From: Bacteroidota bacterium
GTDB taxonomy: Bacteria; Bacteroidota; Rhodothermia; JANXDC01
Assembly (NCBI GenBank): GCA_025998875.1
Contig: AP024675.1
Span: forward strand, 2,143,549-2,207,548
Direction: 5' to 3'
Length of the DNA stretch: 64,000 bases
Shown piece by piece: positions 1 through 64,000 of the stretch. The position numbers and the translations under genes were made by a program. Under the pieces are notes generated by a model, which saw only the letters and a list, made by a program, of their open reading frames with translations, ran no database searches and was not told where the DNA came from. How positions within the stretch are numbered: position 1 is the first letter of the stretch; every line of letters begins with the position of its first letter.

Positions 1-1839
1 AGTAGAGGGTTTTTCAAGCAGACGGCCCTCTATGGACAGCCGCAGGGGTTCTTCCCTGAGGGGAATGGCCACCCAGAGCTCTCCCTCTCCCACCCGATAG
101 GCGCGGGCGCCCTGATGGCCTTCCAGGTGCAACCGAGCCCCAACCCCCCAATCGGATGGCAGGGTCTTTTTCCCCTCCAGAAGCGCCCATCCGCCACGGG
201 ATCGTTGATTCTGAATCCGATCCGACCCGTAGCTCCAGCCGACCAAGCCACCCAGACCCTGCCCGATGCGACTCTGCATCTCCAAGCGCAGGGCTTCAAA
301 CCCTGCCGCGTTGCGTATGGCCGCCACTTCCCATCGTCCCCTGGCCGGATCCTCCGCATGCCAGTTCACCCGCAGCTGTCCGAGGGCACCCGGACGGAAG
401 AGGCCGCTCGATCGAAGCAGGCTATCTCCGGACCAAGGATCCCAGACGTTCCAGTATCGTCCCCAGTCCGGGGGCAGGGCTTCTTCGGCAAAGACCAGTT
501 CCGGAAGGCTGTAGGAAAGCTCTATTGAACCCCGCCCGGACAGAAAGGCCATACTGTTCGCATAGCGCAGGCCAAAGGCGGGATCTATGAAACCGGGGCG
601 CGGCAACAAACCCTCCAGGTACAGTCTCCCCCACCGGGCCAGGGGGAACTCCAGAAATCCCCGATAGCGCTCCCCTTTCGGCAGGGGCAGGGCGACCTCA
701 TAGCGACCCCGCCCAGGGCCTACCCATTGATAGGCGATGCCTCCCACTCCGATAGGGAATCGCTCGTAGGCTCCCTTGCCAGGACCCACGTAGCGAAATC
801 GCACGTTCCAGACCGTATCGCGCGCTTCTCCCCTCCACAGACGCCAGAACACAAAGGGCTGGCCTTCCCAGAGCGTATCGGCACGTACGTAGAAGATTCC
901 TCCTTGCCGGGGTCCCGTCCAGGGGGAGGCGGGCTGCAGATCCGCTCCTGAAGCGGGCTGATCTGCCTCCCGCAACCAGCCCATCCGAAAGCCCCCGTTT
1001 TCCCTGCCCAGGCGCACTTCTCCGGCCCAGATGGATCGCTGTGTGGCCTCGGAGACATACTCGAAAGTCACCTCCACGCGCGTATCCCGGCGCGGCAGGC
1101 GAGATGCACTGAAGAACAACTCCCCCGTAGCGTAATCCAGCCGATAATCCACCTCCCTTTCCAGCAGTACTCCGTTCCAGTAGACGCGCTCCGATCCGGC
1201 CACGATCCATATCAGGCTCTCTCCGAGGGCTCCACGCAGCCGGTACGGCCCCAGCACCCCTTCCTGAAGCTCGAGAACCTCCCTCTGAAAGCGCCCCCTT
1301 TCTCTGCCTGCAAGCATCCGCAGACCCCACAGAGAATCCCGGTAGGTGGCCTCCAGCCCCTCCAAACGACGCCTTCGGTTGTAAAGGGGCAGGGCCATCT
1401 GGCCTTCCAGATTGCCCAGAGCGAGCCGAAAGCGCTCCCCGAATACCTCCAATCGGGCTCGTTCGAATTCCGCAAGCGGACGAGTACTGCCCTCCAGAAA
1501 CAGAGGGACGCTCTGATCCGAAAGCAGGCCCCGCACCCGCACCCCCTCGGTGAGCTCACCCTCCAGTTCGATCTCCAGCGCGGAACTCAGGGTCGGGTCC
1601 CCTCCGGAGCCCAGGAGCACCCCCCGACGCAGGCTACCGCGCAGTTCAAGTCCTGTTTTTCCTTCCCCCGGAGGCCTCAACAGGGCCCCGGACTCCCAGA
1701 GGCTATCGAGAGCCAGTTGCAGACTGTCCGGCAACAGCAAAACAGTGCGTACCGTATCCCGCTGGCCCCAGACCAGCAGGGGGAGCCCCAGCAGAAAAAG
1801 CCCAAGCAGGCTACTGCGAACAGGCCTGCCGGAACGCAT
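1..1839 (-). CDS. Large secreted surface/outer-membrane protein, C-terminus cut by window edge
   Basis: This frame is open from an ATG at 1839 to position 1, giving 613 codons with no stop, so the C-terminus lies outside the window. It begins with a basic, hydrophobic signal peptide (MRSGRPVRSSLLGLFLLGLP) that appears to end near VWGQ. The rest is rich in alternating aromatic and charged strands, such as WGRLYLEGLLPRPG, which looks like a beta-rich or barrel protein. Around residues 210-245 it has the pattern GSERVYWNGVLL followed by a DYRLDYATGELFF-type strand. That pattern recurs in large Bacteroidota surface proteins of unknown function. The start overlaps the end of the upstream gene by 29 nt, so the two are probably translationally coupled. 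No specific function can be assigned. Confidence 0.8.
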   Translation of the reverse strand, partial: MRSGRPVRSSLLGLFLLGLPLLVWGQRDTVRTVLLLPDSLQLALDSLWESGALLRPPGEGKTGLELRGSLRRGVLLGSGGDPTLSSALEIELEGELTEGVRVRGLLSDQSVPLFLEGSTRPLAEFERARLEVFGERFRLALGNLEGQMALPLYNRRRRLEGLEATYRDSLWGLRMLAGRERGRFQREVLELQEGVLGPYRLRGALGESLIWIVAGSERVYWNGVLLEREVDYRLDYATGELFFSASRLPRRDTRVEVTFEYVSEATQRSIWAGEVRLGRENGGFRMGWLREADQPASGADLQPASPWTGPRQGGIFYVRADTLWEGQPFVFWRLWRGEARDTVWNVRFRYVGPGKGAYERFPIGVGGIAYQWVGPGRGRYEVALPLPKGERYRGFLEFPLARWGRLYLEGLLPRPGFIDPAFGLRYANSMAFLSGRGSIELSYSLPELVFAEEALPPDWGRYWNVWDPWSGDSLLRSSGLFRPGALGQLRVNWHAEDPARGRWEVAAIRNAAGFEALRLEMQSRIGQGLGGLVGWSYGSDRIQNQRSRGGWALLEGKKTLPSDWGVGARLHLEGHQGARAYRVGEGELWVAIPLREEPLRLSIEGRLLEKPST

Positions 1840-2545
1840 ACAGCCTCTCACCGGCGGCAATCAGCACCGTCCCATCGGGCCACGCTACCAGAATCCGTCC
1901 GGGTATGCGCGCTATCTCCCGGGAGCCGGAAAAGGAAAGGCAACCAGACCAGTTTCGAGCAACCAGAAGCAATCCCGTTGGAAGCATGCGAATGCGCTCC
2001 ACCTCAAGCGGAACCGGGATGCGCAGGGAATCCATCCCCGTTCTACCCTCCAGGACCACTACACCGGGGTGCAGACGATACGTTCTGCCGGATTCGTCCC
2101 GGATCACATCCCGTATGGCTTCTGAGAAGCGCACCCGTCGATGTATGGCGCCCGTAACGGGATCCAGCTCCCGGATCTCGAATCGACTCCAGACCAAGAG
2201 GCCGTAGCGGATGGAGAAATGCATGCCTCCCGTTTCGGAGCTGAACGGGATTCGCCGCAGCACAGCACCCCGGCTATCGAGCACCACAATCGCCCCGGAT
2301 CGATCCCACAGATAAATACGCTGCGGCGATCCGGCCAGCGCCACCGCATCCGAGGCCGAATACGGTAGACGAACAAGATGCCAGAACGGCCGACCCTGCA
2401 GATGCCACAATCCGCCGTCGGCGGTCAGGATCCAGGCGCTCCGGGCCCCGGACGGTACAGCGTCCACAACAGGGGTGGGAAACCAGATCGTGTCTCCCCG
2501 AAGCACCTGCACGCCCAGCAGTAGGGCGAAAGCGGAGGCATTCAT
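1811..2545 (-). CDS. Hypothetical exported protein, probable beta-propeller
   Basis: This 244-residue protein has a short hydrophobic N-terminus (MNASAFALLLGVQVLRGD). It then carries repeated strand units of the type SAWILTADGGLWHLQG, IYLWDRSGAIVVLDSRGA and RTYRLHPGVVVLEGR, which resemble PQQ/WD-type propeller blades. The ATG shares an ATGA with the purD stop. Its end overlaps the next gene, for the large surface protein, by 29 nt. It probably acts outside the cytoplasm together with that protein. I do not recognise a named family, so the propeller assignment is inference from blade spacing only. Confidence 0.72.
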   Translation of the reverse strand: MNASAFALLLGVQVLRGDTIWFPTPVVDAVPSGARSAWILTADGGLWHLQGRPFWHLVRLPYSASDAVALAGSPQRIYLWDRSGAIVVLDSRGAVLRRIPFSSETGGMHFSIRYGLLVWSRFEIRELDPVTGAIHRRVRFSEAIRDVIRDESGRTYRLHPGVVVLEGRTGMDSLRIPVPLEVERIRMLPTGLLLVARNWSGCLSFSGSREIARIPGRILVAWPDGTVLIAAGERLYAFRQACSQ

Positions 2546-3816
2546 GGCGTCGAGAGGGCACCTATGGCCTTTCGGCCAATGTCTCGTCGGTAGTACATTC
2601 CCTCAAATTGCACCGCATCCACGCCCGCATAGGCGCGTCGGAGCGCTTCTTCCAGCGTATCTCCCATACCCGTTATCCCCAGCACACGACCCCCGGCGGT
2701 CAGAAGGCGCCCAAACTCATCCCGACGCGTGCCGGCATGGAAGACGAGCACATCCGGTGGTACGGCATCCAGCCCCTCGATCGGGATACCCGTTTCGTAG
2801 GCGCCCGGATATCCGGCCGAAGCAAGCACCACGCAGGCGGCGTATCCGGATATCTGCTCATAGGGCCGCTCCCAGCGGTCTTCGAGCATGAGCTCCGGGT
2901 TTCGCCACAGGGGCAAGACCACCTGCGCTTCCGGATCGCCCAGCCGGCAGTTGTATTCGATCACATAAGGTCCCTCCTCGGTGAGCATGAGGCTGATGTA
3001 GAGAAACCCCCTGTACGGGGTGCCGCGGGAGACCATCCCCTCCAGCGTGGGCTCCAGGATGCGGGTTCGGACAACCTCCAGCACTTCCGAGGACAGAAAC
3101 GGCGTGGGCGCATAAGCTCCCATGCCTCCGGTGTTGGGTCCGGTATCCCCTTCCCCCAGGCGCTTGTGGTCTTCGGCCGGGGCGAGCAGCAGGTACGCGG
3201 TGCCATGGACCAGAGCAAATAGCGAGGCCTCCCGGCCCTGGAGGAAACGCTCGATTACGACCTGTGATCCCGCCTCCCCGAAGAGCTCCCCAGAGAGCAT
3301 GCGGTCCAACAGGGCGTCTGCCTCCGAAAGGGAATCCGTGATCAGGACGCCTTTTCCCGCCGCCAGCCCATCGGCCTTGAGCACATAGGGTGGCGCAAAG
3401 GAGCGCAGGAATCGGTGGGCCTTTTTGCGCTCGTCGCGCCCGAAAATCCCATAGGGGGCAGTAGGGATACCCGATTCGGCCATAAAGCGCTTGGCGAACG
3501 CTTTGCTTCCCTCCAGGAGCGCGGCCTTGCGAACCGGACCTATCACGGGCAGGCCTTCTGTTGAGAAGGCGTCCGCGATGCCGGCCACAAGCGGGGCCTC
3601 GGGGCCCACGATGGTGACGTCGATCTTCTCCTGGCGGGCGAAGGCCAGAAGCCCCGGGATATCCGTGGCTGCTATGGGCACGTTTCGGGCCAGCGTTTCG
3701 GTGCCTGGATTGCCCGGAGCGCAGTACACCTTCAGCCCGGGAATGCGAGAGAGCGCCCAGACGAGCGCATGTTCTCGTCCGCCGCTTCCGACAACGAGCA
3801 CGTTACGAGGCATCAT
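2542..3816 (-). CDS. purD: Phosphoribosylamine-glycine ligase
   Basis: This is the ATP-grasp enzyme of de novo purine synthesis that joins glycine to 5-phosphoribosylamine to give GAR. I chose the ATG at 3816 (MMPRNVLVVGSGGREHALVW) because the family N-terminus starts exactly there. It gives 424 residues, against about 430 in E. coli, and a GGGGAGA sequence lies just upstream. The longer frame to 4101 runs through the sucC terminator and into sucC. The ATP-grasp segment YVLKADGLAAGKGVLI, the GGMGAYAPTP motif and the EYNCRLGDPEAQ metal-binding segment are intact. Its stop overlaps the start of the downstream propeller-like gene by 4 nt. Confidence 0.97.
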   Translation of the reverse strand: MMPRNVLVVGSGGREHALVWALSRIPGLKVYCAPGNPGTETLARNVPIAATDIPGLLAFARQEKIDVTIVGPEAPLVAGIADAFSTEGLPVIGPVRKAALLEGSKAFAKRFMAESGIPTAPYGIFGRDERKKAHRFLRSFAPPYVLKADGLAAGKGVLITDSLSEADALLDRMLSGELFGEAGSQVVIERFLQGREASLFALVHGTAYLLLAPAEDHKRLGEGDTGPNTGGMGAYAPTPFLSSEVLEVVRTRILEPTLEGMVSRGTPYRGFLYISLMLTEEGPYVIEYNCRLGDPEAQVVLPLWRNPELMLEDRWERPYEQISGYAACVVLASAGYPGAYETGIPIEGLDAVPPDVLVFHAGTRRDEFGRLLTAGGRVLGITGMGDTLEEALRRAYAGVDAVQFEGMYYRRDIGRKAIGALSTP

Positions 3817-3851
3817 CCGATCTCCCCGGCAGAAGTTAGAACGCACCCAAC

Positions 3852-3879
3852 AAAAAAGCCCGGCCAGAAGAGACCGGGC
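3852..3879 (-). terminator. Rho-independent terminator of sucC
   Basis: On the minus strand GCCCGG (3879-3874) pairs with CCGGGC (3863-3858) around a 10-nt loop and is followed directly by TTTTTT. It lies 20 nt after the sucC stop and before purD, so purD is probably transcribed separately or by read-through. Confidence 0.85.
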
Positions 3880-3899
3880 CCTGTTGTTTCTCCCGGACC

Positions 3900-5084
3900 T
3901 CAGCTTACCTGTGCAGCCAGGGCCTGAGTGACTTTCTGCGCGGCCTCTTCCAGCTCCACGGCCGGGATGATGTTCAGACCCGATTCGGCCAGCATCTGGC
4001 GGGCCAGCTCGGCATTCGTTCCCTGCAGGCGTACAATCAGAGGCACGCGTACATCCACTTTGCGCGCGGCCTCGATGATACCGGCCGCCACGCGATCGCA
4101 TCGCACAATGCCGCCGAAGATGTTGACCAGAATCGCCTTCACGTTCGGATCCTGCAGAATGATGCGGAAGCCCGCCTCAACGGTCTCGGGGCTAGCCCCG
4201 CCTCCCACGTCGAGGAAGTTGGCCGGCTCTCCTCCGGCCAACTTGATAATATCCATGGTCGCCATGGCCAAACCGGCCCCGTTGACCATACAGCCCACAT
4301 TCCCATCCAGCTTCACGTAGTTGAGCCGATATCGAGAGGCCTCCAGCTCAAGGGGATCTTCTTCATGCTCATCCCGTAGTTCGGCATACTCCGGGTGCCG
4401 GAAGAGCGCGTTATCGTCGAAGGTGATTTTAGCATCCAGAGCCAACAGCCGGCCGTCGCCGGTGAGCACGAGCGGATTGATTTCCGCCAGCGAACAGTCC
4501 AGCTCCTCATAGGCTCGATACAGCGCCTCGATAAAGTGCACGGCGCGGGTAAAGAGTTCTCCGGAGAACCCCAGCCCGAAAGCCAGCTTGCGAGCCTGGA
4601 AAGGCACAAGACCAACGGCAGGGTCGATCCACTCCTTGAGGATCTTCTCCGGGCTCTGCCGGGCTACCTCTTCGATCTCCACCCCGCCTTCTGTAGAGGC
4701 CATGATCACGTTTTGGTTTCGGGCACGATCCAGGGTAACGCCCAGGTAGTATTCTTTTGCGATATCCACCGCTTCGGCGATAAACAGCCGACGCACAAGG
4801 CGACCCTCCGGCCCCGTCTGCGGCGTGACAAGCCTGGCCCCAAGCAGGGCCTCCGCTTTCTGGCGAACCTCCTCGATACTTCCGGCGAGCTTGATTCCCC
4901 CCGCTTTTCCCCGTCCCCCGGCGTGGATCTGGGCCTTGACAACCCACCTCGATACCCCGTGCTTCTCTGCCAGTTTCTGGGCAGCGGCTACGGCCTCTTC
5001 TACAGTAAAAGCGGGATACCCGTCCTGTACCGGAACCCCGTAGCGTTTGAGAAGCTCCTTGGCCTGATATTCGTGGATTTTCAT
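3900..5084 (-). CDS. sucC: Succinyl-CoA ligase (ADP-forming) beta subunit
   Basis: This 394-residue protein has the normal length for the TCA-cycle enzyme subunit that interconverts succinyl-CoA and succinate with nucleotide phosphorylation. It opens with the family signature [19 protein letters not shown]. It contains the ATP-grasp lysine and glycine segment ([14 protein letters not shown]), the metal-binding segment ending in [11 protein letters not shown], and the C-terminal [10 protein letters not shown] and [10 protein letters not shown] motifs. No sucD is adjacent, so the alpha subunit must be encoded elsewhere. It has its own promoter and terminator. Confidence 0.97.
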
Positions 5085-5116
5085 ATCCTTGTGCTCCTGC
5101 GCATATCCCCGTGGTG

Positions 5117-5148
5117 CGAACTTACGACCTCAGCAGCGGCTGGAGCAA
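5117..5148 (-). promoter_or_regulatory. Bacteroidota-type promoter for sucC
   Basis: On the minus strand TTG (5148-5146) is followed after 21 nt by TAAGTTCG (5124-5117), one base from the TAnnTTTG consensus. It lies 33 nt ahead of the sucC start. Confidence 0.55.
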
Positions 5149-5151
5149 CGA

Positions 5152-5183
5152 GGGCAGCGCAGGGGGGCTGGGGGGCTGCGGGG
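5152..5183 (+). other. Potential G-quadruplex in the sucC/ABC divergent region
   Basis: Four runs of G (3, 6, 6 and 4 bases) with loops of 7, 2 and 4 nt fit the canonical intramolecular G-quadruplex pattern on the plus strand. It sits between the sucC promoter and the start of the ABC transporter operon. Confidence 0.4.
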
Positions 5184-5235
5184 AACAGAACAGACAGCCC
5201 TCCTGGTTGATGGGCTTTCCTGGAGAAAGTCCCCT

Positions 5236-5919
5236 ATGGACATCCGACTGCGAGGGGTGAGCAAGTATTACCCTATGGGCCGAGCGGTGGTGCCGGCCCT
5301 CAGGCACGTGGATCTGGAGGTGCCCTCGGGGCAGTTTGTGCTTATCCGGGGCCGGAGCGGCTCGGGGAAATCCACCCTGTTGCACCTCATAGCGGCCATG
5401 GATCGGCCCACGGCGGGGGAGATTGTGGTGGGGCCCTGGAAGCTGGATCGCCTCTCTGTGCAGGAACAGGCCCGTTACCGGCGCCATACCGTCGGCATCG
5501 TCTTTCAGCATTTTCATCTCATCCCGAGTATGAGCGCGCTGGGCAATGTGGAGCTTCCGCTTCTGCTCGATGGCTGGTCGCCCCGAGAGCGACGTCGACG
5601 GGCGGAAATGTTGCTGGAATGGATGGGGCTCTGGGACCGGCGTACGCATCGTCCCGTGGAGCTGTCCGGAGGAGAACAACAGCGCGTGGCTATCGCGCGC
5701 GCCCTGGCGCTGGATCCCCCGCTGTTGCTGGCCGACGAGCCGACGGGTAATCTGGACTCCCAGACCGCCTCCGAGATCCTGGCGCTCATAGGCCGCATCC
5801 ATCGGGAAAGCGGAAAAACGGTTCTGCTCGTCACGCACGATGTGCAGCAAGCCGCCCCGTTCACCCGGCGGCTCATCCGACTTCAAGATGGGGAAATCGT
5901 AGAAGATGTACTGGTATGA
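5236..5919 (+). CDS. ABC transporter ATP-binding protein, MacB/LolD type
   Basis: This 227-residue ATPase would power the permease encoded immediately downstream. The ATG at 5236 (MDIRLRGVSKYY) matches the family start; upstream in-frame sequence is non-coding. The Walker A (GRSGSGKST, about residues 39-47), Q-loop (IVFQHFHLIP), signature LSGGEQQRVAIARAL, Walker B (LLLADEPTGNLD) and H-loop (LLVTHD) are all present. The 3' end overlaps the permease start by 14 nt. Homologues export lipoproteins, macrolides or peptides. No membrane-fusion protein is next to this pair, so the substrate is open. Confidence 0.93.
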   Translation: MDIRLRGVSKYYPMGRAVVPALRHVDLEVPSGQFVLIRGRSGSGKSTLLHLIAAMDRPTAGEIVVGPWKLDRLSVQEQARYRRHTVGIVFQHFHLIPSMSALGNVELPLLLDGWSPRERRRRAEMLLEWMGLWDRRTHRPVELSGGEQQRVAIARALALDPPLLLADEPTGNLDSQTASEILALIGRIHRESGKTVLLVTHDVQQAAPFTRRLIRLQDGEIVEDVLV

Positions 5920-7264
5920 CCTGGTCCAGATGGCCTGGAATGGGCTGAGCCGGAACCGCGCGCGTAGCCTCATGACCCTCCTGGGGGTGACGATCGGGGC
6001 CGCCGCCCTTGTAACCCTGCTCGCCTATGGATCCGGACTTCAGCACAACGCTCGGGCGCAATTCGAGGCCCTTGAGCTGTACAACACCCTGCGCGTAACC
6101 TCGCGCCCGATCCCGTTCAGCGGTCCGGGAGATTTGCTCTATCGAACCCTGGAAAAGGATTCGCTGTCCGATCGGCCCGCTGTGGCGCTTACCGATTCCG
6201 TGGTAACCGCTCTGGGACAGATCCCCGGCGTGCTGGCCGCCTATCCGGAGATCCAATTTCCCGTCCGAATCCAGGCCAACGGACGGGAGATCGCCGGAGG
6301 GGTCGATGCCGTACCCATGGCCTTCGGCCGACTCCGGGCGTATCAGCCCCGATGGGGGCGCTTCTTCCTGCACGAGGCGGATACGGCCATTATCCTCTCT
6401 ACTTCCATGGCCCAGCGACTCGGTTTTTCCCGGCCCGAAGAGGCGGTGGGCAGTTCCGTACAGATCCTCGTAGCCGCCATCGACTGGGCCGCCCTGCAAC
6501 GGATGCTTTTCGGAGGGTGGTATCTGTCGGGCGGTGAGTTGCCTATCCGTATTCAGCCTTATCGGGTGCAGATACGGGGCCTGCTGGATGCTGACGATCA
6601 GGCCTTTGCTGGCTTTTTTCGCGTGCTGATGCCGCTGGGGCTGAGCCGTCGATTAGAAACGGTGACGTTCTTTTCGACCGTGGATCTGCTCTTTCGCCGG
6701 GCCGGTGTATCCGGATACAGTGCCGTTCGCGTACATCTGGAGGACCCCCGCCTGCACGACTCCGTGCGTCGCCGTATAGCCGAGATGGGTCTGTATGTGA
6801 CGAGCTTTCGAGAACAGTTTGCCGAGCTGGACCGACTCTTCTGGCTCATCGACATGGCCCTGTTCGTAATCGGCATCATCGCGCTTCTGGTAGCCACGAT
6901 TGGCATCGCCAACACCATGCGCATGAGTGTAATGGAGCGCTTTCGGGAGATCGGGATTCTGAAGGCGCTGGGTGCCTATGAGCGGGATATTCAGCGCATT
7001 TTCCTGCTGGAAAGTGCATTGCTGGGGTTGGCTGGAGGCCTGCTGGGCTGGCTGATCGGATGGGGCCTGGCCGAGCTCATCGAGCTCGGGGTCAACGTGT
7101 ATCTGGCTCGCCGTGGCGTGCCCGCCGTAGAGCTTTTCTACTTCACCCCTGGTCTCATCTTGTTCGTCGGGATCCTTACGCTCCTGACCGGGCTTCTGGC
7201 CGGCTGGTGGCCTGCCCGACAAGCGGCCCGGGTGGATGTGCTTGTCGCCCTCCGACAGGTGTGA
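5906..7264 (+). CDS. ABC transporter permease, FtsX/MacB family
   Basis: This 452-residue permease has the MacB/FtsX layout. One membrane segment (about residues 20-42, after NGLSRNRARSLMTLLGVTIG) is followed by a large periplasmic core of about 270 residues. Three more membrane segments lie near the C-terminus, including FVIGIIALLVATIGIANTM. The sequence ERFREIGILKALGA is the cytoplasmic coupling motif typical of the family. It ends with WWPARQAARVDVLVALR, also a family hallmark. Partnering with the ATPase upstream is certain from the overlap. The substrate is unknown. Confidence 0.92.
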   Translation: MYWYDLVQMAWNGLSRNRARSLMTLLGVTIGAAALVTLLAYGSGLQHNARAQFEALELYNTLRVTSRPIPFSGPGDLLYRTLEKDSLSDRPAVALTDSVVTALGQIPGVLAAYPEIQFPVRIQANGREIAGGVDAVPMAFGRLRAYQPRWGRFFLHEADTAIILSTSMAQRLGFSRPEEAVGSSVQILVAAIDWAALQRMLFGGWYLSGGELPIRIQPYRVQIRGLLDADDQAFAGFFRVLMPLGLSRRLETVTFFSTVDLLFRRAGVSGYSAVRVHLEDPRLHDSVRRRIAEMGLYVTSFREQFAELDRLFWLIDMALFVIGIIALLVATIGIANTMRMSVMERFREIGILKALGAYERDIQRIFLLESALLGLAGGLLGWLIGWGLAELIELGVNVYLARRGVPAVELFYFTPGLILFVGILTLLTGLLAGWWPARQAARVDVLVALRQV

Positions 7265-8449
7265 TCAACAAAGCGCTTCCAGGACCTGACGCACTACCTG
7301 CAAGCCCTGGTGCAGTTCGTCTGGTTCGATGATCAGGGGGGGTGCGATGCGCAGTACGTTGTCTGTGTGCAAGGTGCCTCCCAGGATGACACCCTCCCGT
7401 AGGGCCCTTCGAATCACCTGACGAGCTTTTTCCCCGTCTGAGAGCACCACACCGAGCAGGGCACCCCGACCCCGGATCTCCTCTACTGCCGGAGCCCCGC
7501 CGAGATGCTCACGTACCATTTGCTCGATCCAGGAGGCGCGTGCCCAGAGCCGATTCTCCAACAGAACCTCGAATGCGGCCAGCCCGGCCGCACAGCTTAC
7601 GGGATGGCCACCGAAGGTGGTTACGTGCGCCAGCGGGGGATCGTATGCAAAGGTGCGCATCAGATCGCGATGGGCGATAAAAGCGCCCAGCGGCATACCC
7701 CCTCCGAGTGCTTTGGCCAGGCATAGTATATCCGGCACCACACCGTATTGCTCGTAGGCGAAGAGCGTACCCGTACGCCCCAGACCGGTCTGGATTTCAT
7801 CGAAAATGAGTAGCGCCCCCACCTCATCGCATCGTCTTCGAAGCGCCTGTAACCATTCTGGATTCACGGCTCGCATGCCGGCTTCGGCTTGAATGGGTTC
7901 GATGATGACGGCGGCGGTCTGGTTGTTGATTTTTTGAAGGGCTCTGTGGTTGTTGATGGGGAGTATTTTAGATTGCAATAACGGTTTAAAAGGGGCGCGA
8001 TACACCTCCCAGCCGCAAACCGAAAGCGCACCCAGCGTATCTCCGTGATAGGAGCGCTCAAAACCCACCAGCCAGGGTCGGCCCGTATGCTTTCGGGCCA
8101 GCTTCAGCGCCCCCTCTACCGCCTCCGCACCGGAGTTGGTGAAATACACGCAGTTGAGCCGATCATCCAGATGTTCCACCAACCGACGAGCAAAACGCAC
8201 CTGGCTTTCCTGAATAAACTCTCCGTAGACCATAACGTGCAGGTGCCGATCCAGCTGGCGCCGAATGGCCTCCAGCACGCGAGGATGTCGGTGCCCCAGA
8301 GCCGAGACGGAAATCCCCGCAATCAGGTCCAGATAGCGCCTGCCATCCGGGGCTTGAATCCAGACCCCCTCGGCCCGCTCCACCTCCAGCCCCATGGGCT
8401 CTGGACTGGTCTGAGCGAGGTGTGCGTAAAACCACTTTTGGGTTTCCAT
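7265..8449 (-). CDS. Class III PLP aminotransferase
   Basis: This 394-residue fold-type I enzyme belongs to the acetylornithine/ornithine/4-aminobutyrate aminotransferase class. Visible motifs are [17 protein letters not shown], the PLP-aromatic segment [23 protein letters not shown], and the Schiff-base lysine in CLAKALGGG (about K246). The exact amino donor is unclear; acetylornithine or ornithine are candidates, but no arginine genes are adjacent. It is the last gene of a tight minus-strand run from alr through a two-component system. Its stop abuts the stop of the convergent ABC permease. A short stretch around residues 155-178 uses unusually AT-rich codons. Confidence 0.88.
7973..7984 (-). 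repeat. Recurrent AT-rich 12-mer, copy 1
   Basis: The word CCGTTATTGCAA on the minus strand lies within the aminotransferase gene, inside an AT-rich patch. Near-identical copies lie at 44769 and 48569. Confidence 0.4.
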
Positions 8450-8458
8450 AACAGGCGT

Positions 8459-9871
8459 TTAGCCCTGCCCCTCTTCTGCCTCGGGACGCGTAGGAAGAGC
8501 GAACCAGAACCGGGAACCCTGGCCGGGCCGACTCCAGACCTCAACCCGGGATCCATGGGCCTCGACGATCTTCTTAACGATGCTCAGCCCCAGCCCTGTT
8601 CCTCCCTCCCGCCGAGAGCGGGCCTTGTCGACACGATAGAACCGATCGAAAATCCGGGGCAGGTGCTCCGGCGCTATCCCGCGCCCCGTATCCTCTACCT
8701 CCACGATCACCCGCTCCCCCCGACGAAGCAATCGCACCCAGATATGGCCCGCATCCGTATAGGCGACCGCGTTTTCGATCAGGTTGACCAGCACCTGCTG
8801 CATGCGCAACCGATCCGCATACACCAACGTGGGAGGATTGTCGTAGTGCAGCTCCAGGCCCTTGGCCTGAGCCCGGGGCAGGATGGTTTCGACGACCTCC
8901 CGGACGAGCTCCTGTAGATCAAACAACTCTCGGTGCAGTACATCTTCGCGGTACTCCAGGCGGGAAATCTCGATGAGATCGGAAAAGAGCCGGTTCAGGC
9001 GCTCTACGTTGCGCAGGGCCCGGCGGGCGAACTCGCGCCGCTGCTCCTCGGAAAGCGTCTCGGAGGCGAGCGCCTCCACATAGCCCTGTAGGGCAAAAAG
9101 CGGATTTTTAACCTCGTGGGAGACGTTGCCCAGAAATTCGTTCTGCAGCTGCGCCAGACGGCGGAGCTCCTGAATCTGGGAGCGCAGTCGCTCGGCCATA
9201 CGGTTGACGTCCTCGGCCAGGTCCCCCAGCTCCGTCCGCTGCCGCACCACGATGCGGTGGGCCAGATCCCCTTCGGCAATTGTCCGCGCGCCTCGAGCGA
9301 TCTGCCGGATGGGTTCGGTGACGCGATTGGATACGATCCAGCTGGCCAGCGCGGTCAGTAGGAGAGAAAACAGCATGCCGGAGTAAATGACCCAGCGCAT
9401 CTGCTGAACGAGGACGAAAAGCTCCCGTTCGGGCATCCCGATACGCACAATGCGGTCCTGGTCCCGGGCCCGCAGGGCCACGTATATCATCGGCCCCCAT
9501 CCGGGTTCTTCGCGCCGGCTGTGCGCCGAAAGCCCTTCTCGCAGAGCGCGCACCTCGGGAGCCTCAAAAACCCCTCCCTCCTGCAGCTCCGCGCGACGGT
9601 ATACATCCACAAGCACTTGACCCGAGACGGCAATCGTGATGCGGCGGTCCAGCTGCAGGCTCAAACTGCGGGCCCACTGTCGTATAGACTCCGGATCCCA
9701 TCGGGGGGATTCAACCAGCACCCAGGCCGCCTCCTGGTGTAGTCTTCTCAGAGCCTGCTCGGTGATGTTTCGGCGCAGTACGAGAATCGTATATGCACCG
9801 GTGGAAAGGATCCCCAGCCCCACAAGGGCCAGAAACGTAAGGGTAATGCGGGCGCGGATGCCGATTCGCAT
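8459..9871 (-). CDS. Membrane sensor histidine kinase
   Basis: This 470-residue kinase has a membrane segment near residues 9-31 and a periplasmic sensor of about 130 residues. A second membrane segment (about 160-180) is followed by a HAMP linker (about 181-235). The HisKA box is FLGNVSHEVKNPLFAL, with H252 as the phosphorylation site. The C-terminal ATPase domain has N box NLIENAVAY, G1 DTGRGIAPEHLPRIF and G2 GGTGLGLSIVKKI. It follows its response regulator by 2 nt. The ligand is not evident. The downstream aminotransferase may be part of the same transcript. Confidence 0.94.
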   Translation of the reverse strand: MRIGIRARITLTFLALVGLGILSTGAYTILVLRRNITEQALRRLHQEAAWVLVESPRWDPESIRQWARSLSLQLDRRITIAVSGQVLVDVYRRAELQEGGVFEAPEVRALREGLSAHSRREEPGWGPMIYVALRARDQDRIVRIGMPERELFVLVQQMRWVIYSGMLFSLLLTALASWIVSNRVTEPIRQIARGARTIAEGDLAHRIVVRQRTELGDLAEDVNRMAERLRSQIQELRRLAQLQNEFLGNVSHEVKNPLFALQGYVEALASETLSEEQRREFARRALRNVERLNRLFSDLIEISRLEYREDVLHRELFDLQELVREVVETILPRAQAKGLELHYDNPPTLVYADRLRMQQVLVNLIENAVAYTDAGHIWVRLLRRGERVIVEVEDTGRGIAPEHLPRIFDRFYRVDKARSRREGGTGLGLSIVKKIVEAHGSRVEVWSRPGQGSRFWFALPTRPEAEEGQG

Positions 9872-9873
9872 GC

Positions 9874-10581
9874 TTATGCGTGCTCGTCTGAGGGATCAAC
9901 GAATCGATATCCGACCCCCCGCACGGTCTGAATACACCGGGCATAGTCGCCCAGTTTCTCCCGAATGTTCTTGATGTGCGCATCCACCGTGCGGTCGGTC
10001 ACCATCACAGCCCCCTCCTGCCAGATCTGCTCCAGGATCCTGTCCCGACTGTGTGCCACGCGGGGGTGCTGCATGAGATAGGCCAGCAACTGGAACTCCG
10101 TGTTCGTCAGCGGAATCGGCCGTCCTCGGAGCGTGGCGCGCAGCTGCGCAAGATGCAGTTCCAACTCCCCGGCCCGGAGCACCTGGGCAACCTCCTCCTG
10201 CAGATGCCTTCGAAGGATGGCCTTTACATGGGCCAGCAATACAGCCGGGCGGATGGGTTTGACCAGATAATCATCCCCGCCCAACTCCACCAGCCCCCGA
10301 ATCTGGTCTTCTTCTTCGCCCCGCGCCGTTAAAAACAGAATCGGGATGTGTTTCAGCGCGGCTTGCTCGCGCACGCGGCGGCAGAGCTCGAAACCATCCA
10401 TCCCGGGCAACATCACATCGAGCACGATGAGTGCGTACTCCGGATGGATGCGCTCCCAGGCTTCTGCGCCATCATAGAGCACGTCGACCTCGTAGCCCTC
10501 CTGGCGCAGGAAATGGGCGATCATCTGGGCCACGTCCTCATCGTCCTCTACCACGAGAATGCGGGCTACCGCCGTGCTCAT
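9874..10581 (-). CDS. OmpR-family response regulator
   Basis: This 235-residue protein has an N-terminal receiver with the acidic pair EDDED, phospho-acceptor D55 (LIVLDVMLPGMDG) and conserved lysine K108 (DDYLVKPIRP). The C-terminal winged-helix domain (TNTEFQLLAYL, VDAHIKNIREKLGD, VRGVGYRF) binds DNA. It is the cognate partner of the kinase 2 nt downstream. The start codon shares an ATGA with the stop of alr, so it is co-transcribed with the racemase. Confidence 0.95.
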   Translation of the reverse strand: MSTAVARILVVEDDEDVAQMIAHFLRQEGYEVDVLYDGAEAWERIHPEYALIVLDVMLPGMDGFELCRRVREQAALKHIPILFLTARGEEEDQIRGLVELGGDDYLVKPIRPAVLLAHVKAILRRHLQEEVAQVLRAGELELHLAQLRATLRGRPIPLTNTEFQLLAYLMQHPRVAHSRDRILEQIWQEGAVMVTDRTVDAHIKNIREKLGDYARCIQTVRGVGYRFVDPSDEHA

Positions 10582-11696
10582 ATTCTGTCCCCCTCGTAGA
10601 TGCGTCGTACGCGTGTGCCGATGCGGACCAGGATCTCATAGGGGATCGTATCCAGTTGCTCGGCCCAGTGCCAGGCATGCCAGCTCGGGGTGCCGAAAAG
10701 CACTACCGGATCGCCGAACCGAACCGGGCTATGCAGACCCACCTCGACCATGATAAAGTCCATGTTCACGCTGCCCACAATGGGATAGCGCTGGCCGCGT
10801 ATCTCCACGAAACCCCGGTTGGAGAGACGACGATCCACCCCGTCGGCATATCCCACATTGACTGTGGCGATCCGGGTCGGCCGAGGAGCGCGCCAGGTGG
10901 CCCCGTAGCTTACGCTCGCCCCTCGGGGAAGAAAGCGCACGGATACCACGCGGGCCATCCAGCACAAGGCGGGCTCCAGCCCGCTTACAACCTGCAGAGT
11001 GGGGCTGGGCGCGTATCCGTAAAGGGCTATACCGGGCCGTACGGCGTCGAAATGGGCCTCCGGATAATGCATGATCCCCGCAGAACTGGCCACATGGATC
11101 AGCACCCCCTCGGTATCCAGCCTGCCGAGCAGGGCTCGGAATCGGCGGATCTGCTCTCGCGTCTGCCGGTTCTCTGGCTCGCTGGCTGAGGCCAGGTGGG
11201 TGTATAGCCCCGCAAGCTCTACCGTGGGATGCTGCCGCAGACGCTCCCACCACGTTGGAACGGAGTCCGGATCCAACCCCAGCCTGGCCATGCCGGTGTC
11301 CACCTCCACGTGTACCCGAATCCGATGGGCATCCTCAACGACCCAGTGGGCCACCTCTGGAGCCGTGATGGCCAACTCGAGCCTGTAGCGCTCATACAGG
11401 GGCAACTCCTCCCGCCCGGGCACGCCCAGTACGAGAATGGCCGCCCGGATACCCCCTTCGCGCAGGGCTATGGCTTCCTGAAGCGTCACCACGGCCAGAT
11501 GCTCCACGCCCGCCGATTCGAGCAGACGAGAGACGGCCACCGCACCGTGTCCGTACGCATCGGCCTTGACCACGCCGATTATCCGCACCGAAGGGTGCAG
11601 ATATCGACGCAACGCCTCCAGATTCCGCCGGATCGCCCCCAGCCGTACCCGGGCCTGCGGCTCAGGAGATTCCACGGCAACGTGCGCCTTCCCCAT
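10578..11696 (-). CDS. alr: Alanine racemase
   Basis: This 372-residue fold-type III PLP enzyme interconverts L- and D-alanine for peptidoglycan synthesis. The PLP lysine lies in IGVVKADAYGHGA (K44). The catalytic tyrosine region VSYGATWRAP and the GYADGVDRRLSN motif are both intact, and the length is typical. It appears to be the first gene of a run with a two-component system and an aminotransferase, separated from the upstream gene by a strong terminator. No clear ribosome-binding site is seen before the ATG, so the start could be slightly different. Confidence 0.95.
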   Translation of the reverse strand: MGKAHVAVESPEPQARVRLGAIRRNLEALRRYLHPSVRIIGVVKADAYGHGAVAVSRLLESAGVEHLAVVTLQEAIALREGGIRAAILVLGVPGREELPLYERYRLELAITAPEVAHWVVEDAHRIRVHVEVDTGMARLGLDPDSVPTWWERLRQHPTVELAGLYTHLASASEPENRQTREQIRRFRALLGRLDTEGVLIHVASSAGIMHYPEAHFDAVRPGIALYGYAPSPTLQVVSGLEPALCWMARVVSVRFLPRGASVSYGATWRAPRPTRIATVNVGYADGVDRRLSNRGFVEIRGQRYPIVGSVNMDFIMVEVGLHSPVRFGDPVVLFGTPSWHAWHWAEQLDTIPYEILVRIGTRVRRIYEGDRI

Positions 11697-11735
11697 AGTT
11701 GCGTCCGATCTCTGCAGGTGGACTTGAGCACAGAC

Positions 11736-11767
11736 AAAAAAGCGGTCAAGCTACCCGCTTAACCGCT
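11736..11767 (-). terminator. Rho-independent terminator after the T9SS-sorted protein gene
   Basis: On the minus strand an 11-pair stem (AGCGGT, a T-G pair, then AAGC, pairing with GCTT...ACCGCT) with a 5-nt loop is followed by TTTTTTG. It separates the upstream gene from alr. Confidence 0.9.
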
Positions 11768-11788
11768 CTCTGATTGCCTCCCCCGGAG

Positions 11789-12730
11789 TTAGCGCAACAG
11801 GGTCATTTTGCGACTCAACGCCCCGTAGGCGGTCTCCAGCCGGTACAGATACAGCCCGCCGGGCAGGTCGTCGGACTCAAAGGGCACCTGATACCGGCCC
11901 GGCCCCTGATAGGCCTCCACCAGCACGCGCACCACCGCTCCAAGCATATTGTAGACCACAAGCCGAACCGGCGTGGGACGGTCCAACTCGTAGGTGATCA
12001 TCGTGCGCTCCGTAAAGGGATTGGGAAAGTTTTGCAGCAGGGCCAGGGCCGAAGGTCGCTCCACAGCCGTGGCCGAGCTGGAGGTGGGGGAATTCCGGAA
12101 ACCTGTCAGGGATAGCTCCACGGTTCGGTTATCGGGATCGTTGGAGTGCAGGCGCAGGGTGGCCCGTCGCTGTCCGGATTTCCTTGAACTGGCCTGAGGC
12201 TGAAAATACGCCCACAGGGAGCGCCGCTCACCCGCCGGCACCTCCAGCGTACCTCCAGGCCGCACGGCGAATTCCTCGGGCACCTCAAGCACAAGCTCCG
12301 GAGTTACATACAGGCTGATGGAGCCCTCGTTGCGCACCTCAAGCTGCAGGGAATCCCGCTCACCCGGATTGAGGGCGCCGAATTCGAGCACAGTGGTGCT
12401 GACCCCTATGCGGGGGAAGACGACCTGGATATTTACACGCATAGCCGGATTCTGGCTGTAGAGCGTCTTCTCCCGCAATTCGACACTGGAGGTAAACACA
12501 CGCTCCAGACGGCTGGCGGGCTGGATGGAGAACTCGATGGAACCGTTTGGACTGCGAAGGGTCATGATCCGGCTGGTATTGTTGACAAAGACCACCGTAT
12601 CGACCCCCTTGACAACCTGCACGTTCTGGGGGACAATGGCCTGCAGCTCGATGGTCACAAGTTTCTTTACCGCCTCGGCCGGCCGGCCCAGCGCAAGAAA
12701 GCCCGTCAGCAACAACCCTAAGCGCTTCAT
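11789..12730 (-). CDS. Secreted protein with ASH-like domain and T9SS type A sorting domain
   Basis: This 313-residue protein starts with a signal peptide (MKRLGLLLTGFLALGRPAEA). Residues of about 105-210 look like a choice-of-anchor/ASH Ig-like domain: LEFGALNPGERDSLQLEV near the start and LHSNDPDNRTVELSLTG at the end. The last 80 or so residues form a type IX secretion sorting domain (QNFPNPFTERTMITYELDRP ... GLYLYRLETA ... KMTLLR). It should therefore be exported by Sec, carried over the outer membrane by T9SS and anchored or released there. The role is unknown. It is monocistronic, with its own promoter and terminator. Confidence 0.9.
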   Translation of the reverse strand: MKRLGLLLTGFLALGRPAEAVKKLVTIELQAIVPQNVQVVKGVDTVVFVNNTSRIMTLRSPNGSIEFSIQPASRLERVFTSSVELREKTLYSQNPAMRVNIQVVFPRIGVSTTVLEFGALNPGERDSLQLEVRNEGSISLYVTPELVLEVPEEFAVRPGGTLEVPAGERRSLWAYFQPQASSRKSGQRRATLRLHSNDPDNRTVELSLTGFRNSPTSSSATAVERPSALALLQNFPNPFTERTMITYELDRPTPVRLVVYNMLGAVVRVLVEAYQGPGRYQVPFESDDLPGGLYLYRLETAYGALSRKMTLLR

Positions 12731-12766
12731 CCTGTATCCACCCGAACTTGAGCCTGCAGATGATCT

Positions 12767-12797
12767 ACAATTTACCTGCGCCCGGACGGCTGCGCAA
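12767..12797 (-). promoter_or_regulatory. Promoter for the T9SS-sorted protein gene
   Basis: On the minus strand TTG (12797-12795), 20 nt, then TAAATTGT (12774-12767). The spacing is exact for this genome, but the -7 element matches only four of six consensus bases. Confidence 0.4.
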
Positions 12798-12798
12798 C

Positions 12799-13674
12799 TC
12801 AGGGCAACTCCGCCCTGGCCAGTACGTATTCTCGCAGTAGCCGTTCCATGAGCTCAGCGGCCGAGGGCAGATCATCGATAAAAGCCACCCCATGACCTGC
12901 GCTCCACACTTCTTTCCAGGCACGGGCGCCGCCGGCACGAAACCGCTCCAGAGAGCGCCGCAGAAAATTGCCCGCCACACCCGTTACCTCCTCCGTGTAC
13001 TCGATCTCCTCGGGGGAGGCCTCCAGCAGAGCGCGCTTGTATGCATCAGGGGCGGCTGACTCTCGGGTGGCCAGAAAGCGCGTGCCGATATAGGCTCCAT
13101 CACCCAGGGCGAGAGCGGCCAACAGCCCTCTTCCTGTGGCTATCCCGCCCGCTACCAGCACAGGAAGTCCGGTAATCCGCTTCAGCCAGGGAGCCAGTAC
13201 CAGGGGGCTGATGCGTCCGGCATGTCCCCCGGCACCTGCCGCCACGGCCACCAGCGCATCGGCGCCGGCCAGAGCGGCCTTTTCCGCGTGTCGACGCCCG
13301 ATCACATCACACCACACCCGGCCCCCATAGGCGTGCACCGCCGATACAACCTCCGTGGGATCTCCCAGCGAAGTCACGACAAGCGGCACCCGACGCTCGA
13401 CAGTGGCCGCGAGATCTTCCTCCAGCCGCGGGTTTCCATGCAGGATCAGATTGACCCCAAAGGCCACATCGGAGGGAAAATCGCGCAAAAATGCCCGATA
13501 CGCCTCCGCAGTGCGGAAGTTGAGTGTGGGGATGACCCCGATTCCCCCGGCGCGGTAGATGGCGATTAATAGTTCCGGACTGGAGACAAGGAACATGGGA
13601 GCGGCTACTATGGGATAACGGATATTAAGCTGCCGCGTGATCTCCGTCTCCAGCCGATCCGGTATCGAGTACAT
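12799..13674 (-). CDS. NAD(P)H-dependent flavin oxidoreductase, nitronate monooxygenase family
   Basis: This 291-residue TIM-barrel FMN protein shows PIVAAPMFLVSSPEL near the N-terminus and the GGHAGR segment carrying the presumed catalytic histidine. The phosphate-binding glycine motifs (PVLVAGGIATGRGL, ALGDGAYIGTRFLAT) are also present. Relatives include nitronate monooxygenases and FabK enoyl-ACP reductases. The length is somewhat short for FabK, and there are no fatty-acid genes nearby, so I keep the broad name. It follows the threonine aldolase gene by 4 nt and is probably co-transcribed with it. Confidence 0.85.
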   Translation of the reverse strand: MYSIPDRLETEITRQLNIRYPIVAAPMFLVSSPELLIAIYRAGGIGVIPTLNFRTAEAYRAFLRDFPSDVAFGVNLILHGNPRLEEDLAATVERRVPLVVTSLGDPTEVVSAVHAYGGRVWCDVIGRRHAEKAALAGADALVAVAAGAGGHAGRISPLVLAPWLKRITGLPVLVAGGIATGRGLLAALALGDGAYIGTRFLATRESAAPDAYKRALLEASPEEIEYTEEVTGVAGNFLRRSLERFRAGGARAWKEVWSAGHGVAFIDDLPSAAELMERLLREYVLARAELP

Positions 13675-13678
13675 CTGC

Positions 13679-14710
13679 TTACCCCCTGCGTAACAGCCGG
13701 CGTATGCGCCGGATCGCTTCTTCGATGTCTTTTCGGCTCACGTCCCGATGCGTGACCGCGCGCAGACGGCCCGGACCAAACGGCACCATCCAGACACCCG
13801 CTTCGGCCAGTCGGGCAAGAAAAACCTCCACGGGATGGTCCTCCACCTCCAGGATCACGATGTTCGTCTCCACCGACTCCGGATCCACCCGGATACCCGG
13901 CACGCCGGCCAGCCCTTCGGCCAGGATGCGCGCCTTTTCGTGATCGGCGGCCAGCGCCTCCAGGTGTCCGTTTTCCAGCGCATACAGCGCCGCCGCGGCC
14001 AGTATCCCGACCTGCCGCATCCCTCCACCCATGCGCTTGCGAATGCGCCGGGCCTCCCGGATCGCCTCCTGATTGGCGCACAGCATGGAACCGGCCGGCG
14101 CACCGAGCCCCTTGGAGAAAGAAACCATCACGGAATCGACCTGCCCGCTCCAGGCCGACAGGGGAAGCCCGGTGGCCACATGGGCATGCCAGAGCCGTGC
14201 CCCATCGAGATGAACCCGCAGTTGCAGAGCACGCGCCCGATCCACCAACGATTTGAACGGCTCCAGCGGATAGATCGCCCCGCCGCCCCGATTGTGCGTG
14301 TTCTCCAGGCATACCAGACGGGTACGCACCTCCCAGTCCATGGCGCCCCCCGCATACAGGTCTTCGGCCCGCAATAAGCCCCGCACAGCCGGGATGGGGC
14401 GCAGACGCACCCCGGCGTATCGCTCGGGTGCTCCGCCTTCGTAGTGCAGGATATGCGCCTCCGCATCCAGGAGCACCTCTTCCCCCGGCTGCGCCCAGAG
14501 CTGCAGGGCAATCTGGTTACCCATCGTGCCGGAGGGCAGGAACAGCCCGGCCTCCTGTCCCAGCAGATCGGCCACGTACTCTTCAAGCCGGCGCACCGTC
14601 GGATCCTCGCCAAAGCCGTCATCCCCCACGGGCGCACGCATCATGGCGCGCCGCATGCCCGCTGTAGGTCGGGTGACCGTATCGCTGCGCAGATCGATCG
14701 GAGGCAACAT
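13679..14710 (-). CDS. ltaE: Low-specificity L-threonine aldolase
   Basis: This 343-residue PLP enzyme cleaves threonine or allo-threonine to glycine and acetaldehyde. I chose ATG 14710 (MLPPIDLRSDTVTRP), which reproduces the family N-terminus; a GTG at 14725 is possible. Key motifs are APVGDDGFGEDPTV, FLPSGTMGNQIAL, the cofactor-side HLDGARLWHA and the PLP lysine in VSFSKGLGAPAGS. It is transcribed divergently from threonine synthase across 74 nt. This places threonine making and breaking side by side. Confidence 0.93.
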   Translation of the reverse strand: MLPPIDLRSDTVTRPTAGMRRAMMRAPVGDDGFGEDPTVRRLEEYVADLLGQEAGLFLPSGTMGNQIALQLWAQPGEEVLLDAEAHILHYEGGAPERYAGVRLRPIPAVRGLLRAEDLYAGGAMDWEVRTRLVCLENTHNRGGGAIYPLEPFKSLVDRARALQLRVHLDGARLWHAHVATGLPLSAWSGQVDSVMVSFSKGLGAPAGSMLCANQEAIREARRIRKRMGGGMRQVGILAAAALYALENGHLEALAADHEKARILAEGLAGVPGIRVDPESVETNIVILEVEDHPVEVFLARLAEAGVWMVPFGPGRLRAVTHRDVSRKDIEEAIRRIRRLLRRG

Positions 14711-14784
14711 GGACTTTTTCCCCACAGAGGATGGATTTTTGGCCGCCCCAATTTAGCACGGCAACGCAAACAGGAGCGCACCGC

Positions 14785-15960
14785 ATGTCTTTTCTGCTTG
14801 AACTGCTCTGCAGCCAATGCGGCCTTGTTCATGAGGCAGACCGCCCCCAGACGGTCTGTCGGGCCTGCTCCAAGCCCCTCTGGGCCCGGTATGATCTTGA
14901 GCGCCTCGCCCCTCAGCTGCGCCCGGAGTCGCTCCGCGGCCGTTCTGCCTCGCTGTGGCGCTACGCCGAGCTGCTACCGGTTCAAGATCCCCAACATCGG
15001 GTGAGCCGATCGGAGGGATGGACCCCCCTGCTGGAGCTCCGGCGTCTGGCCGATCGATACGAGCAGCGCGCGCTCTGGCTCAAAGACGAATCCCCCAACC
15101 CCACAGGCAGCTTCAAGGCGCGCGGGCTGGCCATGGCCATCAGCCGCGCCCTCGAGTTGGGGATCGGTCATGTGGGCCTGCCCTCGGCCGGAAACGCGGC
15201 CGGAGCGGCGGCCGCCTACGCGGCACAGGCCGGACTGCGGTGCACGCTTTTCATGCCCGAAGATACCCCCAGAGCGAACATCATCGAAGCCCGCCTGCTG
15301 GGCGCCGAGGTCGTTCTTGTGCCCGGCACGATCGCCGATTCGGCTCGCGCCCTGGAAGCCTACCGACGGGATCATCCGGAGCTGTTCAGCCTGGCCACCC
15401 TCCGAGAACCCTATCGGCTGGAGGGAAAGAAAACGCTGGGTTATGAGCTCTTCGAACAGCTGGGCCACCTGCCGGACGTGGTGCTCTATCCCACCGGCGG
15501 AGGAACAGGATTGATCGGTATGGGCAAAGCCTTCGACGAGATGGAAGCGCTGGGCTGGATCGGCCCGGAGCGCCCCCGGATGTTCATCGTGCAAGCGGCC
15601 GGTTGCGCTCCCCTGGTCCGGGCCTTCCAGGAAGGCAGCTCCGAAGCCCGCCCCTGGGAAGGGGCCCAGACGCTGGCCTCCGGCCTGCGTGTGCCCTCAG
15701 CGATCGGAGACTTCCTCATGCTCCGGCTCGTCCGCCGCACCCGGGGCGGAGCAATCGCCGTTTCGGATCCATCGATCCTGGAGGCTATCGTCGAGGTGGC
15801 CCGCAACGAGGGCATCTTGCTCTGCCCCGAGGGAGCGGCCACCTGGGCCGCCTACCGCGAGCTTCGCCAGCGGGGACATATCCGGCCAGAGGACGAGGTC
15901 GTGCTTTTCAACACGGGCAGCGCATACAAATACACCGAGGTGCTCGAACAGCTCCTCTGA
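14785..15960 (+). CDS. thrC: Threonine synthase
   Basis: This 391-residue fold-type II PLP enzyme converts O-phosphohomoserine to threonine. The ATG at 14785 follows an AGGAG ribosome-binding site at 8 nt. It has an N-terminal zinc-ribbon-like segment (C9, C12, C25, C28), common in one class of threonine synthases. The PLP lysine lies in DESPNPTGSFKARG and the phosphate-binding loop is PTGGGTGLIG. Its stop lies 4 nt from the stop of the convergent fused aspartokinase-homoserine dehydrogenase gene. No homoserine kinase is seen in the window. Confidence 0.93.
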   Translation: MSFLLELLCSQCGLVHEADRPQTVCRACSKPLWARYDLERLAPQLRPESLRGRSASLWRYAELLPVQDPQHRVSRSEGWTPLLELRRLADRYEQRALWLKDESPNPTGSFKARGLAMAISRALELGIGHVGLPSAGNAAGAAAAYAAQAGLRCTLFMPEDTPRANIIEARLLGAEVVLVPGTIADSARALEAYRRDHPELFSLATLREPYRLEGKKTLGYELFEQLGHLPDVVLYPTGGGTGLIGMGKAFDEMEALGWIGPERPRMFIVQAAGCAPLVRAFQEGSSEARPWEGAQTLASGLRVPSAIGDFLMLRLVRRTRGGAIAVSDPSILEAIVEVARNEGILLCPEGAATWAAYRELRQRGHIRPEDEVVLFNTGSAYKYTEVLEQLL

Positions 15961-15964
15961 GCCC

Positions 15965-18412
15965 CTACCGGGCCGCCTCAAGGATATCGGCCAGAAGGCC
16001 GGCCGCAGTCAGCTCCGCTCCGGCTCCTGGACCCCGGATGACGAGCGGCAGATCGCGATAGCGGTCCGTGTACAGCACCACCACGTTTTCCCCCGGTTCA
16101 AGGCGACCCAGATGCCCCTCGCGCTCCACTTCAGCCGTGCCCACAGAGGCGCGATGCCCGTCAAAACAGGCCACATAGGCCAGCCGCTTCCCCCGCTGGC
16201 TCACCTCCCGGATCCGCTCGCTCCATCGGACATCCTCGTTGCGCAGGGCCATCCAGAACCGATCCGGTTCCGCCTCTTGCGGGCTCGGCGGGCCAAAGAG
16301 GGGCTCTACGCAGATATCCTCCCGCTCCAACTTCCAGCCCGCCTCCCGCAACAGGATGAGCAGCTTACGGGCCACATCCTCCCCGCTTAAATCCGCAAGG
16401 GGGTTCGGCTCGGTCATGCCGCGTCGGTGGGCCTCTTTGACCGCTTCGGAAAATCGATCCCCCGCCTGTATCCGAGCGAGCACAAAAGAGAGCGTACCGG
16501 AAAGCACGGCCTCGAGCCGACGGATCCGATCCCCCGTGCGGCGCAAATCCTCAATCGTCTTAAGCAACGGTATGGCCGAACCCACCGTGGTCTCGTATCG
16601 ATACGGAACCCCTTTCTGCTCCGATAGCCGCCGGAGCTGTTCATAATAGCTCAACTCCAGGCTGCAGGCGAGCTTGTTGGCCGTCACCACGCCCACTCCG
16701 GCCGCAAGCCAGTCGGCATGACGCCGGGCTACGGCTTCGCTGGCCGTGCAATCGACCAGGATTACCCGATTCAGACGGGCCTCAGACACCCGACGAAACA
16801 GCTCGTCCCAGTCTGCCTCTGGTCCCTCTTCGAGCATCTCCCAGAGCCGATCGTCCAGGGGAAGCCCCTCGGGGTTGAAGCGCATCCGGTTGCTCCGGAT
16901 CACACCCACCAGGCGCAGTTCCAGGCCGCGTTCGAGCAGCCAGGTCTGCCGGGCCCGCAGGTTGCGCAGCAGCGCCCGCCCCACCCCTCCGGTGGGGCCA
17001 GCCACCAGCAGAGCAACCCGATTGCGGGAGAGGAAAAACGTCTCATGCAACGCGGAGACCGCTCTGCGCACATCGGCCTGATCGACCACGACGGAGACGC
17101 TTCGGTGCGAGGCTCCGTCGGAGAGCGCCAGTACGTTGATCCCCTGTCTGCCCAGCGCGCCGAAGATGCGTCCCGCGATTCCGGGCTTCTGGTCCATACC
17201 CTCTCCCACGGCCGCCACCACGCCCACGTTTTCCCGCAAGGCAATGGAGCGAATCCCTCCGGCGGCCAGTTCCGGAGCCAGCTCCCGATACAGCGCCCGC
17301 AGCAGTATGCGGACCTGATGGGCCCGCACCACGCAGGAGATGGAGGCATCCGAGGCCCCTCCGCCGAGGGTGATCGCGGATATCCCGAGCCGGTCCAGCA
17401 GCCCGAACAGACGGGCGGCCAGCCGTTCCGAACCCATCAGCCCGTAGCCCTCTATAGTGAGCAGGGCAACCCCTTCGAGGGCGCTGATGGCCTTGACGCA
17501 GTGGGGCCATACCTCTGACTCCGGGCCGATGCAGGTGCCCCTGGCATCGGGGCGAAAGGTGTTCCGGATCTGGATGGGAATGCGGCGCTGCTCGAGCGGG
17601 TGCATGGTTTTGGGATGCAACACCCGCGCGCCGAAATACGCCATCTCGGCCGCTTCTCGATAGCTGATGCGCTCCAGGGTGAAGGCCTCCGGCACCAGAC
17701 GGGGGTCTGCACTCTGCACGCCATCGACATCCGTCCAGATCTCCACCCGATCCGCCTCCAGGGCAGCGCCCAGCAGGGTGGCCGTGTAATCCGATCCGCT
17801 GCGGCCGAGAGTGGTGGGGATTCCCTCTTCCGTGGCGCCCACAAAACCGGTCACCACGGGCACCTGATCCCCGAGCACGGGCAGTAGCTGGGCGCGCACC
17901 AACGCCCGGGTGGCTTCCCAATCCACATTGGCCTCTCCATGGGAGCCGTCGGTGCGCACAAGCAGCACGGCATCCCAGGCCTGGGCGGGAAGGCCGCGCG
18001 CCCGCAGGGCCGCCGCCCCGATGGGGACGAAGATGCGCTCGCCCACTCCGAGGATCCGATCCCGCACGCGAGCGGAACATTCCTCCAACTGCTCGATGCC
18101 CTCCAGCCAGGAGCGCAACGCAAACATCCAGCGGGCCAGCTCTGCATCCAGCCCCTCCCGCTCCTCGGGGGTGACAAAGCGTACCAGATACTCCCGGTGC
18201 CGCTCCTGGAGCTCCTGCAGAAAGCCTTCCCAGGATCGATCCCGCCCCAGCGCCCATTCGATGGCCTGCAGCAGTCCGTTGGTGACCCCGCTCAGTGCGG
18301 AGAACACCACGACAACGGGTTCCTGGCGAACAGCCTCTTCGATGATCTCCAGCACGGTCTGAAACCGTTCGGGGGTACCCACGGAAGTGCCCCCGAATTT
18401 GAGCACGCGCAT
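15965..18412 (-). CDS. thrA: Bifunctional aspartokinase / homoserine dehydrogenase
   Basis: This 815-residue fusion makes homoserine from aspartate together with an external semialdehyde dehydrogenase. Residues 1-290 or so are the kinase (KFGGTSVG at 5-12, GRSGSDYTATLLG, IWTDVDGV). Two ACT domains follow (about 310-455; TIEGYGLMGSERLA, GVVAAVGEGMDQKPGIAGR). The dehydrogenase starts near residue 465 (LLVAGPTGGVGRALL) and includes VDCTASEAVARRHA, TANKLACS, ETTVGSAIPLL and LSGTLSFV. It is the third gene of the SAM-riboswitch operon, starting 5 nt after metX. Homoserine supply is therefore tied to methionine demand. Confidence 0.96.
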   Translation of the reverse strand: MRVLKFGGTSVGTPERFQTVLEIIEEAVRQEPVVVVFSALSGVTNGLLQAIEWALGRDRSWEGFLQELQERHREYLVRFVTPEEREGLDAELARWMFALRSWLEGIEQLEECSARVRDRILGVGERIFVPIGAAALRARGLPAQAWDAVLLVRTDGSHGEANVDWEATRALVRAQLLPVLGDQVPVVTGFVGATEEGIPTTLGRSGSDYTATLLGAALEADRVEIWTDVDGVQSADPRLVPEAFTLERISYREAAEMAYFGARVLHPKTMHPLEQRRIPIQIRNTFRPDARGTCIGPESEVWPHCVKAISALEGVALLTIEGYGLMGSERLAARLFGLLDRLGISAITLGGGASDASISCVVRAHQVRILLRALYRELAPELAAGGIRSIALRENVGVVAAVGEGMDQKPGIAGRIFGALGRQGINVLALSDGASHRSVSVVVDQADVRRAVSALHETFFLSRNRVALLVAGPTGGVGRALLRNLRARQTWLLERGLELRLVGVIRSNRMRFNPEGLPLDDRLWEMLEEGPEADWDELFRRVSEARLNRVILVDCTASEAVARRHADWLAAGVGVVTANKLACSLELSYYEQLRRLSEQKGVPYRYETTVGSAIPLLKTIEDLRRTGDRIRRLEAVLSGTLSFVLARIQAGDRFSEAVKEAHRRGMTEPNPLADLSGEDVARKLLILLREAGWKLEREDICVEPLFGPPSPQEAEPDRFWMALRNEDVRWSERIREVSQRGKRLAYVACFDGHRASVGTAEVEREGHLGRLEPGENVVVLYTDRYRDLPLVIRGPGAGAELTAAGLLADILEAAR

Positions 18413-18417
18413 GTTTG

Positions 18418-19500
18418 CTACCTCCGCTCCGCCGGTTCATAATGTCCCAACTCGAGCCGGAAAGCCGCCACCAGCACCCCCAGCTGTTCGGTCTCGATGA
18501 GGAAGGCATCGTGTCCATGAGGGGAATCGAGCTCCGCCATCCGGGCATTGGGCAGAAGTCTGGCCAGTTCCCGCGCCTCGTCGGGCCAGTAGAGCACATC
18601 CGAGGAAATGCCCACTACCAGCGCGGGATGCCGGATGGCACGCAGCACGGACTCATATGCGCCTCGGCCCCGAGCAAGGTCATGGCTGTCCATGGCGCGC
18701 GTGAGCACTACGTACGTGTTTGCATCAAAGCGCTCAACCAGCTTGCGGCCCTGATGGTGCAGGTAGCTCTCCACGGCAAACCGGTCCGTGCCCGGCTCCA
18801 GATCGCGCCCGAAACGCCGCCCCAGGCTCTCCGGCCCCCGATACAGGCACATGGCCATCATGCGCGCCGCAGCCAGCCCCTTTTCCGGGCCCTGTTCCGG
18901 CTCGTAGCGTCCCCCCTGCCAGCGGGCATCTGCATAGATGGCCTGCCGCTGGGCCTCGCTGAGGGCAATGGCCCAGGCCGAATGCCGTCCCGAAGTAGCA
19001 ATAGGCACGATCGCCTCCACGCGTTCCGGATACATGAGCGCCCACTCCAGCACCTGCATACCGCCCATGGACCCTCCGATAACGAGCCGCAACCGGCGCA
19101 CGCCCAGGTACTCGAGCAAGGCCGCCTGCAGACGGACCATGTCCCGGATCGTCACGGGCGGGAAATCCGGTCCCCAGGGCTCTCTGCTCCCTGGACGAGG
19201 GCTGAGAGGGCCCGTCGTTCCGTAGCAGCTTCCGAGCACGTTGGAGCAGATGATATAGTCCCGCTCCGGATCCAGCGCACGTCCCGGTCCGAGCATACCC
19301 GCCCACCAGCGATCCACATCAGCCGACCCCGTCAGGGCATGGCAGACGAGCACGACGTTTGTCATCTCCGGATCCGGATCTCCCCAGGTGCGATAGGCCA
19401 CGCGGACTTCGGGCAACACAGCTCCGCATTCCAGCTCGAAAGGTCCGGGATAGATCCAGAAGCGGGTACGCCTGTCTATCAGCGCCAGCCAGCGGTTCAT
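18418..19500 (-). CDS. metX: Homoserine O-acetyltransferase
   Basis: This 360-residue alpha/beta-hydrolase acylates homoserine, normally with acetyl-CoA, as the first step of methionine synthesis. The ATG at 19500 (MNRWLALIDRRTRFWIYPG) lies 7 nt after the metY stop; the longer frame overlaps metY and was rejected. Visible motifs are LVCHALTGSADVDRWW, SNVLGSCYGTTGP, the nucleophile serine in GGSMGGMQVLEWA, and the C-terminal SSDVLYWP ... SPHGHDAFL holding the catalytic Asp and His. Acetyl versus succinyl specificity cannot be read by eye. Confidence 0.94.
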   Translation of the reverse strand: MNRWLALIDRRTRFWIYPGPFELECGAVLPEVRVAYRTWGDPDPEMTNVVLVCHALTGSADVDRWWAGMLGPGRALDPERDYIICSNVLGSCYGTTGPLSPRPGSREPWGPDFPPVTIRDMVRLQAALLEYLGVRRLRLVIGGSMGGMQVLEWALMYPERVEAIVPIATSGRHSAWAIALSEAQRQAIYADARWQGGRYEPEQGPEKGLAAARMMAMCLYRGPESLGRRFGRDLEPGTDRFAVESYLHHQGRKLVERFDANTYVVLTRAMDSHDLARGRGAYESVLRAIRHPALVVGISSDVLYWPDEARELARLLPNARMAELDSPHGHDAFLIETEQLGVLVAAFRLELGHYEPAERR

Positions 19501-19507
19501 AGTCTTC

Positions 19508-20836
<1,329 letters not shown>

Positions 20837-20937
20837 TTATATATGGTTTAAGTCCAGGTACATAAAAATCCACACGCCGAACACTCTGCGAGCATCCCAT
20901 ACCGCCGCTACGGGAGGGGATCGGTTCCGGAAGGGCC

Positions 20938-20980
20938 AAAAACAAAAAACGCCTCTTCCGGGGTGGATGCGGAAGAGGCG
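20938..20980 (-). terminator. Intrinsic terminator, expression platform of the SAM riboswitch
   Basis: On the minus strand CGCCTCTTCC (20980-20971) pairs perfectly with GGAAGAGGCG (20959-20950), followed by TTTTTTGTTTTT. A competing anti-terminator is possible: GGAAGGAG (21021-21014), overlapping the 3' strand of P1, can pair with CTCTTCC (20978-20972) with one bulge. SAM binding would hold P1 closed and let the terminator form. Confidence 0.93.
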
Positions 20981-21019
20981 CGATGCGTATTCAGCGGACT
21001 GAAGCTACGCCGGCTCCTT

Positions 21020-21166
21020 CCGTCATCTTCCCCGCATGCTGTTTTTCGAGCTGCGGGCGGGAATTGGCACCTTTTCCGCTCTCCGCTCCAGACCTGGAGT
21101 CAGAGGCTGCGGAACGGTTGCCAAGGCTTCATCGGGCCCGTTCCCTCCGCCTTTCTGGATGACGGT
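21020..21166 (-). promoter_or_regulatory. SAM-I (S-box) riboswitch
   Basis: The minus strand carries the conserved SAM-I core: GGCGGAGGGAACGGGCCCGA, then GATGAAGCCTTGGCAACC, and later AAGGTGCCAATTCC. P1 is an 8-bp perfect helix, CCGTCATC (21166-21159) with GATGACGG (21027-21020). It precedes a terminator and the metY-metX-thrA operon, so high SAM should stop transcription. The remaining leader from 20937 to 20825 contains only the metY ribosome-binding site. Confidence 0.95.
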
Positions 21167-21190
21167 CGGACGCTTCAAAAGAACACGGGT

Positions 21191-21222
21191 CTAAGATACA
21201 CACAGCTCTTCTCGGAAGGCAA
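21191..21222 (-). promoter_or_regulatory. Promoter of the SAM-riboswitch operon
   Basis: On the minus strand TTG (21222-21220), 21 nt, then TATCTTAG (21198-21191), one base off the TAnnTTTG consensus. It lies 24 nt ahead of the aptamer. Confidence 0.6.
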
Positions 21223-21286
21223 GGGTTGCCGTGCTTGCCCCGCAGTATGGTGTTTCGCATAATAAGGGCGGCAGAAAGGGTCTTCG

Positions 21287-21610
21287 ATGCGTCCCGGCCT
21301 GTTGATCCGTCAGGCGGGATGGGACCTTCTGGTTCCGTTCCTCATCCTCGGCGCCGTACTCCGGCTGCACCCCTTGTTGCCCTGGCTACTGTATGCCTAT
21401 ACGGTGCTTTTGCTCTTGTTGCGTCTGCTGGCGCTGGCTGCTGGCCTACGACCTCCCCGCCCTCCGGAAGGGGAAAGGCTCCCCCATACCCTGTATCATC
21501 TCCTCTACGGGCTCGATGTGGCCCTTCTGCTGTGGGCTCGCTGGTGGATATGGGCCGCCTTGTGGGCGCTGATCTGGGCGCTGGCCGCCCTTTCGGAACG
21601 GCGTCGTTGA
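21287..21610 (+). CDS. Small hypothetical membrane protein
   Basis: This 107-residue protein has three to four hydrophobic segments (WDLLVPFLILGAVLRL, LLYAYTVLLLLLRLLALAAG, WIWAALWALIWALAAL) and little else. An AAAGGG precedes the ATG. It lies between the divergent SAM riboswitch and the inositol-lipid operon, about 100 nt ahead of the latter's start. I do not recognise the family. It could be an accessory protein of the lipid operon, but the operon appears to have its own promoter. Confidence 0.65.
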   Translation: MRPGLLIRQAGWDLLVPFLILGAVLRLHPLLPWLLYAYTVLLLLLRLLALAAGLRPPRPPEGERLPHTLYHLLYGLDVALLLWARWWIWAALWALIWALAALSERRR

Positions 21611-21646
21611 GGGCTCGCCGTCCAGGGTGGGTCTGAACCCATCCTC

Positions 21647-21678
21647 TTGTCCCTTGTCTGCGGGCCTTGTATCTTTTG
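21647..21678 (+). promoter_or_regulatory. Promoter of the inositol-lipid operon
   Basis: TTG (21647-21649), 20 nt, then TATCTTTTG (21670-21678), which is the -7 element with one extra base. It makes the GTG at 21710 the first plausible start of the operon. Confidence 0.55.
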
Positions 21679-21709
21679 CCGATTACAATTTCTTAACAAC
21701 GAGGCTCCT

Positions 21710-22660
21710 GTGGAGCGAGCTCACGCCTGGCGAACCCCGGAAATCGAGGATCCCACAAACCGGTACCTGATTCATCCCCTCAGCTGGGCGCTCGTAGGGC
21801 ATCTGGCGCGCCTGGGTGTTTCCCCCAACGCCGTCTCGCTGGCCGGTCTGGGAAGCGGGATCGGGGCGGCCCTTGCCCTGAGCCACTACGATAAGCCCGG
21901 ATGGCTCCCGCTTGCGGGCGCGCTCCTGTTGCTGTGGCATATCCTCGACGGGGCCGATGGTCAGCTGGCCCGCCTGACGGGCCGCAGTTCGGAGCTGGGC
22001 AAAATTCTGGATGGCCTCTGCGACCACGGCACCTTTGCGGCCCTATACGTGAGCCTGGCCTGGAAGGCCAGCTCCTGGTGGGGTGCCTGGGCCTGGGTGC
22101 TGGCCGTGCTGGCCGCCTTGAGCCATTTTGTGCAGGCAAACGCCTACGAGTTGCAACGCCAGCTCTATGACTACTGGGTATACGGCAAGCCCTCGGCGCG
22201 CCCGGAGGATCCGGACGAGCTCCGGGCGCGCCTTGCGCGGGCCCGTGGGCCGATGGTTCTTTTTCTGCTGCTCTACTACGCCTACGTGCGCCTGCAGCGC
22301 TGGGTACGCTCCTCGTATGGAGCGATCGAGATGTACTGGAATGCGCTCCAAGATCCGGAAGCGCGACAAGAGGTTCGCAACCTGCTGCGCCGTTACCAGG
22401 CGCCCATGGTCCGCCTCTGGGGGCTACTGAGCTCCAACTACCGAACTGCGGCCCTGCTGCTGGCCTGCGCCCTTGGGGAGCCGATGGGCTTTTTCCTCTG
22501 GGAAATCGCGGGCCTGAACCTGCTTCTCGGGTTGCTGTTTGCTCTTCAGGCAGGGCGAAACCGGGTGCTACTGCGGTATATGCGCGGGGGGGAGCCCACC
22601 CTCGGCATGGCTGCCTTCTGTCTGGCATTGCGTTCCTTTTTCATCAAACGGAGAACATAG
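21710..22660 (+). CDS. CDP-alcohol phosphatidyltransferase, probable CDP-inositol-dependent lipid synthase
   Basis: This 316-residue membrane enzyme starts at GTG 21710 after GAGG and downstream of the promoter. The family signature D-x2-D-G-x2-A-R-x8-G-x3-D-x3-D is intact in LDGADGQLARLTGRSSELG followed by KILDGLCDH. Several membrane helices follow. The neighbours make inositol phosphate and CDP-inositol. By analogy with the pathway published for Rhodothermus marinus, this enzyme should transfer inositol phosphate from CDP-inositol to a dialkylglycerol or similar lipid. The alternative is di-myo-inositol-phosphate synthase, where a second inositol phosphate is the acceptor. Context cannot exclude it. 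Confidence 0.82.
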   Translation: MERAHAWRTPEIEDPTNRYLIHPLSWALVGHLARLGVSPNAVSLAGLGSGIGAALALSHYDKPGWLPLAGALLLLWHILDGADGQLARLTGRSSELGKILDGLCDHGTFAALYVSLAWKASSWWGAWAWVLAVLAALSHFVQANAYELQRQLYDYWVYGKPSARPEDPDELRARLARARGPMVLFLLLYYAYVRLQRWVRSSYGAIEMYWNALQDPEARQEVRNLLRRYQAPMVRLWGLLSSNYRTAALLLACALGEPMGFFLWEIAGLNLLLGLLFALQAGRNRVLLRYMRGGEPTLGMAAFCLALRSFFIKRRT

Positions 22661-22661
22661 C

Positions 22662-23990
22662 ATGCGCACAGGAACCCAGATCCCTCCGGCACAGGGGAAG
22701 CTGCTCGTTCTGCTTCCGGGCCTAGGTGCGGTATCGACGACGTTCATCGCCGGCGTAGAGGCCGTGCGTCAAGGTCGCGCTCGCCCGTTCGGATCGCTGA
22801 CGCAGATGCAGACGATCCGGCTGGGCCGACGGTCGGAGCATCGAAACCCGCTCATCCGAGATTTCCTGCCCCTGGCCCGGCTGGAAGACCTCGTCTTCGG
22901 CGCCTGGGACATCTTTCCCGATGATGCCTACGAGGCCGCTCTTCGGGCGCAGGTCCTGGACAAAAACGATCTGGAGCCCCTGGAACCCTTCCTGCGCACG
23001 ATCCGGCCCATGCCCGCCGCCTTCGATCGGCAGTACGTGCGCCGCCTCGACGGGCCGAACGTCAAGCAGGCTCGCAGTAAGTGGGAGCTGGCCCAGATGC
23101 TGCGCGAAGACATCCGCCGCACGCTCGAGGAGACCGGCGCACAACGAGCGGTGATGATCTGGTGTGGCTCTACCGAGGTACACACCCATCCAGCTCCCTG
23201 CCATCAGGACCTGGAGGCCTTCGAGCGGGGGCTGAAAAACAACGACCCCGCCATCACCCCTTCTCAACTCTACGCCTACGCGGCCATCCAGGAGGGCATC
23301 CCCTACGCCAACGGCGCTCCCAACCTGTCGGCCGATATCCCCGCGCTGGAGGCGCTGGCCGAGGAAAAGGGGGTGCCCATCGCCGGCAAGGATTTCAAGA
23401 CCGGACAGACCTTCCTGAAGACCGTCATCGCACCCGGACTCAAGGCCCGCATGCTCGGGGTGCGGGGCTGGTTTTCCACCAACATCCTGGGCAATCGGGA
23501 CGGGGCGGTGCTCGATGACCCCGGAAGCTTCCAGGCCAAGGAATTCACCAAGTCCGGCGTGCTGTCGACCATCCTGCAGCCGGAGTTGTATCCGGAGCTC
23601 TACGGGGATCTGTATCACAAGGTGGACATCAACTACTACCCGCCCCGCGGCGATGCCAAGGAATCCTGGGACAACATCGACATCTTCGGCTGGATGGGCT
23701 ATCCCATGCAGATCAAGGTCAATTTTCTCTGCCGGGATTCCATCCTGGCTGCGCCTGTGGTCCTGGACCTGGCCCTGTTTCTGGACCTGGCCGCGCGGGC
23801 CGGCCTGAAGGGCATTCAGGAGTGGCTGTCTTTTTACTTCAAAAGCCCCCATGTCTATGCGGGCCATGTGCCGGAGCACGATCTCTTCATCCAGCACATC
23901 CGGCTCAAGAACACCCTCCGTCTGCTGGGAGGAGAGGAACCCGTCACCCACCTCTCCGAAGACCTGGACCTCTACGAGGTGCTGCGCTGA
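22662..23990 (+). CDS. Inositol-3-phosphate synthase
   Basis: This 442-residue enzyme makes L-myo-inositol phosphate from glucose 6-phosphate using NAD. Its Rossmann start is unusually written as LLVLLPGLGAVSTTFIAGVE. Conserved parts include IWCGSTEV, PNLSADIPALEALAEEKGVP, IAGKDFKTGQT, the NILGNRDGAVLDDP segment, and KVDINYYPPRGDAKESWDNIDIFGW. It starts 1 nt after the phosphatidyltransferase stop and its stop overlaps the next ATG, giving a tight three-gene unit. Confidence 0.94.
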   Translation: MRTGTQIPPAQGKLLVLLPGLGAVSTTFIAGVEAVRQGRARPFGSLTQMQTIRLGRRSEHRNPLIRDFLPLARLEDLVFGAWDIFPDDAYEAALRAQVLDKNDLEPLEPFLRTIRPMPAAFDRQYVRRLDGPNVKQARSKWELAQMLREDIRRTLEETGAQRAVMIWCGSTEVHTHPAPCHQDLEAFERGLKNNDPAITPSQLYAYAAIQEGIPYANGAPNLSADIPALEALAEEKGVPIAGKDFKTGQTFLKTVIAPGLKARMLGVRGWFSTNILGNRDGAVLDDPGSFQAKEFTKSGVLSTILQPELYPELYGDLYHKVDINYYPPRGDAKESWDNIDIFGWMGYPMQIKVNFLCRDSILAAPVVLDLALFLDLAARAGLKGIQEWLSFYFKSPHVYAGHVPEHDLFIQHIRLKNTLRLLGGEEPVTHLSEDLDLYEVLR

Positions 23991-24751
23991 TGCACGCCTC
24001 CGCTCCCCACACAGCGGTGATCCTGGCAGCGGGCATGGGCTCCCGACTGCGGGCGACCAACGGGACGAGCCTGCCCAAGCCACTTGTTCCCTTGCTGGGC
24101 CGTCCGCTTATTCTATACGTCCTGGATAACGCCGCTCGGGCCGGCTGCCAGGAGGCCGTCGTCGTACTCGGCTACGAAGCCGAACGGATCGAGCAGGCCG
24201 TACGGGCACTCTACCGCGGCCCCCTGCGTCTGCATTTCGTCCGCAATCCGGAATACGCGCTGCAGAACGGGATCTCCGTTCTTGTCGCCGCCCCTTACGT
24301 GCACAGGGAGCCCTTTCTGTTGCTTATGGCCGACCATCTGGTCGATCCGCGCCTCATGGACCGGATCCGGAACGTCTCCCTTCCCCCGGGAAACGCCCTG
24401 CTGGTGGTGGACTTCCGGCTCGAGACGATCTTTGATCTGCAGGATGCGACCAAGGTGCTTGTGGAGGGCAACCGGATCCGGGCTATCGGCAAAGAGCTAG
24501 GCACCTACAACGCGGTAGATACAGGGGTTTTTCTGGCCGATCGAGCGCTCCTAGAGGCCCTCGAAGAGGCCCGCTCCCTGCAGGGAGGGGATGCTTCCCT
24601 CTCCGACGGCGTGCGCCGGCTCATCGCCCGTGACCGCATGCTCGCCCTGGACATGGAAGAAGGCTTCTGGCAGGACGTCGACACGGCGGCCATGCATCGG
24701 GAGGCGGAAATGCGCTGGAAGCGGCTAGAGGCCCAGTTGTCTGCGACATAG
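23990..24751 (+). CDS. Nucleotidyltransferase, probable CTP:inositol-1-phosphate cytidylyltransferase
   Basis: This 253-residue protein is a GT-A nucleotidyltransferase: VILAAGMGSRLRATNGTSLP followed by KPLVPLLGRP forms the nucleotide-binding loop. LLLMADHLVDPRLMD supplies the metal-binding acidic residue. Its ATG overlaps the TGA of the inositol-3-phosphate synthase gene. Homologous domains in the fused IPCT-DIPPS enzymes of hyperthermophiles activate inositol phosphate with CTP. The context makes CDP-inositol the expected product. Sugar-phosphate activation would be the alternative reading if the gene stood alone. Confidence 0.85.
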   Translation: MHASAPHTAVILAAGMGSRLRATNGTSLPKPLVPLLGRPLILYVLDNAARAGCQEAVVVLGYEAERIEQAVRALYRGPLRLHFVRNPEYALQNGISVLVAAPYVHREPFLLLMADHLVDPRLMDRIRNVSLPPGNALLVVDFRLETIFDLQDATKVLVEGNRIRAIGKELGTYNAVDTGVFLADRALLEALEEARSLQGGDASLSDGVRRLIARDRMLALDMEEGFWQDVDTAAMHREAEMRWKRLEAQLSAT

Positions 24752-24769
24752 CGAGCATCATAGTTTTTG
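24737..24769 (+). promoter_or_regulatory. Promoter for the second two-component system
   Basis: TTG (24737-24739), 21 nt, then TAGTTTTTG (24761-24769). It overlaps the end of the cytidylyltransferase gene and lies 32 nt before the kinase start. Confidence 0.5.
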
Positions 24770-24801
24770 GCTGATCCATCCCCCTGAGCCCACGCACGTT
24801 C

Positions 24802-26403
24802 ATGGGTGGTCTGCCGCGTCGATCTCTTACGATGCTGGGCCTGATGGCCCTTTGCATTCTGGCCAGCCTGTACCTGGCCCTCCAGGAGTTGCGCACGAGC
24901 GCGCATCTGGCCGATGAGGTCGAACGCGGCCTGCGCAGCGATGCGGAGTTCTTTCTCGACCGGTTGAATCGCTATACCGAGGAGATCGTCTACAACCAGA
25001 ACACCCGTCGCGCGGTCGAAAGTGAAAGCTATCTGATCCAGACCCCCCGCGGATGGGTTTTCGGGTTCGATTACTCCTACACCATCCCGGACCTCGTAGA
25101 GTACGCCTTTTATATCGATCTGCGCGAGCGGCGCGCCTACACCAGCGACCCGGATCGCGATCCGGCCGAGGTGCTTGCCGTCTTCTCCATCGACACCCTC
25201 GAGGCCCGCATCCCGGACCATTACCCCTATATCCTGCGCGGCGTCCGAGAAGGCCCTCACGGGCCGTTCCATTACGTGTACCTGTACGCCATGGTCGGGG
25301 AGCACGACGATTTTGTCGTCAAAGGCGTCAAGGTCAACCCCCGAACCGTCCTCAACCGGGTCCTGCCGGAGGCCTACCGGTATCTGCAGGAGCTGGTGCG
25401 CACCCAGCGCGGACATTTTCCCCACGAGTACTTCGATATCTGGCTCTACACCCCCCACGATACGGTGCGGCTCTCCCCCCGAACCCGTGCCCTGCGCTAC
25501 ACGGGCCTGTACCGGGCCCGTTTCGATCCAACCGGCGGCCTGTTTGCCAACTGGACCCTAGAGGTGCGCTACTGGAACCGGCTCAGGGCGCAGGGGCTTG
25601 TGCCGTACATACGCGTCTTCATCCCCGCTTTGGTGCTCATCCTGGCCCTCATGCTCGTATACCGTATGGCCGCCCGGGAGATGGAGTTGGCTCGGCTGAA
25701 GGCCGATTTCGTCTCCAACGTATCCCACGAGCTCAAAACTCCCCTGGCCAAGATTCGCTTCTTTACGGAAATGCTGCGCTCCGGGCATGCCCGCACCCCG
25801 GATCGCCGAGCCCAGTACCTGGCCATCATCGAACAGGAATGCGAACGGCTCACGCGCCTGGTCGACAACGTGCTGGACTTCGCCCGTATCGAACGAGGCC
25901 AGATGCAGTACAGCATGCAGCCCGTTGATCTGAGCGCGTTGCTGGAACAGATCCTGCATACCTTCGGTACGCTGTACCGAAGCCGCGGCTATCAGCTCCG
26001 CGTGGAACGGTCTGCGAATCTGCCGTCCACGATCGAGGCCGACCCCGGTGCGCTCACGCAGGCCGTGGTGAACCTGCTGGACAACGCCGTAAAGTATTCC
26101 CAGCCGCATGAAATCCGCATTCGGCTAGATCGATCCGATGGATACGTGCGCCTGAGCGTACAGGATCAGGGCGTGGGGATCCCCCGGGAGCACCTGCCAT
26201 ACATCTTTCGCAGCTTCTATCGCATCGAATCCGGCCTCACCCAGCGTGCTTCGGGCAGCGGACTGGGTCTGGCCGTAGTGCAGCACATCGTTCGAGCCCA
26301 TCGCGGTCGAATCGAGGTAGAAAGCGAACCGGGCCGGGGCAGTACGTTTACGTTGCTGTTGCCGATCACGCAATCCCAATCGAAGGCGCAGGAGTTGCCA
26401 TGA
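24802..26403 (+). CDS. Membrane sensor histidine kinase
   Basis: This 533-residue kinase has a membrane segment at about residues 9-29 and a large extracytoplasmic sensor (about 30-265) rich in Tyr and acidic residues. A second membrane segment lies at about 268-288. The HisKA box is DFVSNVSHELKTPLAKIRFF with H309. The ATPase domain carries NLLDNAVKYS, DQGVGIPREHLPYIF and GSGLGLAVVQHI. No HAMP domain is obvious between the second membrane segment and the H box. Its end shares an ATGA with the response regulator gene. It lies just after the inositol-lipid operon, which may or may not be its target. Confidence 0.94.
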   Translation: MGGLPRRSLTMLGLMALCILASLYLALQELRTSAHLADEVERGLRSDAEFFLDRLNRYTEEIVYNQNTRRAVESESYLIQTPRGWVFGFDYSYTIPDLVEYAFYIDLRERRAYTSDPDRDPAEVLAVFSIDTLEARIPDHYPYILRGVREGPHGPFHYVYLYAMVGEHDDFVVKGVKVNPRTVLNRVLPEAYRYLQELVRTQRGHFPHEYFDIWLYTPHDTVRLSPRTRALRYTGLYRARFDPTGGLFANWTLEVRYWNRLRAQGLVPYIRVFIPALVLILALMLVYRMAAREMELARLKADFVSNVSHELKTPLAKIRFFTEMLRSGHARTPDRRAQYLAIIEQECERLTRLVDNVLDFARIERGQMQYSMQPVDLSALLEQILHTFGTLYRSRGYQLRVERSANLPSTIEADPGALTQAVVNLLDNAVKYSQPHEIRIRLDRSDGYVRLSVQDQGVGIPREHLPYIFRSFYRIESGLTQRASGSGLGLAVVQHIVRAHRGRIEVESEPGRGSTFTLLLPITQSQSKAQELP

Positions 26404-27080
26404 ACAAGACGCGTCTGCTCATCGTAGAGGACGACCAAGACCTGGCCTACGGGCTGCGGGATTTCTTCGAAGACGAAGGCTTTTCCGTCAGCCTGGCCTT
26501 TGACGGTCCACGCGCATTGGCCTGCCTCCGAGAGCGCACTTTTGACCTCATCATTCTGGACGTCATGTTGCCGGGTGTAAGCGGCTTCGAACTGTTGCGC
26601 CGCTGGCGCGAGGAGGGGATACATACGCCTGTGCTCCTGCTTACAGCCAAGGGACAGGAGGCCGATAAGATCGAGGGATTCCGAGCCGGAGCCGACGATT
26701 ACGTCACCAAACCCTTCAGCGCAGCCGAACTGCTTGAACGGGTCCGGGCTATTCTGCGGCGCGCCATCCCGGGCCCGCTGGATGTCTATACCTTCGGCAA
26801 CATTACGGTTAACTTCACCACGCACACAGCCTATAAGGACAATCAGCCCATCAACTTCACCGCTCTGGAGTTCGCCATTCTGAAATACCTCATCGAGCAT
26901 CGGGGCCGATCGGTCTCCCGGCAGCAGCTGCTGCGCGACGTCTGGCAGACGCGCGAAGATCTGGCCACGCGCACCATCGATCGGCATATCGCCAGCCTGC
27001 GCAAAAAAATCGAGGACGACGCAGACAACCCGCGCTACATCGCCACGGTCTACGGCGTGGGATACAAGTTCCTGGGTTGA
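26400..27080 (+). CDS. OmpR-family response regulator
   Basis: This 226-residue regulator has the receiver residues ED-D (VEDDQD), phospho-acceptor D54 (LIILDVMLPGVSG) and K104 (DDYVTKPFSA). A winged-helix DNA-binding domain follows (NFTALEFAILKYL, TIDRHIASLRKKIEDDADNP, VYGVGYKF). It is translationally coupled to the kinase gene upstream. Its stop lies 2 nt from the stop of the convergent NhaC gene. Confidence 0.95.
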   Translation: MNKTRLLIVEDDQDLAYGLRDFFEDEGFSVSLAFDGPRALACLRERTFDLIILDVMLPGVSGFELLRRWREEGIHTPVLLLTAKGQEADKIEGFRAGADDYVTKPFSAAELLERVRAILRRAIPGPLDVYTFGNITVNFTTHTAYKDNQPINFTALEFAILKYLIEHRGRSVSRQQLLRDVWQTREDLATRTIDRHIASLRKKIEDDADNPRYIATVYGVGYKFLG

Positions 27081-27082
27081 GC

Positions 27083-29035
27083 CTACTTCTCCTCCCGGGA
27101 GAGCGGCCCGGCCTCCAGGGTTTGGGCAGCGGGCAGGGCGGCGGGGCGCTCCGGATTGCGGCCAAAGAGGTAGAGGAAGCCGACTATGATCCCGGTGCCG
27201 ACGAGGATGGAGACCCACGGAGGCAGCCCGTAGGCTGTCGGGATATCCCCCACGAGCATACCTATGACGGCCGCCAGCAGGGCATAGGGCAACTGGGTGC
27301 GCACATGATCCATATGATCACAGGCCGAGGACATGGAACTCAGAATGGTCGTATCCGATATGGGGGAGCAGTGATCCCCGAAAACAGCCCCTGCCAGTAC
27401 GGAGCTGATGACCCCGTGTAGGATGAGCCTCTGCCCTTCAACAGGCATACCCGCATCCACGCTCAACGTGTAGGCCAGCGGGATGACCAGGGGCATCATG
27501 ATGGCCATGGTGCCCCAGCTGGTTCCTGTGGCGAAGCTCATGGCCGCCGCAACAAGAAAGACCAGCACGGGCAGCCAGTGGGGGGCAATGGAACCGCGCA
27601 ACAGAGCGACCAGGTAGCTGGCCGTGTGTAGCTCCTCGGTGACCGCCCCGATCGACCAGGCCAACACGAGAATGAGCATGGCCAGCAACATGGCTTTCAG
27701 CCCTCCGAACCAGGCCTCGATGGCCTCTTTCACGGTGAGCAGGCGCTGGATGACGCTGAGCAGAATGGCCACCAGACACCCGGATAGAGAAGCCCAGAGC
27801 AGAGCAAGGTAGGAGTCCGCGTTACTGACAATCTGCCCGATCGTATACGAGGAAACGCCCTGCTCCCGCAAGGCGGCCGTTCCGGTCTGATACAGGCCGT
27901 AGGCCCCCACCAGGAGAACAGCCCCGATGGGCAAAAGGCCGTTGTACCAGCGCGCAGGCAGCAAGGTGTCCTGTTGCGCCGTGCTCTCCGTTAGATCCGT
28001 AGCGGGCACAGAGCCGGGCCGAAGCACCTGGCCTGTACCCCGAGCTCGGCGCTCCGCCTCCAGCATGGGGCCGAAATCCCGATTGAGCAGACCGACCAAG
28101 AGGGCCAGGATCAGGGCAAAAATGGGGTAAAAGCGGTACGGGATCGTCTGCACGAAAACCGAATAGGCTTCCTCTGGCCACTGGATCAGCTTGAGGGCCT
28201 GCTCGATGAGCCCCACTTCGTAGCCGATCCAGGTGGAGATGAGAAAAATGCTGGCCACAGTAGCCGCACCCGTATCCACCAGGAAGGAGAGCTTCTCCCG
28301 GGATATGCGCAGCCGGTCCGTGATAGGACGCATCAGGTTGCCCCGCACAAGCACATTGGCGTAGTCATCGAAAAAGATCACCAGTGCCATGAGCCAGGTG
28401 GCCAGTTGTCCGCCCCGTGCCGTGCGGGCGTAGCGGGTGATCAGGTTGGCGATCCCCCGTGTGCCCCCGTTACGGGAGATCACCCCCACCATGCCCCCGA
28501 AGAGCATGCTGAAGATGATGATCTGCAGGTGGCTGCTCTCCCCCATGGCCCGAAGCACGAAGTAATCCAGTACCCGGTATATTCCTCCTATAAGGTCATA
28601 ATCGAAGACGAAAACCGCCCCGAGCCAGATACCCACCAGGAGCGCGATGACGACCTCGCGCACAAGCAGGGCCAGCAAAATGGCCACAAGCGGAGGCAGC
28701 AGGCTCAGTATCGGGGGAATGACACGCAGTTCGTGCGTGGCCTCAAAACCAGGCCCCTGCAGACGGATCGTTCGTTTCCCTGTTCCGGCCAGTACGGCCT
28801 CCGGGATATCGAGGCGTCCGTGCTGAAAACGAGCCTGAAACAGACCCTCAAGCCCCTCCAGACGAACCGAGTCGGAAAAGGTCTGCAGTACAGCCCCCGT
28901 GCTATCCCGGGCCGTGACGCGCAGCGCAAAGGGGATCCCGTCGAGCACCACACGGGGTGCCTCGAAGTCGAACCGATCCGGCACCTGCCCCCAGGCCGGA
29001 AGGGCACAGAGCAACAGCAGGACAATCGATCGCAC
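27083..29035 (-). CDS. NhaC-family Na+/H+ antiporter with an N-terminal periplasmic domain
   Basis: This 650-residue protein starts at GTG 29035, 7 nt after AGAGGAG. It opens with a cleavable-looking signal (VRSIVLLLLCALPAWGQ) and about 90 residues of beta-rich sequence (VLDGIPFALRVTARDSTGAV ...), before a membrane part of some 11-13 helices. The membrane part carries NhaC-type motifs: FFDDYANVLVRGNLMRPITD, VDTGAATVASIFLISTWIGY, ATGTSWGTMAIMMP and FGDHCSPISDTTILSS. The added periplasmic domain is unlike the plain transporter. Substrate could be Na+/H+ or an organic solute exchanged for Na+. Confidence 0.88.
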   Translation of the reverse strand: MRSIVLLLLCALPAWGQVPDRFDFEAPRVVLDGIPFALRVTARDSTGAVLQTFSDSVRLEGLEGLFQARFQHGRLDIPEAVLAGTGKRTIRLQGPGFEATHELRVIPPILSLLPPLVAILLALLVREVVIALLVGIWLGAVFVFDYDLIGGIYRVLDYFVLRAMGESSHLQIIIFSMLFGGMVGVISRNGGTRGIANLITRYARTARGGQLATWLMALVIFFDDYANVLVRGNLMRPITDRLRISREKLSFLVDTGAATVASIFLISTWIGYEVGLIEQALKLIQWPEEAYSVFVQTIPYRFYPIFALILALLVGLLNRDFGPMLEAERRARGTGQVLRPGSVPATDLTESTAQQDTLLPARWYNGLLPIGAVLLVGAYGLYQTGTAALREQGVSSYTIGQIVSNADSYLALLWASLSGCLVAILLSVIQRLLTVKEAIEAWFGGLKAMLLAMLILVLAWSIGAVTEELHTASYLVALLRGSIAPHWLPVLVFLVAAAMSFATGTSWGTMAIMMPLVIPLAYTLSVDAGMPVEGQRLILHGVISSVLAGAVFGDHCSPISDTTILSSMSSACDHMDHVRTQLPYALLAAVIGMLVGDIPTAYGLPPWVSILVGTGIIVGFLYLFGRNPERPAALPAAQTLEAGPLSREEK

Positions 29036-29167
29036 CCGAAGGCTCCTCTGGCTTATTGGGACACACCGAACACGGTGGAAAAAACGCCCAATGTTACGCG
29101 TTTCTTCCCGCTCGGGGCAAACCATCTCGAACCCGAAACGCGCCGGGGGGCGGTCGGACACGCTCTC

Positions 29168-31387
29168 TTAGAAATACACCCGATAGAGCAGCTTCACGTT
29201 GCGGCCCGGCTCGGGCATAATGGCCTTGATGCGGGACAGATGCTGCCGGTACAGGCGGTTGGTGAGGTTCTCCGCCCCTAGCACGAGCGTGTGCAAACAT
29301 GCCCCCCGCGTCCAGTAGTACTGCACCGAGGCGTCGAAGACGGCATATCCCGGCGTGGGCTCTTCGAAGGCATGCACTCGGTTCTGTCCCGCAGCCCATC
29401 GGAGGACGAGCATGGCCGAAAGCGGACCGCTTCCGTAGCGGAGCTCCAGACGCCCCTGCGGCGGAGGGATCATGGGCAGCGGCGCATCCCCCGGCACGAA
29501 CCCGGCCCGCACGTAGCTGGCCGAGGTGGCCAGGGCCCAGGAGGACATCAAGCGCCACTCCAGCGTCCCCTCCGCTCCCCAGAAAAGCGCATCCGTACCC
29601 GTGTACTGGTAGACGGGAAGCAGGGTACGGGGGTTGATCTGGCCTGTAGGTCGGGGGAAGATATAGCCGTAGATGCGGTTCCGGTACCCGGTCAACTCCA
29701 GACGGCCTCCGGGGGGCGACCAGCGCAGGGAAAATTCCAGACCGTAGCCCACCTCCTGTCCCAGAGCCGGATTGCCCACCTCGAAAGAGTAGCTGGCCAG
29801 ATGTGGGCCCTCGGAGTACAGCTCTTCCAGCTCCGGAGCCCGAAAGGCGCGCGTCAGCCCCACACGCACGTCCATGTGGTAGGGTAGCGTCCGAGCCAGG
29901 GTCACGGCAGTTGCAACATTCCCGAAACGACGGCTTCGGATAGCTCCGATGGTGCGGGACGTGCGCTCCTCGTATGGACTTACCTGACTGCCTTCGGTTC
30001 GCAGGGCCGCCCGGAGCAGCCAAGGTCCGGAAGACCATTCCTGATAGGCGGCCAGGGCCAGATTCAGCATCCATGCTGCCGGGGTAGAGACCCCTCCTCC
30101 GGCGGCGAAATCGCGATATCTTATCTCCAGGGCGACCGCCCCATTTCGGAAGGGTCCCCACCGGCTCTGTCGGGCCAGCGCGCGGGCCTGGTAGGCGAAC
30201 AGGGCGTAGTCGGTACCCACAATCCCACCGGATTCGAGCTCACGCAGGGCAAACAGGGTCGCGTCCTGTTTGAAGAGCAGGCCACTCCAGGACCCACCAT
30301 GCAGCGCCAGCTCAGCCTGAGCCGATAGCTGAGCGCGGGCCATCTCGACCGTAACCCCCTCGGGATGGGCACCCACGAATCCTCCCGGAACCCCGTAGCG
30401 AGCGGCATATCCCAGAGCCGAAATCCCAATAGCCCCCCAGGTCCGATTCAGCCCCCACCCCATCGCCGCGCTGGCGCTGGTCAGTCCGCTGTTGCGCAGC
30501 GGCCCGGAAGGGGTGCGCACATCCCCCATACGGCGCAGGGAGGCATCCACCCGGGCCGTTCCGGACAGGATCGGAAGCAGCAGCCCCATACCCCCGGCCA
30601 GACCGGCGCTTACGGATTCCGCCTGCAGGCTGGCCGCTCCGTGCAGGTGATCGGTCTGTTGCTCTGGGATCGTCCCGCGCACCACGTTGAGCACGCCCGT
30701 CAGGACGTTCGGGCTATAGAGTAGCGCTTCCGGACCGCGCAGAATCTCGATTCGTTCTGCCTGCAGGGGATCGATGGCCACGGCATGATCGGGGCTGGTC
30801 GCAGACAGATCCCCGGTTCCCGCCCCATCCTCCAGGATCGCGACCCGGTGCCCGCTCATCCCCCGCAGTACGGGTCGGGCGGTGGCCGGACCCATGCTCG
30901 AGGAGGCCAGTCCGGGCTCCTGAGCCAGCGTCTCGGCCAGCGTGCGCGCCAGCATGTGCCGGAGCCGCACCCCGTGCACGACGCTACCCAGTGTCCCGGC
31001 CAACCCCTTGCGCGCCTCGAGATCCGAAGTAACCTCTACGGTCTGCATCATCACGGCCGTGCTCGGCATGCGGATCTCGACCACGGTGCGCGGCGGGCGC
31101 ACCTCCACGCGCACGCTCGTGTTCTCATAGCCGATTCGAAAGGCACGCAGCGTGTACGTACCGGGAGGCACGTTGGAGATCTCAAACCGTCCATCCTCAT
31201 GCGCCGTGGCCGAGCGCCCCAGCTCGACGAGCAGTATCGAGGTCCAGCCCAATCCCTCTCCGGTATCCCGATCTCGGACCTGCCCCTGCAGCACAGCCGT
31301 CCGAACCTGGGGCAGACCGGATACCGGGGCGAGGATCGCCCACAGGGCCATCCCCGCCCGGAAGATCAGCTGTTGCGTGCGGCTCAT
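29168..31387 (-). CDS. TonB-dependent receptor
   Basis: This 739-residue outer-membrane receptor has a signal peptide, then a carboxypeptidase-like regulatory domain (about 30-110: LQGQVRDRDTGEGLGWTSI ... GRFEISNVPPGTYTLRAF). A plug domain (about 125-230; RPVLRGMSGHRVAILEDG, IEILRGPEALLYSP) and a barrel follow. The barrel ends in an aromatic residue (YRVYF), typical of outer-membrane proteins. It starts inside the stop of the His-rich lipoprotein gene (ATGA). The neighbours suggest metal or metal-complex uptake; zinc or copper are the best guesses but are not shown by the receptor itself. Confidence 0.92.
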   Translation of the reverse strand: MSRTQQLIFRAGMALWAILAPVSGLPQVRTAVLQGQVRDRDTGEGLGWTSILLVELGRSATAHEDGRFEISNVPPGTYTLRAFRIGYENTSVRVEVRPPRTVVEIRMPSTAVMMQTVEVTSDLEARKGLAGTLGSVVHGVRLRHMLARTLAETLAQEPGLASSSMGPATARPVLRGMSGHRVAILEDGAGTGDLSATSPDHAVAIDPLQAERIEILRGPEALLYSPNVLTGVLNVVRGTIPEQQTDHLHGAASLQAESVSAGLAGGMGLLLPILSGTARVDASLRRMGDVRTPSGPLRNSGLTSASAAMGWGLNRTWGAIGISALGYAARYGVPGGFVGAHPEGVTVEMARAQLSAQAELALHGGSWSGLLFKQDATLFALRELESGGIVGTDYALFAYQARALARQSRWGPFRNGAVALEIRYRDFAAGGGVSTPAAWMLNLALAAYQEWSSGPWLLRAALRTEGSQVSPYEERTSRTIGAIRSRRFGNVATAVTLARTLPYHMDVRVGLTRAFRAPELEELYSEGPHLASYSFEVGNPALGQEVGYGLEFSLRWSPPGGRLELTGYRNRIYGYIFPRPTGQINPRTLLPVYQYTGTDALFWGAEGTLEWRLMSSWALATSASYVRAGFVPGDAPLPMIPPPQGRLELRYGSGPLSAMLVLRWAAGQNRVHAFEEPTPGYAVFDASVQYYWTRGACLHTLVLGAENLTNRLYRQHLSRIKAIMPEPGRNVKLLYRVYF

Positions 31388-31809
31388 GAAGATACACTGA
31401 CCGGTATCGGAGGCGTGCGGAAATCGGCATGTCCTGCGTGCAGGAGCACGATCTCCAGGGTCGTCTGCCCCGGGCTTAAACCCCGCAGGTAAAACGTCCA
31501 GCTTGACCCTGTCCGGACAGAGGCTATGGTCGTATTGCCCACGTTAAGCTGCAGGCTGTACTCCTGTGCATCGGGCTGAAAGGAGTGCTCATCTGCGTCC
31601 AGAAAACGCACCTCGATGGGGCCGATCTCCTGGGCAATGCGCACCGAAAGAGAACCCGTCACGCGCCCTTCCCATACGCGCACCACCTCCTGTCCGGAAA
31701 GCAGGAGCAACAAACCCTCGGCCTCGCTGTGCTCTTCATGCTTATGTCCAAAGAGCCCGCATCCGGCCATGAGCAGAAGCAGGCCCAGTACATGTGCCCG
31801 GTGTTTCAT
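31384..31809 (-). CDS. His-rich lipoprotein linked to the TonB receptor
   Basis: This 141-residue protein has a lipoprotein signal (LGLLLLMAGC) followed at once by GLFGHKHEEHSEAEG, a histidine- and glutamate-rich stretch suited to metal binding. The remaining about 110 residues look like one Ig-like beta domain, ending ADFRTPPIPVSV. Similar small lipoproteins beside TonB receptors occur in Bacteroidota, but I know no assigned function. Its ribosome-binding site GGAGGG lies in the 3' arm of a strong hairpin. It is translationally coupled to the receptor downstream. Confidence 0.82.
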   Translation of the reverse strand: MKHRAHVLGLLLLMAGCGLFGHKHEEHSEAEGLLLLLSGQEVVRVWEGRVTGSLSVRIAQEIGPIEVRFLDADEHSFQPDAQEYSLQLNVGNTTIASVRTGSSWTFYLRGLSPGQTTLEIVLLHAGHADFRTPPIPVSVSS

Positions 31810-31818
31810 GGTTCGATA

Positions 31819-31887
31819 CCCTCCGTTTTTGCTTGATCTGCCTGCGATTCAAGCCCTTTGCGGGGCGATCAAGCACACAACGGAGGG
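31819..31887 (-). promoter_or_regulatory. Hairpin that sequesters the lipoprotein ribosome-binding site
   Basis: On the minus strand the 5' arm (31887-31867) and 3' arm (31838-31819) pair as 9 bp, a 3x2 internal loop, then 9 bp, around a 28-nt loop. The GGAGGG ribosome-binding site, 9 nt before the ATG at 31809, is part of the 3' arm. The stop codon of the upstream His/Cys-rich gene (31871-31869) lies in the 5' arm. Ribosomes finishing that gene would open the helix. There is no T-run, so it is not a terminator. Confidence 0.8.
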
Positions 31888-32195
31888 GCGCGAATCGGCC
31901 GGAGGGGGAAAAGCACGCCATAGGCGCCATGGGCGCAGGGAAGCAGAAGGCGCTGCATGGGCTGGGCCTGATACGGGGCCGGGGAACCGGCTAACCACAA
32001 ATCCCGGCCACTATGCCAGCACCACCAGCAGGAAAGGGAAAGGTATTCGGCCTCATGCCAGTGGACCTGTCCGCCTCGGGCATCGGCGCAGAGGGCTGTC
32101 CAGCGCTCATGCCGATGCTCGGCCCCCGCGGGCCTGTATCCGTCTGAGACCCAGAGGATGAGCAGCGGAACAATCCACTTCCAGCGCATAGGCAT
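31869..32195 (-). CDS. Small secreted His/Cys/Trp-rich protein
   Basis: This 108-residue protein has a clear signal peptide (MPMRWKWIVPLLILWVSDGY, ending near PAGA). A mature part begins EHRHERW and contains VHWHEAEYLS, the CxxC-like CWWCWHSG, LPCAHGAYG and a terminal PPLCA. These His and Cys clusters suggest metal binding or sensing. The gene leads the lipoprotein-TonB receptor operon. The start could be ATG 32195 or 32189. The former overlaps the operator-like dyad, leaving a leader of only a few bases. I do not recognise the family. Confidence 0.68.
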   Translation of the reverse strand: MPMRWKWIVPLLILWVSDGYRPAGAEHRHERWTALCADARGGQVHWHEAEYLSLSCWWCWHSGRDLWLAGSPAPYQAQPMQRLLLPCAHGAYGVLFPLRPIRAPPLCA

Positions 32196-32211
32196 AGGCC
32201 ATGTGGCCTAT
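32194..32211. promoter_or_regulatory. Operator-like dyad over the promoter and start codon
   Basis: The 18-bp sequence ATAGGCCA-TG-TGGCCTAT has perfect 8-bp arms. It touches the -7 element on one side and contains part of the first ATG (32195-32193) on the other. This placement suits a repressor, for example a metal-dependent one. Confidence 0.55.
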
Positions 32212-32240
32212 ATGGTAAAAACAACCGGAAGAAAAAGCAA
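32210..32240 (-). promoter_or_regulatory. Promoter of the His-rich/TonB receptor operon
   Basis: On the minus strand TTG (32240-32238), 20 nt, then TACCATAT (32217-32210). The spacing fits, but the -7 element is weak, matching mainly at TA. Confidence 0.35.
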
Positions 32241-32279
32241 TAAACAGAGCGTAACGAAATGGAAACGCCCCGCTTTCGG

Positions 32280-33125
32280 CTACCCCGAAGCAAGCCGCTC
32301 CACGGCCTCGGCCACGCGCTCCATAAGCCAGCGGGGTGTGGAGGTGGCCCCGCAGATGCCTACCGATTCGGCCCCCTGGAACCATGCGGGGTCCAGATCC
32401 GCCTCGCTTTCGATGAAATACGTGCGCTCGTTGTGCGCCCGGCAAATTTCATAGAGCACCCGACCGTTGGAGCTTTTCCGGCCGGCCACGAAAAGGACCA
32501 CGTCGTGCTGTCGGGCGAATTGAGCCAGGTGCTGATCGCGATTGGAAACCTGACGGCAGATCGTATCGAAGGTCTGCGCCTCCGGCTGCCGAGCTTCCAC
32601 CAGAGCGCGCAGGCGGGAGTAGGCCTCCAGGGACTTCGTGGTCTGGGAAAAGAGGGCAACGGGTCGCCCCCAGTCTATCTGCTCCAGGTCCTCTTCGGAT
32701 CGGATCACAAGCGCGCTGCCCCCGGTCTGCCCCACCAGGCCGCGCACCTCGGGATGATCTATTTTTCCGTAGATGACCACCTGATAGCCCGCATCATGGG
32801 CCTGCTTGACCCGGTTCTGCAACTTGAGCACAACAGGGCAGGAGGCATCCACGAGCGTGAGGTTGTTCTGTCGAGCGATTGCGTACGTCTCCGGAGGCTC
32901 TCCATGGGCGCGAATAAGTACAGTGGCGTTTTGCAGCGTGCGCAACTCTTCGTGCGTGATCGTACGCAGCCCCATCCGGCGCAGACGCGCTACTTCCAGG
33001 TCGTTGTGCACGATATCGCCCAGGCAATAGACGACGGGCTCCGACTCCAGCAGGGCTTCGGCCACCGCCACGGCGTACTCCACCCCGAAACAGAAGCCCG
33101 ATTCCGGATCCACCACCACGCGCAT
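32280..33125 (-). CDS. ispH: 4-hydroxy-3-methylbut-2-enyl diphosphate reductase
   Basis: This 281-residue [4Fe-4S] enzyme performs the last step of the MEP isoprenoid pathway, giving IPP and DMAPP. The three cluster cysteines are visible as C12 (SGFCFGVEYA), C96 (VDASCPVV) and C190 (DTICRQVSNRDQ). The motifs RAHGEPPETY, YGKIDHPEV and AGRKSSNGRVLYEI, plus the terminal GATSTPRWL, are also present. It begins 18 nt after the cmk stop and closes a run of small housekeeping genes. Confidence 0.96.
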   Translation of the reverse strand: MRVVVDPESGFCFGVEYAVAVAEALLESEPVVYCLGDIVHNDLEVARLRRMGLRTITHEELRTLQNATVLIRAHGEPPETYAIARQNNLTLVDASCPVVLKLQNRVKQAHDAGYQVVIYGKIDHPEVRGLVGQTGGSALVIRSEEDLEQIDWGRPVALFSQTTKSLEAYSRLRALVEARQPEAQTFDTICRQVSNRDQHLAQFARQHDVVLFVAGRKSSNGRVLYEICRAHNERTYFIESEADLDPAWFQGAESVGICGATSTPRWLMERVAEAVERLASG

Positions 33126-33143
33126 AGGACCTTCCCCGGCTTG

Positions 33144-33857
33144 TTATTTCGCCTCCGAAGTCTCCGCAATCCCGTAACGGATGCGACGGATTTCTCGTGC
33201 CCACTGCAGGATACGAGCGACCTGCTCCTCGACGGAGAGCGTCGTGGTATCCAGGATTCGGGCATCGGCGGCGGGCCTGAGCGGAGCGATCGGACGCATA
33301 GCGTCCCGCTCATCACGCTTCCGCAGCTCAGCTTCCACCTGCTCAGGGGAGATCTCCACGCCCTGGCTGTGCAGTTCCTGCCAGCGCCGTCGGGCGCGTT
33401 CCCGCAGGTCGGCTACGAGGAAAACCTTCAGGTCCGCATCCGGGAAGACCACCGTTCCGATGTCCCGTCCCTCGACCACCAGTCCGCCGGCTTCTCCCAG
33501 GGCGCGCTGCCGATCCAGAAGCCAGGCGCGCACCGCGGGTAGGGCGCTGACCTCGCTGGCGTGAGCGGCCACCTCGGGTTGATACAACGCATCGGTCACA
33601 TCCTGCCCATCGACCCAGACCCGAAACCCTTCCGAAGCCGGGCGCAGTTCCAGCCGGAGCGCATCGAGGGCCTCCGAGATACGCTCCGGCTCTCCGGGCC
33701 ATATGCCGCGCTTGAGGAGGGCCCACGTTACGGCACGATAGAGCGCACCCGTGTTCAGATGGGGCACGCCCAGGGCGCGGGCCAGAAGCCGGGCCGTGGT
33801 GGATTTGCCCGATCCGGCTGGACCATCGATGGCGATCAGGATGTCCTGTCGGGGCAT
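33144..33857 (-). CDS. cmk: Cytidylate kinase
   Basis: This 237-residue protein phosphorylates CMP/dCMP. The P-loop GPAGSGKST sits at about residues 12-20. Substrate-binding parts LNTGALYRAVTW, VEGRDIGTVVFPDADLKVFL and RARRRWQEL are typical. It ends with ILQWAREIRRIRYGIAETSE. It overlaps the end of ruvX by 22 nt. CMP released by the CDP-alcohol enzyme of the window would be recycled by this kinase, though the genes are not linked. Confidence 0.96.
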   Translation of the reverse strand: MPRQDILIAIDGPAGSGKSTTARLLARALGVPHLNTGALYRAVTWALLKRGIWPGEPERISEALDALRLELRPASEGFRVWVDGQDVTDALYQPEVAAHASEVSALPAVRAWLLDRQRALGEAGGLVVEGRDIGTVVFPDADLKVFLVADLRERARRRWQELHSQGVEISPEQVEAELRKRDERDAMRPIAPLRPAADARILDTTTLSVEEQVARILQWAREIRRIRYGIAETSEAK

Positions 33858-34270
33858 AGCCGCTGCGCGTCGAGATACTCCTGCAGGATAAGGGCCGCTG
33901 CGGCCCGGTCCAGGCGGCCTTTATCCTGGCGCGCCCGCCGGGGAAGCCCCGAAAGCCGCAGCAGCTGTTGTGCCTGTACCGTGCTGAAGCGCTCATCCCA
34001 TCGGATGAGCCGCAAGCCCGGAAGACGGCGCTCGATACGCCGCATATACGCCTCCACCTCCCGGGCCGCCTCCCCCACCCTGCCCTCCATATCCAGGGGC
34101 CAGCCCACCACGAGCACCTCGATCCCCTCCTGATGTACCAGGTGCTCAAGGACCCGAATGGCCTCCTCCTGTGTATACGTGCCCACGGGTCGAGCCAGCA
34201 ACCCGAGCCGATCGCTGATGGCCAGCCCCACGCGCTTGCGCCCGTAATCCAGAGCCGCTACGGGTTTCAT
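33836..34270 (-). CDS. ruvX: Putative Holliday junction resolvase / pre-16S rRNA nuclease
   Basis: This 144-residue RNase H-fold protein shows ALDYGRKRVGLAISD at the N-terminus, VVGWPLDMEGRVG and RWDERFSTVQAQQLLR with the expected acidic residues. The C-terminal AAALILQEYLD completes the active site. Family members process pre-16S rRNA or resolve junctions. The start shares an ATGA with the glutaredoxin stop, and the end overlaps cmk. Confidence 0.93.
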   Translation of the reverse strand: MKPVAALDYGRKRVGLAISDRLGLLARPVGTYTQEEAIRVLEHLVHQEGIEVLVVGWPLDMEGRVGEAAREVEAYMRRIERRLPGLRLIRWDERFSTVQAQQLLRLSGLPRRARQDKGRLDRAAAALILQEYLDAQRLCPDRTS

Positions 34271-34506
34271 GACCGCACCCCGAGCAACTCGCCCAGCAGG
34301 GCAAGGGGAGGATTGCCGTAGAACCGATCCCCGATCTGAATCGTGGGCACCCGGCGCCGACCTGCATTATATCGGAGCACAAGCGCCTCGGCTTCCGGAT
34401 CCCGGTCGATATCCACCTCCTCGTAGGGGATACCGTGCTGGCGCAAAAACCACTTGGCCCGGTGACAGTCCGGACACCAGGAGGTCGTATACAGACGCAC
34501 CTGCAT
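34267..34506 (-). CDS. Glutaredoxin-like protein
   Basis: This 79-residue thioredoxin-fold protein has the redox motif C11-P-D-C14 (YTTSWCPDCHRAKWFL) and the cis-proline segment RRVPTIQIGD. It resembles mycoredoxin/NrdH-type proteins more than classic glutathione-dependent Grx. A bacillithiol-type partner is plausible, given the bshB1 gene in the window, but this is inference. It overlaps both neighbours by a few bases. Confidence 0.9.
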   Translation of the reverse strand: MQVRLYTTSWCPDCHRAKWFLRQHGIPYEEVDIDRDPEAEALVLRYNAGRRRVPTIQIGDRFYGNPPLALLGELLGVRS

Positions 34507-34844
34507 TAGACCACCTCCAGATGCCGCTGTAGACGCTCTACGAGCATGTGCTTGGGCACGGCGCCGATGAGCTGATCGACCACCTGCCCGTTTTTGAACA
34601 GGAGCAGCGTGGGAATGGAGCGGATGTTATACTGCATGGAGACCTGCGGGTTTTCGTCCACATCCAGCTTGCCGACCTTCACCCGTCCGGCATATTCCCG
34701 GGCCAACTCCTCGATAATGGGGGCGATCATGCGGCAGGGACCGCACCAGGGCGCCCAGAAATCCACCAGTACGGGCACCTCGGCCTGCAGTACCTCCTGT
34801 TCGAAGTTCTGATCGGTCAGCGTAACGAGATGATCCTGGGCCAT
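34506..34844 (-). CDS. trxA: Thioredoxin
   Basis: This 112-residue protein has the active site W-C34-G-P-C37 within [20 protein letters not shown], the buried KLDVDENP segment and the cis-proline [13 protein letters not shown]. It reduces disulfides in the cytoplasm. AGGAGG lies 6 nt before the ATG. Its TAA overlaps the ATG of the glutaredoxin gene. Confidence 0.96.
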
Positions 34845-34914
34845 CGAAAACCTCCTGTCCTGGGTTCTGCCTACGTCCCCTCCTCCAACCGGAGCAAACC
34901 CGGCCCGGTTCCGC

Positions 34915-36195
34915 TCAGATCACTGTTCCCGGGGGCACAACCGCGTTTTTGGGGATGATCACGATGCCATCGCGGATGTAGTAGAACTCCGCATCATGCT
35001 TCTGCAGGCCCGCTTCGTTGCGGATGACCACCCCGTCGCCGATGCGCGCGTTTTTGTCTATAATGGCCCGCTCGATGTGCGCATTCCGGCCTATGCCCAC
35101 ATTGGGCCGCTCAAGCTGGCGATTGCGCTCCCGTTCCTCCACGGTCTCATAGTAGTCGGCCCCCATCACGATGGCATCCCGGATCACGGTGCCGGAGCCG
35201 ATGACGGAACGAATCCCGATCACAGCATGCTCGATGTCGCAGTTTTCCAGAATGCAGCCCTCGGCGATAATGGACCGATGCACCCGAGAGCCGTGCAGCT
35301 TTGTAGGGGGCAGCATGCGGGCGTGGGTGTAGAGGGGCCGTTCCGCGTCGTAGAGGTTAAAAGCGGGCAGTGTCTCCGTCAGGGCCAGGTTGGCCTCGTA
35401 AAACGAGGCGATCGTGCCCACATCGGTCCAGTAGCCCTCAAAAAGATAGCTGTATACGGACAGCCGCTCTATGGCCAGCGGGATGACCTCGCGCCCAAAA
35501 TCCACCAGCTCCGGATGCTGGAGCAGGAGCTCGAAGAGCACCTCGCGATTGAAGAGGTAAATGCCCATCGAGGCCAGGTATACGCGACCCCGGGCGCGCA
35601 GGCTCGGACCCGTATCGCTTTCCAGCCCGGGAAGCTGATCGGGGGCGGGCTTTTCCACAAAGCGTCGGATACGCTGCTCCGTATCCGTCTGCATGATACC
35701 TAGAGAAGGGGCCTCCTCGGCCCGCACGGGGGTAGTGGCGATGGTGATATCGCCCCCTTTTTGTTGATGATAGGCCACAAAGAGCCGGAAATCGAGCTGA
35801 TAGAGCTGATCGCCCGACAGAATGAGCGCATAGCGGAAGGGGTAGTCCTCGAAATGATGCAGGTTCTGGCGCACGGCATCGGCCGTGCCCTGAAACCAGT
35901 GCGACGAGCGCGGGGTCTGCTCGGCGGCCAGGATATCGACAAAACCCCGGCTGAAGAGGCTGAAGCGGTACGTGTGGTTGATGTGCCGGTTGAGGGAGGC
36001 GGAGTTGTACTGCGTGAGCACGAAGATCCGATTGATCCCGGAGTTGAGGCAGTTGCTGATGGGCACGTCGATCAACCGATACTTGCCCCCCAGGGGTACG
36101 GCGGGCTTGGAGCGCATAAGTGTCAAGGGGAAGAGGCGCGTTCCCGCCCCCCCGCCCAGGATGATGGCTAGGACGTCCTGGCTGGCGAATTCCAT
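34915..36195 (-). CDS. glgC: Glucose-1-phosphate adenylyltransferase
   Basis: This 426-residue enzyme makes ADP-glucose for glycogen synthesis. I chose ATG 36195 ([20 protein letters not shown]), which matches the family start. [42 protein letters not shown]-like [13 protein letters not shown] and FVEKP are intact. The C-terminal half is a left-handed beta helix ([18 protein letters not shown]). It overlaps the end of glgA by 28 nt, so the two work and are made together. Confidence 0.95.
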
Positions 36196-37655
36196 GGCTT
36201 CTCTTCGATGATTTCCCGATACAGGGCAAGATACCGGCCAACGGCACGGGTCCAGGAAAAATCCTCGCGCATGCCTCTGCGCTGCAGGGCGCGCCACCGC
36301 TTCGGGTTCTTCCAGTACGTATGAGCGGCTCTGACCGCCTCCTCGAGCGCGGCGGGGCTATAGGCGCGCATCCAGAAACCCGTACCTCGGCGGGCATCCC
36401 GGTCCAGAGGTCGAACCGAATCTCGCAATCCGCCGGTTGGATGCACCACCGGCACCGCACCATAGCGCAGAGCATAGAGCTGGTTGAGCCCGCACGGCTC
36501 GGTGCGCGAGGGCATCAGGAGCACGTCGATTGATCCATACAGAAGATGGGCCAGCCCCTCATCGAAGTGCAACCAGGCACGCACGCGCTCCGGGAAGCGG
36601 GCCTCCAGGTCCCGGAAGGCCTCCTCCAACCGGGACCAGCCCGTGCCCAGCACCACCAGACGAGCCTCCGGAATCGCCTCCAGCAAAGCGGGGGCGGCCT
36701 GCAAGAGCAGCTCTACCCCCTTTTCCGGCACCAGCCGACCGATAAAGGCGAGCAGAAAATGCCCTCCCTCCCATCGCACGCCCAGCCGCTGGCCCAGGGC
36801 ATCGCGGTTTTTCAGGCGCCGCTCCAGATGCCGGATGTCATAGCACGCGGCCAGATAGGGATCGTGCGCCGGATCCCAGCGCTCCGTGTCGATGCCGTTG
36901 AGGATCCCGACAAGCCGAGACCGGACCATGCGAAAAGCATACTCCAGCCCCCCGGCCGCCCATTCCGTGAGCTCCTGCGCATAGGCAGGACTTACGGTCG
37001 TAACCCGATCCGCCAGCAAAAGGGCGGCCTTTAGGGCATTGAAAGCCCCGTCATGATCGAAATCCGCGCGGGGAAGGGCTCGCCTCCAGGGCAGGAGATC
37101 CATCTCCGACCAGGGATAACGACCCTGATAGAGCGCGTTGTGCACGGTAAGGACAAAGGGTCGGGAAACGGCCCCCGAAAAAGGTCCGTAGTACATGCCA
37201 AGGGCCAAGAAGGCCGCATGATGATCATGCCCGTGCAGGATTCCGATGGGTTCGACCTCCGGAGCCCGATCCCCGGCCGCATGAGCCAGCTCTAAGGCGG
37301 CATAGCCAAGCAGGACGTAGCGCTCTAGCTCCTGAGCAAATGGCTGTCCGGTTTCCGCATGCGCATATACACCAGGGGGACGAAACAGATCTTGTTCCAA
37401 CAGATAGAGGGGAAATTCCGTCCAACCGCTCTGATCGCGCCAGATTCGATAGGGATAGCGACGGGAACCGAGGCGGATCTCGCCTTGCCAGACACGGCGC
37501 ACCTGCACGACGGGCAGATGCCCGTACCAGGGGATAAGTACGGAAGCCGGCTGACCCTCTCGGGTAAGGTATCGGGGCAGTGCCCCCACCACATCAGCCA
37601 ACCCGCCGACCTTGGCGATCGGAGCGCATTCGGTGGCCACATGCAGAACCTGCAC
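36168..37655 (-). CDS. glgA: Glycogen synthase (GT5)
   Basis: This enzyme of about 495 residues extends glycogen with ADP-glucose. The likely start is GTG 37655 (VQVLHVATECAPIAKVGGLA), which places the K-x-G-G-L ADP-glucose motif at the usual distance from the N-terminus. The 37739 frame adds a non-family extension. Later motifs are AFIGRLVPEKGVELLLQA, VVLGTGW and the GT-B acceptor segment PSRTEPCGLNQLYALRYGAVPVV. It forms an operon with glgC. Confidence 0.93.
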   Translation of the reverse strand: MQVLHVATECAPIAKVGGLADVVGALPRYLTREGQPASVLIPWYGHLPVVQVRRVWQGEIRLGSRRYPYRIWRDQSGWTEFPLYLLEQDLFRPPGVYAHAETGQPFAQELERYVLLGYAALELAHAAGDRAPEVEPIGILHGHDHHAAFLALGMYYGPFSGAVSRPFVLTVHNALYQGRYPWSEMDLLPWRRALPRADFDHDGAFNALKAALLLADRVTTVSPAYAQELTEWAAGGLEYAFRMVRSRLVGILNGIDTERWDPAHDPYLAACYDIRHLERRLKNRDALGQRLGVRWEGGHFLLAFIGRLVPEKGVELLLQAAPALLEAIPEARLVVLGTGWSRLEEAFRDLEARFPERVRAWLHFDEGLAHLLYGSIDVLLMPSRTEPCGLNQLYALRYGAVPVVHPTGGLRDSVRPLDRDARRGTGFWMRAYSPAALEEAVRAAHTYWKNPKRWRALQRRGMREDFSWTRAVGRYLALYREIIEEKPWNSPARTS

Positions 37656-37959
37656 GGCGGAGCCCTTGTTGTGTCCGGGAAAGATAATACCTCCGCACAA
37701 AGCGCGCCTGCAGACCTCCAGAGAGGCCAAACCCGGCATGGGCGCCGCCCCCTATCGTCTGCGGCCGCGGGGGCATTGGTATAGGCGTAAAATCCGCCCC
37801 TAGCCTGTTCTGAAATCCGGCGCCGGAACAACGCCGCCTGTGCAGGGGGCGCACCTCCGCATCCTCTGCCACCAGGCGCTTGTCCAAGATCGCTTCCGCC
37901 TGCGCTGGCGCGAAGACCCGCGGGACTTCCATATTCTAGCTGCAAGGCGGAGAAAACCG
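37656..37959. other. Divergent intergenic region of 304 nt
   Basis: It separates glgA (minus) from the AAA ATPase gene (plus). It contains a 10-bp palindrome CCGGCGCCGG at about 37829-37838. No convincing TTG-N20-TAnnTTTG promoter was found on either strand. An in-frame GTG at 37840 could lengthen the ATPase by 40 residues, but the sequence there does not look like a protein family start. Confidence 0.4.
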
Positions 37960-39720
37960 ATGAGAGCCGTTCAGATGCCCCCCCGCAACCGTCGGCAGGA
38001 GATGCTTGCCTCCTATCCGGCATGGGCGCAGGATCTGGCCCGCCGCTACCTGAGCCGGACGATCAGCCAGTTCATCCTGCACGGGAACGTGCGCGATCTG
38101 GTGCCTGTTCGCAGCGGAAGGCGTTCCTGGCGCTACATGGGGCTCAGGGATTTTCTCATCGAGGAGCTCTTTGCCAGCCGGGATGGGGTACTGCTCTACG
38201 ATCGGGGATCCGGACTCCGGTTCTCTAGCCCCAAAGCCCAGCAGGACTTTCGGCACGCGCTTGCGGCCATAGATCTGATCGGTGGCACCTCCTATGCCCA
38301 GCAGCTACCGCGCGAGCCCTCGCGTCTGTTCCCCATACTGGAGCAGTACTTCCGTCTGCGGCTATCGGAAGGGCGACGCATCGCTTGTATCCTGGATTTT
38401 GCCGAAACGCTCGTACCCCAGGCCGAGCCGGCCTGGTACTCGGCCGAAGAACGCGCCCTCCTGGTCACCCTGCAGCGCTGGGCCAGCGACCCCCTGTTTC
38501 TGGAGGCGGATTTCACGCTCGTGCTCATCACGGAAAACCTGGCCGATCTGGCCCGCCCCCTTGTCCAGAGCCCTCATCATGCAGCGATCCGGATCCCCCT
38601 GCCGGATGAAGAGACCCGTCTTGCCTTTATCCGGAGCTCCCTGAAGGGCCGGCGGATATCCCGCTACACGGAGCTCGCCCCCGAGGCGTTGGCCGCGCTC
38701 ACGGCCGGACTGCGCCTGGAGCACCTGCGTCAGATCCTGGCCGACGCCATTGAGAACCGACACCGCATCAGCACCCGCTCGCTCATCGAACGGAAAAAAG
38801 AGCTCATCCAGGCCGAAGCCTACGGCCTGCTGGAGTTTGTGGAAACCCCCTACACACTGGATATGGTCGCCGGGCATCGGGCCGTCAAGGCCCTTCTGCG
38901 CCGCGCGGCCGAGGCCATCCGCCAGGGTCGCCGGGACGTGCTTCCTATGGGCTATCTGGTCACGGGTCCGGTGGGGACGGGCAAGACGTTTCTGATCAGC
39001 TGTTTTGCCGGGGAAATCGGCATCCCCATGGTCCGCCTGCGCAACTTCCGCTCCCAGTGGCAGGGGGTAACGGAGGGCAATCTGGAGAAAATCCTGGGCC
39101 TGCTGGAGGCCATGAACCCCGTGGCCGTACTGATCGATGAGGCGGACGCCTTTCTGGGAGACCGCCACCAGGAAGGCGACAGCGGGGTATCGAGCCGTGT
39201 CTTCGCTATGATCGCCTCTTTCATGAGCAATACGGCCTATCGAGGCCGGATCATCTGGTTTCTGCTCACGGCCCGGCCTGATTTGATGCCTGTTGACCTC
39301 AAGCGTCAGGGGCGGGCAGAAGAGCACCTGGCCCTTTTCTACCCCCAGAGCCCGGAAGAACGCCAGGAGCTCTTCTGGGCCATGGTGCGCAAAACGGGGG
39401 CGCACTTTACAGGCCGCATACCCGCCCGGCTTCTGGAAGGCGAGCATGCCCTCTCGGGGGCAGACATGGAGGCCCTGCTTGTGCGCGCCAAGTTTGAGGC
39501 GGCCTCTCGCGGGCAAGAACACATCGATGAGTCGCTCCTGGAGGAGGTGCTTGAGGACTTCCTTCCCCCCACCTACCCGCTGGAAGTGGAACTGCAGACG
39601 CTTGTGGCGGTGCTCGAATGCACCCGCCGATCCCTGCTGCCACCCGCCTATCGGGATGCGGATCGGGAGGGGCTTCTGCGGCGCGTTCGGGAGCTCAAAC
39701 GCCTGCTCGGAGAGAGCTAA
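37960..39720 (+). CDS. AAA-family ATPase with a degenerate N-terminal half
   Basis: This 586-residue protein has a C-terminal AAA domain: Walker A GPVGTGKT (336-343), Walker B AVLIDEAD (389-396) and an arginine-finger region LTARPDLMPVDLKRQGRAEE. The first 280 residues look like a P-loop-less ATPase half: QFILHGNVRDLVPV at 37-50 and the acidic strand IACILDFAETLVP at 141-153, without Walker A. This resembles the Ycf46 type, where one domain has lost its P-loop. The family is little characterised. No partner gene is adjacent. Confidence 0.85.
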   Translation: MRAVQMPPRNRRQEMLASYPAWAQDLARRYLSRTISQFILHGNVRDLVPVRSGRRSWRYMGLRDFLIEELFASRDGVLLYDRGSGLRFSSPKAQQDFRHALAAIDLIGGTSYAQQLPREPSRLFPILEQYFRLRLSEGRRIACILDFAETLVPQAEPAWYSAEERALLVTLQRWASDPLFLEADFTLVLITENLADLARPLVQSPHHAAIRIPLPDEETRLAFIRSSLKGRRISRYTELAPEALAALTAGLRLEHLRQILADAIENRHRISTRSLIERKKELIQAEAYGLLEFVETPYTLDMVAGHRAVKALLRRAAEAIRQGRRDVLPMGYLVTGPVGTGKTFLISCFAGEIGIPMVRLRNFRSQWQGVTEGNLEKILGLLEAMNPVAVLIDEADAFLGDRHQEGDSGVSSRVFAMIASFMSNTAYRGRIIWFLLTARPDLMPVDLKRQGRAEEHLALFYPQSPEERQELFWAMVRKTGAHFTGRIPARLLEGEHALSGADMEALLVRAKFEAASRGQEHIDESLLEEVLEDFLPPTYPLEVELQTLVAVLECTRRSLLPPAYRDADREGLLRRVRELKRLLGES

Positions 39721-39739
39721 GGTAGTCGGCCCGCCCCTC

Positions 39740-39758
39740 GCCGTGTCGACAACACGGC
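39740..39758. other. Hairpin between convergent genes
   Basis: GCCGTGT (39740-39746) pairs with ACACGGC (39752-39758) around a 5-nt loop, between the ATPase and pyrD stops. There is no T-run, so it may only slow polymerase from both sides. Confidence 0.3.
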
Positions 39759-39783
39759 CGGGATCACCGATCAAGATGCCGGG

Positions 39784-40713
39784 CTAGACCCGAAGCCCCC
39801 CTACCAGCTCAGCCACATCTGCTATGCCCTCAGCCCGGCAGAACGCCTCGATACCTTCCACGATCCGAACGGCCAGATCGGGCATGACAAACGTGCCCGT
39901 TCCGACCTGCACGGCCTGCGCCCCTACGAGAAAGAACTCGATGGCGTCTTCGGCGCTCATGATGCCCCCGATGCCCACAAGGGGGATGCGCACCGCTTTG
40001 TACGCCTCCCAGACCCGAGCCAACGCGATGGGCTTGATGGCCGGACCGGAATACCCCCCGGTCACGTTGGCTAGCCGGGGCCGGCGGGTGCGGATGTCCA
40101 CGGCCATGCCCACCACGGTGTTGATCAAGGAGACGGAATCGGCCCCCTCCTCCTGGCAGACTCGGGCGATCTGCCCGATGCGCGGCACACCGGGGCTGAG
40201 CTTGATCATGAGGTGCCGTTCGGTAACAGCTCGGAGCGCACCCACTACTTCCGCCGTCATACGGGCATCGTCGGCAAAACAGGCTCCCCCTTCTTTGACG
40301 TTCGGGCAGGAGAGGTTGACCTCATAGCCATCGATGCCCTCGTGCTCATCGAGCCGGCGCACGAGCTCTACATACTCGGCCGTGGAAAAACCCACGACGT
40401 TTACGATCACGGCCGTATCGAGCAGGCGCAGCCGGGGCAGTTTCTCTCGCACGAAACGCTCCAGGCCCACGTTGGCCAGCCCGATGGCGTTGAGCATACC
40501 CCCCGGAACCTCCACGATACGCGGAGGTGGATTGCCCTCCCGGGGCTGCAGGCTGATGGCTTTCGTGATCACCCCGCCCAGCCGAGAGACGTCTATCAGC
40601 TCTCCAACCGTATCGGCATAGGCGAAAGTGCCGCTGGCCACAAGCACCCGGTTCTTCAACCGGAGCCCGCGCCCCAGATCGACGGCGGTGTACACATCAG
40701 TCACAGAGGACAT
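39784..40713 (-). CDS. pyrD: Dihydroorotate dehydrogenase B, catalytic subunit
   Basis: This 309-residue FMN enzyme oxidises dihydroorotate to orotate in pyrimidine synthesis. ATG 40713 (MSSVTDVYTAVDLGRGLRLK) is the family start; the longer frame lies over pyrK. Motifs are SGTFAYADTVGELIDVSRLG, ITKAISLQPREGNPPPR and YEVNLSCPNVKEGG with the catalytic cysteine of class 1B. The FMN phosphate-binding GIGGIMSAEDAIEFFL and VGTGTFV segments are also present. It overlaps pyrK by 17 nt, and the subunits form the NAD-dependent heterotetramer. Confidence 0.96.
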   Translation of the reverse strand: MSSVTDVYTAVDLGRGLRLKNRVLVASGTFAYADTVGELIDVSRLGGVITKAISLQPREGNPPPRIVEVPGGMLNAIGLANVGLERFVREKLPRLRLLDTAVIVNVVGFSTAEYVELVRRLDEHEGIDGYEVNLSCPNVKEGGACFADDARMTAEVVGALRAVTERHLMIKLSPGVPRIGQIARVCQEEGADSVSLINTVVGMAVDIRTRRPRLANVTGGYSGPAIKPIALARVWEAYKAVRIPLVGIGGIMSAEDAIEFFLVGAQAVQVGTGTFVMPDLAVRIVEGIEAFCRAEGIADVAELVGGLRV

Positions 40714-41470
40714 CCCAGCGCACCTCCCGGGCCGAAAACACGGGCCCTTCCAGACAGGCGAGCGCGTAGCGTCCCTCCACCCGGGGCACAATGCAGCCCT
40801 GACAGACGCCGAATCCACACCCCATGGGCACCTCAAGGGCGACCTCGTGCTGTACGCCAAGATGCCGACCCTCTTCGGCCAGGGCGCGCAACATGGGCAT
40901 GGGGCCGCAGGAAAACCACCGCATCCGCTCCCTCCGTAGCGCCTCCTGGTGTGTGCGCCAGAGCTCGAGCACCGTACCCCGAAAACCCGCCGAACCGTCG
41001 TCGGTGGCCACAAGGGGATCGGATAGATACCGGAGCACGAGCTCTCCGGCTGTGCGCGCGCCCACCAGGGTGAGCACCCGACGCCCCTGACGGCGCAGTT
41101 CCCGCTCCAGAAAGGCGAGCGGCGCCACCCCCACCCCGCCCCCGAAGAGCACGGCCAGATCGAAGTCCCCCTCGAGCCCAAAGCCCCTGCCCAGAGGACC
41201 CAGCATCCGGAACCAACGTCCGGGTTCGGCCTCGTAAAGCAGACGCGTGCCCGGACCGACGACCTTGATGAGCAGTTCCACAAAAGGCCCCTCGGCCATG
41301 TAGATACTCATCGGCCGGCGGAGAAGCGGATATATCCCCTCCGATGCCCGGATGGCCACGAACTGGCCGGGCCTGGCTTTCTCGGCGATTCGGGGGGCTT
41401 CGAAACGGAGCAGGCAGAGGTGCTCGCTGAGCCGCTCATTACGCTCCAGACGAACGGATAGATCGATCAT
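40697..41470 (-). CDS. pyrK: Dihydroorotate dehydrogenase B, electron-transfer subunit
   Basis: This 257-residue protein is the FAD/[2Fe-2S] partner of PyrD and passes electrons to NAD. ATG 41470 (MIDLSVRLERNERLSEH) was chosen over a TTG further upstream. The FAD region PLLRRPMSIY, the NAD region LFGGGVGVAPLAFL and the C-terminal cluster CGFGVCQGC ... ACLEGPVF with four cysteines are all in place. No other pyrimidine genes are adjacent. Confidence 0.95.
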   Translation of the reverse strand: MIDLSVRLERNERLSEHLCLLRFEAPRIAEKARPGQFVAIRASEGIYPLLRRPMSIYMAEGPFVELLIKVVGPGTRLLYEAEPGRWFRMLGPLGRGFGLEGDFDLAVLFGGGVGVAPLAFLERELRRQGRRVLTLVGARTAGELVLRYLSDPLVATDDGSAGFRGTVLELWRTHQEALRRERMRWFSCGPMPMLRALAEEGRHLGVQHEVALEVPMGCGFGVCQGCIVPRVEGRYALACLEGPVFSAREVRWDVLCD

Positions 41471-41532
41471 CGCTCCGGCTACGGCTGGCCTGCACAAGAT
41501 AGCGCAATCCGGGGCTCTGCGGAAAACAGCCC

Positions 41533-44127
41533 CTACCGATAGATCTGCAGGGAATCACGCCGCACCCGTGTGGTATCCGACCCCGGACGCGGGGGCGCTG
41601 GGGGAAGCACCCTCCGGCGCGGCCGCTCCTCATCGACATCCGAATCCGGCCTGCGCCCGCTATCCGGGGCGCGCACCCGGGGCGCCTCTGGAGAAGCCCT
41701 GTGCGGAGAAGAGAAGGTCGGATCGGGAGAGGAGGACGAGATCCCACCCAGCGCCCGTCGGGCGCGTTCGGCAAACGGGGTGCGCTCATAGCGGCGGGCC
41801 AGGAAATCAAGTATCCGGGGGATGCTCAGCGTATCGGGCCACCGGAAGCGGGCGGAATCCGGCGCGCCCTGGGAGAGGCGATCCCGCAGGGCGCGAAGAC
41901 GATCCCGCAGGACAACCGAATCCGAGGCCGCCCGCCGGCCTCGGAGGATGGCCTCGATGGAGTCCATTTCGGCCCGATAGCGCATGGAATCGGCGCGAAA
42001 TATTTCGCGTGCGCGGTGCAGGCGCTCGCGCCAGAACACCGATCGGTGCCAGGGTAGCTCAAAGCGGGCCAACGCCGTATCGCCGCGGCTCAGCGCGGAA
42101 TCCCGCACCACATAGGCTGCCGCCCAGAGCGCGTAAGGCGCGTATTCGGAGTCCGGATAGCGATCCACAACATCCAGGAGCGCATCCAGTGTCTTGCCCA
42201 ACCCTCCGGGCGCCCAGCTCTGCAGGGCGGCCTCGTAAAGCAGGCGAGCTTCTTTTTCGATCTGCGCCCGGATGGCCGCCGGGGAAACCATGGCCGTATC
42301 CGTTCCGGCGATCAGCCTCAGGGCCAGACGGGCCCGCTCGGCCTGTTCGCCCTCCGGATATCGGGCAAGCAGCCGCTCGTAGTACACGCGGGCGGAATCC
42401 GGACGATCGAAGGCAAACCAGAGCAGGCTGGCCAGCTCATATACCGCCTGTGCTCGGCGTTCTTCCATGCGGGCCCGGGCCTCCGGCGTACGGGGTATGG
42501 CGGAGGTATCGATGCGCACCAGCTCCTCAAGAGCCCCCTGCTCAGAAGCGGCCCTATCGGAGGCCGAGGACTGCTCCCCCGCCAGGGCGGGGAGCGCCGC
42601 TCGGCGGCGCCAGTTTGGCACGCGAGGCCTTTGCCCCCATCGGGCCCGAAAAGCTTCGCGCGCAGCGCGCACGAGCACGGGATCTCTGTGGAAAAGAAAA
42701 CCGGCCTGCCCTGTGCTTATCCCGACGCCCTGCCCGGCATGTTGAGGCTCGGGGTTCATCTGCGGAAGCGGGGCCATGGACCGGGACTCAAATGCGGCCC
42801 GGTCCCGCTCGGCCTGCAGTTGCTGACGGCGAGCCTGGATTTCGGCCAGCTTGCGGTTCCGGATCTGGGCCAGGACAGAATCCAGTGCCTTCTTCTCCAG
42901 CGCCCCTAGATAAAGCAAGCTGTCCAGGCGCGCGATCTCCGTGCGCAGGCGCATGTAGGCCGAAAAACGTTCCACCTCCTGGTCCAGGCCCACCTGTTCA
43001 GCCCATTGGCGATCGGCCCCTGTGCGGGCGCTATCGAAGTACGCCTTGGCCCGGTCCCAGCGGTACAGTATGTCTCGAGATAGCACCCCGAGCCGGTGGT
43101 AAATCCGGGGTCTGACCCGATTCCAGCTGGCCTGGGCGTTTCTGTAGCGCTCCTGCGTGCGCAGCATATCCTCATAGAGGCGCATGGCCTCTTCCGGCTG
43201 ACCCAGGATCTCAAGCGTATAGGCGCGTTCGAAATCCAGCAGGGGCAGGGCATCGAGGAACTTGGCGTCCCGGCGTGTCCGCTCCAGCAGATGCCGGGCT
43301 TCCTGCGCCATGCCGGCCTTTCGCAGGGCCTCCACCTGACCGAGCAGGGCTTCCCGGATGAGCTCAAACTCCACCCCCTCCTGCCTCACCATCGAGAAAG
43401 CCCGTGCCGCCTCGCGGGGGCGATCGAGGGCCAGATATACCTGGCCAGCCAGAAACCAGGCCCGAGCCCGCACACTTCGAGGCTGGAGATGAGCCAGAAC
43501 CTCCGGCAGGAGCTCGGCGGCCCGCTCCAGGCGCCCCTGGCGCAGGTAGATCTCCACCAGAAGCAGAGCGGACCGGGCGCGATCCGACCGGTTGAGGCCG
43601 CGGCGGAGCAGTTCCTCCTCCAGCAGGTCCTGAGCTTCCTGAAAACGACCCATGGCCACAAGCGCCCGCGCCCGCCAGAAACGGGCTTCGGCGCGCAGCG
43701 GACTCTGCGGGAAGTTTTCCAGAAGCTCCCGAAATTTCTGCTCCGCCGGCCCGTACTGCCCCTGATAGAAGTAGGCCTGCCCGATAAGCAAGACGGCATC
43801 GTCGACGAAACGGCTCCCGGGCCGATCTCGGATCACCGCAGCGGCCTTCTGAACGGCCACCGACCAGGGATTATTCGTCCCCGCACGCCCCGCGGGGGTG
43901 GACTCTACCGGATCGGGGACGATACTGTACGTCCAGAGCCACTCCTCGAGGCTTGCCGGCAAAGGCGATTCCCGCTGGGCCAACGCCTTCTGGAAGGCGG
44001 CCCGGGCGTTGTAAAACGTGTTGAAGTAGGCGGTGAAATCCGTCCAGAGCGGATCAACCCGGCTCCGAATCGGACCGCATCCGGCCGTGCTGAGCAAAAG
44101 GAGCGCTATCAGGAGCCGGTCTCTCAC
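41533..44127 (-). CDS. TPR lipoprotein, SprE/PorW-like T9SS component
   Basis: This 864-residue protein starts at GTG 44127, overlapping the pyk stop (GTGA). A lipoprotein signal ends at STAGC (C17). The segment DFTAYFNTFYNARAAFQKAL (about 30-49) and the middle signature FLFHRDP ... RWGQR ... NWRRR (477-509) match the pattern of SprE/PorW proteins, needed for type IX secretion in Bacteroidota. Many TPR units run between about 85 and 400 and again at about 545-620. The last 80 residues are a basic, proline-rich tail. The SprE assignment rests on these patterns and length (about 870 in Flavobacterium), not on a search. Confidence 0.78.
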   Translation of the reverse strand: MRDRLLIALLLLSTAGCGPIRSRVDPLWTDFTAYFNTFYNARAAFQKALAQRESPLPASLEEWLWTYSIVPDPVESTPAGRAGTNNPWSVAVQKAAAVIRDRPGSRFVDDAVLLIGQAYFYQGQYGPAEQKFRELLENFPQSPLRAEARFWRARALVAMGRFQEAQDLLEEELLRRGLNRSDRARSALLLVEIYLRQGRLERAAELLPEVLAHLQPRSVRARAWFLAGQVYLALDRPREAARAFSMVRQEGVEFELIREALLGQVEALRKAGMAQEARHLLERTRRDAKFLDALPLLDFERAYTLEILGQPEEAMRLYEDMLRTQERYRNAQASWNRVRPRIYHRLGVLSRDILYRWDRAKAYFDSARTGADRQWAEQVGLDQEVERFSAYMRLRTEIARLDSLLYLGALEKKALDSVLAQIRNRKLAEIQARRQQLQAERDRAAFESRSMAPLPQMNPEPQHAGQGVGISTGQAGFLFHRDPVLVRAAREAFRARWGQRPRVPNWRRRAALPALAGEQSSASDRAASEQGALEELVRIDTSAIPRTPEARARMEERRAQAVYELASLLWFAFDRPDSARVYYERLLARYPEGEQAERARLALRLIAGTDTAMVSPAAIRAQIEKEARLLYEAALQSWAPGGLGKTLDALLDVVDRYPDSEYAPYALWAAAYVVRDSALSRGDTALARFELPWHRSVFWRERLHRAREIFRADSMRYRAEMDSIEAILRGRRAASDSVVLRDRLRALRDRLSQGAPDSARFRWPDTLSIPRILDFLARRYERTPFAERARRALGGISSSSPDPTFSSPHRASPEAPRVRAPDSGRRPDSDVDEERPRRRVLPPAPPRPGSDTTRVRRDSLQIYR

Positions 44128-45539
44128 AGCGTGAGCACCTGCACCATGTTCGTTTTGCCCTTGACCGGCAGGGGCATACCGGCTGTGACCACCACCCGAT
44201 CCCCGGGCCGGGCCCATCCACGGCGCAAGAGCTCCTGGCGCACACGCTCAATGACCGCATCGGTGTGGGATTGAAAGGGCATGTGTATGCCCACGGTGCC
44301 CCGCACCAGATGCAGCAGAGCGGCCACATACGGGTTGTCCGAAAAGGCGAGGATCGGCACCCAAGGACGGTACTTTGCGATCATGCGGGCCGTTTTGCCG
44401 GAAAAAGTCAGGCAGGCAATAGCCCGCGCCCCGATCTGGGCAGCCAGCTCGCAGGCCGTAAAGCTGATGGCTTCGGTGACCTGATCCTCCTCGGCAGCAC
44501 CGGGGGCAAAAGGATGCGGGGCAAACAATTCCGGACGGGCCTCGGTGGCTTCGATAATGCGCGCCATCGTGCGTACGGCCTCGATCGGATAGCGCCCCAC
44601 GGCCGTTTCCGCCGAAAGCATAAGCGCATCGGCTCCGTCCAGCACGGCGTTGGCCACATCGGTGGCTTCGGCCCGCGTAGGACGTGGGTTTTCAATCATG
44701 GATTCAAGCATCTGGGTGGCTGTGATCACAGGACAGGCCCACTGTATGCTTTTTCGGATGATTTCTTTTTGCAATAACGGAACCATCTCAGGCGACACCT
44801 CGATCCCCAGATCCCCCCGCGCCACCATCACCCCGTCGGCTTCCCGCAGAATCTCCTCCAGCGCCTCTACCGCCTCCGGTTTCTCGATCTTGGCGATCAC
44901 CCCCGCCTGCCCGCCCAGCGCAGCTATCTCCTGACGCAAATGCCGCACGTCCGATCCGCGGCGCACAAAGGAGAGCGCCACCCACTCCACCCCCTGCTCC
45001 AGGGCAAAGCGCAGATCCCGCCGATCCTTCTCCGTCAAGGCCGGCAACCGAACCGGCACACGGGGTAGGTTCATCCCCTTACGGGAACGTAATACCCCTC
45101 CGACCTCCACACGCGTCAGCACCTCCCCATCCCGGGTCTCCAGTACGCGCAGCTCCAGCAAACCATCATCGAGCAAAATCCGATCTCCCGGCCGCACATC
45201 CTCGGCCAGATGCGCGTAATCCGTACTCAGGCGCTCGGCTGTGCCCTCTACGGGCTGGGTCGTCACGACCACATGCCGACCCGGATGCAGCTCGACCGCA
45301 CCGCCGGCCACAGGGCCGATGCGGATCTTGGGCCCCTGCAGGTCGAACAGAATCGGTACCACCCGGCCCAGCTCGCGGGCGGCCTCTCGCACCGCTTGGA
45401 TCAGACGAGCATGCTCCTCATGCTCCCCGTGGGAGGCGTTGAGCCGGGCCACATCCATACCCGCCTCGATGAGCGCGCGGATCCGATCCGGACTGTGGCT
45501 GGCCGGACCCAGGGTGCAAACGATCTTTGTATGCCGCAT
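44124..45539 (-). CDS. pyk: Pyruvate kinase
   Basis: This 471-residue glycolytic enzyme converts phosphoenolpyruvate and ADP to pyruvate and ATP. Visible motifs are KIVCTLGPASHSPDRIRALI, RLNASHGEHEEH, LFDLQGPKIRIGP, the catalytic-lysine segment GVIAKIEKPEAVEAL and VARGDLGIEV. The ATQMLESMIENPRPTRAEAT segment is present as well. The C-terminal regulatory domain is present (LTFSGKTARMIAKYRP). It lies 2 nt after the sirtuin gene and is coupled to the SprE-like gene downstream. Confidence 0.96.
   Translation of the reverse strand: MRHTKIVCTLGPASHSPDRIRALIEAGMDVARLNASHGEHEEHARLIQAVREAARELGRVVPILFDLQGPKIRIGPVAGGAVELHPGRHVVVTTQPVEGTAERLSTDYAHLAEDVRPGDRILLDDGLLELRVLETRDGEVLTRVEVGGVLRSRKGMNLPRVPVRLPALTEKDRRDLRFALEQGVEWVALSFVRRGSDVRHLRQEIAALGGQAGVIAKIEKPEAVEALEEILREADGVMVARGDLGIEVSPEMVPLLQKEIIRKSIQWACPVITATQMLESMIENPRPTRAEATDVANAVLDGADALMLSAETAVGRYPIEAVRTMARIIEATEARPELFAPHPFAPGAAEEDQVTEAISFTACELAAQIGARAIACLTFSGKTARMIAKYRPWVPILAFSDNPYVAALLHLVRGTVGIHMPFQSHTDAVIERVRQELLRRGWARPGDRVVVTAGMPLPVKGKTNMVQVLTL
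44769..44780 (-). repeat. Recurrent AT-rich 12-mer, copy 2
   Basis: CCGTTATTGCAA on the minus strand inside pyk, identical over 12 bases to the copy at 7973. Confidence 0.4.
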
Positions 45540-45541
45540 CT

Positions 45542-46270
45542 TCAGCTCTCCAGCATGCTCCAGAGGGCTTCCAGGGCCACCGTGGCCCGCTCACGGATGG
45601 CATCGTGCACGCGCCCGGAGAGCGGGGTCTCTTCCGGGTTGATCTCCACCACATAAGCCCCCGATTCGAGGGCGATCTCCGGCAGCCAGGCGGCCGGATA
45701 GACCACCGCCGAAGTACCCACGACGAGAAACACCTCCGCCCTCCGAGCAGCCGCTTCGGCCCGGGACCAGGCCTCCTGTGGCAGAGGCTCCCCGAACCAG
45801 ACCACATCGGGCCGGACCAGCCCCCCGCAGTCCGGACAGCGGGGTACAGCCTGCGGCTCGTCGTCTTCCTCCTGCCAGGGGCGAGCGCAGGCAATGCAGT
45901 AATTGCGCTCCAGATTGCCGTGCAGCTCGATGAGGTTGCGGCTTCCCGCGCGGCGATGCAGGTTATCGACGTTCTGGGTGATCAGCGTAAAATCCGGATA
46001 GCGGTCCTCGAGCGCGGCCAGGATCCGATGCGCCGCGTTCGGTTGCACCTGGCGTATGATCTGGCGCCGGTGCGCATACCAGGCCCAGACCAGATCCGGA
46101 TTGCGCAAAAACGCCTCCACTCGAGCCAGCTCTTCAGGGCGAAACCGGGACCACAGTCCTTCGGGACTGCGAAAGGTAGGCACCCCGCTTTCGGCCGAAA
46201 CCCCGGCCCCGGTCAACACAGCCAGCCGCCGGGCCTCTCGCAGGCGCCGGATCGTCTCAACGCGATACAT
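45542..46270 (-). CDS. cobB: NAD-dependent protein deacylase (sirtuin, class III)
   Basis: This 242-residue sirtuin removes acyl groups from lysine using NAD. ATG 46270 (MYRVETIRRLREARRLAVL) is preferred to an upstream TTG. Motifs are GAGVSAESGVPTFRSPEGLW, TQNVDNLHRRAG, catalytic H117 (ELHGNL) and a zinc site at C125, C128, C145 and C148. Y65 and R68 (WYAHRR) form the Y-x-x-R pair of SIRT5-like desuccinylases, so acidic acyl groups may be preferred. It overlaps the pseudouridine synthase gene by 14 nt and precedes pyk by 2 nt. Confidence 0.93.
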   Translation of the reverse strand: MYRVETIRRLREARRLAVLTGAGVSAESGVPTFRSPEGLWSRFRPEELARVEAFLRNPDLVWAWYAHRRQIIRQVQPNAAHRILAALEDRYPDFTLITQNVDNLHRRAGSRNLIELHGNLERNYCIACARPWQEEDDEPQAVPRCPDCGGLVRPDVVWFGEPLPQEAWSRAEAAARRAEVFLVVGTSAVVYPAAWLPEIALESGAYVVEINPEETPLSGRVHDAIRERATVALEALWSMLES

Positions 46271-47252
46271 GCGGACGCAGGCGTTCAATCACCTCAGCCA
46301 TATCCTTCGGCAGGTGGTCCTCAAACTCCAGCCACTGCCCCGTTACCGGATGCCGGAAGGCGAGCCGATAGGCGTGCAGGGCTTGGCGGGGCAGGATCCG
46401 AAGCAGCTCCTCATAGAAGGACCGATACCGCGCCCCTTCGGCTCCGTAACGCAACGTGCGCCCGCCGTAGACCGGATCGCCAAAGACCGGATGCCCCACC
46501 CAGGCGCAGTGCACCCGGATCTGGTGCGTGCGGCCGGTCAGCAGGCGTAGCTCCAACAGCGCCAGCCTCTCAAAGGCCTCCAGCACCCGATACCGGGTCA
46601 CGGCCGGTTTTCCCGTAGGCAGGACGGCCATGCGCTTGCGGTCTCGGGGGGAACGCCCTATAGGCCCCTCGATCTCTCCTTCGGCTCTGGCGGGTATCCC
46701 CCAGACGAGCGCCCAGTAGCGGCGGTCCAGCGTGCGGAGCTGAAACTGCCGGGCCAGCGCGGCATGCACTCGTTCCTCTTTGGCCACCACGAGCAATCCC
46801 GAGGTATCCTTATCGAGTCGATGCACGATGCCGGGCCGCACGGGATCCGGCCCCGGGCTGCGGCCGATGTGGGCCAAAAGTCCGTTTACGAGCGTACCGC
46901 TCCAGTGTCCGAAGGCCGGATGTACGACCAGGCCCGGGGGCTTGGAGAGCACCATGAGGTGCTCGTCCTCATAGCGAATATCCAGCGCCATCGGCTCAGG
47001 ACGCACCTCTGGTGGGGAGGGCCGGGGGATGAGCAGTTCGATTCGGTCTCCAGCGCGCACGCGATAACCGGCTTTGCGCACCTCTACACCCGAGACCCGT
47101 ACCCATCCGGCCTCGATAGCCGCTTGCACCCGGGAGCGTGTGGCATTTTCCACGTGTCGGGTGATGTAGACATCTAGCCGTTCCCGTTCCCGGTAGCCCG
47201 GGGGCACCTGGAGCCGGATCCATCGTCCCTCAGTTACCCGCTCCTCCAGCAT
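46257..47252 (-). CDS. rluD: Ribosomal large-subunit pseudouridine synthase, RluD type
   Basis: This 331-residue enzyme has an N-terminal S4-like RNA-binding domain (RLDVYITRHVENATRSRVQA). The catalytic motif is GIVHRLDKDTSGLLVVAKE with the nucleophilic Asp. The length and S4 domain fit RluD, which modifies helix 69 of 23S rRNA; related RluC-type specificity cannot be ruled out. It overlaps the lipoprotein gene upstream by 23 nt and the sirtuin downstream by 14 nt. Confidence 0.92.
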   Translation of the reverse strand: MLEERVTEGRWIRLQVPPGYRERERLDVYITRHVENATRSRVQAAIEAGWVRVSGVEVRKAGYRVRAGDRIELLIPRPSPPEVRPEPMALDIRYEDEHLMVLSKPPGLVVHPAFGHWSGTLVNGLLAHIGRSPGPDPVRPGIVHRLDKDTSGLLVVAKEERVHAALARQFQLRTLDRRYWALVWGIPARAEGEIEGPIGRSPRDRKRMAVLPTGKPAVTRYRVLEAFERLALLELRLLTGRTHQIRVHCAWVGHPVFGDPVYGGRTLRYGAEGARYRSFYEELLRILPRQALHAYRLAFRHPVTGQWLEFEDHLPKDMAEVIERLRPHVSR

Positions 47253-47811
47253 GGCGCAATCGGATGCGTGCCCGAATCCGCTCCAGCTCCGGTCCGAAGC
47301 TACCCCACAGGGAGTCCGGAGCGGAAAGCGTCACGGAGACGACGTGATGATCCGGAGTCAAAAAAGCCGCCTGTATGGCGTGCAACAGCTCCCCTCTGCC
47401 GGGCACAAGCAGATGCCCTTCGACTTCGTGTGCTTCCTGCCCGGCGATGTGCGTGCGGCGCTCTTCGAGGATGTCCGCATGGGGATCCAGGGCGGTCTGC
47501 TTGATCAAACGCTGGCGAAGGAGCTCCAGCGACAGCGTATCGCGCTCCGGTACGTAGGGTGCAGCCCGCACAACGAAGTTGTTGTAGGTTATGGGCATAT
47601 CCGCAGCACGGGCCCGAAGCTCGTACCAGCGCCACTCCCCCCGCCACCCAGCCGGCAACCAGACCTCGACCGACTCCCGACCCAGCACGAAGACAGAATC
47701 CCGCTCCAGCGTGAAGCGGCGCACGCCGGGAGCGGAGCTGGATTCGCGCTCTACGCGGGCGCAACCCCAGAGGAGCAACAGGCTAAAGAAGATCCCGCTC
47801 GTATAACGCAT
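47230..47811 (-). CDS. Hypothetical lipoprotein
   Basis: This 193-residue protein starts at ATG 47811 with a lipobox (SLLLLWGC). The mature part is a single mixed alpha/beta domain. Its recognisable end is EAHEVEGHLLVPGRGELLHA followed by AAFLTPDHHVVSVTLSAPDS, and it resembles small lipoproteins that carry a PsbP/LpqN-like fold. No function can be assigned. Its start lies within the GNAT gene (29-nt overlap) and its end within rluD. Confidence 0.75.
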   Translation of the reverse strand: MRYTSGIFFSLLLLWGCARVERESSSAPGVRRFTLERDSVFVLGRESVEVWLPAGWRGEWRWYELRARAADMPITYNNFVVRAAPYVPERDTLSLELLRQRLIKQTALDPHADILEERRTHIAGQEAHEVEGHLLVPGRGELLHAIQAAFLTPDHHVVSVTLSAPDSLWGSFGPELERIRARIRLRHAGGAGN

Positions 47812-48238
47812 AGGCAGTCCGATAAAACCCCAGGTGCTCGTATATGCCCATGGCCGACCCGTTGCGCTCATGCACGTACAGGCGCAAGGCGCAGACCTCC
47901 GCCGAGGTCCGAGCCGCCTCCAGAATCCGGTCCAACAGGGCGCTAAAAAGACCACGGCCACGCCAGTCGGGCACGATGTACAGGCTCTGCAGCCACCAGA
48001 AATATCCGGCTCGCCAATCGCTCCATTCCCGCGTAACGAGCGCCTGCCCGATGGGCCTATCCGCCTCGAGGATCCAGTACTGCCCCTTGTGCGGATCCCG
48101 CAAGACGGCTTCTACCCCGCGGCGCACGACCCGGGGGTCGAGCTCCAGAGATTCGGACTCCCGGGCCAACGCCACATTGAAGGCAACAATCGCTTCCAGA
48201 TCTTCTCTGGATGCCGGTCGTATGCGAAAACGGCTCAC
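47783..48238 (-). CDS. GNAT-family N-acetyltransferase
   Basis: This 151-residue protein starts at GTG 48238, which shares its TGA with the stop of the acyltransferase gene. It begins RFRIRPASREDLEAIVAFN and has the acetyl-CoA-binding region LQSLYIVPDWRGRGLFSALL. The later YVHERNGSAMGIYEHLGFYR is the usual GNAT end. The substrate is unknown. It sits in a chain of overlapping genes. Confidence 0.9.
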   Translation of the reverse strand: MSRFRIRPASREDLEAIVAFNVALARESESLELDPRVVRRGVEAVLRDPHKGQYWILEADRPIGQALVTREWSDWRAGYFWWLQSLYIVPDWRGRGLFSALLDRILEAARTSAEVCALRLYVHERNGSAMGIYEHLGFYRTAYALYERDLL

Positions 48239-49035
48239 AGCTTCCAACCCTGGTTTTCCAGTCGCTGTTCCTCGGGAACGGGTCCAGAGGGACGGGCGGG
48301 TATGCCCTTGTAGATGAGCCCCGCCTCCGCGTTACGGGTAAGCAGCGCGCCGGCTCCGATCAGGGCATCCTGCCCGATTTCAACCCCCGGCAAAATGGTG
48401 GCATGTACCCCGATACGCCCCCCGCGACGCACGGTCACCCCGCGAAAGTGCCGGAATCGCTCCGCCGTGCGGCCGGCAAACGGATCGTTGCTGGTTGCCA
48501 CACAGGGCGCCAGGAACACGTAGTCCTCCAGCGTAGAGTAGGCGGTCAGGTATGCGTTGGTTTCTAATTTACAATAACGGCCTATGAAGCAGTCATTCTC
48601 CACCGCCACCCCGCGACCGATAATCGTGCCCTCCCCGACCTGCACCCGCTCCCGCACCGTGGCCAGATCCGCAATCAGCACCTGCGGACCAATTCGCGCC
48701 CCCGCATACACGACCGCATGCGCTCCGATCAGGCATCGATCCCCGATCTCCGCCGGAGGCACCTCCTCCGTGCGGGTGACCGCGCTCCGAAGGGCGCGCA
48801 TGGGCCGCTTGCCGATAACGGCATGATCGTCGACGCGCACCCCTTCGCCGATACGCGACCCGCCGTGAATGACCACATGATGCCCGATACGACAGCCTCT
48901 GCCAATACGCACCCCGGGTCCGATCACCACAAACGCCCCCAGCTCCGTCTCCGGACCGATCTCCGCGGTGGGATCGATCCAGCGGGGGGGCGCTACGGAG
49001 TCAGACGGGGCAGAATCTCTCGCAGCCGGTGCCAT
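48235..49035 (-). CDS. Hexapeptide-repeat acyltransferase (left-handed beta helix)
   Basis: This 266-residue protein starts at ATG 49035 after GGAGGA, inside the end of the HIT gene. Hexapeptide repeats run from about residue 25 to 235 (IDPTAEIGPETELGAFVVIG, GVRIGRGCRIG, GGRIGVHATILPGVEIG). The APCVATSNDPFAG loop is like those of sugar N- or O-acetyltransferases. It lacks the clear signature of LpxA or GlmU, so the substrate may be a nucleotide sugar or surface glycan. Codons around 48560-48585 are unusually AT-rich. Confidence 0.82.
   Translation of the reverse strand: MAPAARDSAPSDSVAPPRWIDPTAEIGPETELGAFVVIGPGVRIGRGCRIGHHVVIHGGSRIGEGVRVDDHAVIGKRPMRALRSAVTRTEEVPPAEIGDRCLIGAHAVVYAGARIGPQVLIADLATVRERVQVGEGTIIGRGVAVENDCFIGRYCKLETNAYLTAYSTLEDYVFLAPCVATSNDPFAGRTAERFRHFRGVTVRRGGRIGVHATILPGVEIGQDALIGAGALLTRNAEAGLIYKGIPARPSGPVPEEQRLENQGWKL
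48569..48580 (-). repeat. Recurrent AT-rich 12-mer, copy 3
   Basis: CCGTTATTGTAA on the minus strand, one base different from the copies at 7973 and 44769, and read in a different frame from both. Confidence 0.4.
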
Positions 49036-49490
49036 GTCTCCTCCAGGGCTTCTGAGATCACCTTGACCTCCCCCAGAACGGGCATGAAGTTCGTATCCCC
49101 GTTCCATCGGGGTACAATGTGCAGATGCACATGATCCTCAATCCCCGCCCCGGCCACGCGCCCCAGGTTCATGCCCAGATTGTACCCATGCGGCCGCATG
49201 AGCTCATCGAGCGCCCGAATGGCCAGGCGAGCCGCCCGCCACAGCTCCAGCAGCTCGGCCTCATCCAGCTCCAGCAACGAGCCCACGTGCCGATAGGGTA
49301 CGGCCATCAGGTGGCCGCTGTTGTATGGATACAGGTTCAGGATCAAAAACACACGCTCCCCTCGCCAGACTACCAGGCTCTCGGGGCTATCCGGCTCCCG
49401 GGATCGGGAGCAGAAAATGCATGCCCCCTTCTGTTCCTCCTTGAACGAGGCGATATAGCGCGAACGCCAGGGCGAAAAAAGCCGTTCCAT
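48993..49490 (-). CDS. HIT-family nucleotide hydrolase/transferase
   Basis: This 165-residue protein has the histidine triad in HVHLHIVPRW, the FCSRSREPDSPE start and the LNLYPYNSGHLMAVPYRH motif. Family members hydrolyse or transfer AMP from adenylylated substrates, such as Ap4A phosphorylases. AGG lies just before the ATG. It is the likely first gene of the long overlapping operon toward pyk, after a weak terminator-like hairpin. Confidence 0.93.
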   Translation of the reverse strand: MERLFSPWRSRYIASFKEEQKGACIFCSRSREPDSPESLVVWRGERVFLILNLYPYNSGHLMAVPYRHVGSLLELDEAELLELWRAARLAIRALDELMRPHGYNLGMNLGRVAGAGIEDHVHLHIVPRWNGDTNFMPVLGEVKVISEALEETWHRLREILPRLTP

Positions 49491-49514
49491 AGGCCTCTAT
49501 GTGCGGGCAGGGCT

Positions 49515-49544
49515 TTTAAAAATATGCGCCTCCGCGCCGGGCGC
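49515..49544 (-). terminator. Weak terminator-like hairpin after bshB1
   Basis: On the minus strand GCGCC (49544-49540) pairs with GGCGC (49530-49526) around a 9-nt loop, followed by ATATTTTT. The short stem makes it only a candidate. Confidence 0.4.
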
Positions 49545-50291
49545 TCAACGCGGGGGACGGGAGGCAAAAACCTGCATGAGATCATCCACGCGCAGAGGCC
49601 ACCTCTGGTAGCGAAAGCCTTCCCCATAGGCGGCCCCGATGAGCAGACCGAAATGCCGCAGCCGGCCAACGAGCCCTTCCCAGAAGCGATCCGTGGACAG
49701 GAGCGTCGGGGGATCCTCTCCGCCATAGGACGGATTGAAGACCTGGGAGGCATAAGCGCGCACGGCCTGCAGGCGCTCTTCGATCACATCGGAGATATCC
49801 ACCACGAAATGCGGCCGTAGATCGTCGTGTTGCAGATAATGCAGGATGTGATACGGCCTCCAGGGCTGTTGCGGACTGCCGTCCTCTTCGGTGGTCTCGA
49901 TGCGCCGAAGACCGGCATAGAAGGCGGCCTCCACGACAAGTCGGGCGGCGTGTTCGTGATCCGGATGCCGGTCCGTGGGGGCGTTGATGAGGATCAGATG
50001 CGGCCGGTAGCGACGCAACAGGCGGATCACCGCCAGCCGGGCCTCCCGGCTCAGCGGAATGTCTCCATCGGGCAGCCCCAGGTTCTCTCGCACCCGCAGG
50101 CCCAGGATACGCGAGGCCTCTTCGGCCTCTCGGGCGCGGATCTCCGGCGTGCCCCGCGTGCCCAGTTCTCCGCGCGTCAGGTCCACGATACCGGTCCGGT
50201 ATCCGGCCCGGGCAAGCTTAATGAGCGTGCCGCCGCAGGAAAGCTCCACATCGTCCGGATGGGCGGCAAAAGCCAGTACATCCAGCTGCAT
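49545..50291 (-). CDS. bshB1: Bacillithiol biosynthesis deacetylase
   Basis: This 248-residue PIG-L/LmbE enzyme removes the acetyl group from GlcNAc-malate in bacillithiol synthesis. ATG 50291 (MQLDVLAFAAHPDDVELSCG) reproduces the family start. AHPDD supplies the zinc ligands and catalytic Asp. The stretch GIVDLTRGELGTRGTPEIRA, the ENLGLPDGDIP motif and TDRHPDHEHAARL with the third zinc ligand match the BshB1 subgroup closely. bshA and bshC are not in the window. Confidence 0.9.
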   Translation of the reverse strand: MQLDVLAFAAHPDDVELSCGGTLIKLARAGYRTGIVDLTRGELGTRGTPEIRAREAEEASRILGLRVRENLGLPDGDIPLSREARLAVIRLLRRYRPHLILINAPTDRHPDHEHAARLVVEAAFYAGLRRIETTEEDGSPQQPWRPYHILHYLQHDDLRPHFVVDISDVIEERLQAVRAYASQVFNPSYGGEDPPTLLSTDRFWEGLVGRLRHFGLLIGAAYGEGFRYQRWPLRVDDLMQVFASRPPR

Positions 50292-50377
50292 AGCCCGCTC
50301 GTCGTTGCAGGGCGAAGCTACAGCTGGCAGGGCCGAAGCCGCCAGTCCGGGCATAGAACACATGTATCTTTGCTCTG

Positions 50378-50995
50378 ATGCGCAAGCGCTTGCCCCACGA
50401 AATCCCGCGGGCCGATCCGCAGCTCCTGCATCGGCTGCCCAGACATCCCATCGTGGTGGTGGCGGAGAACATCCGAAGCCTCCACAACGTGGGTTCCCTT
50501 TTTCGCACCGCCGACGGCGCTCGGATCGAGAAGCTCTACCTTACCGGCTTTACCGGAACCCCGGAGCGGGCCGAGGTGCGCAAAACGGCCCTCGGCGCAG
50601 AAGAGGCCGTTCCCTGGCAACATCATCCCGACACGCCGGAGCTGCTCGCCTCCCTGCGCGCATCCGGCTACCGGATCGCCGCTCTGGAACTCACCGACCA
50701 GAGCCGCTCTTACCTGGACGTGCAGGCCGAGGATTTCCCCCTGGCCCTTGTGGTGGGCAACGAATTGACCGGGGTCTCGGATGCCGCCCTGCAGCTATGC
50801 GATTTCGCCCTCGAGATCCCACAATACGGCCTCAAGCACTCCCTCAACGTGGCCGTGGCCTTCGGGATCGCGGTCTTTGCGCTTGTGCACCGCTACCGCG
50901 AGGCGTGTGGACTTCCGGAGTTTTTCGATCCAGAACGGGAGGCCACACTCCCCTTCCCCACCCGCCCTCCTGTCCCGGATCGCAAAACGCGCTGA
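50378..50995 (+). CDS. SpoU-family RNA 2'-O-methyltransferase
   Basis: This 205-residue SPOUT methyltransferase has the three family motifs: ENIRSLHNVGSLFRTADG, LVVGNELTGVSDAAL and IPQYGLKHSLNVAVAFGIAV. It forms the trefoil-knot SAM site. It lacks an N-terminal RNA-binding extension, so it could act on tRNA (TrmH or TrmL type) or rRNA. It starts 87 nt from the divergent bshB1 start. Confidence 0.92.
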   Translation: MRKRLPHEIPRADPQLLHRLPRHPIVVVAENIRSLHNVGSLFRTADGARIEKLYLTGFTGTPERAEVRKTALGAEEAVPWQHHPDTPELLASLRASGYRIAALELTDQSRSYLDVQAEDFPLALVVGNELTGVSDAALQLCDFALEIPQYGLKHSLNVAVAFGIAVFALVHRYREACGLPEFFDPEREATLPFPTRPPVPDRKTR

Positions 50996-51057
50996 GGAGT
51001 CCGGCAACCAGGTCCGGATCGCAGGGGACACAGCGAAGTCCTCAGCCCGCACGACCC

Positions 51058-52053
51058 CTACCCCGCCCACTGGAGCCCCTGCAGAGGTCGCCAGCGCCTG
51101 TCCAGGCGCCATAGGCCCAGCTCCCGGGCGTAGGCCACCGCTTCGGCCCATTCCTCATCCGTGATTGGTCGCTTGAGCTCCGGATAACGCCCCTGGGCCA
51201 CAAGCCCGGCCGGGTGGTATTGATCCATAAGGTTAACATACGTATCCGGTCCGAGCTCCTCGGCGATCCATTCCAGAATCCGCCGCGTATCTTCCAGCCC
51301 ACCGGGCATGATGAGGTGTCGGATCAGCAGCCCGCGCAGGGCCAACCCGTCTTCGTCGACCACCAGAGGCCCCACCTGCCGGTACATCTCCCGGATGGCC
51401 TGTCGGGCCACCTCGGGGTAATCGGGGGCCTTCAGGTAGCGTCGAGCCTTCTCCGGATCCCAGTACTTGAAATCGGGCATGTAGATATCCACAACCCCGT
51501 CGAGAAGCTGGAGGCTTTCCATGCTGTCGTAAGCGCTTGTGTTGTATACGATGGGCAACCGCAGACCCTCTTCGACGGCCAGCAACAGGGCCTCCAGTAC
51601 CTGGGGCACGACATGTTCCGGGGTAACCCAGTTCAGATTGTGGCAACCCCTCTCCTGCAGATACAGAAACACGCGCGCCAGCTGCTCCGGCCGGAGGGGA
51701 AGAGCACCCCGATTGAGGCGGCTGATTTCGAAATTCTGGCAGAAGACGCACTTGAGGTTACAGCGCCCGAAAAACACGGTGCCGCTGCCGCGCCATCCGC
51801 GCAGGCAGTCCTCCTCCCCGAAGTGGGGAAAGTAGCTGGCCACGTCCGCATACCGACCCGAGGCGCACACGCCCAGCTGACCCCCCGTGCGGTCCACATC
51901 GCAATATCGGGGACAGACCCGGCAGGTGCGCAGCATGCGCAGAGCTTTCTCCACCTTCCGGGCCAGCATACCGGAGCGATACGCCTCCAGGTAAGCGGGC
52001 TCAAAAGACGCTCGCGGTCGCACAAACCCCGAGAAAATCTCCGGCAGCGTCAC
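51058..52053 (-). CDS. Radical SAM protein, PflX-like (COG1313)
   Basis: This 331-residue protein has the radical SAM cluster motif C98-x3-C102-x2-C105 (FFGRCNLKCVFCQNFEIS). A second cysteine cluster precedes it (CRVCPRYCDV ... GVCASGR, residues 44-63). The sequence closely follows the PflX/COG1313 group of putative pyruvate formate-lyase activase homologues (CHNLNWVTPEHVVPQVLEAL, VDIYMPDFKYWD, RHLIMPG). No glycyl-radical enzyme is nearby. The true target is unknown, and the NYN protein 9 nt upstream is its likely operon partner. Confidence 0.9.
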   Translation of the reverse strand: MTLPEIFSGFVRPRASFEPAYLEAYRSGMLARKVEKALRMLRTCRVCPRYCDVDRTGGQLGVCASGRYADVASYFPHFGEEDCLRGWRGSGTVFFGRCNLKCVFCQNFEISRLNRGALPLRPEQLARVFLYLQERGCHNLNWVTPEHVVPQVLEALLLAVEEGLRLPIVYNTSAYDSMESLQLLDGVVDIYMPDFKYWDPEKARRYLKAPDYPEVARQAIREMYRQVGPLVVDEDGLALRGLLIRHLIMPGGLEDTRRILEWIAEELGPDTYVNLMDQYHPAGLVAQGRYPELKRPITDEEWAEAVAYARELGLWRLDRRWRPLQGLQWAG

Positions 52054-52062
52054 GGCTCATCC

Positions 52063-52740
52063 CTACAAGGCAACCCCCCATCTGCGCTCGTCCGGATCGG
52101 CGTACGGATTTCCGGACTGCTCGGCCTGCGGGGTCGGTGTGTATTCCTGCTGAGAGAGCCCCCGATTCGGAGCGGCCTCCTCGGGCTCGCCGACATCCCC
52201 CTGCCGATCCTCTCGCAGCACAAAGGGGTCGGGGATCTCGGGCAGGTGGGTAAAGAGATCGACCGTATAGAGGAGCTCCGGGGCCGTCGTCTCCCGAAAG
52301 GCGATGATCTCCACCCGGCGACCCATATCCATGACCGCCTCGACCAGGTCCAGCAGATGCCCGTTGCCGGAACAGATGACGACCACATCGAGATGGGGCA
52401 ACAGGCGCAGTATATCGGCCGCAATCCCCATATCCCAGAGGCCGTGATAGCTGACCTGGATGGGCCAGATGTTTGCCTCCGGCGGCCGCCTCCGGCGCCG
52501 GACTCGGTACCCCAGCGTGGAGAGCTTGTAGATGAACGGACGGCTGCGAAAGTCGTCTTCCTGTTCGATCACATAGGCCGTGGCCCGCACCAGACGCCTT
52601 TTGCCCACTGCGAAAGCAAGCAGGCTCTCGAAGTTCACGTTTCGGCCATAGAATTCTCGGCTGGATCGATAAAGGTTTTCCGTGTCCACAAATACGCCCA
52701 CACGCAGGTTGTGCCTATTTCCCTGCTGAACGATGCCCAT
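52063..52740 (-). CDS. NYN-domain (LabA-like) putative RNase
   Basis: This 225-residue protein begins at ATG 52740 after AGGAG. It has a NYN fold: VGVFVDTENLYRSSREFYG (first Asp) near residues 16-34 and WDMGIAADILRLLPHLDVVV (second Asp). SGNGHLLDLVEAVMDMGRRV with the third polar site follows. This fold is related to PIN nucleases. The last 55 residues are an acidic, proline- and glutamine-rich disordered tail. The tail and the operon with a radical SAM enzyme offer no clear role. Confidence 0.85.
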   Translation of the reverse strand: MGIVQQGNRHNLRVGVFVDTENLYRSSREFYGRNVNFESLLAFAVGKRRLVRATAYVIEQEDDFRSRPFIYKLSTLGYRVRRRRRPPEANIWPIQVSYHGLWDMGIAADILRLLPHLDVVVICSGNGHLLDLVEAVMDMGRRVEIIAFRETTAPELLYTVDLFTHLPEIPDPFVLREDRQGDVGEPEEAAPNRGLSQQEYTPTPQAEQSGNPYADPDERRWGVAL

Positions 52741-52872
52741 AAGCGTGCTCCTATGCTTGCTCCCGGGACTACACCGGCTCGATGAAGAAACTCTGTCCAG
52801 AATATCTCCTGGCGGCTTGAATAGTTCCGGATAAGCGGTATTTATTTTCGCGCCTGTACAAGAGGAGCGCTT

Positions 52873-54207
52873 ATGCCCAGGAGGATTCTCCCCATCGTAT
52901 TGCTGTTTCTGGCGCTTTCGGCTCAGGCCCAGCGGGCCGGCCAGCATGTCTTGCCGGCCCTTACGGCCGTCCTCGAACGCGTGCGCGCCTGGTGGCCTCA
53001 GGTAGCCGACTCGACGCTCGCCCTGTATCGGGACCTACACGCCCATCCGGAGCTGGCTTTTCAGGAACGGCGCACCGCGGCCCGTCTGGCTGCGGCGCTA
53101 CGCCGACTGGGCCTGGAGGTGCACGAGGGCATCGGGCAGACCGGGCTGATCGGCATTTTGCGCAACGGACCCGGCCCTACGATACTTGTGCGCACGGACC
53201 TTGACGGACTGCCCATCGAGGAGCAGACAGGACTGCCGTACGCGAGCCGAAACCGCGTTGAGCGCCCCGATGGCGCCACGGTTGCCACCATGCACGCTTG
53301 CGGCCATGATGTGCATATGTCCGTCTGGCTGGCCACCGCACGCTTTTTGGCTGAGCACCGCAACCTGTGGCGGGGCACGGTGTTCTTTGTCGGCCAGCCC
53401 GCCGAGGAGATCGGCGCCGGAGCGGCGGCCATGCTGGCCGAGGGCCTCTATGCGCGATTCGGCCGCCCGGATGCCGCCCTGGCCCTGCACGTGGATCCCA
53501 ACCTGCCGGTGGGCACGATCGGCTATGTGCTCGGGCCCGCCTTTGCGCATGTAACCTCCGTGGAGGTGACGATCTACGGCGTGGGTGGGCACGGCGCCGC
53601 CCCCCACAGGGCAACCGACCCCATCGTGCTGGCCGCCCAGTATATCCTGGCCATCCAGACCATCCGCAGCCGAATCCTTGACCCTATGGAGCCGGCCGTA
53701 GTCACGGTAGGCTATATCCGTGGGGGCACCCAGCAGAACATCATTCCCGATCGGGTGGAGCTCGGGCTTACCATCCGCACCTACAGCGCCGAGGCGCGCA
53801 GGCAGATCCTCGATGCCCTGGAGCGCATCGGTCGGGGTCTGGCCGAATCCTACGGCCTGCCCCCGGAGCGTTATCCCCGAGTGCTTGTCAGCCCCACGGA
53901 GACCCCTTCAACGGTCAACAGCCCGGAGCTTGTGCGGCACGTGGTGGAAGCCTGGCGCCGGGTATGGCCGGGGGAGCGCATACAGGAGCGCCGTCCGGAG
54001 ACGGTAGGCGAGGATTTTGGGCGCTTCGGCCTGGACGGGCAGATCCCCACTTTTATGTTCCGGCTCGGCACCACGCCCCCGGAAGCTTTCCAGCGGGGCC
54101 AGCTCCCCACCCTGCACAGCCCCTTCTACGGGCCTGACGCCGAGAGGGCTATCCCCGTGGGACTGGAGGCGATGGTCATCGCCCTACTCAGCCTCATGGG
54201 ACCTTAG
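52873..54207 (+). CDS. Secreted M20-family amidohydrolase
   Basis: This 444-residue metallo-hydrolase has a signal peptide (MPRRILPIVLLFLALSAQAQ), so it works outside the cytoplasm. It belongs to the hippurate hydrolase / N-acyl-amino-acid amidohydrolase group: RDLHAHPELAFQE, ILVRTDLDGLPIEEQTGLPY, MHACGHDVHMSVWLATARFL and GQPAEEIGAGAAAMLAEGLY supply the metal ligands. The lid domain lies about 220-340. An AGGAG precedes the ATG by 5 nt. Its stop overlaps the convergent dapA stop region by 14 nt. Confidence 0.92.
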   Translation: MPRRILPIVLLFLALSAQAQRAGQHVLPALTAVLERVRAWWPQVADSTLALYRDLHAHPELAFQERRTAARLAAALRRLGLEVHEGIGQTGLIGILRNGPGPTILVRTDLDGLPIEEQTGLPYASRNRVERPDGATVATMHACGHDVHMSVWLATARFLAEHRNLWRGTVFFVGQPAEEIGAGAAAMLAEGLYARFGRPDAALALHVDPNLPVGTIGYVLGPAFAHVTSVEVTIYGVGGHGAAPHRATDPIVLAAQYILAIQTIRSRILDPMEPAVVTVGYIRGGTQQNIIPDRVELGLTIRTYSAEARRQILDALERIGRGLAESYGLPPERYPRVLVSPTETPSTVNSPELVRHVVEAWRRVWPGERIQERRPETVGEDFGRFGLDGQIPTFMFRLGTTPPEAFQRGQLPTLHSPFYGPDAERAIPVGLEAMVIALLSLMGP

Positions 54208-55090
54208 AGACGGAGGCGGAAAACCGCTCCAGAGCCGATCGCACCAGACGGCGCGTCTCCTCGGAAGCCGGCGAAAGCGGTGGACGCACCTCCTCGGTGC
54301 TCACGCCCAGGAGCGAAAGGGCGTACTTGACCGGGATCGGGTTGCTTTCGACAAACAGCGCCCGGACCAGGGGCAGGAGCTGCAGATGCAGGGCGCGCGC
54401 TTCTTCCAGGTAGCCGTTTTGCATATGGGCAAACAACGCACAGGCCTCTCGGGGCAGGATGTTCGAAAGCACGGAGATCAGCCCATCGGCTCCGAGCGCG
54501 TAAGCGTAGAAGGCCAGATCATCGTCCCCGCAATAGATGCGAAATTCGGGCCGAACGGGGCGAAGCAGGCGAAACAGGGATTCGAGCTGGGCAAGAGATC
54601 CGGAGGATTCCTTGATCCCGACGATAGCCTCCTCTTCTTCGGCCAGACGCAGCACGGTCTCCGGCAGCAGGTTGACCCCCGTACGACCGGGCACGTTGTA
54701 GAGGATAATCGGCAGTCCCAGCCGGGCCAGCGCTCGGAAATGTTCGCGCAATCCCTCCTGGGGAGGTTTGTTGTAATAGGGCGTCACCACCAGCGCCGCA
54801 TCGGCCCCGAGGGCGGCGGCCTCCTCGGTGAGGGCCAGGCTCTGGCGGGTATCGTGGGATCCCGTTCCCACCACCACGGGCAGACGTCCCTTGAGGCGGC
54901 CCAGGGCCGCTTCGATCAGCGCGCGGCGCTCTGAGGGACGAACGGTCGGTGACTCCCCCGTTGTGCCCAGCACAACCACGGCCGACACGCCTGAGCGGGC
55001 CTGACGGTCCAAGAGCTCCTCCCAGGCTCTCAGGTCGATCTCCCCGTTCCGGAACGGGGTAATGAGCGCGGTCGCCACTCCTCGGAACAT
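54194..55090 (-). CDS. dapA: 4-hydroxy-tetrahydrodipicolinate synthase
   Basis: This 298-residue TIM-barrel aldolase condenses pyruvate with aspartate semialdehyde toward lysine and diaminopimelate. ATG 55090 (MFRGVATALITPFRNGEIDL) is the family start. TTGESPTV, TPYYNKPPQEGL, LYNVPGRTGVNLLPE and the Schiff-base lysine in IVGIKESSGS are intact. It starts 2 nt after hutU, an unusual partner, since dapA is normally next to lysine or cell-wall genes. Confidence 0.95.
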   Translation of the reverse strand: MFRGVATALITPFRNGEIDLRAWEELLDRQARSGVSAVVVLGTTGESPTVRPSERRALIEAALGRLKGRLPVVVGTGSHDTRQSLALTEEAAALGADAALVVTPYYNKPPQEGLREHFRALARLGLPIILYNVPGRTGVNLLPETVLRLAEEEEAIVGIKESSGSLAQLESLFRLLRPVRPEFRIYCGDDDLAFYAYALGADGLISVLSNILPREACALFAHMQNGYLEEARALHLQLLPLVRALFVESNPIPVKYALSLLGVSTEEVRPPLSPASEETRRLVRSALERFSASVSKVP

Positions 55091-55092
55091 AA

Positions 55093-56760
55093 TCAATCTC
55101 CTTCGATCATGGGGAGATCCAGGCCCTTCTGGCGGGCTGTGGTGATCGCCTCCGGGTAACCGGCATCGGCGTGGCGGGCCACCCCGATGCCCGGATCGTT
55201 GGTAAGTACCCGCTCGAGCTTTTGCTCCGAAAGCGCCGTACCCTCGGCCACGATCACCATACCCGCATGCAGGGAATAGCCTATCCCCACCCCTCCTCCG
55301 TGGTGGAAGCTGACCCAGGAGGCGCCGCTGGCCGTGTTCAGCAGCGCATTCAGAATGGGCCAGTCCGCGATGGCATCCGAGCCATCCCGCATGCCCTCCG
55401 TTTCCCGGTACGGGGAGGCCACAGAACCCGTATCGAGATGATCCCGGCCGATCACGATGGGGGCCTTTACCCGTCCGGTGCGCACAAGCCGGTTGAAGCG
55501 GAGGCCCATCTCGGCCCGCTGACCCAACCCCAGCCAGCAGATCCGGGCCGGAAGTCCCTGAAAACGCACTCGCTCCCGAGCCAGTCGAATCCACCGCACC
55601 AGGTGCTCCTGATCCGGGAAGGCCTGCAACACCTCCTCATCGGTCCGGTAGAGATCTTCCGGATCTCCGGAGAGGGCCACCCACCGGAACGGCCCATACC
55701 CTTGGCAGAAAAGGGGCCGGATGTATTCGGCCACAAAGCCGGGAATACGATAGGCCTCCTTTACGCCGCGACGATAGGCCATGGTGCGGATGTTGTTGCC
55801 GTAGTCAAAAGCTACCGCCCCGCGAGCCTGCAGCTCGAGCATAGCCTGCAGGTGAACGGCGATGGAGTCGAGCGCGCGCTCCAGGTAGGCTTCCGGATCG
55901 CGGATGCGCAGCGCCTCGGCCTCCTCGAGGGAGAGCCCAGCAGGTATGTATCCGTTGAGCGGATCATGGGCGGAAGTCTGGTCGGTGAGCACATCGGGCA
56001 CCAGGCCCCGGCGCGCGATTTCGGGCAGGACCTCGGCCGCGTTGCCCAGCAGGCCCACAGAGATCGCTTCCCCCCTGTCTCGGGCTTCCAGCACCCAACG
56101 AAGCGCCTCATCCAGGCGTGTGCTCATCCGGTCCAGGTAGCCCGTCTGCAGCCGGCGCTCGATACGGCGGGGGTCGACCTCCACGATCAGAATCGCCGCT
56201 CCGTTCATCGTGGCCGCCAGGGGCTGGGCCCCGCCCATACCTCCCAGGCCGGCTGTCAGCACCCAGCGCCCTTGAAGGTTTCCTCCGAAATGCTTGCGCG
56301 CACAGGCGGCAAAGGTCTCATAGGTGCCCTGCAAAATCCCCTGCGTGCCGATGTAGATCCAGGATCCGGCTGTCATCTGGCCGTACATGGTCAGCCCCAG
56401 GGCCTCGAGGCGGTTGAACTCATCCCATGTGGCCCAGGCGGGTACCAGGTTGGCATTGGCGATCAGCACGCGGGGAGCCCACTCATGGGTTCGAAACACG
56501 GCCACGGGCTTACCGCTCTGCACCAGGAGGGTCTCGTCGTTTTCCAGCCGCTGCAACGTGCGCACGATCGCCTCAAAGCAGGCCCAGTTTCTGGCCGCCT
56601 TGCCCCGCCCCCCGTAAACGACAAGCTCCTCCGGACGCTCGGCCACCTCGGGGTCGAGGTTGTTCATCAGCATGCGCAGGGCCGCTTCTTGGGCCCATCC
56701 TTTGCAGCTTCGCTCCGAGCCGCGCGGGGCGCGAACCGACGTATGCACGACTTCGGCCAT
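55093..56760 (-). CDS. hutU: Urocanate hydratase
   Basis: This 555-residue NAD-dependent enzyme is the second step of histidine breakdown. ATG 56760 follows GAAGGAG at 7 nt. Motifs include [30 protein letters not shown], the NAD-binding [17 protein letters not shown], the conserved-cysteine stretch [11 protein letters not shown], and [17 protein letters not shown]. No hutH, hutI or hutG lies in the window. It is followed 2 nt later by dapA. Confidence 0.96.
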
Positions 56761-56783
56761 CGTCCTTGCTCCTTCTCTTCGGA

Positions 56784-56815
56784 TAAACATACCGTTTGCC
56801 CGGGGGAAGGTGCAA
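56784..56815 (-). promoter_or_regulatory. Promoter of the hutU-dapA operon
   Basis: On the minus strand TTG (56815-56813), 21 nt, then TATGTTTA (56791-56784), one base off the -7 consensus. It lies 23 nt before the hutU ATG. Confidence 0.6.
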
Positions 56816-56826
56816 GCCATCGGCTC

Positions 56827-56857
56827 TTGACTCCCGAAACGGGTCGAGCTACTTTTG
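56827..56857 (+). promoter_or_regulatory. Promoter of the small lipoprotein gene
   Basis: TTG (56827-56829), 20 nt, then TACTTTTG (56850-56857), an exact match to TAnnTTTG. This is the cleanest promoter in the window and lies back to back with the hutU promoter. Confidence 0.75.
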
Positions 56858-56914
56858 TCCTCGGCGGGTTCACGGGGAGAGGGAGGGTAAACCTAGCCGT
56901 AAGGAGATCCGTGT

Positions 56915-57289
56915 ATGCGTCGCTGGTCGTGGCTGTATGTGCTGAGCCTCTTCTTTCTGCTCAGCGGCCTCTCCTGCAAAAAAGAGGAAAAAACCCCCGG
57001 TCTTTCCGGCCGATGGACGGGCGTCGTGCAGGGGATCACAATCGATGTGACGCTTGTGGAAACGAAGGGCACCATCACGGGATCGGGGTCCATTCAGGCC
57101 CCCGGGGTTTCCATCTCGGTCAGCGTCACGGGCACGTACTCTTTTCCTAATGTGTCCATGACGTTCCGGAGCACGGGATACGAGGATTTCACCTTCAGCG
57201 GCACGCTATCGGCCGACGGCAATACGCTCTCCGGATCTCTCAACGGCTCGGGGTTCAACAACGTGGCCATCACGCTGCGGCGCGGCTAA
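56915..57289 (+). CDS. Small hypothetical lipoprotein
   Basis: This 124-residue protein has a lipoprotein signal ending in LLSGLSC. The mature domain is an eight- or more-stranded beta protein (GRWTGVVQGITIDVTLVETK, FTFSGTLSADGNTLSGSLNG). Similar small beta-barrel-like lipoproteins are common in Bacteroidota and have no defined role. It has a near-perfect promoter and shares a strong hairpin with rpoD at its 3' end, so it is monocistronic. Confidence 0.83.
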   Translation: MRRWSWLYVLSLFFLLSGLSCKKEEKTPGLSGRWTGVVQGITIDVTLVETKGTITGSGSIQAPGVSISVSVTGTYSFPNVSMTFRSTGYEDFTFSGTLSADGNTLSGSLNGSGFNNVAITLRRG

Positions 57290-57329
57290 AGGTGCCGCGA
57301 GCGCGCCGGAAGAGCATAAGCTGAAAAAC

Positions 57330-57366
57330 ACAAACGGGACGTCCCCTCAGGGGGCGTCCCGTTTGT
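57330..57366. terminator. Strong terminator between the lipoprotein gene and rpoD
   Basis: A 12-bp stem (ACAAACGGGACG with CGTCCCGTTTGT) is extended by a further CCCC/GGGG pairing over a tiny loop. On the minus strand it is followed by GTTTTTC after the stem, fitting rpoD. It can also end transcription of the convergent lipoprotein gene. Confidence 0.85.
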
Positions 57367-57381
57367 ATAGGCGGAGGGGCT

Positions 57382-58245
57382 TTATCCCAGATAGGCGCGC
57401 AAGGCGCGGCTGCGGCTGGCATGCCGCAGACGGCGGATGGCCTTCTCTTTGATCTGCCGGACCCGCTCCCGGGTCAGGTTGAAGCGCTCCCCGATCTCCT
57501 CGAGTGTGAGGGAATGTTCCCGGCCGATACCGAAATAGAGCCGGATGACCTCCGCCTCGCGCTCAGAAAGCGTGCTCAGCACGCGCTCGATTTCGATCTT
57601 AAGCGACTCCTCCATGAGGTGATGATCCGGGGGCGGGGTCTGCGTATCCGGCAATACATCCAAAAGCTTGTTGTCCTCCCCCTGCGTGAAGGGGGCGTCC
57701 ATGGATACATGCCGGCCGGAGATCTTGAGCGTATCGGCGACCTCGTTGACGGAGATGTCCAGATACTCGGCCAATTCCGCCGCCGTGGGCTCGCGTTCGA
57801 ATTCCTGCTCAAGTTCCGAGAAGACCTTGCCGATCTTGTTGAGCGCACCCACCCGGTTGAGGGGCAAACGAACGATCCGGCTCTGTTCAGCCAGCGCCTG
57901 CAGGATCGACTGCCGGATCCACCAGACAGCGTAGGAGATGAACTTAAAGCCGCGCGTCTCGTCGAACCGCTTGGCCGCCTTGATCAGCCCCAGGTTTCCC
58001 TCGTTGATCAGATCCCCCAGAGAAAGGCCCTGATTCTGATACTGCTTGGCCACGCTGACCACAAAACGCAGATTGGCCTTGATGAGCTTCTCCAGCGCCT
58101 CCTGATCGCCCTGCTTGACCCGTTTGGCCAGCTCCACCTCTTCCTCGGGGGTCAGCAGGGGCACCTTGCCGATCTCGGCCAGGTAGCGGTCCAGGGACTG
58201 ACTTTCCCGGTTGGTGATGCTTTTTGTAATTTTCAACTGGCGCAT
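57382..58245 (-). CDS. rpoD: Primary RNA polymerase sigma factor (short Bacteroidota type)
   Basis: This 287-residue sigma-70 lacks region 1.1 and starts at ATG 58245 ([20 protein letters not shown]), the usual N-terminus of Bacteroidota RpoD. Region 1.2 ([20 protein letters not shown]), region 2 ([40 protein letters not shown]), region 3 and region 4 ([20 protein letters not shown]) are complete. It presumably reads the TTG/TAnnTTTG promoters in this window. A -7-like element TATCGTTTG lies at 58300-58292, but its upstream half is unclear. Confidence 0.96.
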
Positions 58246-58334
58246 AGGCACGCTCGCACTTCTCCTATCCTGGGCTTGCCGTTACACGTTTCAAACGATA
58301 ACCAGTTCCAGCAGATGGCCCCCTAAACGCCCTC

Positions 58335-59543
58335 TCAGGGGCTGAAACCGGCAAGGGCGCATACGGAGGCAAAACTCTTCCCCGGTCCGTCATAAGGCAC
58401 CGCGAACCATTCGGCGATGGTCGCGGCCAGGTCGGCAAACGTCTCCCGCAACCCCAGATCCCGTCCCGGCCCCGAGAATCCGGCCTGATAGACGAGCAGG
58501 GGAACGAGTTCACGGGAATGATCGGTGCTCGGCGTGGTGGGGTCGTTGCCGTGATCGGCCGTGATCACGAGCACATCGCCCGGCCGGAGGGCCTGCAGGA
58601 TTTCGGGCAGCGCGCGGTCGAAGGCCTCCAGCGCCTCCCGAAACCCCCGGGGATCATTGCGGTGCCCGTAAAGCTGATCGAAATCCACCAGGTTGGTCAT
58701 GACCAGGGCGGGACCCTGCTGTTCCCACAACACCTCCCGGGTGCGGGCTATTCCTTCCTGGTTGGATCCGGTCTTATAGAGCACATCGAATCCCACGCCG
58801 GCGTATAGGTCTCCGATTTTGCCGATGCCGATGGTGCGAATGCCCGCCTGTTGCAGGCGCTCCATAACCAGTGGCTTCGGCGGTCTGAGCGCATAATCTC
58901 GGCGCAGGGCGTTGATACGCTGGTAGGCTCCGGAGGTACCCGCAAAGGGACGAACGATAACGCGACCCACGGCGTGCGGCCCCGTGCAGACCTCGTGACG
59001 GGCGATCTGTCCGTAGCGGTACTGGACCTCCAGCGGGATTACGTCCACGTGGGCGGCGATCTGAAAGACACTATCGGCCGAGGTATAGACGATGGGCCAG
59101 CCCGTGCGCACATGTTCATCGCCCAGCTCGGCCAGAATGGCGGTACCGGAGGCGGGCCTGTTGCCCAGTACCCCGCCGCAACCGGTTGCGGAGATGAATC
59201 GAGCGATGAGTTCCTCGGGGAAGCCGTACGGATAGGTCGGAAAAGGCCTATCGAGCCATATCCCGGCCAGCTCCCAGTGGCCGGTTGTGGAGTCTTTTCC
59301 AGCCGAGACCTCCCGCATACGTCCGTAGTGCGCCCGGGGTGCGGCTACAGGAGGAATGCCCTTCAGCGGGGTGATATTGCCCAACCCGAGCTCGCGCAGC
59401 ACGGGCAGCTGCAGGGGTTGCACACGGGCCAGATTACCCAGGGTATGGCTGCCCTCATCCCCGTAGCGCGCAGCATCCGGGGCCTGACCGATTCCGACCC
59501 CATCGAGCACGAGCACCACAAACCGAGCTTCGGGCCTAGTCAT
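58335..59543 (-). CDS. deoB: Phosphopentomutase
   Basis: This 402-residue metalloenzyme interconverts ribose 1- and 5-phosphate (and deoxy forms) in nucleoside salvage. It begins RFVVLVLDGVGIGQAPDAAR, has the phospho-acceptor threonine in AGKDSTTGHWELAG, and metal ligands in NLVDFDQLYGHRND and VLVITADHGNDPT. The STDHSRELVPLLVY segment follows. The start overlaps the stop of the GAF/GGDEF-like gene upstream by 4 nt (ATGA). Confidence 0.96.
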   Translation of the reverse strand: MTRPEARFVVLVLDGVGIGQAPDAARYGDEGSHTLGNLARVQPLQLPVLRELGLGNITPLKGIPPVAAPRAHYGRMREVSAGKDSTTGHWELAGIWLDRPFPTYPYGFPEELIARFISATGCGGVLGNRPASGTAILAELGDEHVRTGWPIVYTSADSVFQIAAHVDVIPLEVQYRYGQIARHEVCTGPHAVGRVIVRPFAGTSGAYQRINALRRDYALRPPKPLVMERLQQAGIRTIGIGKIGDLYAGVGFDVLYKTGSNQEGIARTREVLWEQQGPALVMTNLVDFDQLYGHRNDPRGFREALEAFDRALPEILQALRPGDVLVITADHGNDPTTPSTDHSRELVPLLVYQAGFSGPGRDLGLRETFADLAATIAEWFAVPYDGPGKSFASVCALAGFSP

Positions 59544-61369
59544 CTGGCCACCCGCACCCTCCCCCCTCCAGCGCTCTGGGCCTCCGCCAGCGCGGATCGG
59601 GCCCGGCTCAACAGTTGCTCAACGGATAGCTTCTCTTCCGCCCAGACCAGGCCCCCACTCCAGGAAACCTGCCTGCCGTCGGTAGAGAAGCTGTTGCTGC
59701 TCAGCTTTTGCACCAGTTGCTGCGTCCAGTCTGTTACATCCCTTTGGCCTGTATCCACGCATATGGCAGCCAATTCGTATTGCCCCACCCATCCCCAGGC
59801 CAGCGCGGGCAGACCCTCGTACTCCAGAGGACGTATCCAGCTGCGCAGAAGACCGGCAAGCTCTTCTTGGGCATACCGGACCTGCAGGCGCTCCCGGGTA
59901 TCCGGCTGCAGGAGCAGGAGCCCACGCGAAGATGCGGGGGCGCTCAGCTCGGAACGCGCCAGGGCCATAAACCCCTCGGGGGAGAAAAACCCCGTATCCG
60001 AATCGAATTGGGCCCTGGCGAACTCCATCTCCCCCCGCCCACGCACGATCAGCGCCAGCATCAGCGAGGCAAAGCGGACCAGTTCCGCAAGCAGGAAACG
60101 CCGCACCGGGGTGAAATACTCCCTGAGCGGGTGATAGGCCAGCAACACCCCCCATTGATAGGGATCATGTCTCAGAGGCAACAGGAGCAAACTGCCCTGC
60201 TGAAGCGGAGGTTCTGCCCGATACAAAATGGCCCCCTCCCGGGAGGCCAGATCGGATTCATAGTGATAGTGGACCTGCCCACGAAAAACCCGCGCCACAA
60301 GCGAGTCCGAATCGGCCTGCCTGCCCAGCGTCCAGAGGGGATAATCGGCCCGCTGACGCACCAGGCGCAGCGGAGGGACCTGCTGCAGAAGGGCTATCAG
60401 GGAGGCGCCGCTGAGCTGCTGGCCGCTGTACACCAGCCTATCCCACAGGTCCGGTATGCGGAGGCAGGCAGAGAGTGCCTCCTGGGCCTCCAGCAGGGCA
60501 GTCCAGGCCTTCTCCTGGTGCTTGAGCTCGAAGTAATCGCCATAAGCCTGTAAGGTGTGTCGGAAGACCTTCTGGAACTGCTCCAGCAAACGCTTGCGTT
60601 CCGGGGTCAGGATGAGCTGTTCCCGGCTGTCGAGCACCAGAAGCGCCACCGGTTCCGGTTTATCGAAGGGCACGGGCACCAGCAAAAGGCTCTGCACCCG
60701 ATCCGGATTCAAGGGGGGGGAGACGTAGTAGTATAACTGGGACTCCAAAACCTCCTGCCCCACCCGGAGGACCCGGGGAGAGCGGGAGTCACGATAGGTA
60801 TTTAAAAACACCGCATCCCAGGCCATCCGCTCCCCCAGCAGAAAGTGGCGGCTGCACGTTACATAGGCCTCCAGCACAAACTGTTTCTTGTCCTTGTTGA
60901 TCCAGTACAGGAGCACGGAGTGCCCGTTGAAGAGTTCGCTGAGCAATTCCAGCCATCCTCCGATGAGCCGGGAGAAGGGGCCAAATTCGGGATCCGTATG
61001 GCGATACCAGCGGGTGCGCTCCCGCTCGGCAGAAGCCGGAGCCGGATCCGATGCAGGGAAGTCTCCGGAAGCCGGGGGGATTATGTCCGGAACGACGTGG
61101 CGGCCCTCATCCGGGGCCGCACCCGTAGGCACCAGAGGCGTAGGGGCGGAAATATCCTCCTCGTCCTGCGCAACGGACGCCTCCCTTCCTCTGCTTTCCC
61201 GCTGAACAGATAGGCCCCGTTCCAGACGCCGCTGACGTGCCTGGTTCCACCACAGGCTGGCGGCCAGAAATCCGATTACGCCGGCGACAATCCACAGCAC
61301 AAAAAGCCGGGACATGATCGCCAGGGCAAACACGACGGCGGCCACGAGGGTAAAAAAGAAGCGGCTCAT
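59540..61369 (-). CDS. Membrane protein with GAF-like domains and a degenerate GGDEF domain
   Basis: This 609-residue protein starts at ATG 61369 (MSRFFFTLVAAVVFALAIMS) and has two membrane helices in its first 45 residues. A disordered linker (about 50-125) is followed by one or two GAF-like regions (about 130-280 and 300-450). The C-terminal 150 residues resemble a diguanylate cyclase: DSDTGFFSPEGFMALARSEL stands for the DxLTGLxNR start. GWVGQYELAAICVDT occupies the place of GGDEF, and LLSRARSALAEAQSAGGGRV is the usual end. The catalytic signature is lost, so it probably senses or binds rather than makes a nucleotide. Confidence 0.78.
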   Translation of the reverse strand: MSRFFFTLVAAVVFALAIMSRLFVLWIVAGVIGFLAASLWWNQARQRRLERGLSVQRESRGREASVAQDEEDISAPTPLVPTGAAPDEGRHVVPDIIPPASGDFPASDPAPASAERERTRWYRHTDPEFGPFSRLIGGWLELLSELFNGHSVLLYWINKDKKQFVLEAYVTCSRHFLLGERMAWDAVFLNTYRDSRSPRVLRVGQEVLESQLYYYVSPPLNPDRVQSLLLVPVPFDKPEPVALLVLDSREQLILTPERKRLLEQFQKVFRHTLQAYGDYFELKHQEKAWTALLEAQEALSACLRIPDLWDRLVYSGQQLSGASLIALLQQVPPLRLVRQRADYPLWTLGRQADSDSLVARVFRGQVHYHYESDLASREGAILYRAEPPLQQGSLLLLPLRHDPYQWGVLLAYHPLREYFTPVRRFLLAELVRFASLMLALIVRGRGEMEFARAQFDSDTGFFSPEGFMALARSELSAPASSRGLLLLQPDTRERLQVRYAQEELAGLLRSWIRPLEYEGLPALAWGWVGQYELAAICVDTGQRDVTDWTQQLVQKLSSNSFSTDGRQVSWSGGLVWAEEKLSVEQLLSRARSALAEAQSAGGGRVRVAR

Positions 61370-61468
61370 GCAAAATCGGTATTCGAAAAGCCAGGGGCTA
61401 ATGTAGCCCGCCAAGAGGGGGAAAGTCAAGAAAATCTCAGGGGAGCCCCCGGCCCGTGAGATACGGCC

Positions 61469-63001
61469 CTAGCGGGCGATGAGCAGCTTATGAGTCTGAC
61501 TAAAGGGGCCGCTGGTGAGCTGATAAAAATACGTCCCCGGTGGGAGATGCTCGATCCGGAGCCGCAGCTCTCTCCACCCTGCGGGCACGGGGCCGTCTAT
61601 GGGCCGCATAACCTCGCGCCCCGTTACGTCAAAAAGCCGCAACACGGCATGTCCGCCCAGGGTGTGGAAACGGATCCGGACCTCCGCGGAAGCCGGATTG
61701 GGCCAGCTCTTTTCCAGCCGGAACCCCTGTATGCGCTCCGGATCCTCCACTCCGGTAGCGACGCCGCTCAACAGGGGCAGGGGTTCAAAACGACCCCGCA
61801 TGACCTGTTCAAGAAGCTCGGCATCGAGCCCGAACCAGTCGCGCAGGATGGTGCTGTAGACCTGCCGAAAATCGATGTGGTAATACAGGTTGCCCGTCGC
61901 ATCGAGCTGTGCCAGGTTCGGGCGCGGCCCTAGAATCCCACCCTGTACGGCCCGGCCGACGACAAATAGCGGTGCGGCCGTTCCATGGTCGGTCCCGGCG
62001 CTGCCGTTTTCGCGGGGACGGCGGCCGAACTCGGAGAACGTCATCAGCACCACCCGATCGGCACAGCCCAGCGCGCGCAGATCCTCGTAGAAAGCCCGCA
62101 CGGCGCCGGCCAGCGTTCGCAACAGGTTCGTATGCGTGTTCGCCTGCAGCGCATGCGTATCATAGCCGCCCTGCTGGACCAGATAAAGGCGCGTCGAAAG
62201 GCCCCCGGCAATAAGCCGCGCCACGATGGCCAGGGAGCGCGAAAGGCTATCGGCACCGTAAGAGGCCCGATTTTGCACCCGATCGGCGGCGCGCTTGATC
62301 ACGCTCGCATACTGATAGGTGCCCTCATATACGGTGTGCAGGAACTGGAGCTCCTTTCCGGCCGGTGTATCCGGAAACACGCCCCGATTTACCGAGCCCT
62401 CGCCGACCAGGCTGTAGAATTCATCCGGCGTGGAGAGGCTGGTGACCATTTCCCCGTTGGGCCCATGAAAGGCCAGCGAGGCCCCCAGGCCGATCTGGAT
62501 GGCCATGGGGTCCGAGGGGAGCACATCGGGAAATTCCGGATACTGTCGACTCAGATACCGACCGAGCCATCCTGTGTCGAGCACGGTTGCCCCATCAGAG
62601 GCCGTAAGCCAGATGTCCGTGCTCCGGAAATGCGACAGGTTCGGATTCGGATAGCCTACCGATTGCACGATGGCCAGGTCACCCTCATCCCAGATCGGGC
62701 GGAGCGCTTCCAGTGCCGTGTTCAGCCCGAGGCCGGGCAAAAGGGGCAAGACTTGATCGGGCCGTATGGCCAGCGTGGGACGGAGCTGATAGTAGAGGCT
62801 ATCCTCGTAGGGCACGAGTGTGTTGAGCCCATCATTGCCCCCGTTGAGCTGCACGAGCACGAGCACGCGGTCTGTTTCCAGCAACCCCAGGGCGCGCAAC
62901 AGGGCGTTGTACCGAAAGGCGAAGACGGGCAGATCTCCAAAAACGACGGGCAGGGCGATGGTGCCCATGCCGGCTTTGCGAAGAAACGAACGCCGATCCA
63001 C
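61469..63001 (-). CDS. DUF1501 protein with Tat-like signal and T9SS sorting domain
   Basis: This 510-residue protein starts at GTG 63001, 7 nt after AGGAGG. Its N-terminus VDRRSFLRKAGMGTIALPVV has the twin-arginine pattern. The DUF1501 (sulfatase-like fold) part includes VLVQLNGGNDGLNTLVPYED, QQGGYDTHALQANTHTNLL, VVLMTFSEFGRRPRENGSAG and TDHGTAAPLFVVG. The last 80 residues are a T9SS type A sorting domain (LEKSWPNPASAEVRIRF ... PPGTYFYQLTSG ... HKLLIAR). It is the second gene of the DUF1800-DUF1501 pair. The enzymatic activity is unknown. Confidence 0.9.
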   Translation of the reverse strand: MDRRSFLRKAGMGTIALPVVFGDLPVFAFRYNALLRALGLLETDRVLVLVQLNGGNDGLNTLVPYEDSLYYQLRPTLAIRPDQVLPLLPGLGLNTALEALRPIWDEGDLAIVQSVGYPNPNLSHFRSTDIWLTASDGATVLDTGWLGRYLSRQYPEFPDVLPSDPMAIQIGLGASLAFHGPNGEMVTSLSTPDEFYSLVGEGSVNRGVFPDTPAGKELQFLHTVYEGTYQYASVIKRAADRVQNRASYGADSLSRSLAIVARLIAGGLSTRLYLVQQGGYDTHALQANTHTNLLRTLAGAVRAFYEDLRALGCADRVVLMTFSEFGRRPRENGSAGTDHGTAAPLFVVGRAVQGGILGPRPNLAQLDATGNLYYHIDFRQVYSTILRDWFGLDAELLEQVMRGRFEPLPLLSGVATGVEDPERIQGFRLEKSWPNPASAEVRIRFHTLGGHAVLRLFDVTGREVMRPIDGPVPAGWRELRLRIEHLPPGTYFYQLTSGPFSQTHKLLIAR

Positions 63002-63014
63002 GGCTGGCCCTCCT

Positions 63015-64000
63015 TCAGGTGAGCTGGTATTCCGGTTGACGCAGCAAGTATTTGAAGAGCATCTGCAGGCGCAGCTCCGCCCCGGGTTTATCGATTCCCC
63101 ACTCATAGGCCGGAATGCCCTGCAGGAGCACCTCCAGCAGGGTCTGCACGCGCTGTTCGGAGGGAGATACCCCCCAGAACCACTGGGCAAGCTCCCGCAC
63201 GAGGACCTGCGCATCGTCGGGCTGACTGATCTGCTCGCGGACCAGACGCAACAGATCGGCCCGAACAGGCAACCGGCCCCCGCGGATATTCCGTCCCTCG
63301 ATGAGCCCGTCGGTGGCCCGCCAGCGCACAGGCAGCGTGGTGGTATTGATCCAGGCCCGATGCCCCGGCCATCCGGACACGTCCGGGGGACTGAGCAGGT
63401 CCTGTCCGGCCTGCTGGCAGGCCTGGTAGAGGAACCCCTCCAGGCCCGCGGGAAGTCCCAGAGCACGGGATGCGCCGATGAGGGCCTCTACCGGGCTTTT
63501 GATCTGCGCACCCATGACGGCTTCATCATAGAAGTGGGCGCTGCTCAGGAGCGTCCGCAGCACGGGCCGCAGTTCGTACTTGTGCGCTCGGAACACGTCG
63601 GCCAACCCAGCTACGATCTCCTCATTGGGGCTCACGTAGACGAAGTGCCGATACAATTTCCGGCACAGAAACAGCGCGGTCGCCGGTTCCTGGAAGATGA
63701 TCTCCACGATGTCATCGGCCGTCCAGGGCCCCGTACGCCCCAGAAACGTCTTTATCCCCGCATCAAAACCTCGAGGATCGAGTTTGCCCTGCAGCCCGTC
63801 GATGTACCATCCCGTAAAGGCGCGCGCGGCCTCCTTGACGTCCTGCTCGGTGTAATGCCCGATGCCCATGGTGAAGAGCTCCAGGAGCTCGCGCGCGTAA
63901 TTTTCGTTCGGATTCCCGGCCCGATTCTGCACCCCGTCCAGATAGATGAGCATGGCCGGCGCCTTGCCCACGGCCTTGGTGAGCTCTTTGACGTTCCCCA
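63015..64000 (-). CDS. DUF1800 protein, N-terminus outside the window
   Basis: About 328 C-terminal residues are visible, and the frame stays open to position 64000. Typical DUF1800 segments are NVKELTKAVGKAPAMLIYLD, NENYARELLELFTMGIGHYT, YTEQDVKEAARAFTGWYI, LCRKLYRHFV, and SPPDVSGWPGHRAWINT. It precedes the DUF1501 gene by 13 nt, the normal order for this widespread pair. The function is unknown, and secretion is likely. Confidence 0.9.
   Translation of the reverse strand, partial: GNVKELTKAVGKAPAMLIYLDGVQNRAGNPNENYARELLELFTMGIGHYTEQDVKEAARAFTGWYIDGLQGKLDPRGFDAGIKTFLGRTGPWTADDIVEIIFQEPATALFLCRKLYRHFVYVSPNEEIVAGLADVFRAHKYELRPVLRTLLSSAHFYDEAVMGAQIKSPVEALIGASRALGLPAGLEGFLYQACQQAGQDLLSPPDVSGWPGHRAWINTTTLPVRWRATDGLIEGRNIRGGRLPVRADLLRLVREQISQPDDAQVLVRELAQWFWGVSPSEQRVQTLLEVLLQGIPAYEWGIDKPGAELRLQMLFKYLLRQPEYQLT

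Follow-up and report, generated by a model that had tools for sequence, protein, structure and literature searches.

Bacteria seldom contain inositol lipids, and the route usually assumed for them proceeds through CDP-diacylglycerol. Work by Jorge, Borges and Santos from 2015 reportedly described a CDP-inositol route in the hot-spring bacterium Rhodothermus marinus, with dialkylglycerol as the acceptor and dialkylether glycerophosphoinositol as the product. A three-gene operon in a Bacteroidota genome (contig AP024675.1), located in a stretch of 64,000 nucleotides that was analysed as a whole and is called the window below, raises the question of whether its genes would make such a lipid or the solute di-myo-inositol phosphate, both of which were offered in an earlier note on this DNA. 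Our analysis supports the lipid and disfavours the solute, with sequence and structure comparisons indicating that the operon is very probably responsible for inositol phospholipid synthesis by the CDP-inositol route. The pathway itself is already known from R. marinus, and this genome adds a representative from a different family within its class.

As the earlier note had described, the operon consists of three abutting genes on the plus strand, which is confirmed by both open reading frame coordinates and protein families. The first gene (21710..22660) encodes a CDP-alcohol phosphotransferase of 316 aa that is probably a CDP-inositol:(dialkyl- or diacyl-)glycerol inositolphosphotransferase. 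Its open reading frame opens at a TTG at 21647, and the N termini of relatives fit the 316-residue form that starts with GTG at 21710 and ends with TAG. One base separates this gene from the ATG at 22662 of the inositol-3-phosphate synthase gene (MIPS; 442 aa, 22662..23990, from Pfam and PDB matches), the stop codon of which shares base 23990 with the ATG of a gene for a predicted CTP:inositol-1-phosphate cytidylyltransferase (IPCT; 253 aa, 23990..24751, from PDB matches and profile A3). The IPCT has a gene of its own, so the description of separate genes in place of an IPCT-DIPPS fusion also holds.

In the pathway that we propose, MIPS would convert glucose 6-phosphate to L-myo-inositol-1-phosphate (i.e. 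D-inositol-3-phosphate), IPCT would combine inositol phosphate with CTP to give CDP-inositol and pyrophosphate, and the membrane phosphotransferase would transfer the phosphoinositol of CDP-inositol to a neutral glycerolipid, at its free hydroxyl group, with release of CMP. Since the inositol phospholipid would be formed directly, no phosphatase would be needed. Sequence and structure comparison establish to which family each protein belongs, the presence of the active-site signature, the collinearity with R. marinus and the tendency of the genes to occur together, and the activities given to the three proteins are predictions from their sequences. The acceptor would be dialkyl- or diacylglycerol, with dialkylglycerol preferred only because it is the acceptor reported for R. 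marinus.

Identification of the synthase is straightforward, with PF07994 (309.7 bits) and PF01658 (108.4 bits) both over their cut-offs and a whole-genome search returning a single MIPS match, i.e. the operon copy. Among solved structures the closest to it is 7nwr (E 1.8e-159) from B. thetaiotaomicron, which is described in PMC9246714.

A single-sequence search with the IPCT returned 2xme, 4jd0 and 4mnd as the three best PDB matches, with 2xme, an inositol-1-phosphate cytidylyltransferase, at E 4.7e-17. A 20-row profile (A3) was built from the window protein, the R. marinus protein (its row beginning one codon past the ATG at 10789) and 18 of 19 rows that were thinned from the 63 usable among 85 stretches, L130 being excluded. 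This profile lowered the E-value of 2xme to 1.1e-38 and placed the inositol-phosphate cytidylyltransferases (E 1e-38, 4e-38 and 2e-30) about 12 orders of magnitude ahead of the next nucleotidyltransferase (2.7e-18). By profile the third protein consequently groups with inositol-phosphate cytidylyltransferases, and the adjacent MIPS suggests inositol-1-phosphate and CTP as its probable substrates. Residues R19, K30 and D115 are invariant in all 20 rows of A3 and, by our reading, would correspond to the Arg, Lys and Asp that PMC12275187 names in the active site of 4jd0. That paper also reports that the top structural match of Caulobacter CpgD is 4jd0, yet its substrate is phosphoglycerate, so homologues of IPCT can have other substrates.

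The transferase carries the CDP-alcohol phosphotransferase signature DGADGQLAR-x8-G-x3-D-x3-D and matches Pfam CDP-OH_P_transf with 52.4 bits (cut-off 22). It reaches none of the NCBIfam equivalog cut-offs, those of CDP-diacylglycerol enzymes included, and its best matches, to archaetidylinositol-phosphate synthase (49.5 bits, cut-off 180) and phosphatidylinositol-phosphate (PIP) synthase (48.7 bits, cut-off 170), fall far below them. The score is 21.4 bits against a cut-off of 350 for the BT1523-type PIP synthase model, and 29.4 bits against 580 for the di-myo-inositol phosphate (DIPP) synthase model, with no fused IPCT domain present. The genome encodes four CDP-alcohol phosphotransferases, none of which reaches the PIP synthase cut-off; the other three score as PgsA (over the cut-off), PgsA-like (under) and PssA (over).

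An AlphaFold2 model of the transferase (pLDDT 93.5) has a six-helix core with extra helices between TM4 and TM5 and no extra C-terminal helices. Its nearest solved relative is AF2299 by sequence profile, Foldseek and VIA-align alike, while the second-nearest varies with the method. VIA-align ranks AF2299 (Z 19.3) ahead of DIPP synthase 4mnd (17.2; rmsd 3.2 over 189 residues), PIP synthases (14-15) and choline/ethanolamine phosphotransferases (10-12); the sequence profile gives E 1.1e-10 for AF2299 and 0.0013 for DIPP synthase, with human CEPT1 in second place; and Foldseek E-values order AF2299, PIP synthase chains close behind and DIPP synthase later. The earlier note had held that a grouping of the transferase with ordinary CDP-diacylglycerol enzymes would speak against its reading. 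The lack of any equivalog match and the first place of AF2299 argue against such a grouping, and the dependence of the runner-up on the method means that its exclusion is weakly settled. We count CEPT1 for the lipid route, as this enzyme pairs a CDP-headgroup donor with a lipid acceptor. The same logic of CDP-headgroup plus neutral lipid is common to the eukaryotic choline/ethanolamine phosphotransferases of the Kennedy pathway; these have extra C-terminal TM helices that the window model lacks. PMC4634129 describes AF2299 and DIPP synthase as not processing lipids, ties the plain six-helix architecture to soluble acceptors and assigns extra C-terminal helices to enzymes with lipid acceptors, points that count against a lipid acceptor here. 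A. fulgidus IPCT-DIPPS (4mnd, 2xme) and T. maritima IPCT (4jd0) share the cytidylyltransferase domain and CDP-alcohol phosphotransferase core fold with the window proteins, which differ from A. fulgidus IPCT-DIPPS in their separate genes, in the extra TM4-TM5 helices of the model and in a probable lipid acceptor instead of inositol phosphate.

The closest parallel to the operon is found in Rhodothermus. By genome grouping the source organism belongs to a different family from R. marinus but to the same class, and R. marinus DSM 4252 has the same three genes in the same order, with identities of 52% (transferase), 84% (MIPS) and 54% (IPCT). There, 30 bases lie between the first two genes and the last two overlap by 4 bases; here both the gap and the overlap measure one base. 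The transferase-MIPS-IPCT order is collinear in G001, the sole other genome of the same genus, and in all five of the Rhodothermus-genus (g3) genomes compared, DSM 4252 among them, and the window and Rhodothermus transferases fall together in one well-supported 12-row clade. Operon and clade together support the suggestion of the earlier note that the CDP-inositol route to lipid is the same as in R. marinus. The gene tested in the 2015 work was presumably the orthologue of this transferase, which lies at C1:1396497-1397432 in the R. marinus genome (G005).

No convincing candidate was found in this genome among the ether-lipid markers that were tried. PF09989, part of Ger/PlsA-type enzymes, has no match here, and its absence is uninformative because R. 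marinus lacks it as well. Matches to PcrB, with a cut-off of 23.9 bits, score 23.5 (24.2 with neighbours) here and 24.5 in G001; they are confined to the final quarter of the model, R. marinus has none, and they were taken as chance. This genome has two FAD-oxidase_C genes, the weaker of which is closest to lactate/glycolate oxidases. Matches to NAD_binding_4 are numerous, the strongest (155 bits) being in this genome.

The association of the transferase with IPCT extends well beyond this class, as seen in a relatives set of 80 named loci that are the best 80 of 133. IPCT lies inside the locus in 61 of these 80, accompanied by MIPS in 53 and alone in 8, and the remaining 19 have neither gene. 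Among 18 of these 19 genomes that were searched, 16 carry an IPCT match elsewhere (250-332 bits; that in G398 is interrupted by an internal stop codon) and two have no good match (G401 with 61 bits and G410 with none). Searches covered genomes that carry the transferase, and within the best 80 of 133 an IPCT is present somewhere in 77, one copy having the internal stop. The 53 loci with both partners contain a long synthase in 10 cases and a short one in 43, and the two types are 22-27% identical in four loci where both were aligned. With synthases so unlike, the constant factor would be their product, inositol phosphate. For the transferase alignment (A2), six of the 80 loci were left out: L088, L130 and L132 had no start codon under the script rule, L114 and L131 were too short or partial, and L118, by elimination, had N in its sequence. 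Thinning at 75% identity reduced the remaining 74 rows to 44.

A sister clade of transferases from genomes of the same phylum resides in clusters that resemble the 'alternative' Bacteroidota inositol-lipid cluster of MIPS, NTP transferase, CDP-alcohol phosphotransferase and HAD genes that was predicted in 2022 (PMC9246714). In addition to a homologous transferase, 11 of 17 sister-clade loci have a long MIPS, and 10 of those 11 a nucleotidyltransferase. The likeness is limited, with sister-clade transferases ~23-33% identical to the window enzyme and their 10 nucleotidyltransferases scoring only 28-64 bits against profile A3. The window operon also lacks the HAD and LPG-synthase-like genes that occur in sister-clade locus L205.

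Other products must be weighed against this lipid. Synthesis of di-myo-inositol phosphate would employ the same donor, CDP-inositol, with transfer to a second inositol phosphate followed by a phosphatase encoded elsewhere, and the second place of DIPP synthase 4mnd by VIA-align is in keeping with this. We nevertheless regard it as highly improbable, as the R. marinus orthologue reportedly acts on dialkylglycerol, and DIPP synthase is far down the sequence profile. The low score with the NCBIfam DIPP model adds a weak point, since that model is built for the fused Thermococcales enzyme. Moreover, the transferase family frequently occurs alongside both partners in Acetobacter, Gluconacetobacter, Acidocella and Nitrospirillum, which are not heat-loving and from which di-myo-inositol phosphate is not known. 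Two papers also link CDP-inositol to lipid synthesis in thermophiles.

A transferase acting as a PIP synthase on CDP-diacylglycerol and inositol phosphate, with IPCT serving another pathway, seems very unlikely to us. Actinobacterial and B. thetaiotaomicron PIP synthases do share the catalytic signature and six-helix core, the best sub-threshold NCBIfam matches include PIP synthases, and Foldseek places PIP synthase chains directly after AF2299 and before DIPP synthase; however, VIA-align places them behind both, their cut-offs are not reached, and the tight operon and the IPCT co-occurrence (77 of the best 80 of 133) would be left unexplained. The operon also has no PIP phosphatase, and donor and acceptor roles would be reversed between the two enzymes if the CDP-inositol reading is right. 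In PIP synthases, an RxxR motif where TM5 starts helps hold the acceptor phosphate. By helix order this position is N-x-R-T in 45 of 45 family rows, and an alignment with four BT1523-like proteins does not place RxxR opposite it. A ceramide or other alcohol as the acceptor in place of a glycerolipid, e.g. with an inositol sphingolipid made directly, is also improbable in our view. It draws on phosphoinositol dihydroceramide production by B. vulgatus and P. veroralis, which have the alternative cluster, and on the presence of the sister clade in clusters of such make-up, but PMC9246714 proposes PI-DAG as the product of the CDP-alcohol enzyme and a HAD protein for the ceramide step, and the window operon contains no HAD gene.

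With inositol phospholipid synthesis as the preferred reading, the reverse (CDP-inositol) route would extend to two families within the class of Rhodothermus. New from the computation is the co-occurrence of transferase and IPCT in most of the best 80 of 133 relatives, across several phyla, and one reported enzyme is now connected to gene clusters with a predicted function. Tests on this or the R. marinus operon would therefore bear on many genomes together, and would tell how a bacterial CDP-alcohol phosphotransferase accepts lipid. The transferase may even define a bacterial Kennedy-type family, transferring a CDP-linked headgroup to neutral lipid, in which TM4-TM5 helices added to the six-helix core replace the eukaryotic C-terminal helices. 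Such a family would span Rhodothermota, Kapabacteria, Alpha- and Gammaproteobacteria, Acidobacteriota and, via the sister clade, the Bacteroidota 'alternative' clusters, would have been joined separately with two unlike synthases, and may include tandem copies beside a PLP enzyme that carry another headgroup; we consider the arguments for and against this proposal to be evenly balanced.

The surroundings of the operon differ between this genome and Rhodothermus. A two-component pair lies downstream, and the earlier note rightly placed a small hydrophobic, putative membrane protein just upstream (107 aa, 21287..21610, plus strand), which matches no Pfam or NCBIfam family. Neither the small protein (tblastn, E up to 1e-3) nor the regulator has a match at the five Rhodothermus-genus loci compared, and the kinase of the pair has only distant matches (31-32%) elsewhere in three of those five genomes. 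The dedicated promoter of the earlier note is not supported by a sigma-70 scan, which gave no site in the gap of 99 bases (21611..21709, plus strand) that is the candidate promoter region, and one site in 20825-24900 as a whole against 0.9 expected. Comparison by eye suggests a similar AT-rich element, TATCTTTT ... TTAC(A/G)ATTT(C/G)TTAACAA, upstream of the transferase gene both here, with TATCTTTT at about -40, and in G001, where a 56% identical copy of the small protein also adjoins the operon.

The genome holding the window is a single contig of 2,354,932 bases, and the three-gene CDP-inositol operon claimed on it by the earlier note proves to be real. Pfam identifies the first gene as a CDP-alcohol phosphotransferase (the transferase; 316 amino acids, GTG start, 21710-22660, plus strand) and the second as an inositol-3-phosphate synthase (442 amino acids, 22662-23990, plus strand), while the third is placed by its nearest solved relatives as a cytidylyltransferase (253 amino acids, 23990-24751, plus strand). 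One base separates the transferase from the synthase, and one base is common to the synthase and the cytidylyltransferase. The latter is a nucleotidyltransferase whose top three solved relatives are all known inositol-1-phosphate cytidylyltransferases, with a 20-row profile giving E values of 1.1e-38 (2xme), 2.2e-30 (4jd0) and 3.8e-38 (4mnd) and 2.7e-18 for the next nucleotidyltransferase. Such homology alone would not fix the substrate because the homologue CpgD uses phosphoglycerate, as stated in an excerpt of PMC12275187. It is the adjacent synthase that does most to assign inositol phosphate as the substrate.

Scanning named genomes of bacteria and archaea with a nine-row alignment yielded 133 transferase relatives. 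The best 80 of these 133 were kept and span Rhodothermota, other Bacteroidota-like and Kapabacteria records, many Alphaproteobacteria (Acidocella, Gluconacetobacter, Nitrospirillum, Emcibacter and others), some Gammaproteobacteria and one Geothrix. Among the stretches fetched around the best 80, both synthase and cytidylyltransferase are present in 53, a cytidylyltransferase without a synthase in 8, and neither gene in 19, several of the last ending at contig ends; the counts cover transferase-bearing genomes only. When 18 genomes with neither-partner loci were searched (locus L061 left out), 16 showed a match to the cytidylyltransferase outside the locus (250-332 bits), interrupted by a stop in genome G398, and two had no good match (G401, 61 bits; G410, none). 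Within the best 80 of 133, a long synthase occurs in 10 loci, every one ordered transferase, synthase, cytidylyltransferase, and a short synthase type occurs in 43. The two types share 22-27% identity in the four loci where both aligned. Since two such different synthases accompany the same transferase and cytidylyltransferase, inositol phosphate is indicated as the shared substrate, and the two types were presumably joined to these partners on two separate occasions. In ten Kordiimonadaceae/Emcibacteraceae-like loci (L071, L081, L083, L084, L086, L092, L100, L102, L103 and L105) the transferase is separated by approximately 3 to 4 kb from the synthase and cytidylyltransferase, which are encoded on the other strand.

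Most likely, the operon would convert glucose 6-phosphate to inositol-1-phosphate and this to CDP-inositol, from which an inositol phospholipid would form as CMP is released. CDP-inositol as the donor is well supported, and dialkyl- and diacylglycerol are the likeliest acceptors. This pathway is the one already named by the earlier note; its finding is real and its reading sound. A survey of the class (60 genomes, counting that of the window) found a transferase match above 290 bits in seven, namely the window's genome, one of the same genus and five of the genus Rhodothermus. The order transferase, synthase, cytidylyltransferase is common to all six others, and the suggested likeness to the R. 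marinus route is supported by R. marinus DSM 4252, which has the same three genes in the same order (52%, 84% and 54% identity, respectively). In 2015, Jorge, Borges and Santos reportedly described synthesis of dialkylether glycerophosphoinositol from CDP-inositol in R. marinus, an organism said to be without di-myo-inositol phosphate, and are said to have pointed out homologues in Sphingobacteria and Alphaproteobacteria. Their paper is among the references in an excerpt of PMC10191378, and an excerpt of PMC9246714 mentions dialkylether glycerophosphoinositol lipids from CDP-inositol. In a limited literature search, no paper since 2015 mentioning CDP-inositol was, by title, on this organism or linked these families.

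The genome contains one synthase and four CDP-alcohol phosphotransferases. Those outside the operon score as PgsA (115 bits against a cut-off of 109), as a PgsA-like protein that stays below the cut-off (67.5 bits) and as PssA (135 bits against 107). A PIP synthase cut-off is reached by none of the four, and a search of the genome with the BT1523-type PIP synthase model gave nothing above that model's cut-off. The ether-lipid markers tried in the genome gave no convincing match; one of them, PF09989, is missing from R. marinus too.

The transferase was modelled with AlphaFold2 from 45 rows (mean pLDDT 93.5), and residues N243, R245 and T246 are invariant in all 45 rows. The nearest solved relative is AF2299 by sequence profile (E 1.1e-10), Foldseek (E 7.9e-4, the only one <0.001) and VIA-align (Z 19.3). 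The ranking after AF2299 differs by method: VIA-align gives DIPP synthase (Z 17.2), PIP synthases (14-15) and choline/ethanolamine phosphotransferases (10-12), Foldseek puts PIP synthases and CEPT1 before DIPP synthase, and the profile gives CEPT1 (6e-7), PIP synthases (1.9e-6 and worse) and DIPP synthase (0.0013). Helices 168-177, 182-212 and 216-240 of the model lie between helix 126-158, taken as TM4, and helix 242-254 (TM5), and may form an insert that the solved enzymes lack. According to excerpts of PMC4634129, neither AF2299 nor DIPP synthase processes lipids, six-helix enzymes use soluble acceptors, and enzymes with lipid acceptors carry additional C-terminal helices; these statements count against a lipid acceptor for the transferase. 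A lipid acceptor, such as that reported for R. marinus, would have to be bound in some other way.

A quickly built maximum-likelihood tree (81 rows, SH-aLRT support only, drawn midpoint-rooted) groups the window's transferase first with its relative from the same genus (99), next with Kapabacteria-like rows (99) and then with Rhodothermus rows (97). An 18-row clade (two further genomes of the class, plus fifteen of the same phylum, presumably Bacteroidota) is sister to the 51-row transferase family in this midpoint-rooted drawing. A long synthase is present in the fetched stretch of 11 of 17 sister-clade loci, and 10 of these 11 also have a nucleotidyltransferase (28-64 bits against the cytidylyltransferase profile). 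For example, locus L205 is ordered nucleotidyltransferase, 283-aa protein, transferase, LPG-synthase-like protein, HAD hydrolase and synthase, and matches the "alternative" cluster predicted in PMC9246714, where its function is left unconfirmed. Transferase homology links this predicted cluster to the R. marinus type without proving its function. Sister-clade clusters also have proteins of 283-308 aa between nucleotidyltransferase and transferase (L205 8010-8861, L196 7771-8631, L202 7714-8640; positions within each stretch). Their N termini look similar when compared by eye, and that of L205 as a whole has no match in Pfam or NCBIfam. Tandem pairs of transferase-like CDP-alcohol phosphotransferases occur at L213 5394-9019, L214 6356-9985 and L212 6663-8391, with a nucleotidyltransferase and a HisC/CobD-like PLP enzyme between the two in L213. 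These three stretches yielded no inositol-phosphate synthase and possibly encode a CDP-headgroup route with a different headgroup.

Directly downstream of the operon, on the same strand, are a histidine kinase and a response regulator (24802-27080), whose presence and order are conserved in the same-genus genome. At the five Rhodothermus-genus loci the response regulator has no match, and kinase matches are distant and in three only. A Na+/H+ antiporter family protein (29161-27083, minus strand) converges on this pair. On the other side, a SAM riboswitch (Rfam RF00162, 82.9 bits; 21165-21020, minus strand) lies upstream of a divergent gene set that includes a Cys/Met PLP enzyme (20824-19508, minus strand) and a fused aspartate kinase-homoserine dehydrogenase (18412-15965, minus strand), and the ORF between them (18418-19755) is taken for a putative MetX.

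Follow-up and report, generated by a model that had tools for sequence, protein, structure and literature searches.

Arrest peptides such as SecM, VemP, MifM, ApdA and ApdP halt translation near their C terminus, and in SecM the stalled ribosome breaks up a stem-loop in which the Shine-Dalgarno (SD) sequence of the next gene is sequestered (PMC10987492, PMC7897499, PMC10951233). What these peptides sense is the export or insertion of proteins, and the genes under their control are secA, secD/F or yidC. ApdA and ApdP use the tetrapeptide RAPP, which is an established translation-arrest motif (PMC9426467, PMC10951233, PMC12992588) and belongs to the rarest tetrapeptides (PMC12992588). The ribosome stalls when the third codon of the motif is in the P site and the fourth in the A site, as found for ApdA/ApdP and, in vitro, for CruR (PMC12992588, PMC10951233). 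CruR, encoded by bp2923 of Bordetella pertussis, is the DUF2946 upstream open reading frame (uORF) of bfrG; it senses copper and acts by Rho (PMC9426467), termination occurring over a gap of 162 nt. CutF of Rhodobacter capsulatus (cutFOG) is a small protein that is exported and has a Cys metal motif as well as a proline-rich C terminus; here, translation of the leader opens an SD-shielding stem-loop (PMC9973294); the protein controlled is a multicopper oxidase and copper raises its output. A survey of RAPP/RGPP proteins describes a TonB-related class throughout Gram-negative bacteria, and its text makes no mention of mRNA structure, hairpins, Shine-Dalgarno sequences or Rhodothermus, nor does its accessible part describe the lipoprotein operon considered here (PMC12992588). 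No studied example of such leaders in the lineage of the bacterium analyzed below was found in the literature.

The window, a stretch of 64,000 nt from a Bacteroidota bacterium of the class Rhodothermia, contains a locus in which the layout of CruR (a RAPP motif and a TonB-dependent receptor) is combined with a start-hiding hairpin in the style of CutF and SecM. All genes of the locus lie on the minus strand in the order ispH, a His/Cys-rich ORF, a lipoprotein gene, a TonB-dependent receptor gene and a Na+/H+ antiporter-family gene (Table 1). As is the case for CruR, the short ORF is apparently the first gene of an operon that contains a TonB-dependent receptor; the lipoprotein gene interposed between them is a difference from cruR-bfrG. 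Quite likely, the ORF encodes a metal-sensing arrest peptide of the CruR/CutF kind whose stalled ribosome opens the hairpin over the lipoprotein start. The solved structures nearest to the receptor are ZnuD (E 1e-31), followed by OprC (E 4e-14), and the metal is therefore probably zinc or copper. As side observations, the lipoprotein (31384-31809) has a short sub-cut-off match to PF13629 (E 4e-4), and a dyad, ATAGGCCATGTGGCCTAT, at 32194-32211 overlaps the beginning of the His/Cys-rich ORF. This dyad appears in a 451-nt fold as well and might serve as an operator or as a further hairpin at a start.

Table 1. Features of the locus and of the candidate switch in the window.
Feature	Position	Strand	Remark
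ispH	33125-32280	-	84-nt gap to the His/Cys-rich ORF downstream
His/Cys-rich 108-codon ORF	31869..32195	-	likely export signal, HxH, CxxC, C-terminal RAPP; homologues in 68/88 loci
H27-x-H29 codons (conserved HxH)	32109..32117	-	HxH in 64/67 homologues
C56-W-W-C59 codons (CxxC)	32019..32030	-	43 residues ahead of the RAPP Arg
RAPP arrest motif R102-A103-P104-P105 (CGC GCC CCT CCG)	31881..31892	-	3 residues from the C terminus
TGA stop of the His/Cys-rich ORF	31869..31871	-	within the hairpin
Outer helix 5' arm CCCTCCGTT (anti-SD)	31879..31887	-	overlaps both RAPP Pro codons
Inner helix 5' arm TGCTTGATC	31867..31875	-	includes the stop codon
Inner helix 3' arm GATCAAGCA	31830..31838	-	
Outer helix 3' arm AACGGAGGG	31819..31827	-	includes the lipoprotein's GGAGGG
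Lipoprotein gene, 141 aa, His-rich past the lipobox	31384..31809	-	
TonB-dependent receptor	29168..31387	-	start overlaps the lipoprotein stop (ATGA)
Na+/H+ antiporter-family gene	29161-27083	-	

The C terminus of the ORF reads ...I-R-A-P-P-L-C-A-stop (codons CGC GCC CCT CCG TTG TGT GCT TGA), which places an arrest motif near the end of a small protein. Together with this proline-containing C terminus, the CWWC and HxH motifs give the ORF the combination of a Cys metal motif and prolines known from CutF, although the CutF paper makes no mention of RAPP (PMC9973294). The N terminus is hydrophobic in alignments inspected by eye, and the export signal is putative. The likeness to CruR extends from this short, putatively exported ORF to the CxxC and to the position of RAPP exactly three residues from the C terminus. 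The spacing between both motifs is conserved in each case, but at 45 intervening residues (within one or two) in CruR and at 42 in the family described here. The locus likewise fits the TonB-related class of the RAPP/RGPP survey in being putatively secreted and carrying RAPP at the C terminus (PMC12992588). In contrast to CruR, the protein has an additional HxH and gives no match to DUF2946 (Pfam PF11162). One orthologous uORF passes the PF11162 cut-off (L015, 24.7 vs 23.7 bits) and several others match weakly, which puts the family at the edge of DUF2946. By analogy, the ORF would work like CruR and CutF, a resemblance in layout and presumed action rather than strict membership of the CruR family. 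A weak DUF2946 match elsewhere in the same genome was rejected as an out-of-frame reading inside a transporter gene. Further His/Cys ORFs with RAPP or RGPP tails, apparently at other loci of the class, were found via DUF2946 (L104, L105, L107, L108).

The lipoprotein, searched in 245 genomes of the class, is present in 108 of them, and 88 loci were read; when genome contigs were searched with a profile of the aligned lipoproteins, just two distant loci were recovered, both from metagenome-assembled genomes (MAGs). An upstream ORF that ends in RAPP, RSPP, RGPP or RDPP and lies within about 420 nt occurs at 68 of these 88 loci, in 20 genera and 6 families, with lengths of about 80-180 codons. 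This count follows the removal from 70 scripted hits of two unsound ones, L068 (RGGP) and L022 (RDPP, ORF 320 nt away), and a near copy of L058, L064, was excluded from the later tests. At L011, L012 and L014 the RAPP ORF lies farther off, about 450 nt upstream of the lipoprotein, with uncharacterized sequence between them. By way of background, R[AGS]PP within nine residues of the stop is found in only 3 of the 617 open frames of at least 60 codons in the window, the His/Cys-rich ORF included. Among the relatives the Arg of the motif is encoded by six different codons and each Pro by all four; because these codons vary synonymously, it is the peptide and not the RNA that is under selection. 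The CxxC is present in 42 of 67 homologues and its first Cys is invariant; the distance from the last CxxC Cys to the Arg is 42-43 residues in 36 of the 42, and homologues with one Cys only usually have it 45-46 residues ahead of the Arg, which is the first-Cys position. Exactly three residues follow the motif in 50 of 67 homologues, and apart from HxH and the invariant Cys the remaining protein diverges. In the sister species (G001, L002) gene order is identical, with 46% identity for the ORF and 69% for the lipoprotein, and a receptor homologous to that of the window lies downstream at this locus and at 28 of 28 class loci (L008-L035). In a MAG outside the class set (Co_bin.215, L005 5144-5666) a His-rich ORF ending in SPRAPPISLFDSPLS precedes a distant lipoprotein homologue, and the arrangement may thus extend more widely.

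The end of the ORF is also part of an RNA structure. The original prediction had described two 9-bp helices with a small internal loop, which hold both the GGAGGG of the lipoprotein gene and the stop codon of the preceding gene, and this structure is indeed present at 31819-31887 (-), where both elements were located in the arms. The helices are perfect and separated by a 3x2 internal loop, and the outer one can be extended by TTCG/CGAA past a 3x3 loop. The fold has an energy of -34.9 kcal/mol compared to a mean of -18.9 +/- 2.8 in shuffled sequences (z -5.6, 0/200 shuffles), and the hairpin still forms within a 451-nt context. The GGAGGG (31824-31819) lies within the hairpin, 9 nt ahead of the ATG at 31809. 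Overlooked by the original prediction, the outer 5' arm lies over the arrest codons, since the first base of CCCTCCGTT is the third base of the Ala codon and the arm spans both Pro codons of RAPP. Counting against the arrest-peptide reading, the genome makes modest use of SD sequences: of 36 first ATGs in the window, 8 have an SD-like motif, with 5% as background, and a published survey found no SD logo in Rhodothermus or Salinibacter (PMC3155529). A pattern search for the 16S 3' end carrying the anti-SD found none, and the Rfam SSU model gave a partial gene only. The sole match in the Rfam search, a sub-threshold one to mir-218 on the strand opposite to the hairpin, was taken as chance.

Retention of the pairing in relatives, a test by which the original prediction had proposed to stand or fall, came out in its favor. 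Without a folding model, the best helix between the segment from RAPP to the stop and the start region of the same locus was compared to that with the starts of other genomes. Native pairing was within the best 5% in 32 of 67 loci and within the best 2% in 21 of 67, and permutation of partners over 56 loci gave a z of 14 (0/2000 permutations). Segments displaced by -180 to +30 nt (30-180 nt upstream and 30 nt downstream) gave z values of 0.6-2.2 only, which controls for shared base composition. The letters of the arms change: the sister species has AGACCTCCT/AGGAGGTCT in place of CCCTCCGTT/AACGGAGGG of the window, other loci have GTTCTTGGT/ACCAAGAAC (L072) and TTCTTGGCT/AGCCAAGAA (L077), and the arms of L098, TTTCATGGCTTAAG/TTTAAGCCATGAAA, lie over the start codon itself. 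In most of these pairs the 5' arm begins 5-12 nt past the first base of the P-site codon, and the stop codon often falls within it, as originally described for the window. In the many relatives that lack any Shine-Dalgarno sequence it is the start codon region that is occluded instead. As in CutF, a stem-loop hiding the SD or start of the next gene is thus indicated, here by the hairpin and its covariation. Roughly half of the relatives that bear the gene pair retain start-site pairing, with letters that differ from those of the window. In about half of the RAPP-bearing loci no start occlusion or pairing was found, and this readout is therefore not universal.

In the proposed mechanism, the His/Cys-rich ORF would produce a short exported sensor that arrests its own synthesis at the C-terminal RAPP, the third codon then occupying the P site and the fourth the A site. 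Without a ribosome, the mRNA segment that begins at RAPP and ends shortly after the stop codon would pair with the lipoprotein start region and hide the start. A ribosome stalled at RAPP would occupy the 5' arm and expose the start, leading to translation of the lipoprotein and, through coupling at the ATGA overlap, of the TonB receptor. With the P site starting at 31886 and the ribosome reaching 15 nt on, it would cover the outer arm completely and the inner arm in its first part. The ribosome exit tunnel holds about 30-40 residues; because the CxxC-RAPP spacing exceeds this length, the metal motif would be just outside the ribosome at the stall. When little metal is available, arrest at RAPP would keep the hairpin open and the receptor would be made, whereas binding of metal to the nascent chain via HxH/CxxC would release the arrest, close the hairpin and lower synthesis of the importer. 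This sign of the response is taken from CruR by analogy, because the downstream gene encodes an importer, and would be opposite to that of CutF. SecM, VemP, MifM, ApdA and ApdP share the arrest near the C terminus, but the ORF described here has a metal-binding signature and precedes a metal receptor instead. Bound metal as the signal, which had been one of the suggestions of the original prediction, agrees with the conservation of HxH and CxxC as well as with the precedents of CruR and CutF.

Folding models give quantitative support to the effect of a stalled ribosome. When a ribosome is placed at RAPP, the predicted cost of opening the start drops by an average of 3.2 kcal/mol over 54 loci, compared to 0.18 in shuffles, and in 29 of the 54 at most 2 of 40 shuffles match this gain. 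In the window the modelled probability that GGAGGG is unpaired is about 0.002 without a ribosome and 0.33-0.54 with a stalled, queued ribosome that leaves only the RNA ahead free, while the cost of opening the start falls from about 17.5 to 5-9 kcal/mol. When the RNA behind the stalled ribosome is free to fold, the window model gives no SD release, because a second CCCCTCC upstream of RAPP recaptures the SD. The sister species has the 9-bp pairing, yet its start lies under a different hairpin, so that stalling brings no gain in the fold model. The modelling suggests that opening of the hairpin would depend on translation of the leader.

A rather unlikely alternative is that the arrest is read out by Rho, as in CruR, in which case the stalled ribosome would protect a rut site, its release would cause termination before the lipoprotein gene and the hairpin would be secondary. 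CruR itself acts in this way (PMC9426467), and the coding strand at the end of the ORF, about 31994-31840 (-), is C-rich and G-poor (C 0.37-0.44, G 0.26-0.27), similar to the C>G bubble of CruR, which leaves room for a contribution of Rho; the half of the relatives without start occlusion speaks for it too. However, the intergenic gap is just 59 nt here, compared to 162 nt in cruR-bfrG, and Rho alone would leave the covarying pairing unexplained. Plain translational coupling, in which passing ribosomes open the hairpin and RAPP is conserved without regulated arrest, is improbable. Modelled ribosomes at the stop codon and at RAPP differ little in how well they expose the start, but this explanation has to account for a tetrapeptide of the rarest class, with an established arrest function (PMC12992588), that is kept three residues from the end, by variable codons, in an otherwise fast-evolving protein. 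That the small gene serves as a translated leader governing the downstream start, as originally predicted, agrees with the sequence evidence; one of the triggers proposed at the time, stalling of leader ribosomes by uncharged His, Cys or Trp tRNA, is not supported. Such amino-acid attenuation would suit the many His, Cys and Trp codons of the ORF, but most of these occur well upstream of the arms, and they are neither clustered nor conserved at the switch, where RAPP/RSPP is conserved instead; the sole Cys codon near the arms is missing in relatives and the downstream genes are not biosynthetic, which makes it very improbable. Least credible of all is that this long perfect inverted repeat between genes is a terminator, a mobile repeat or a chance hairpin, since it lacks a T-run on either strand and is hence not an intrinsic terminator, was rejected as a repeat element because it has a single copy in the 2.35-Mb genome, and folds and covaries as described above.

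Returning to the metal-sensing arrest peptide, a more specific version can be put forward tentatively, namely that the signal is zinc and not copper and that a zinc-responsive peptide governs outer-membrane zinc uptake in the class, the peptide being kept across families while the RNA switch is rebuilt in each lineage with new sequences; in this genome the Pro codons of RAPP would form the anti-Shine-Dalgarno arm. In all, RAPP leaders upstream of TonB receptors, which have been reported and are largely unexplored, gain a concrete RNA readout with strong comparative support. This points to co-translational control of metal uptake in these bacteria and offers a way to ask whether nascent chains sense zinc in addition to copper.
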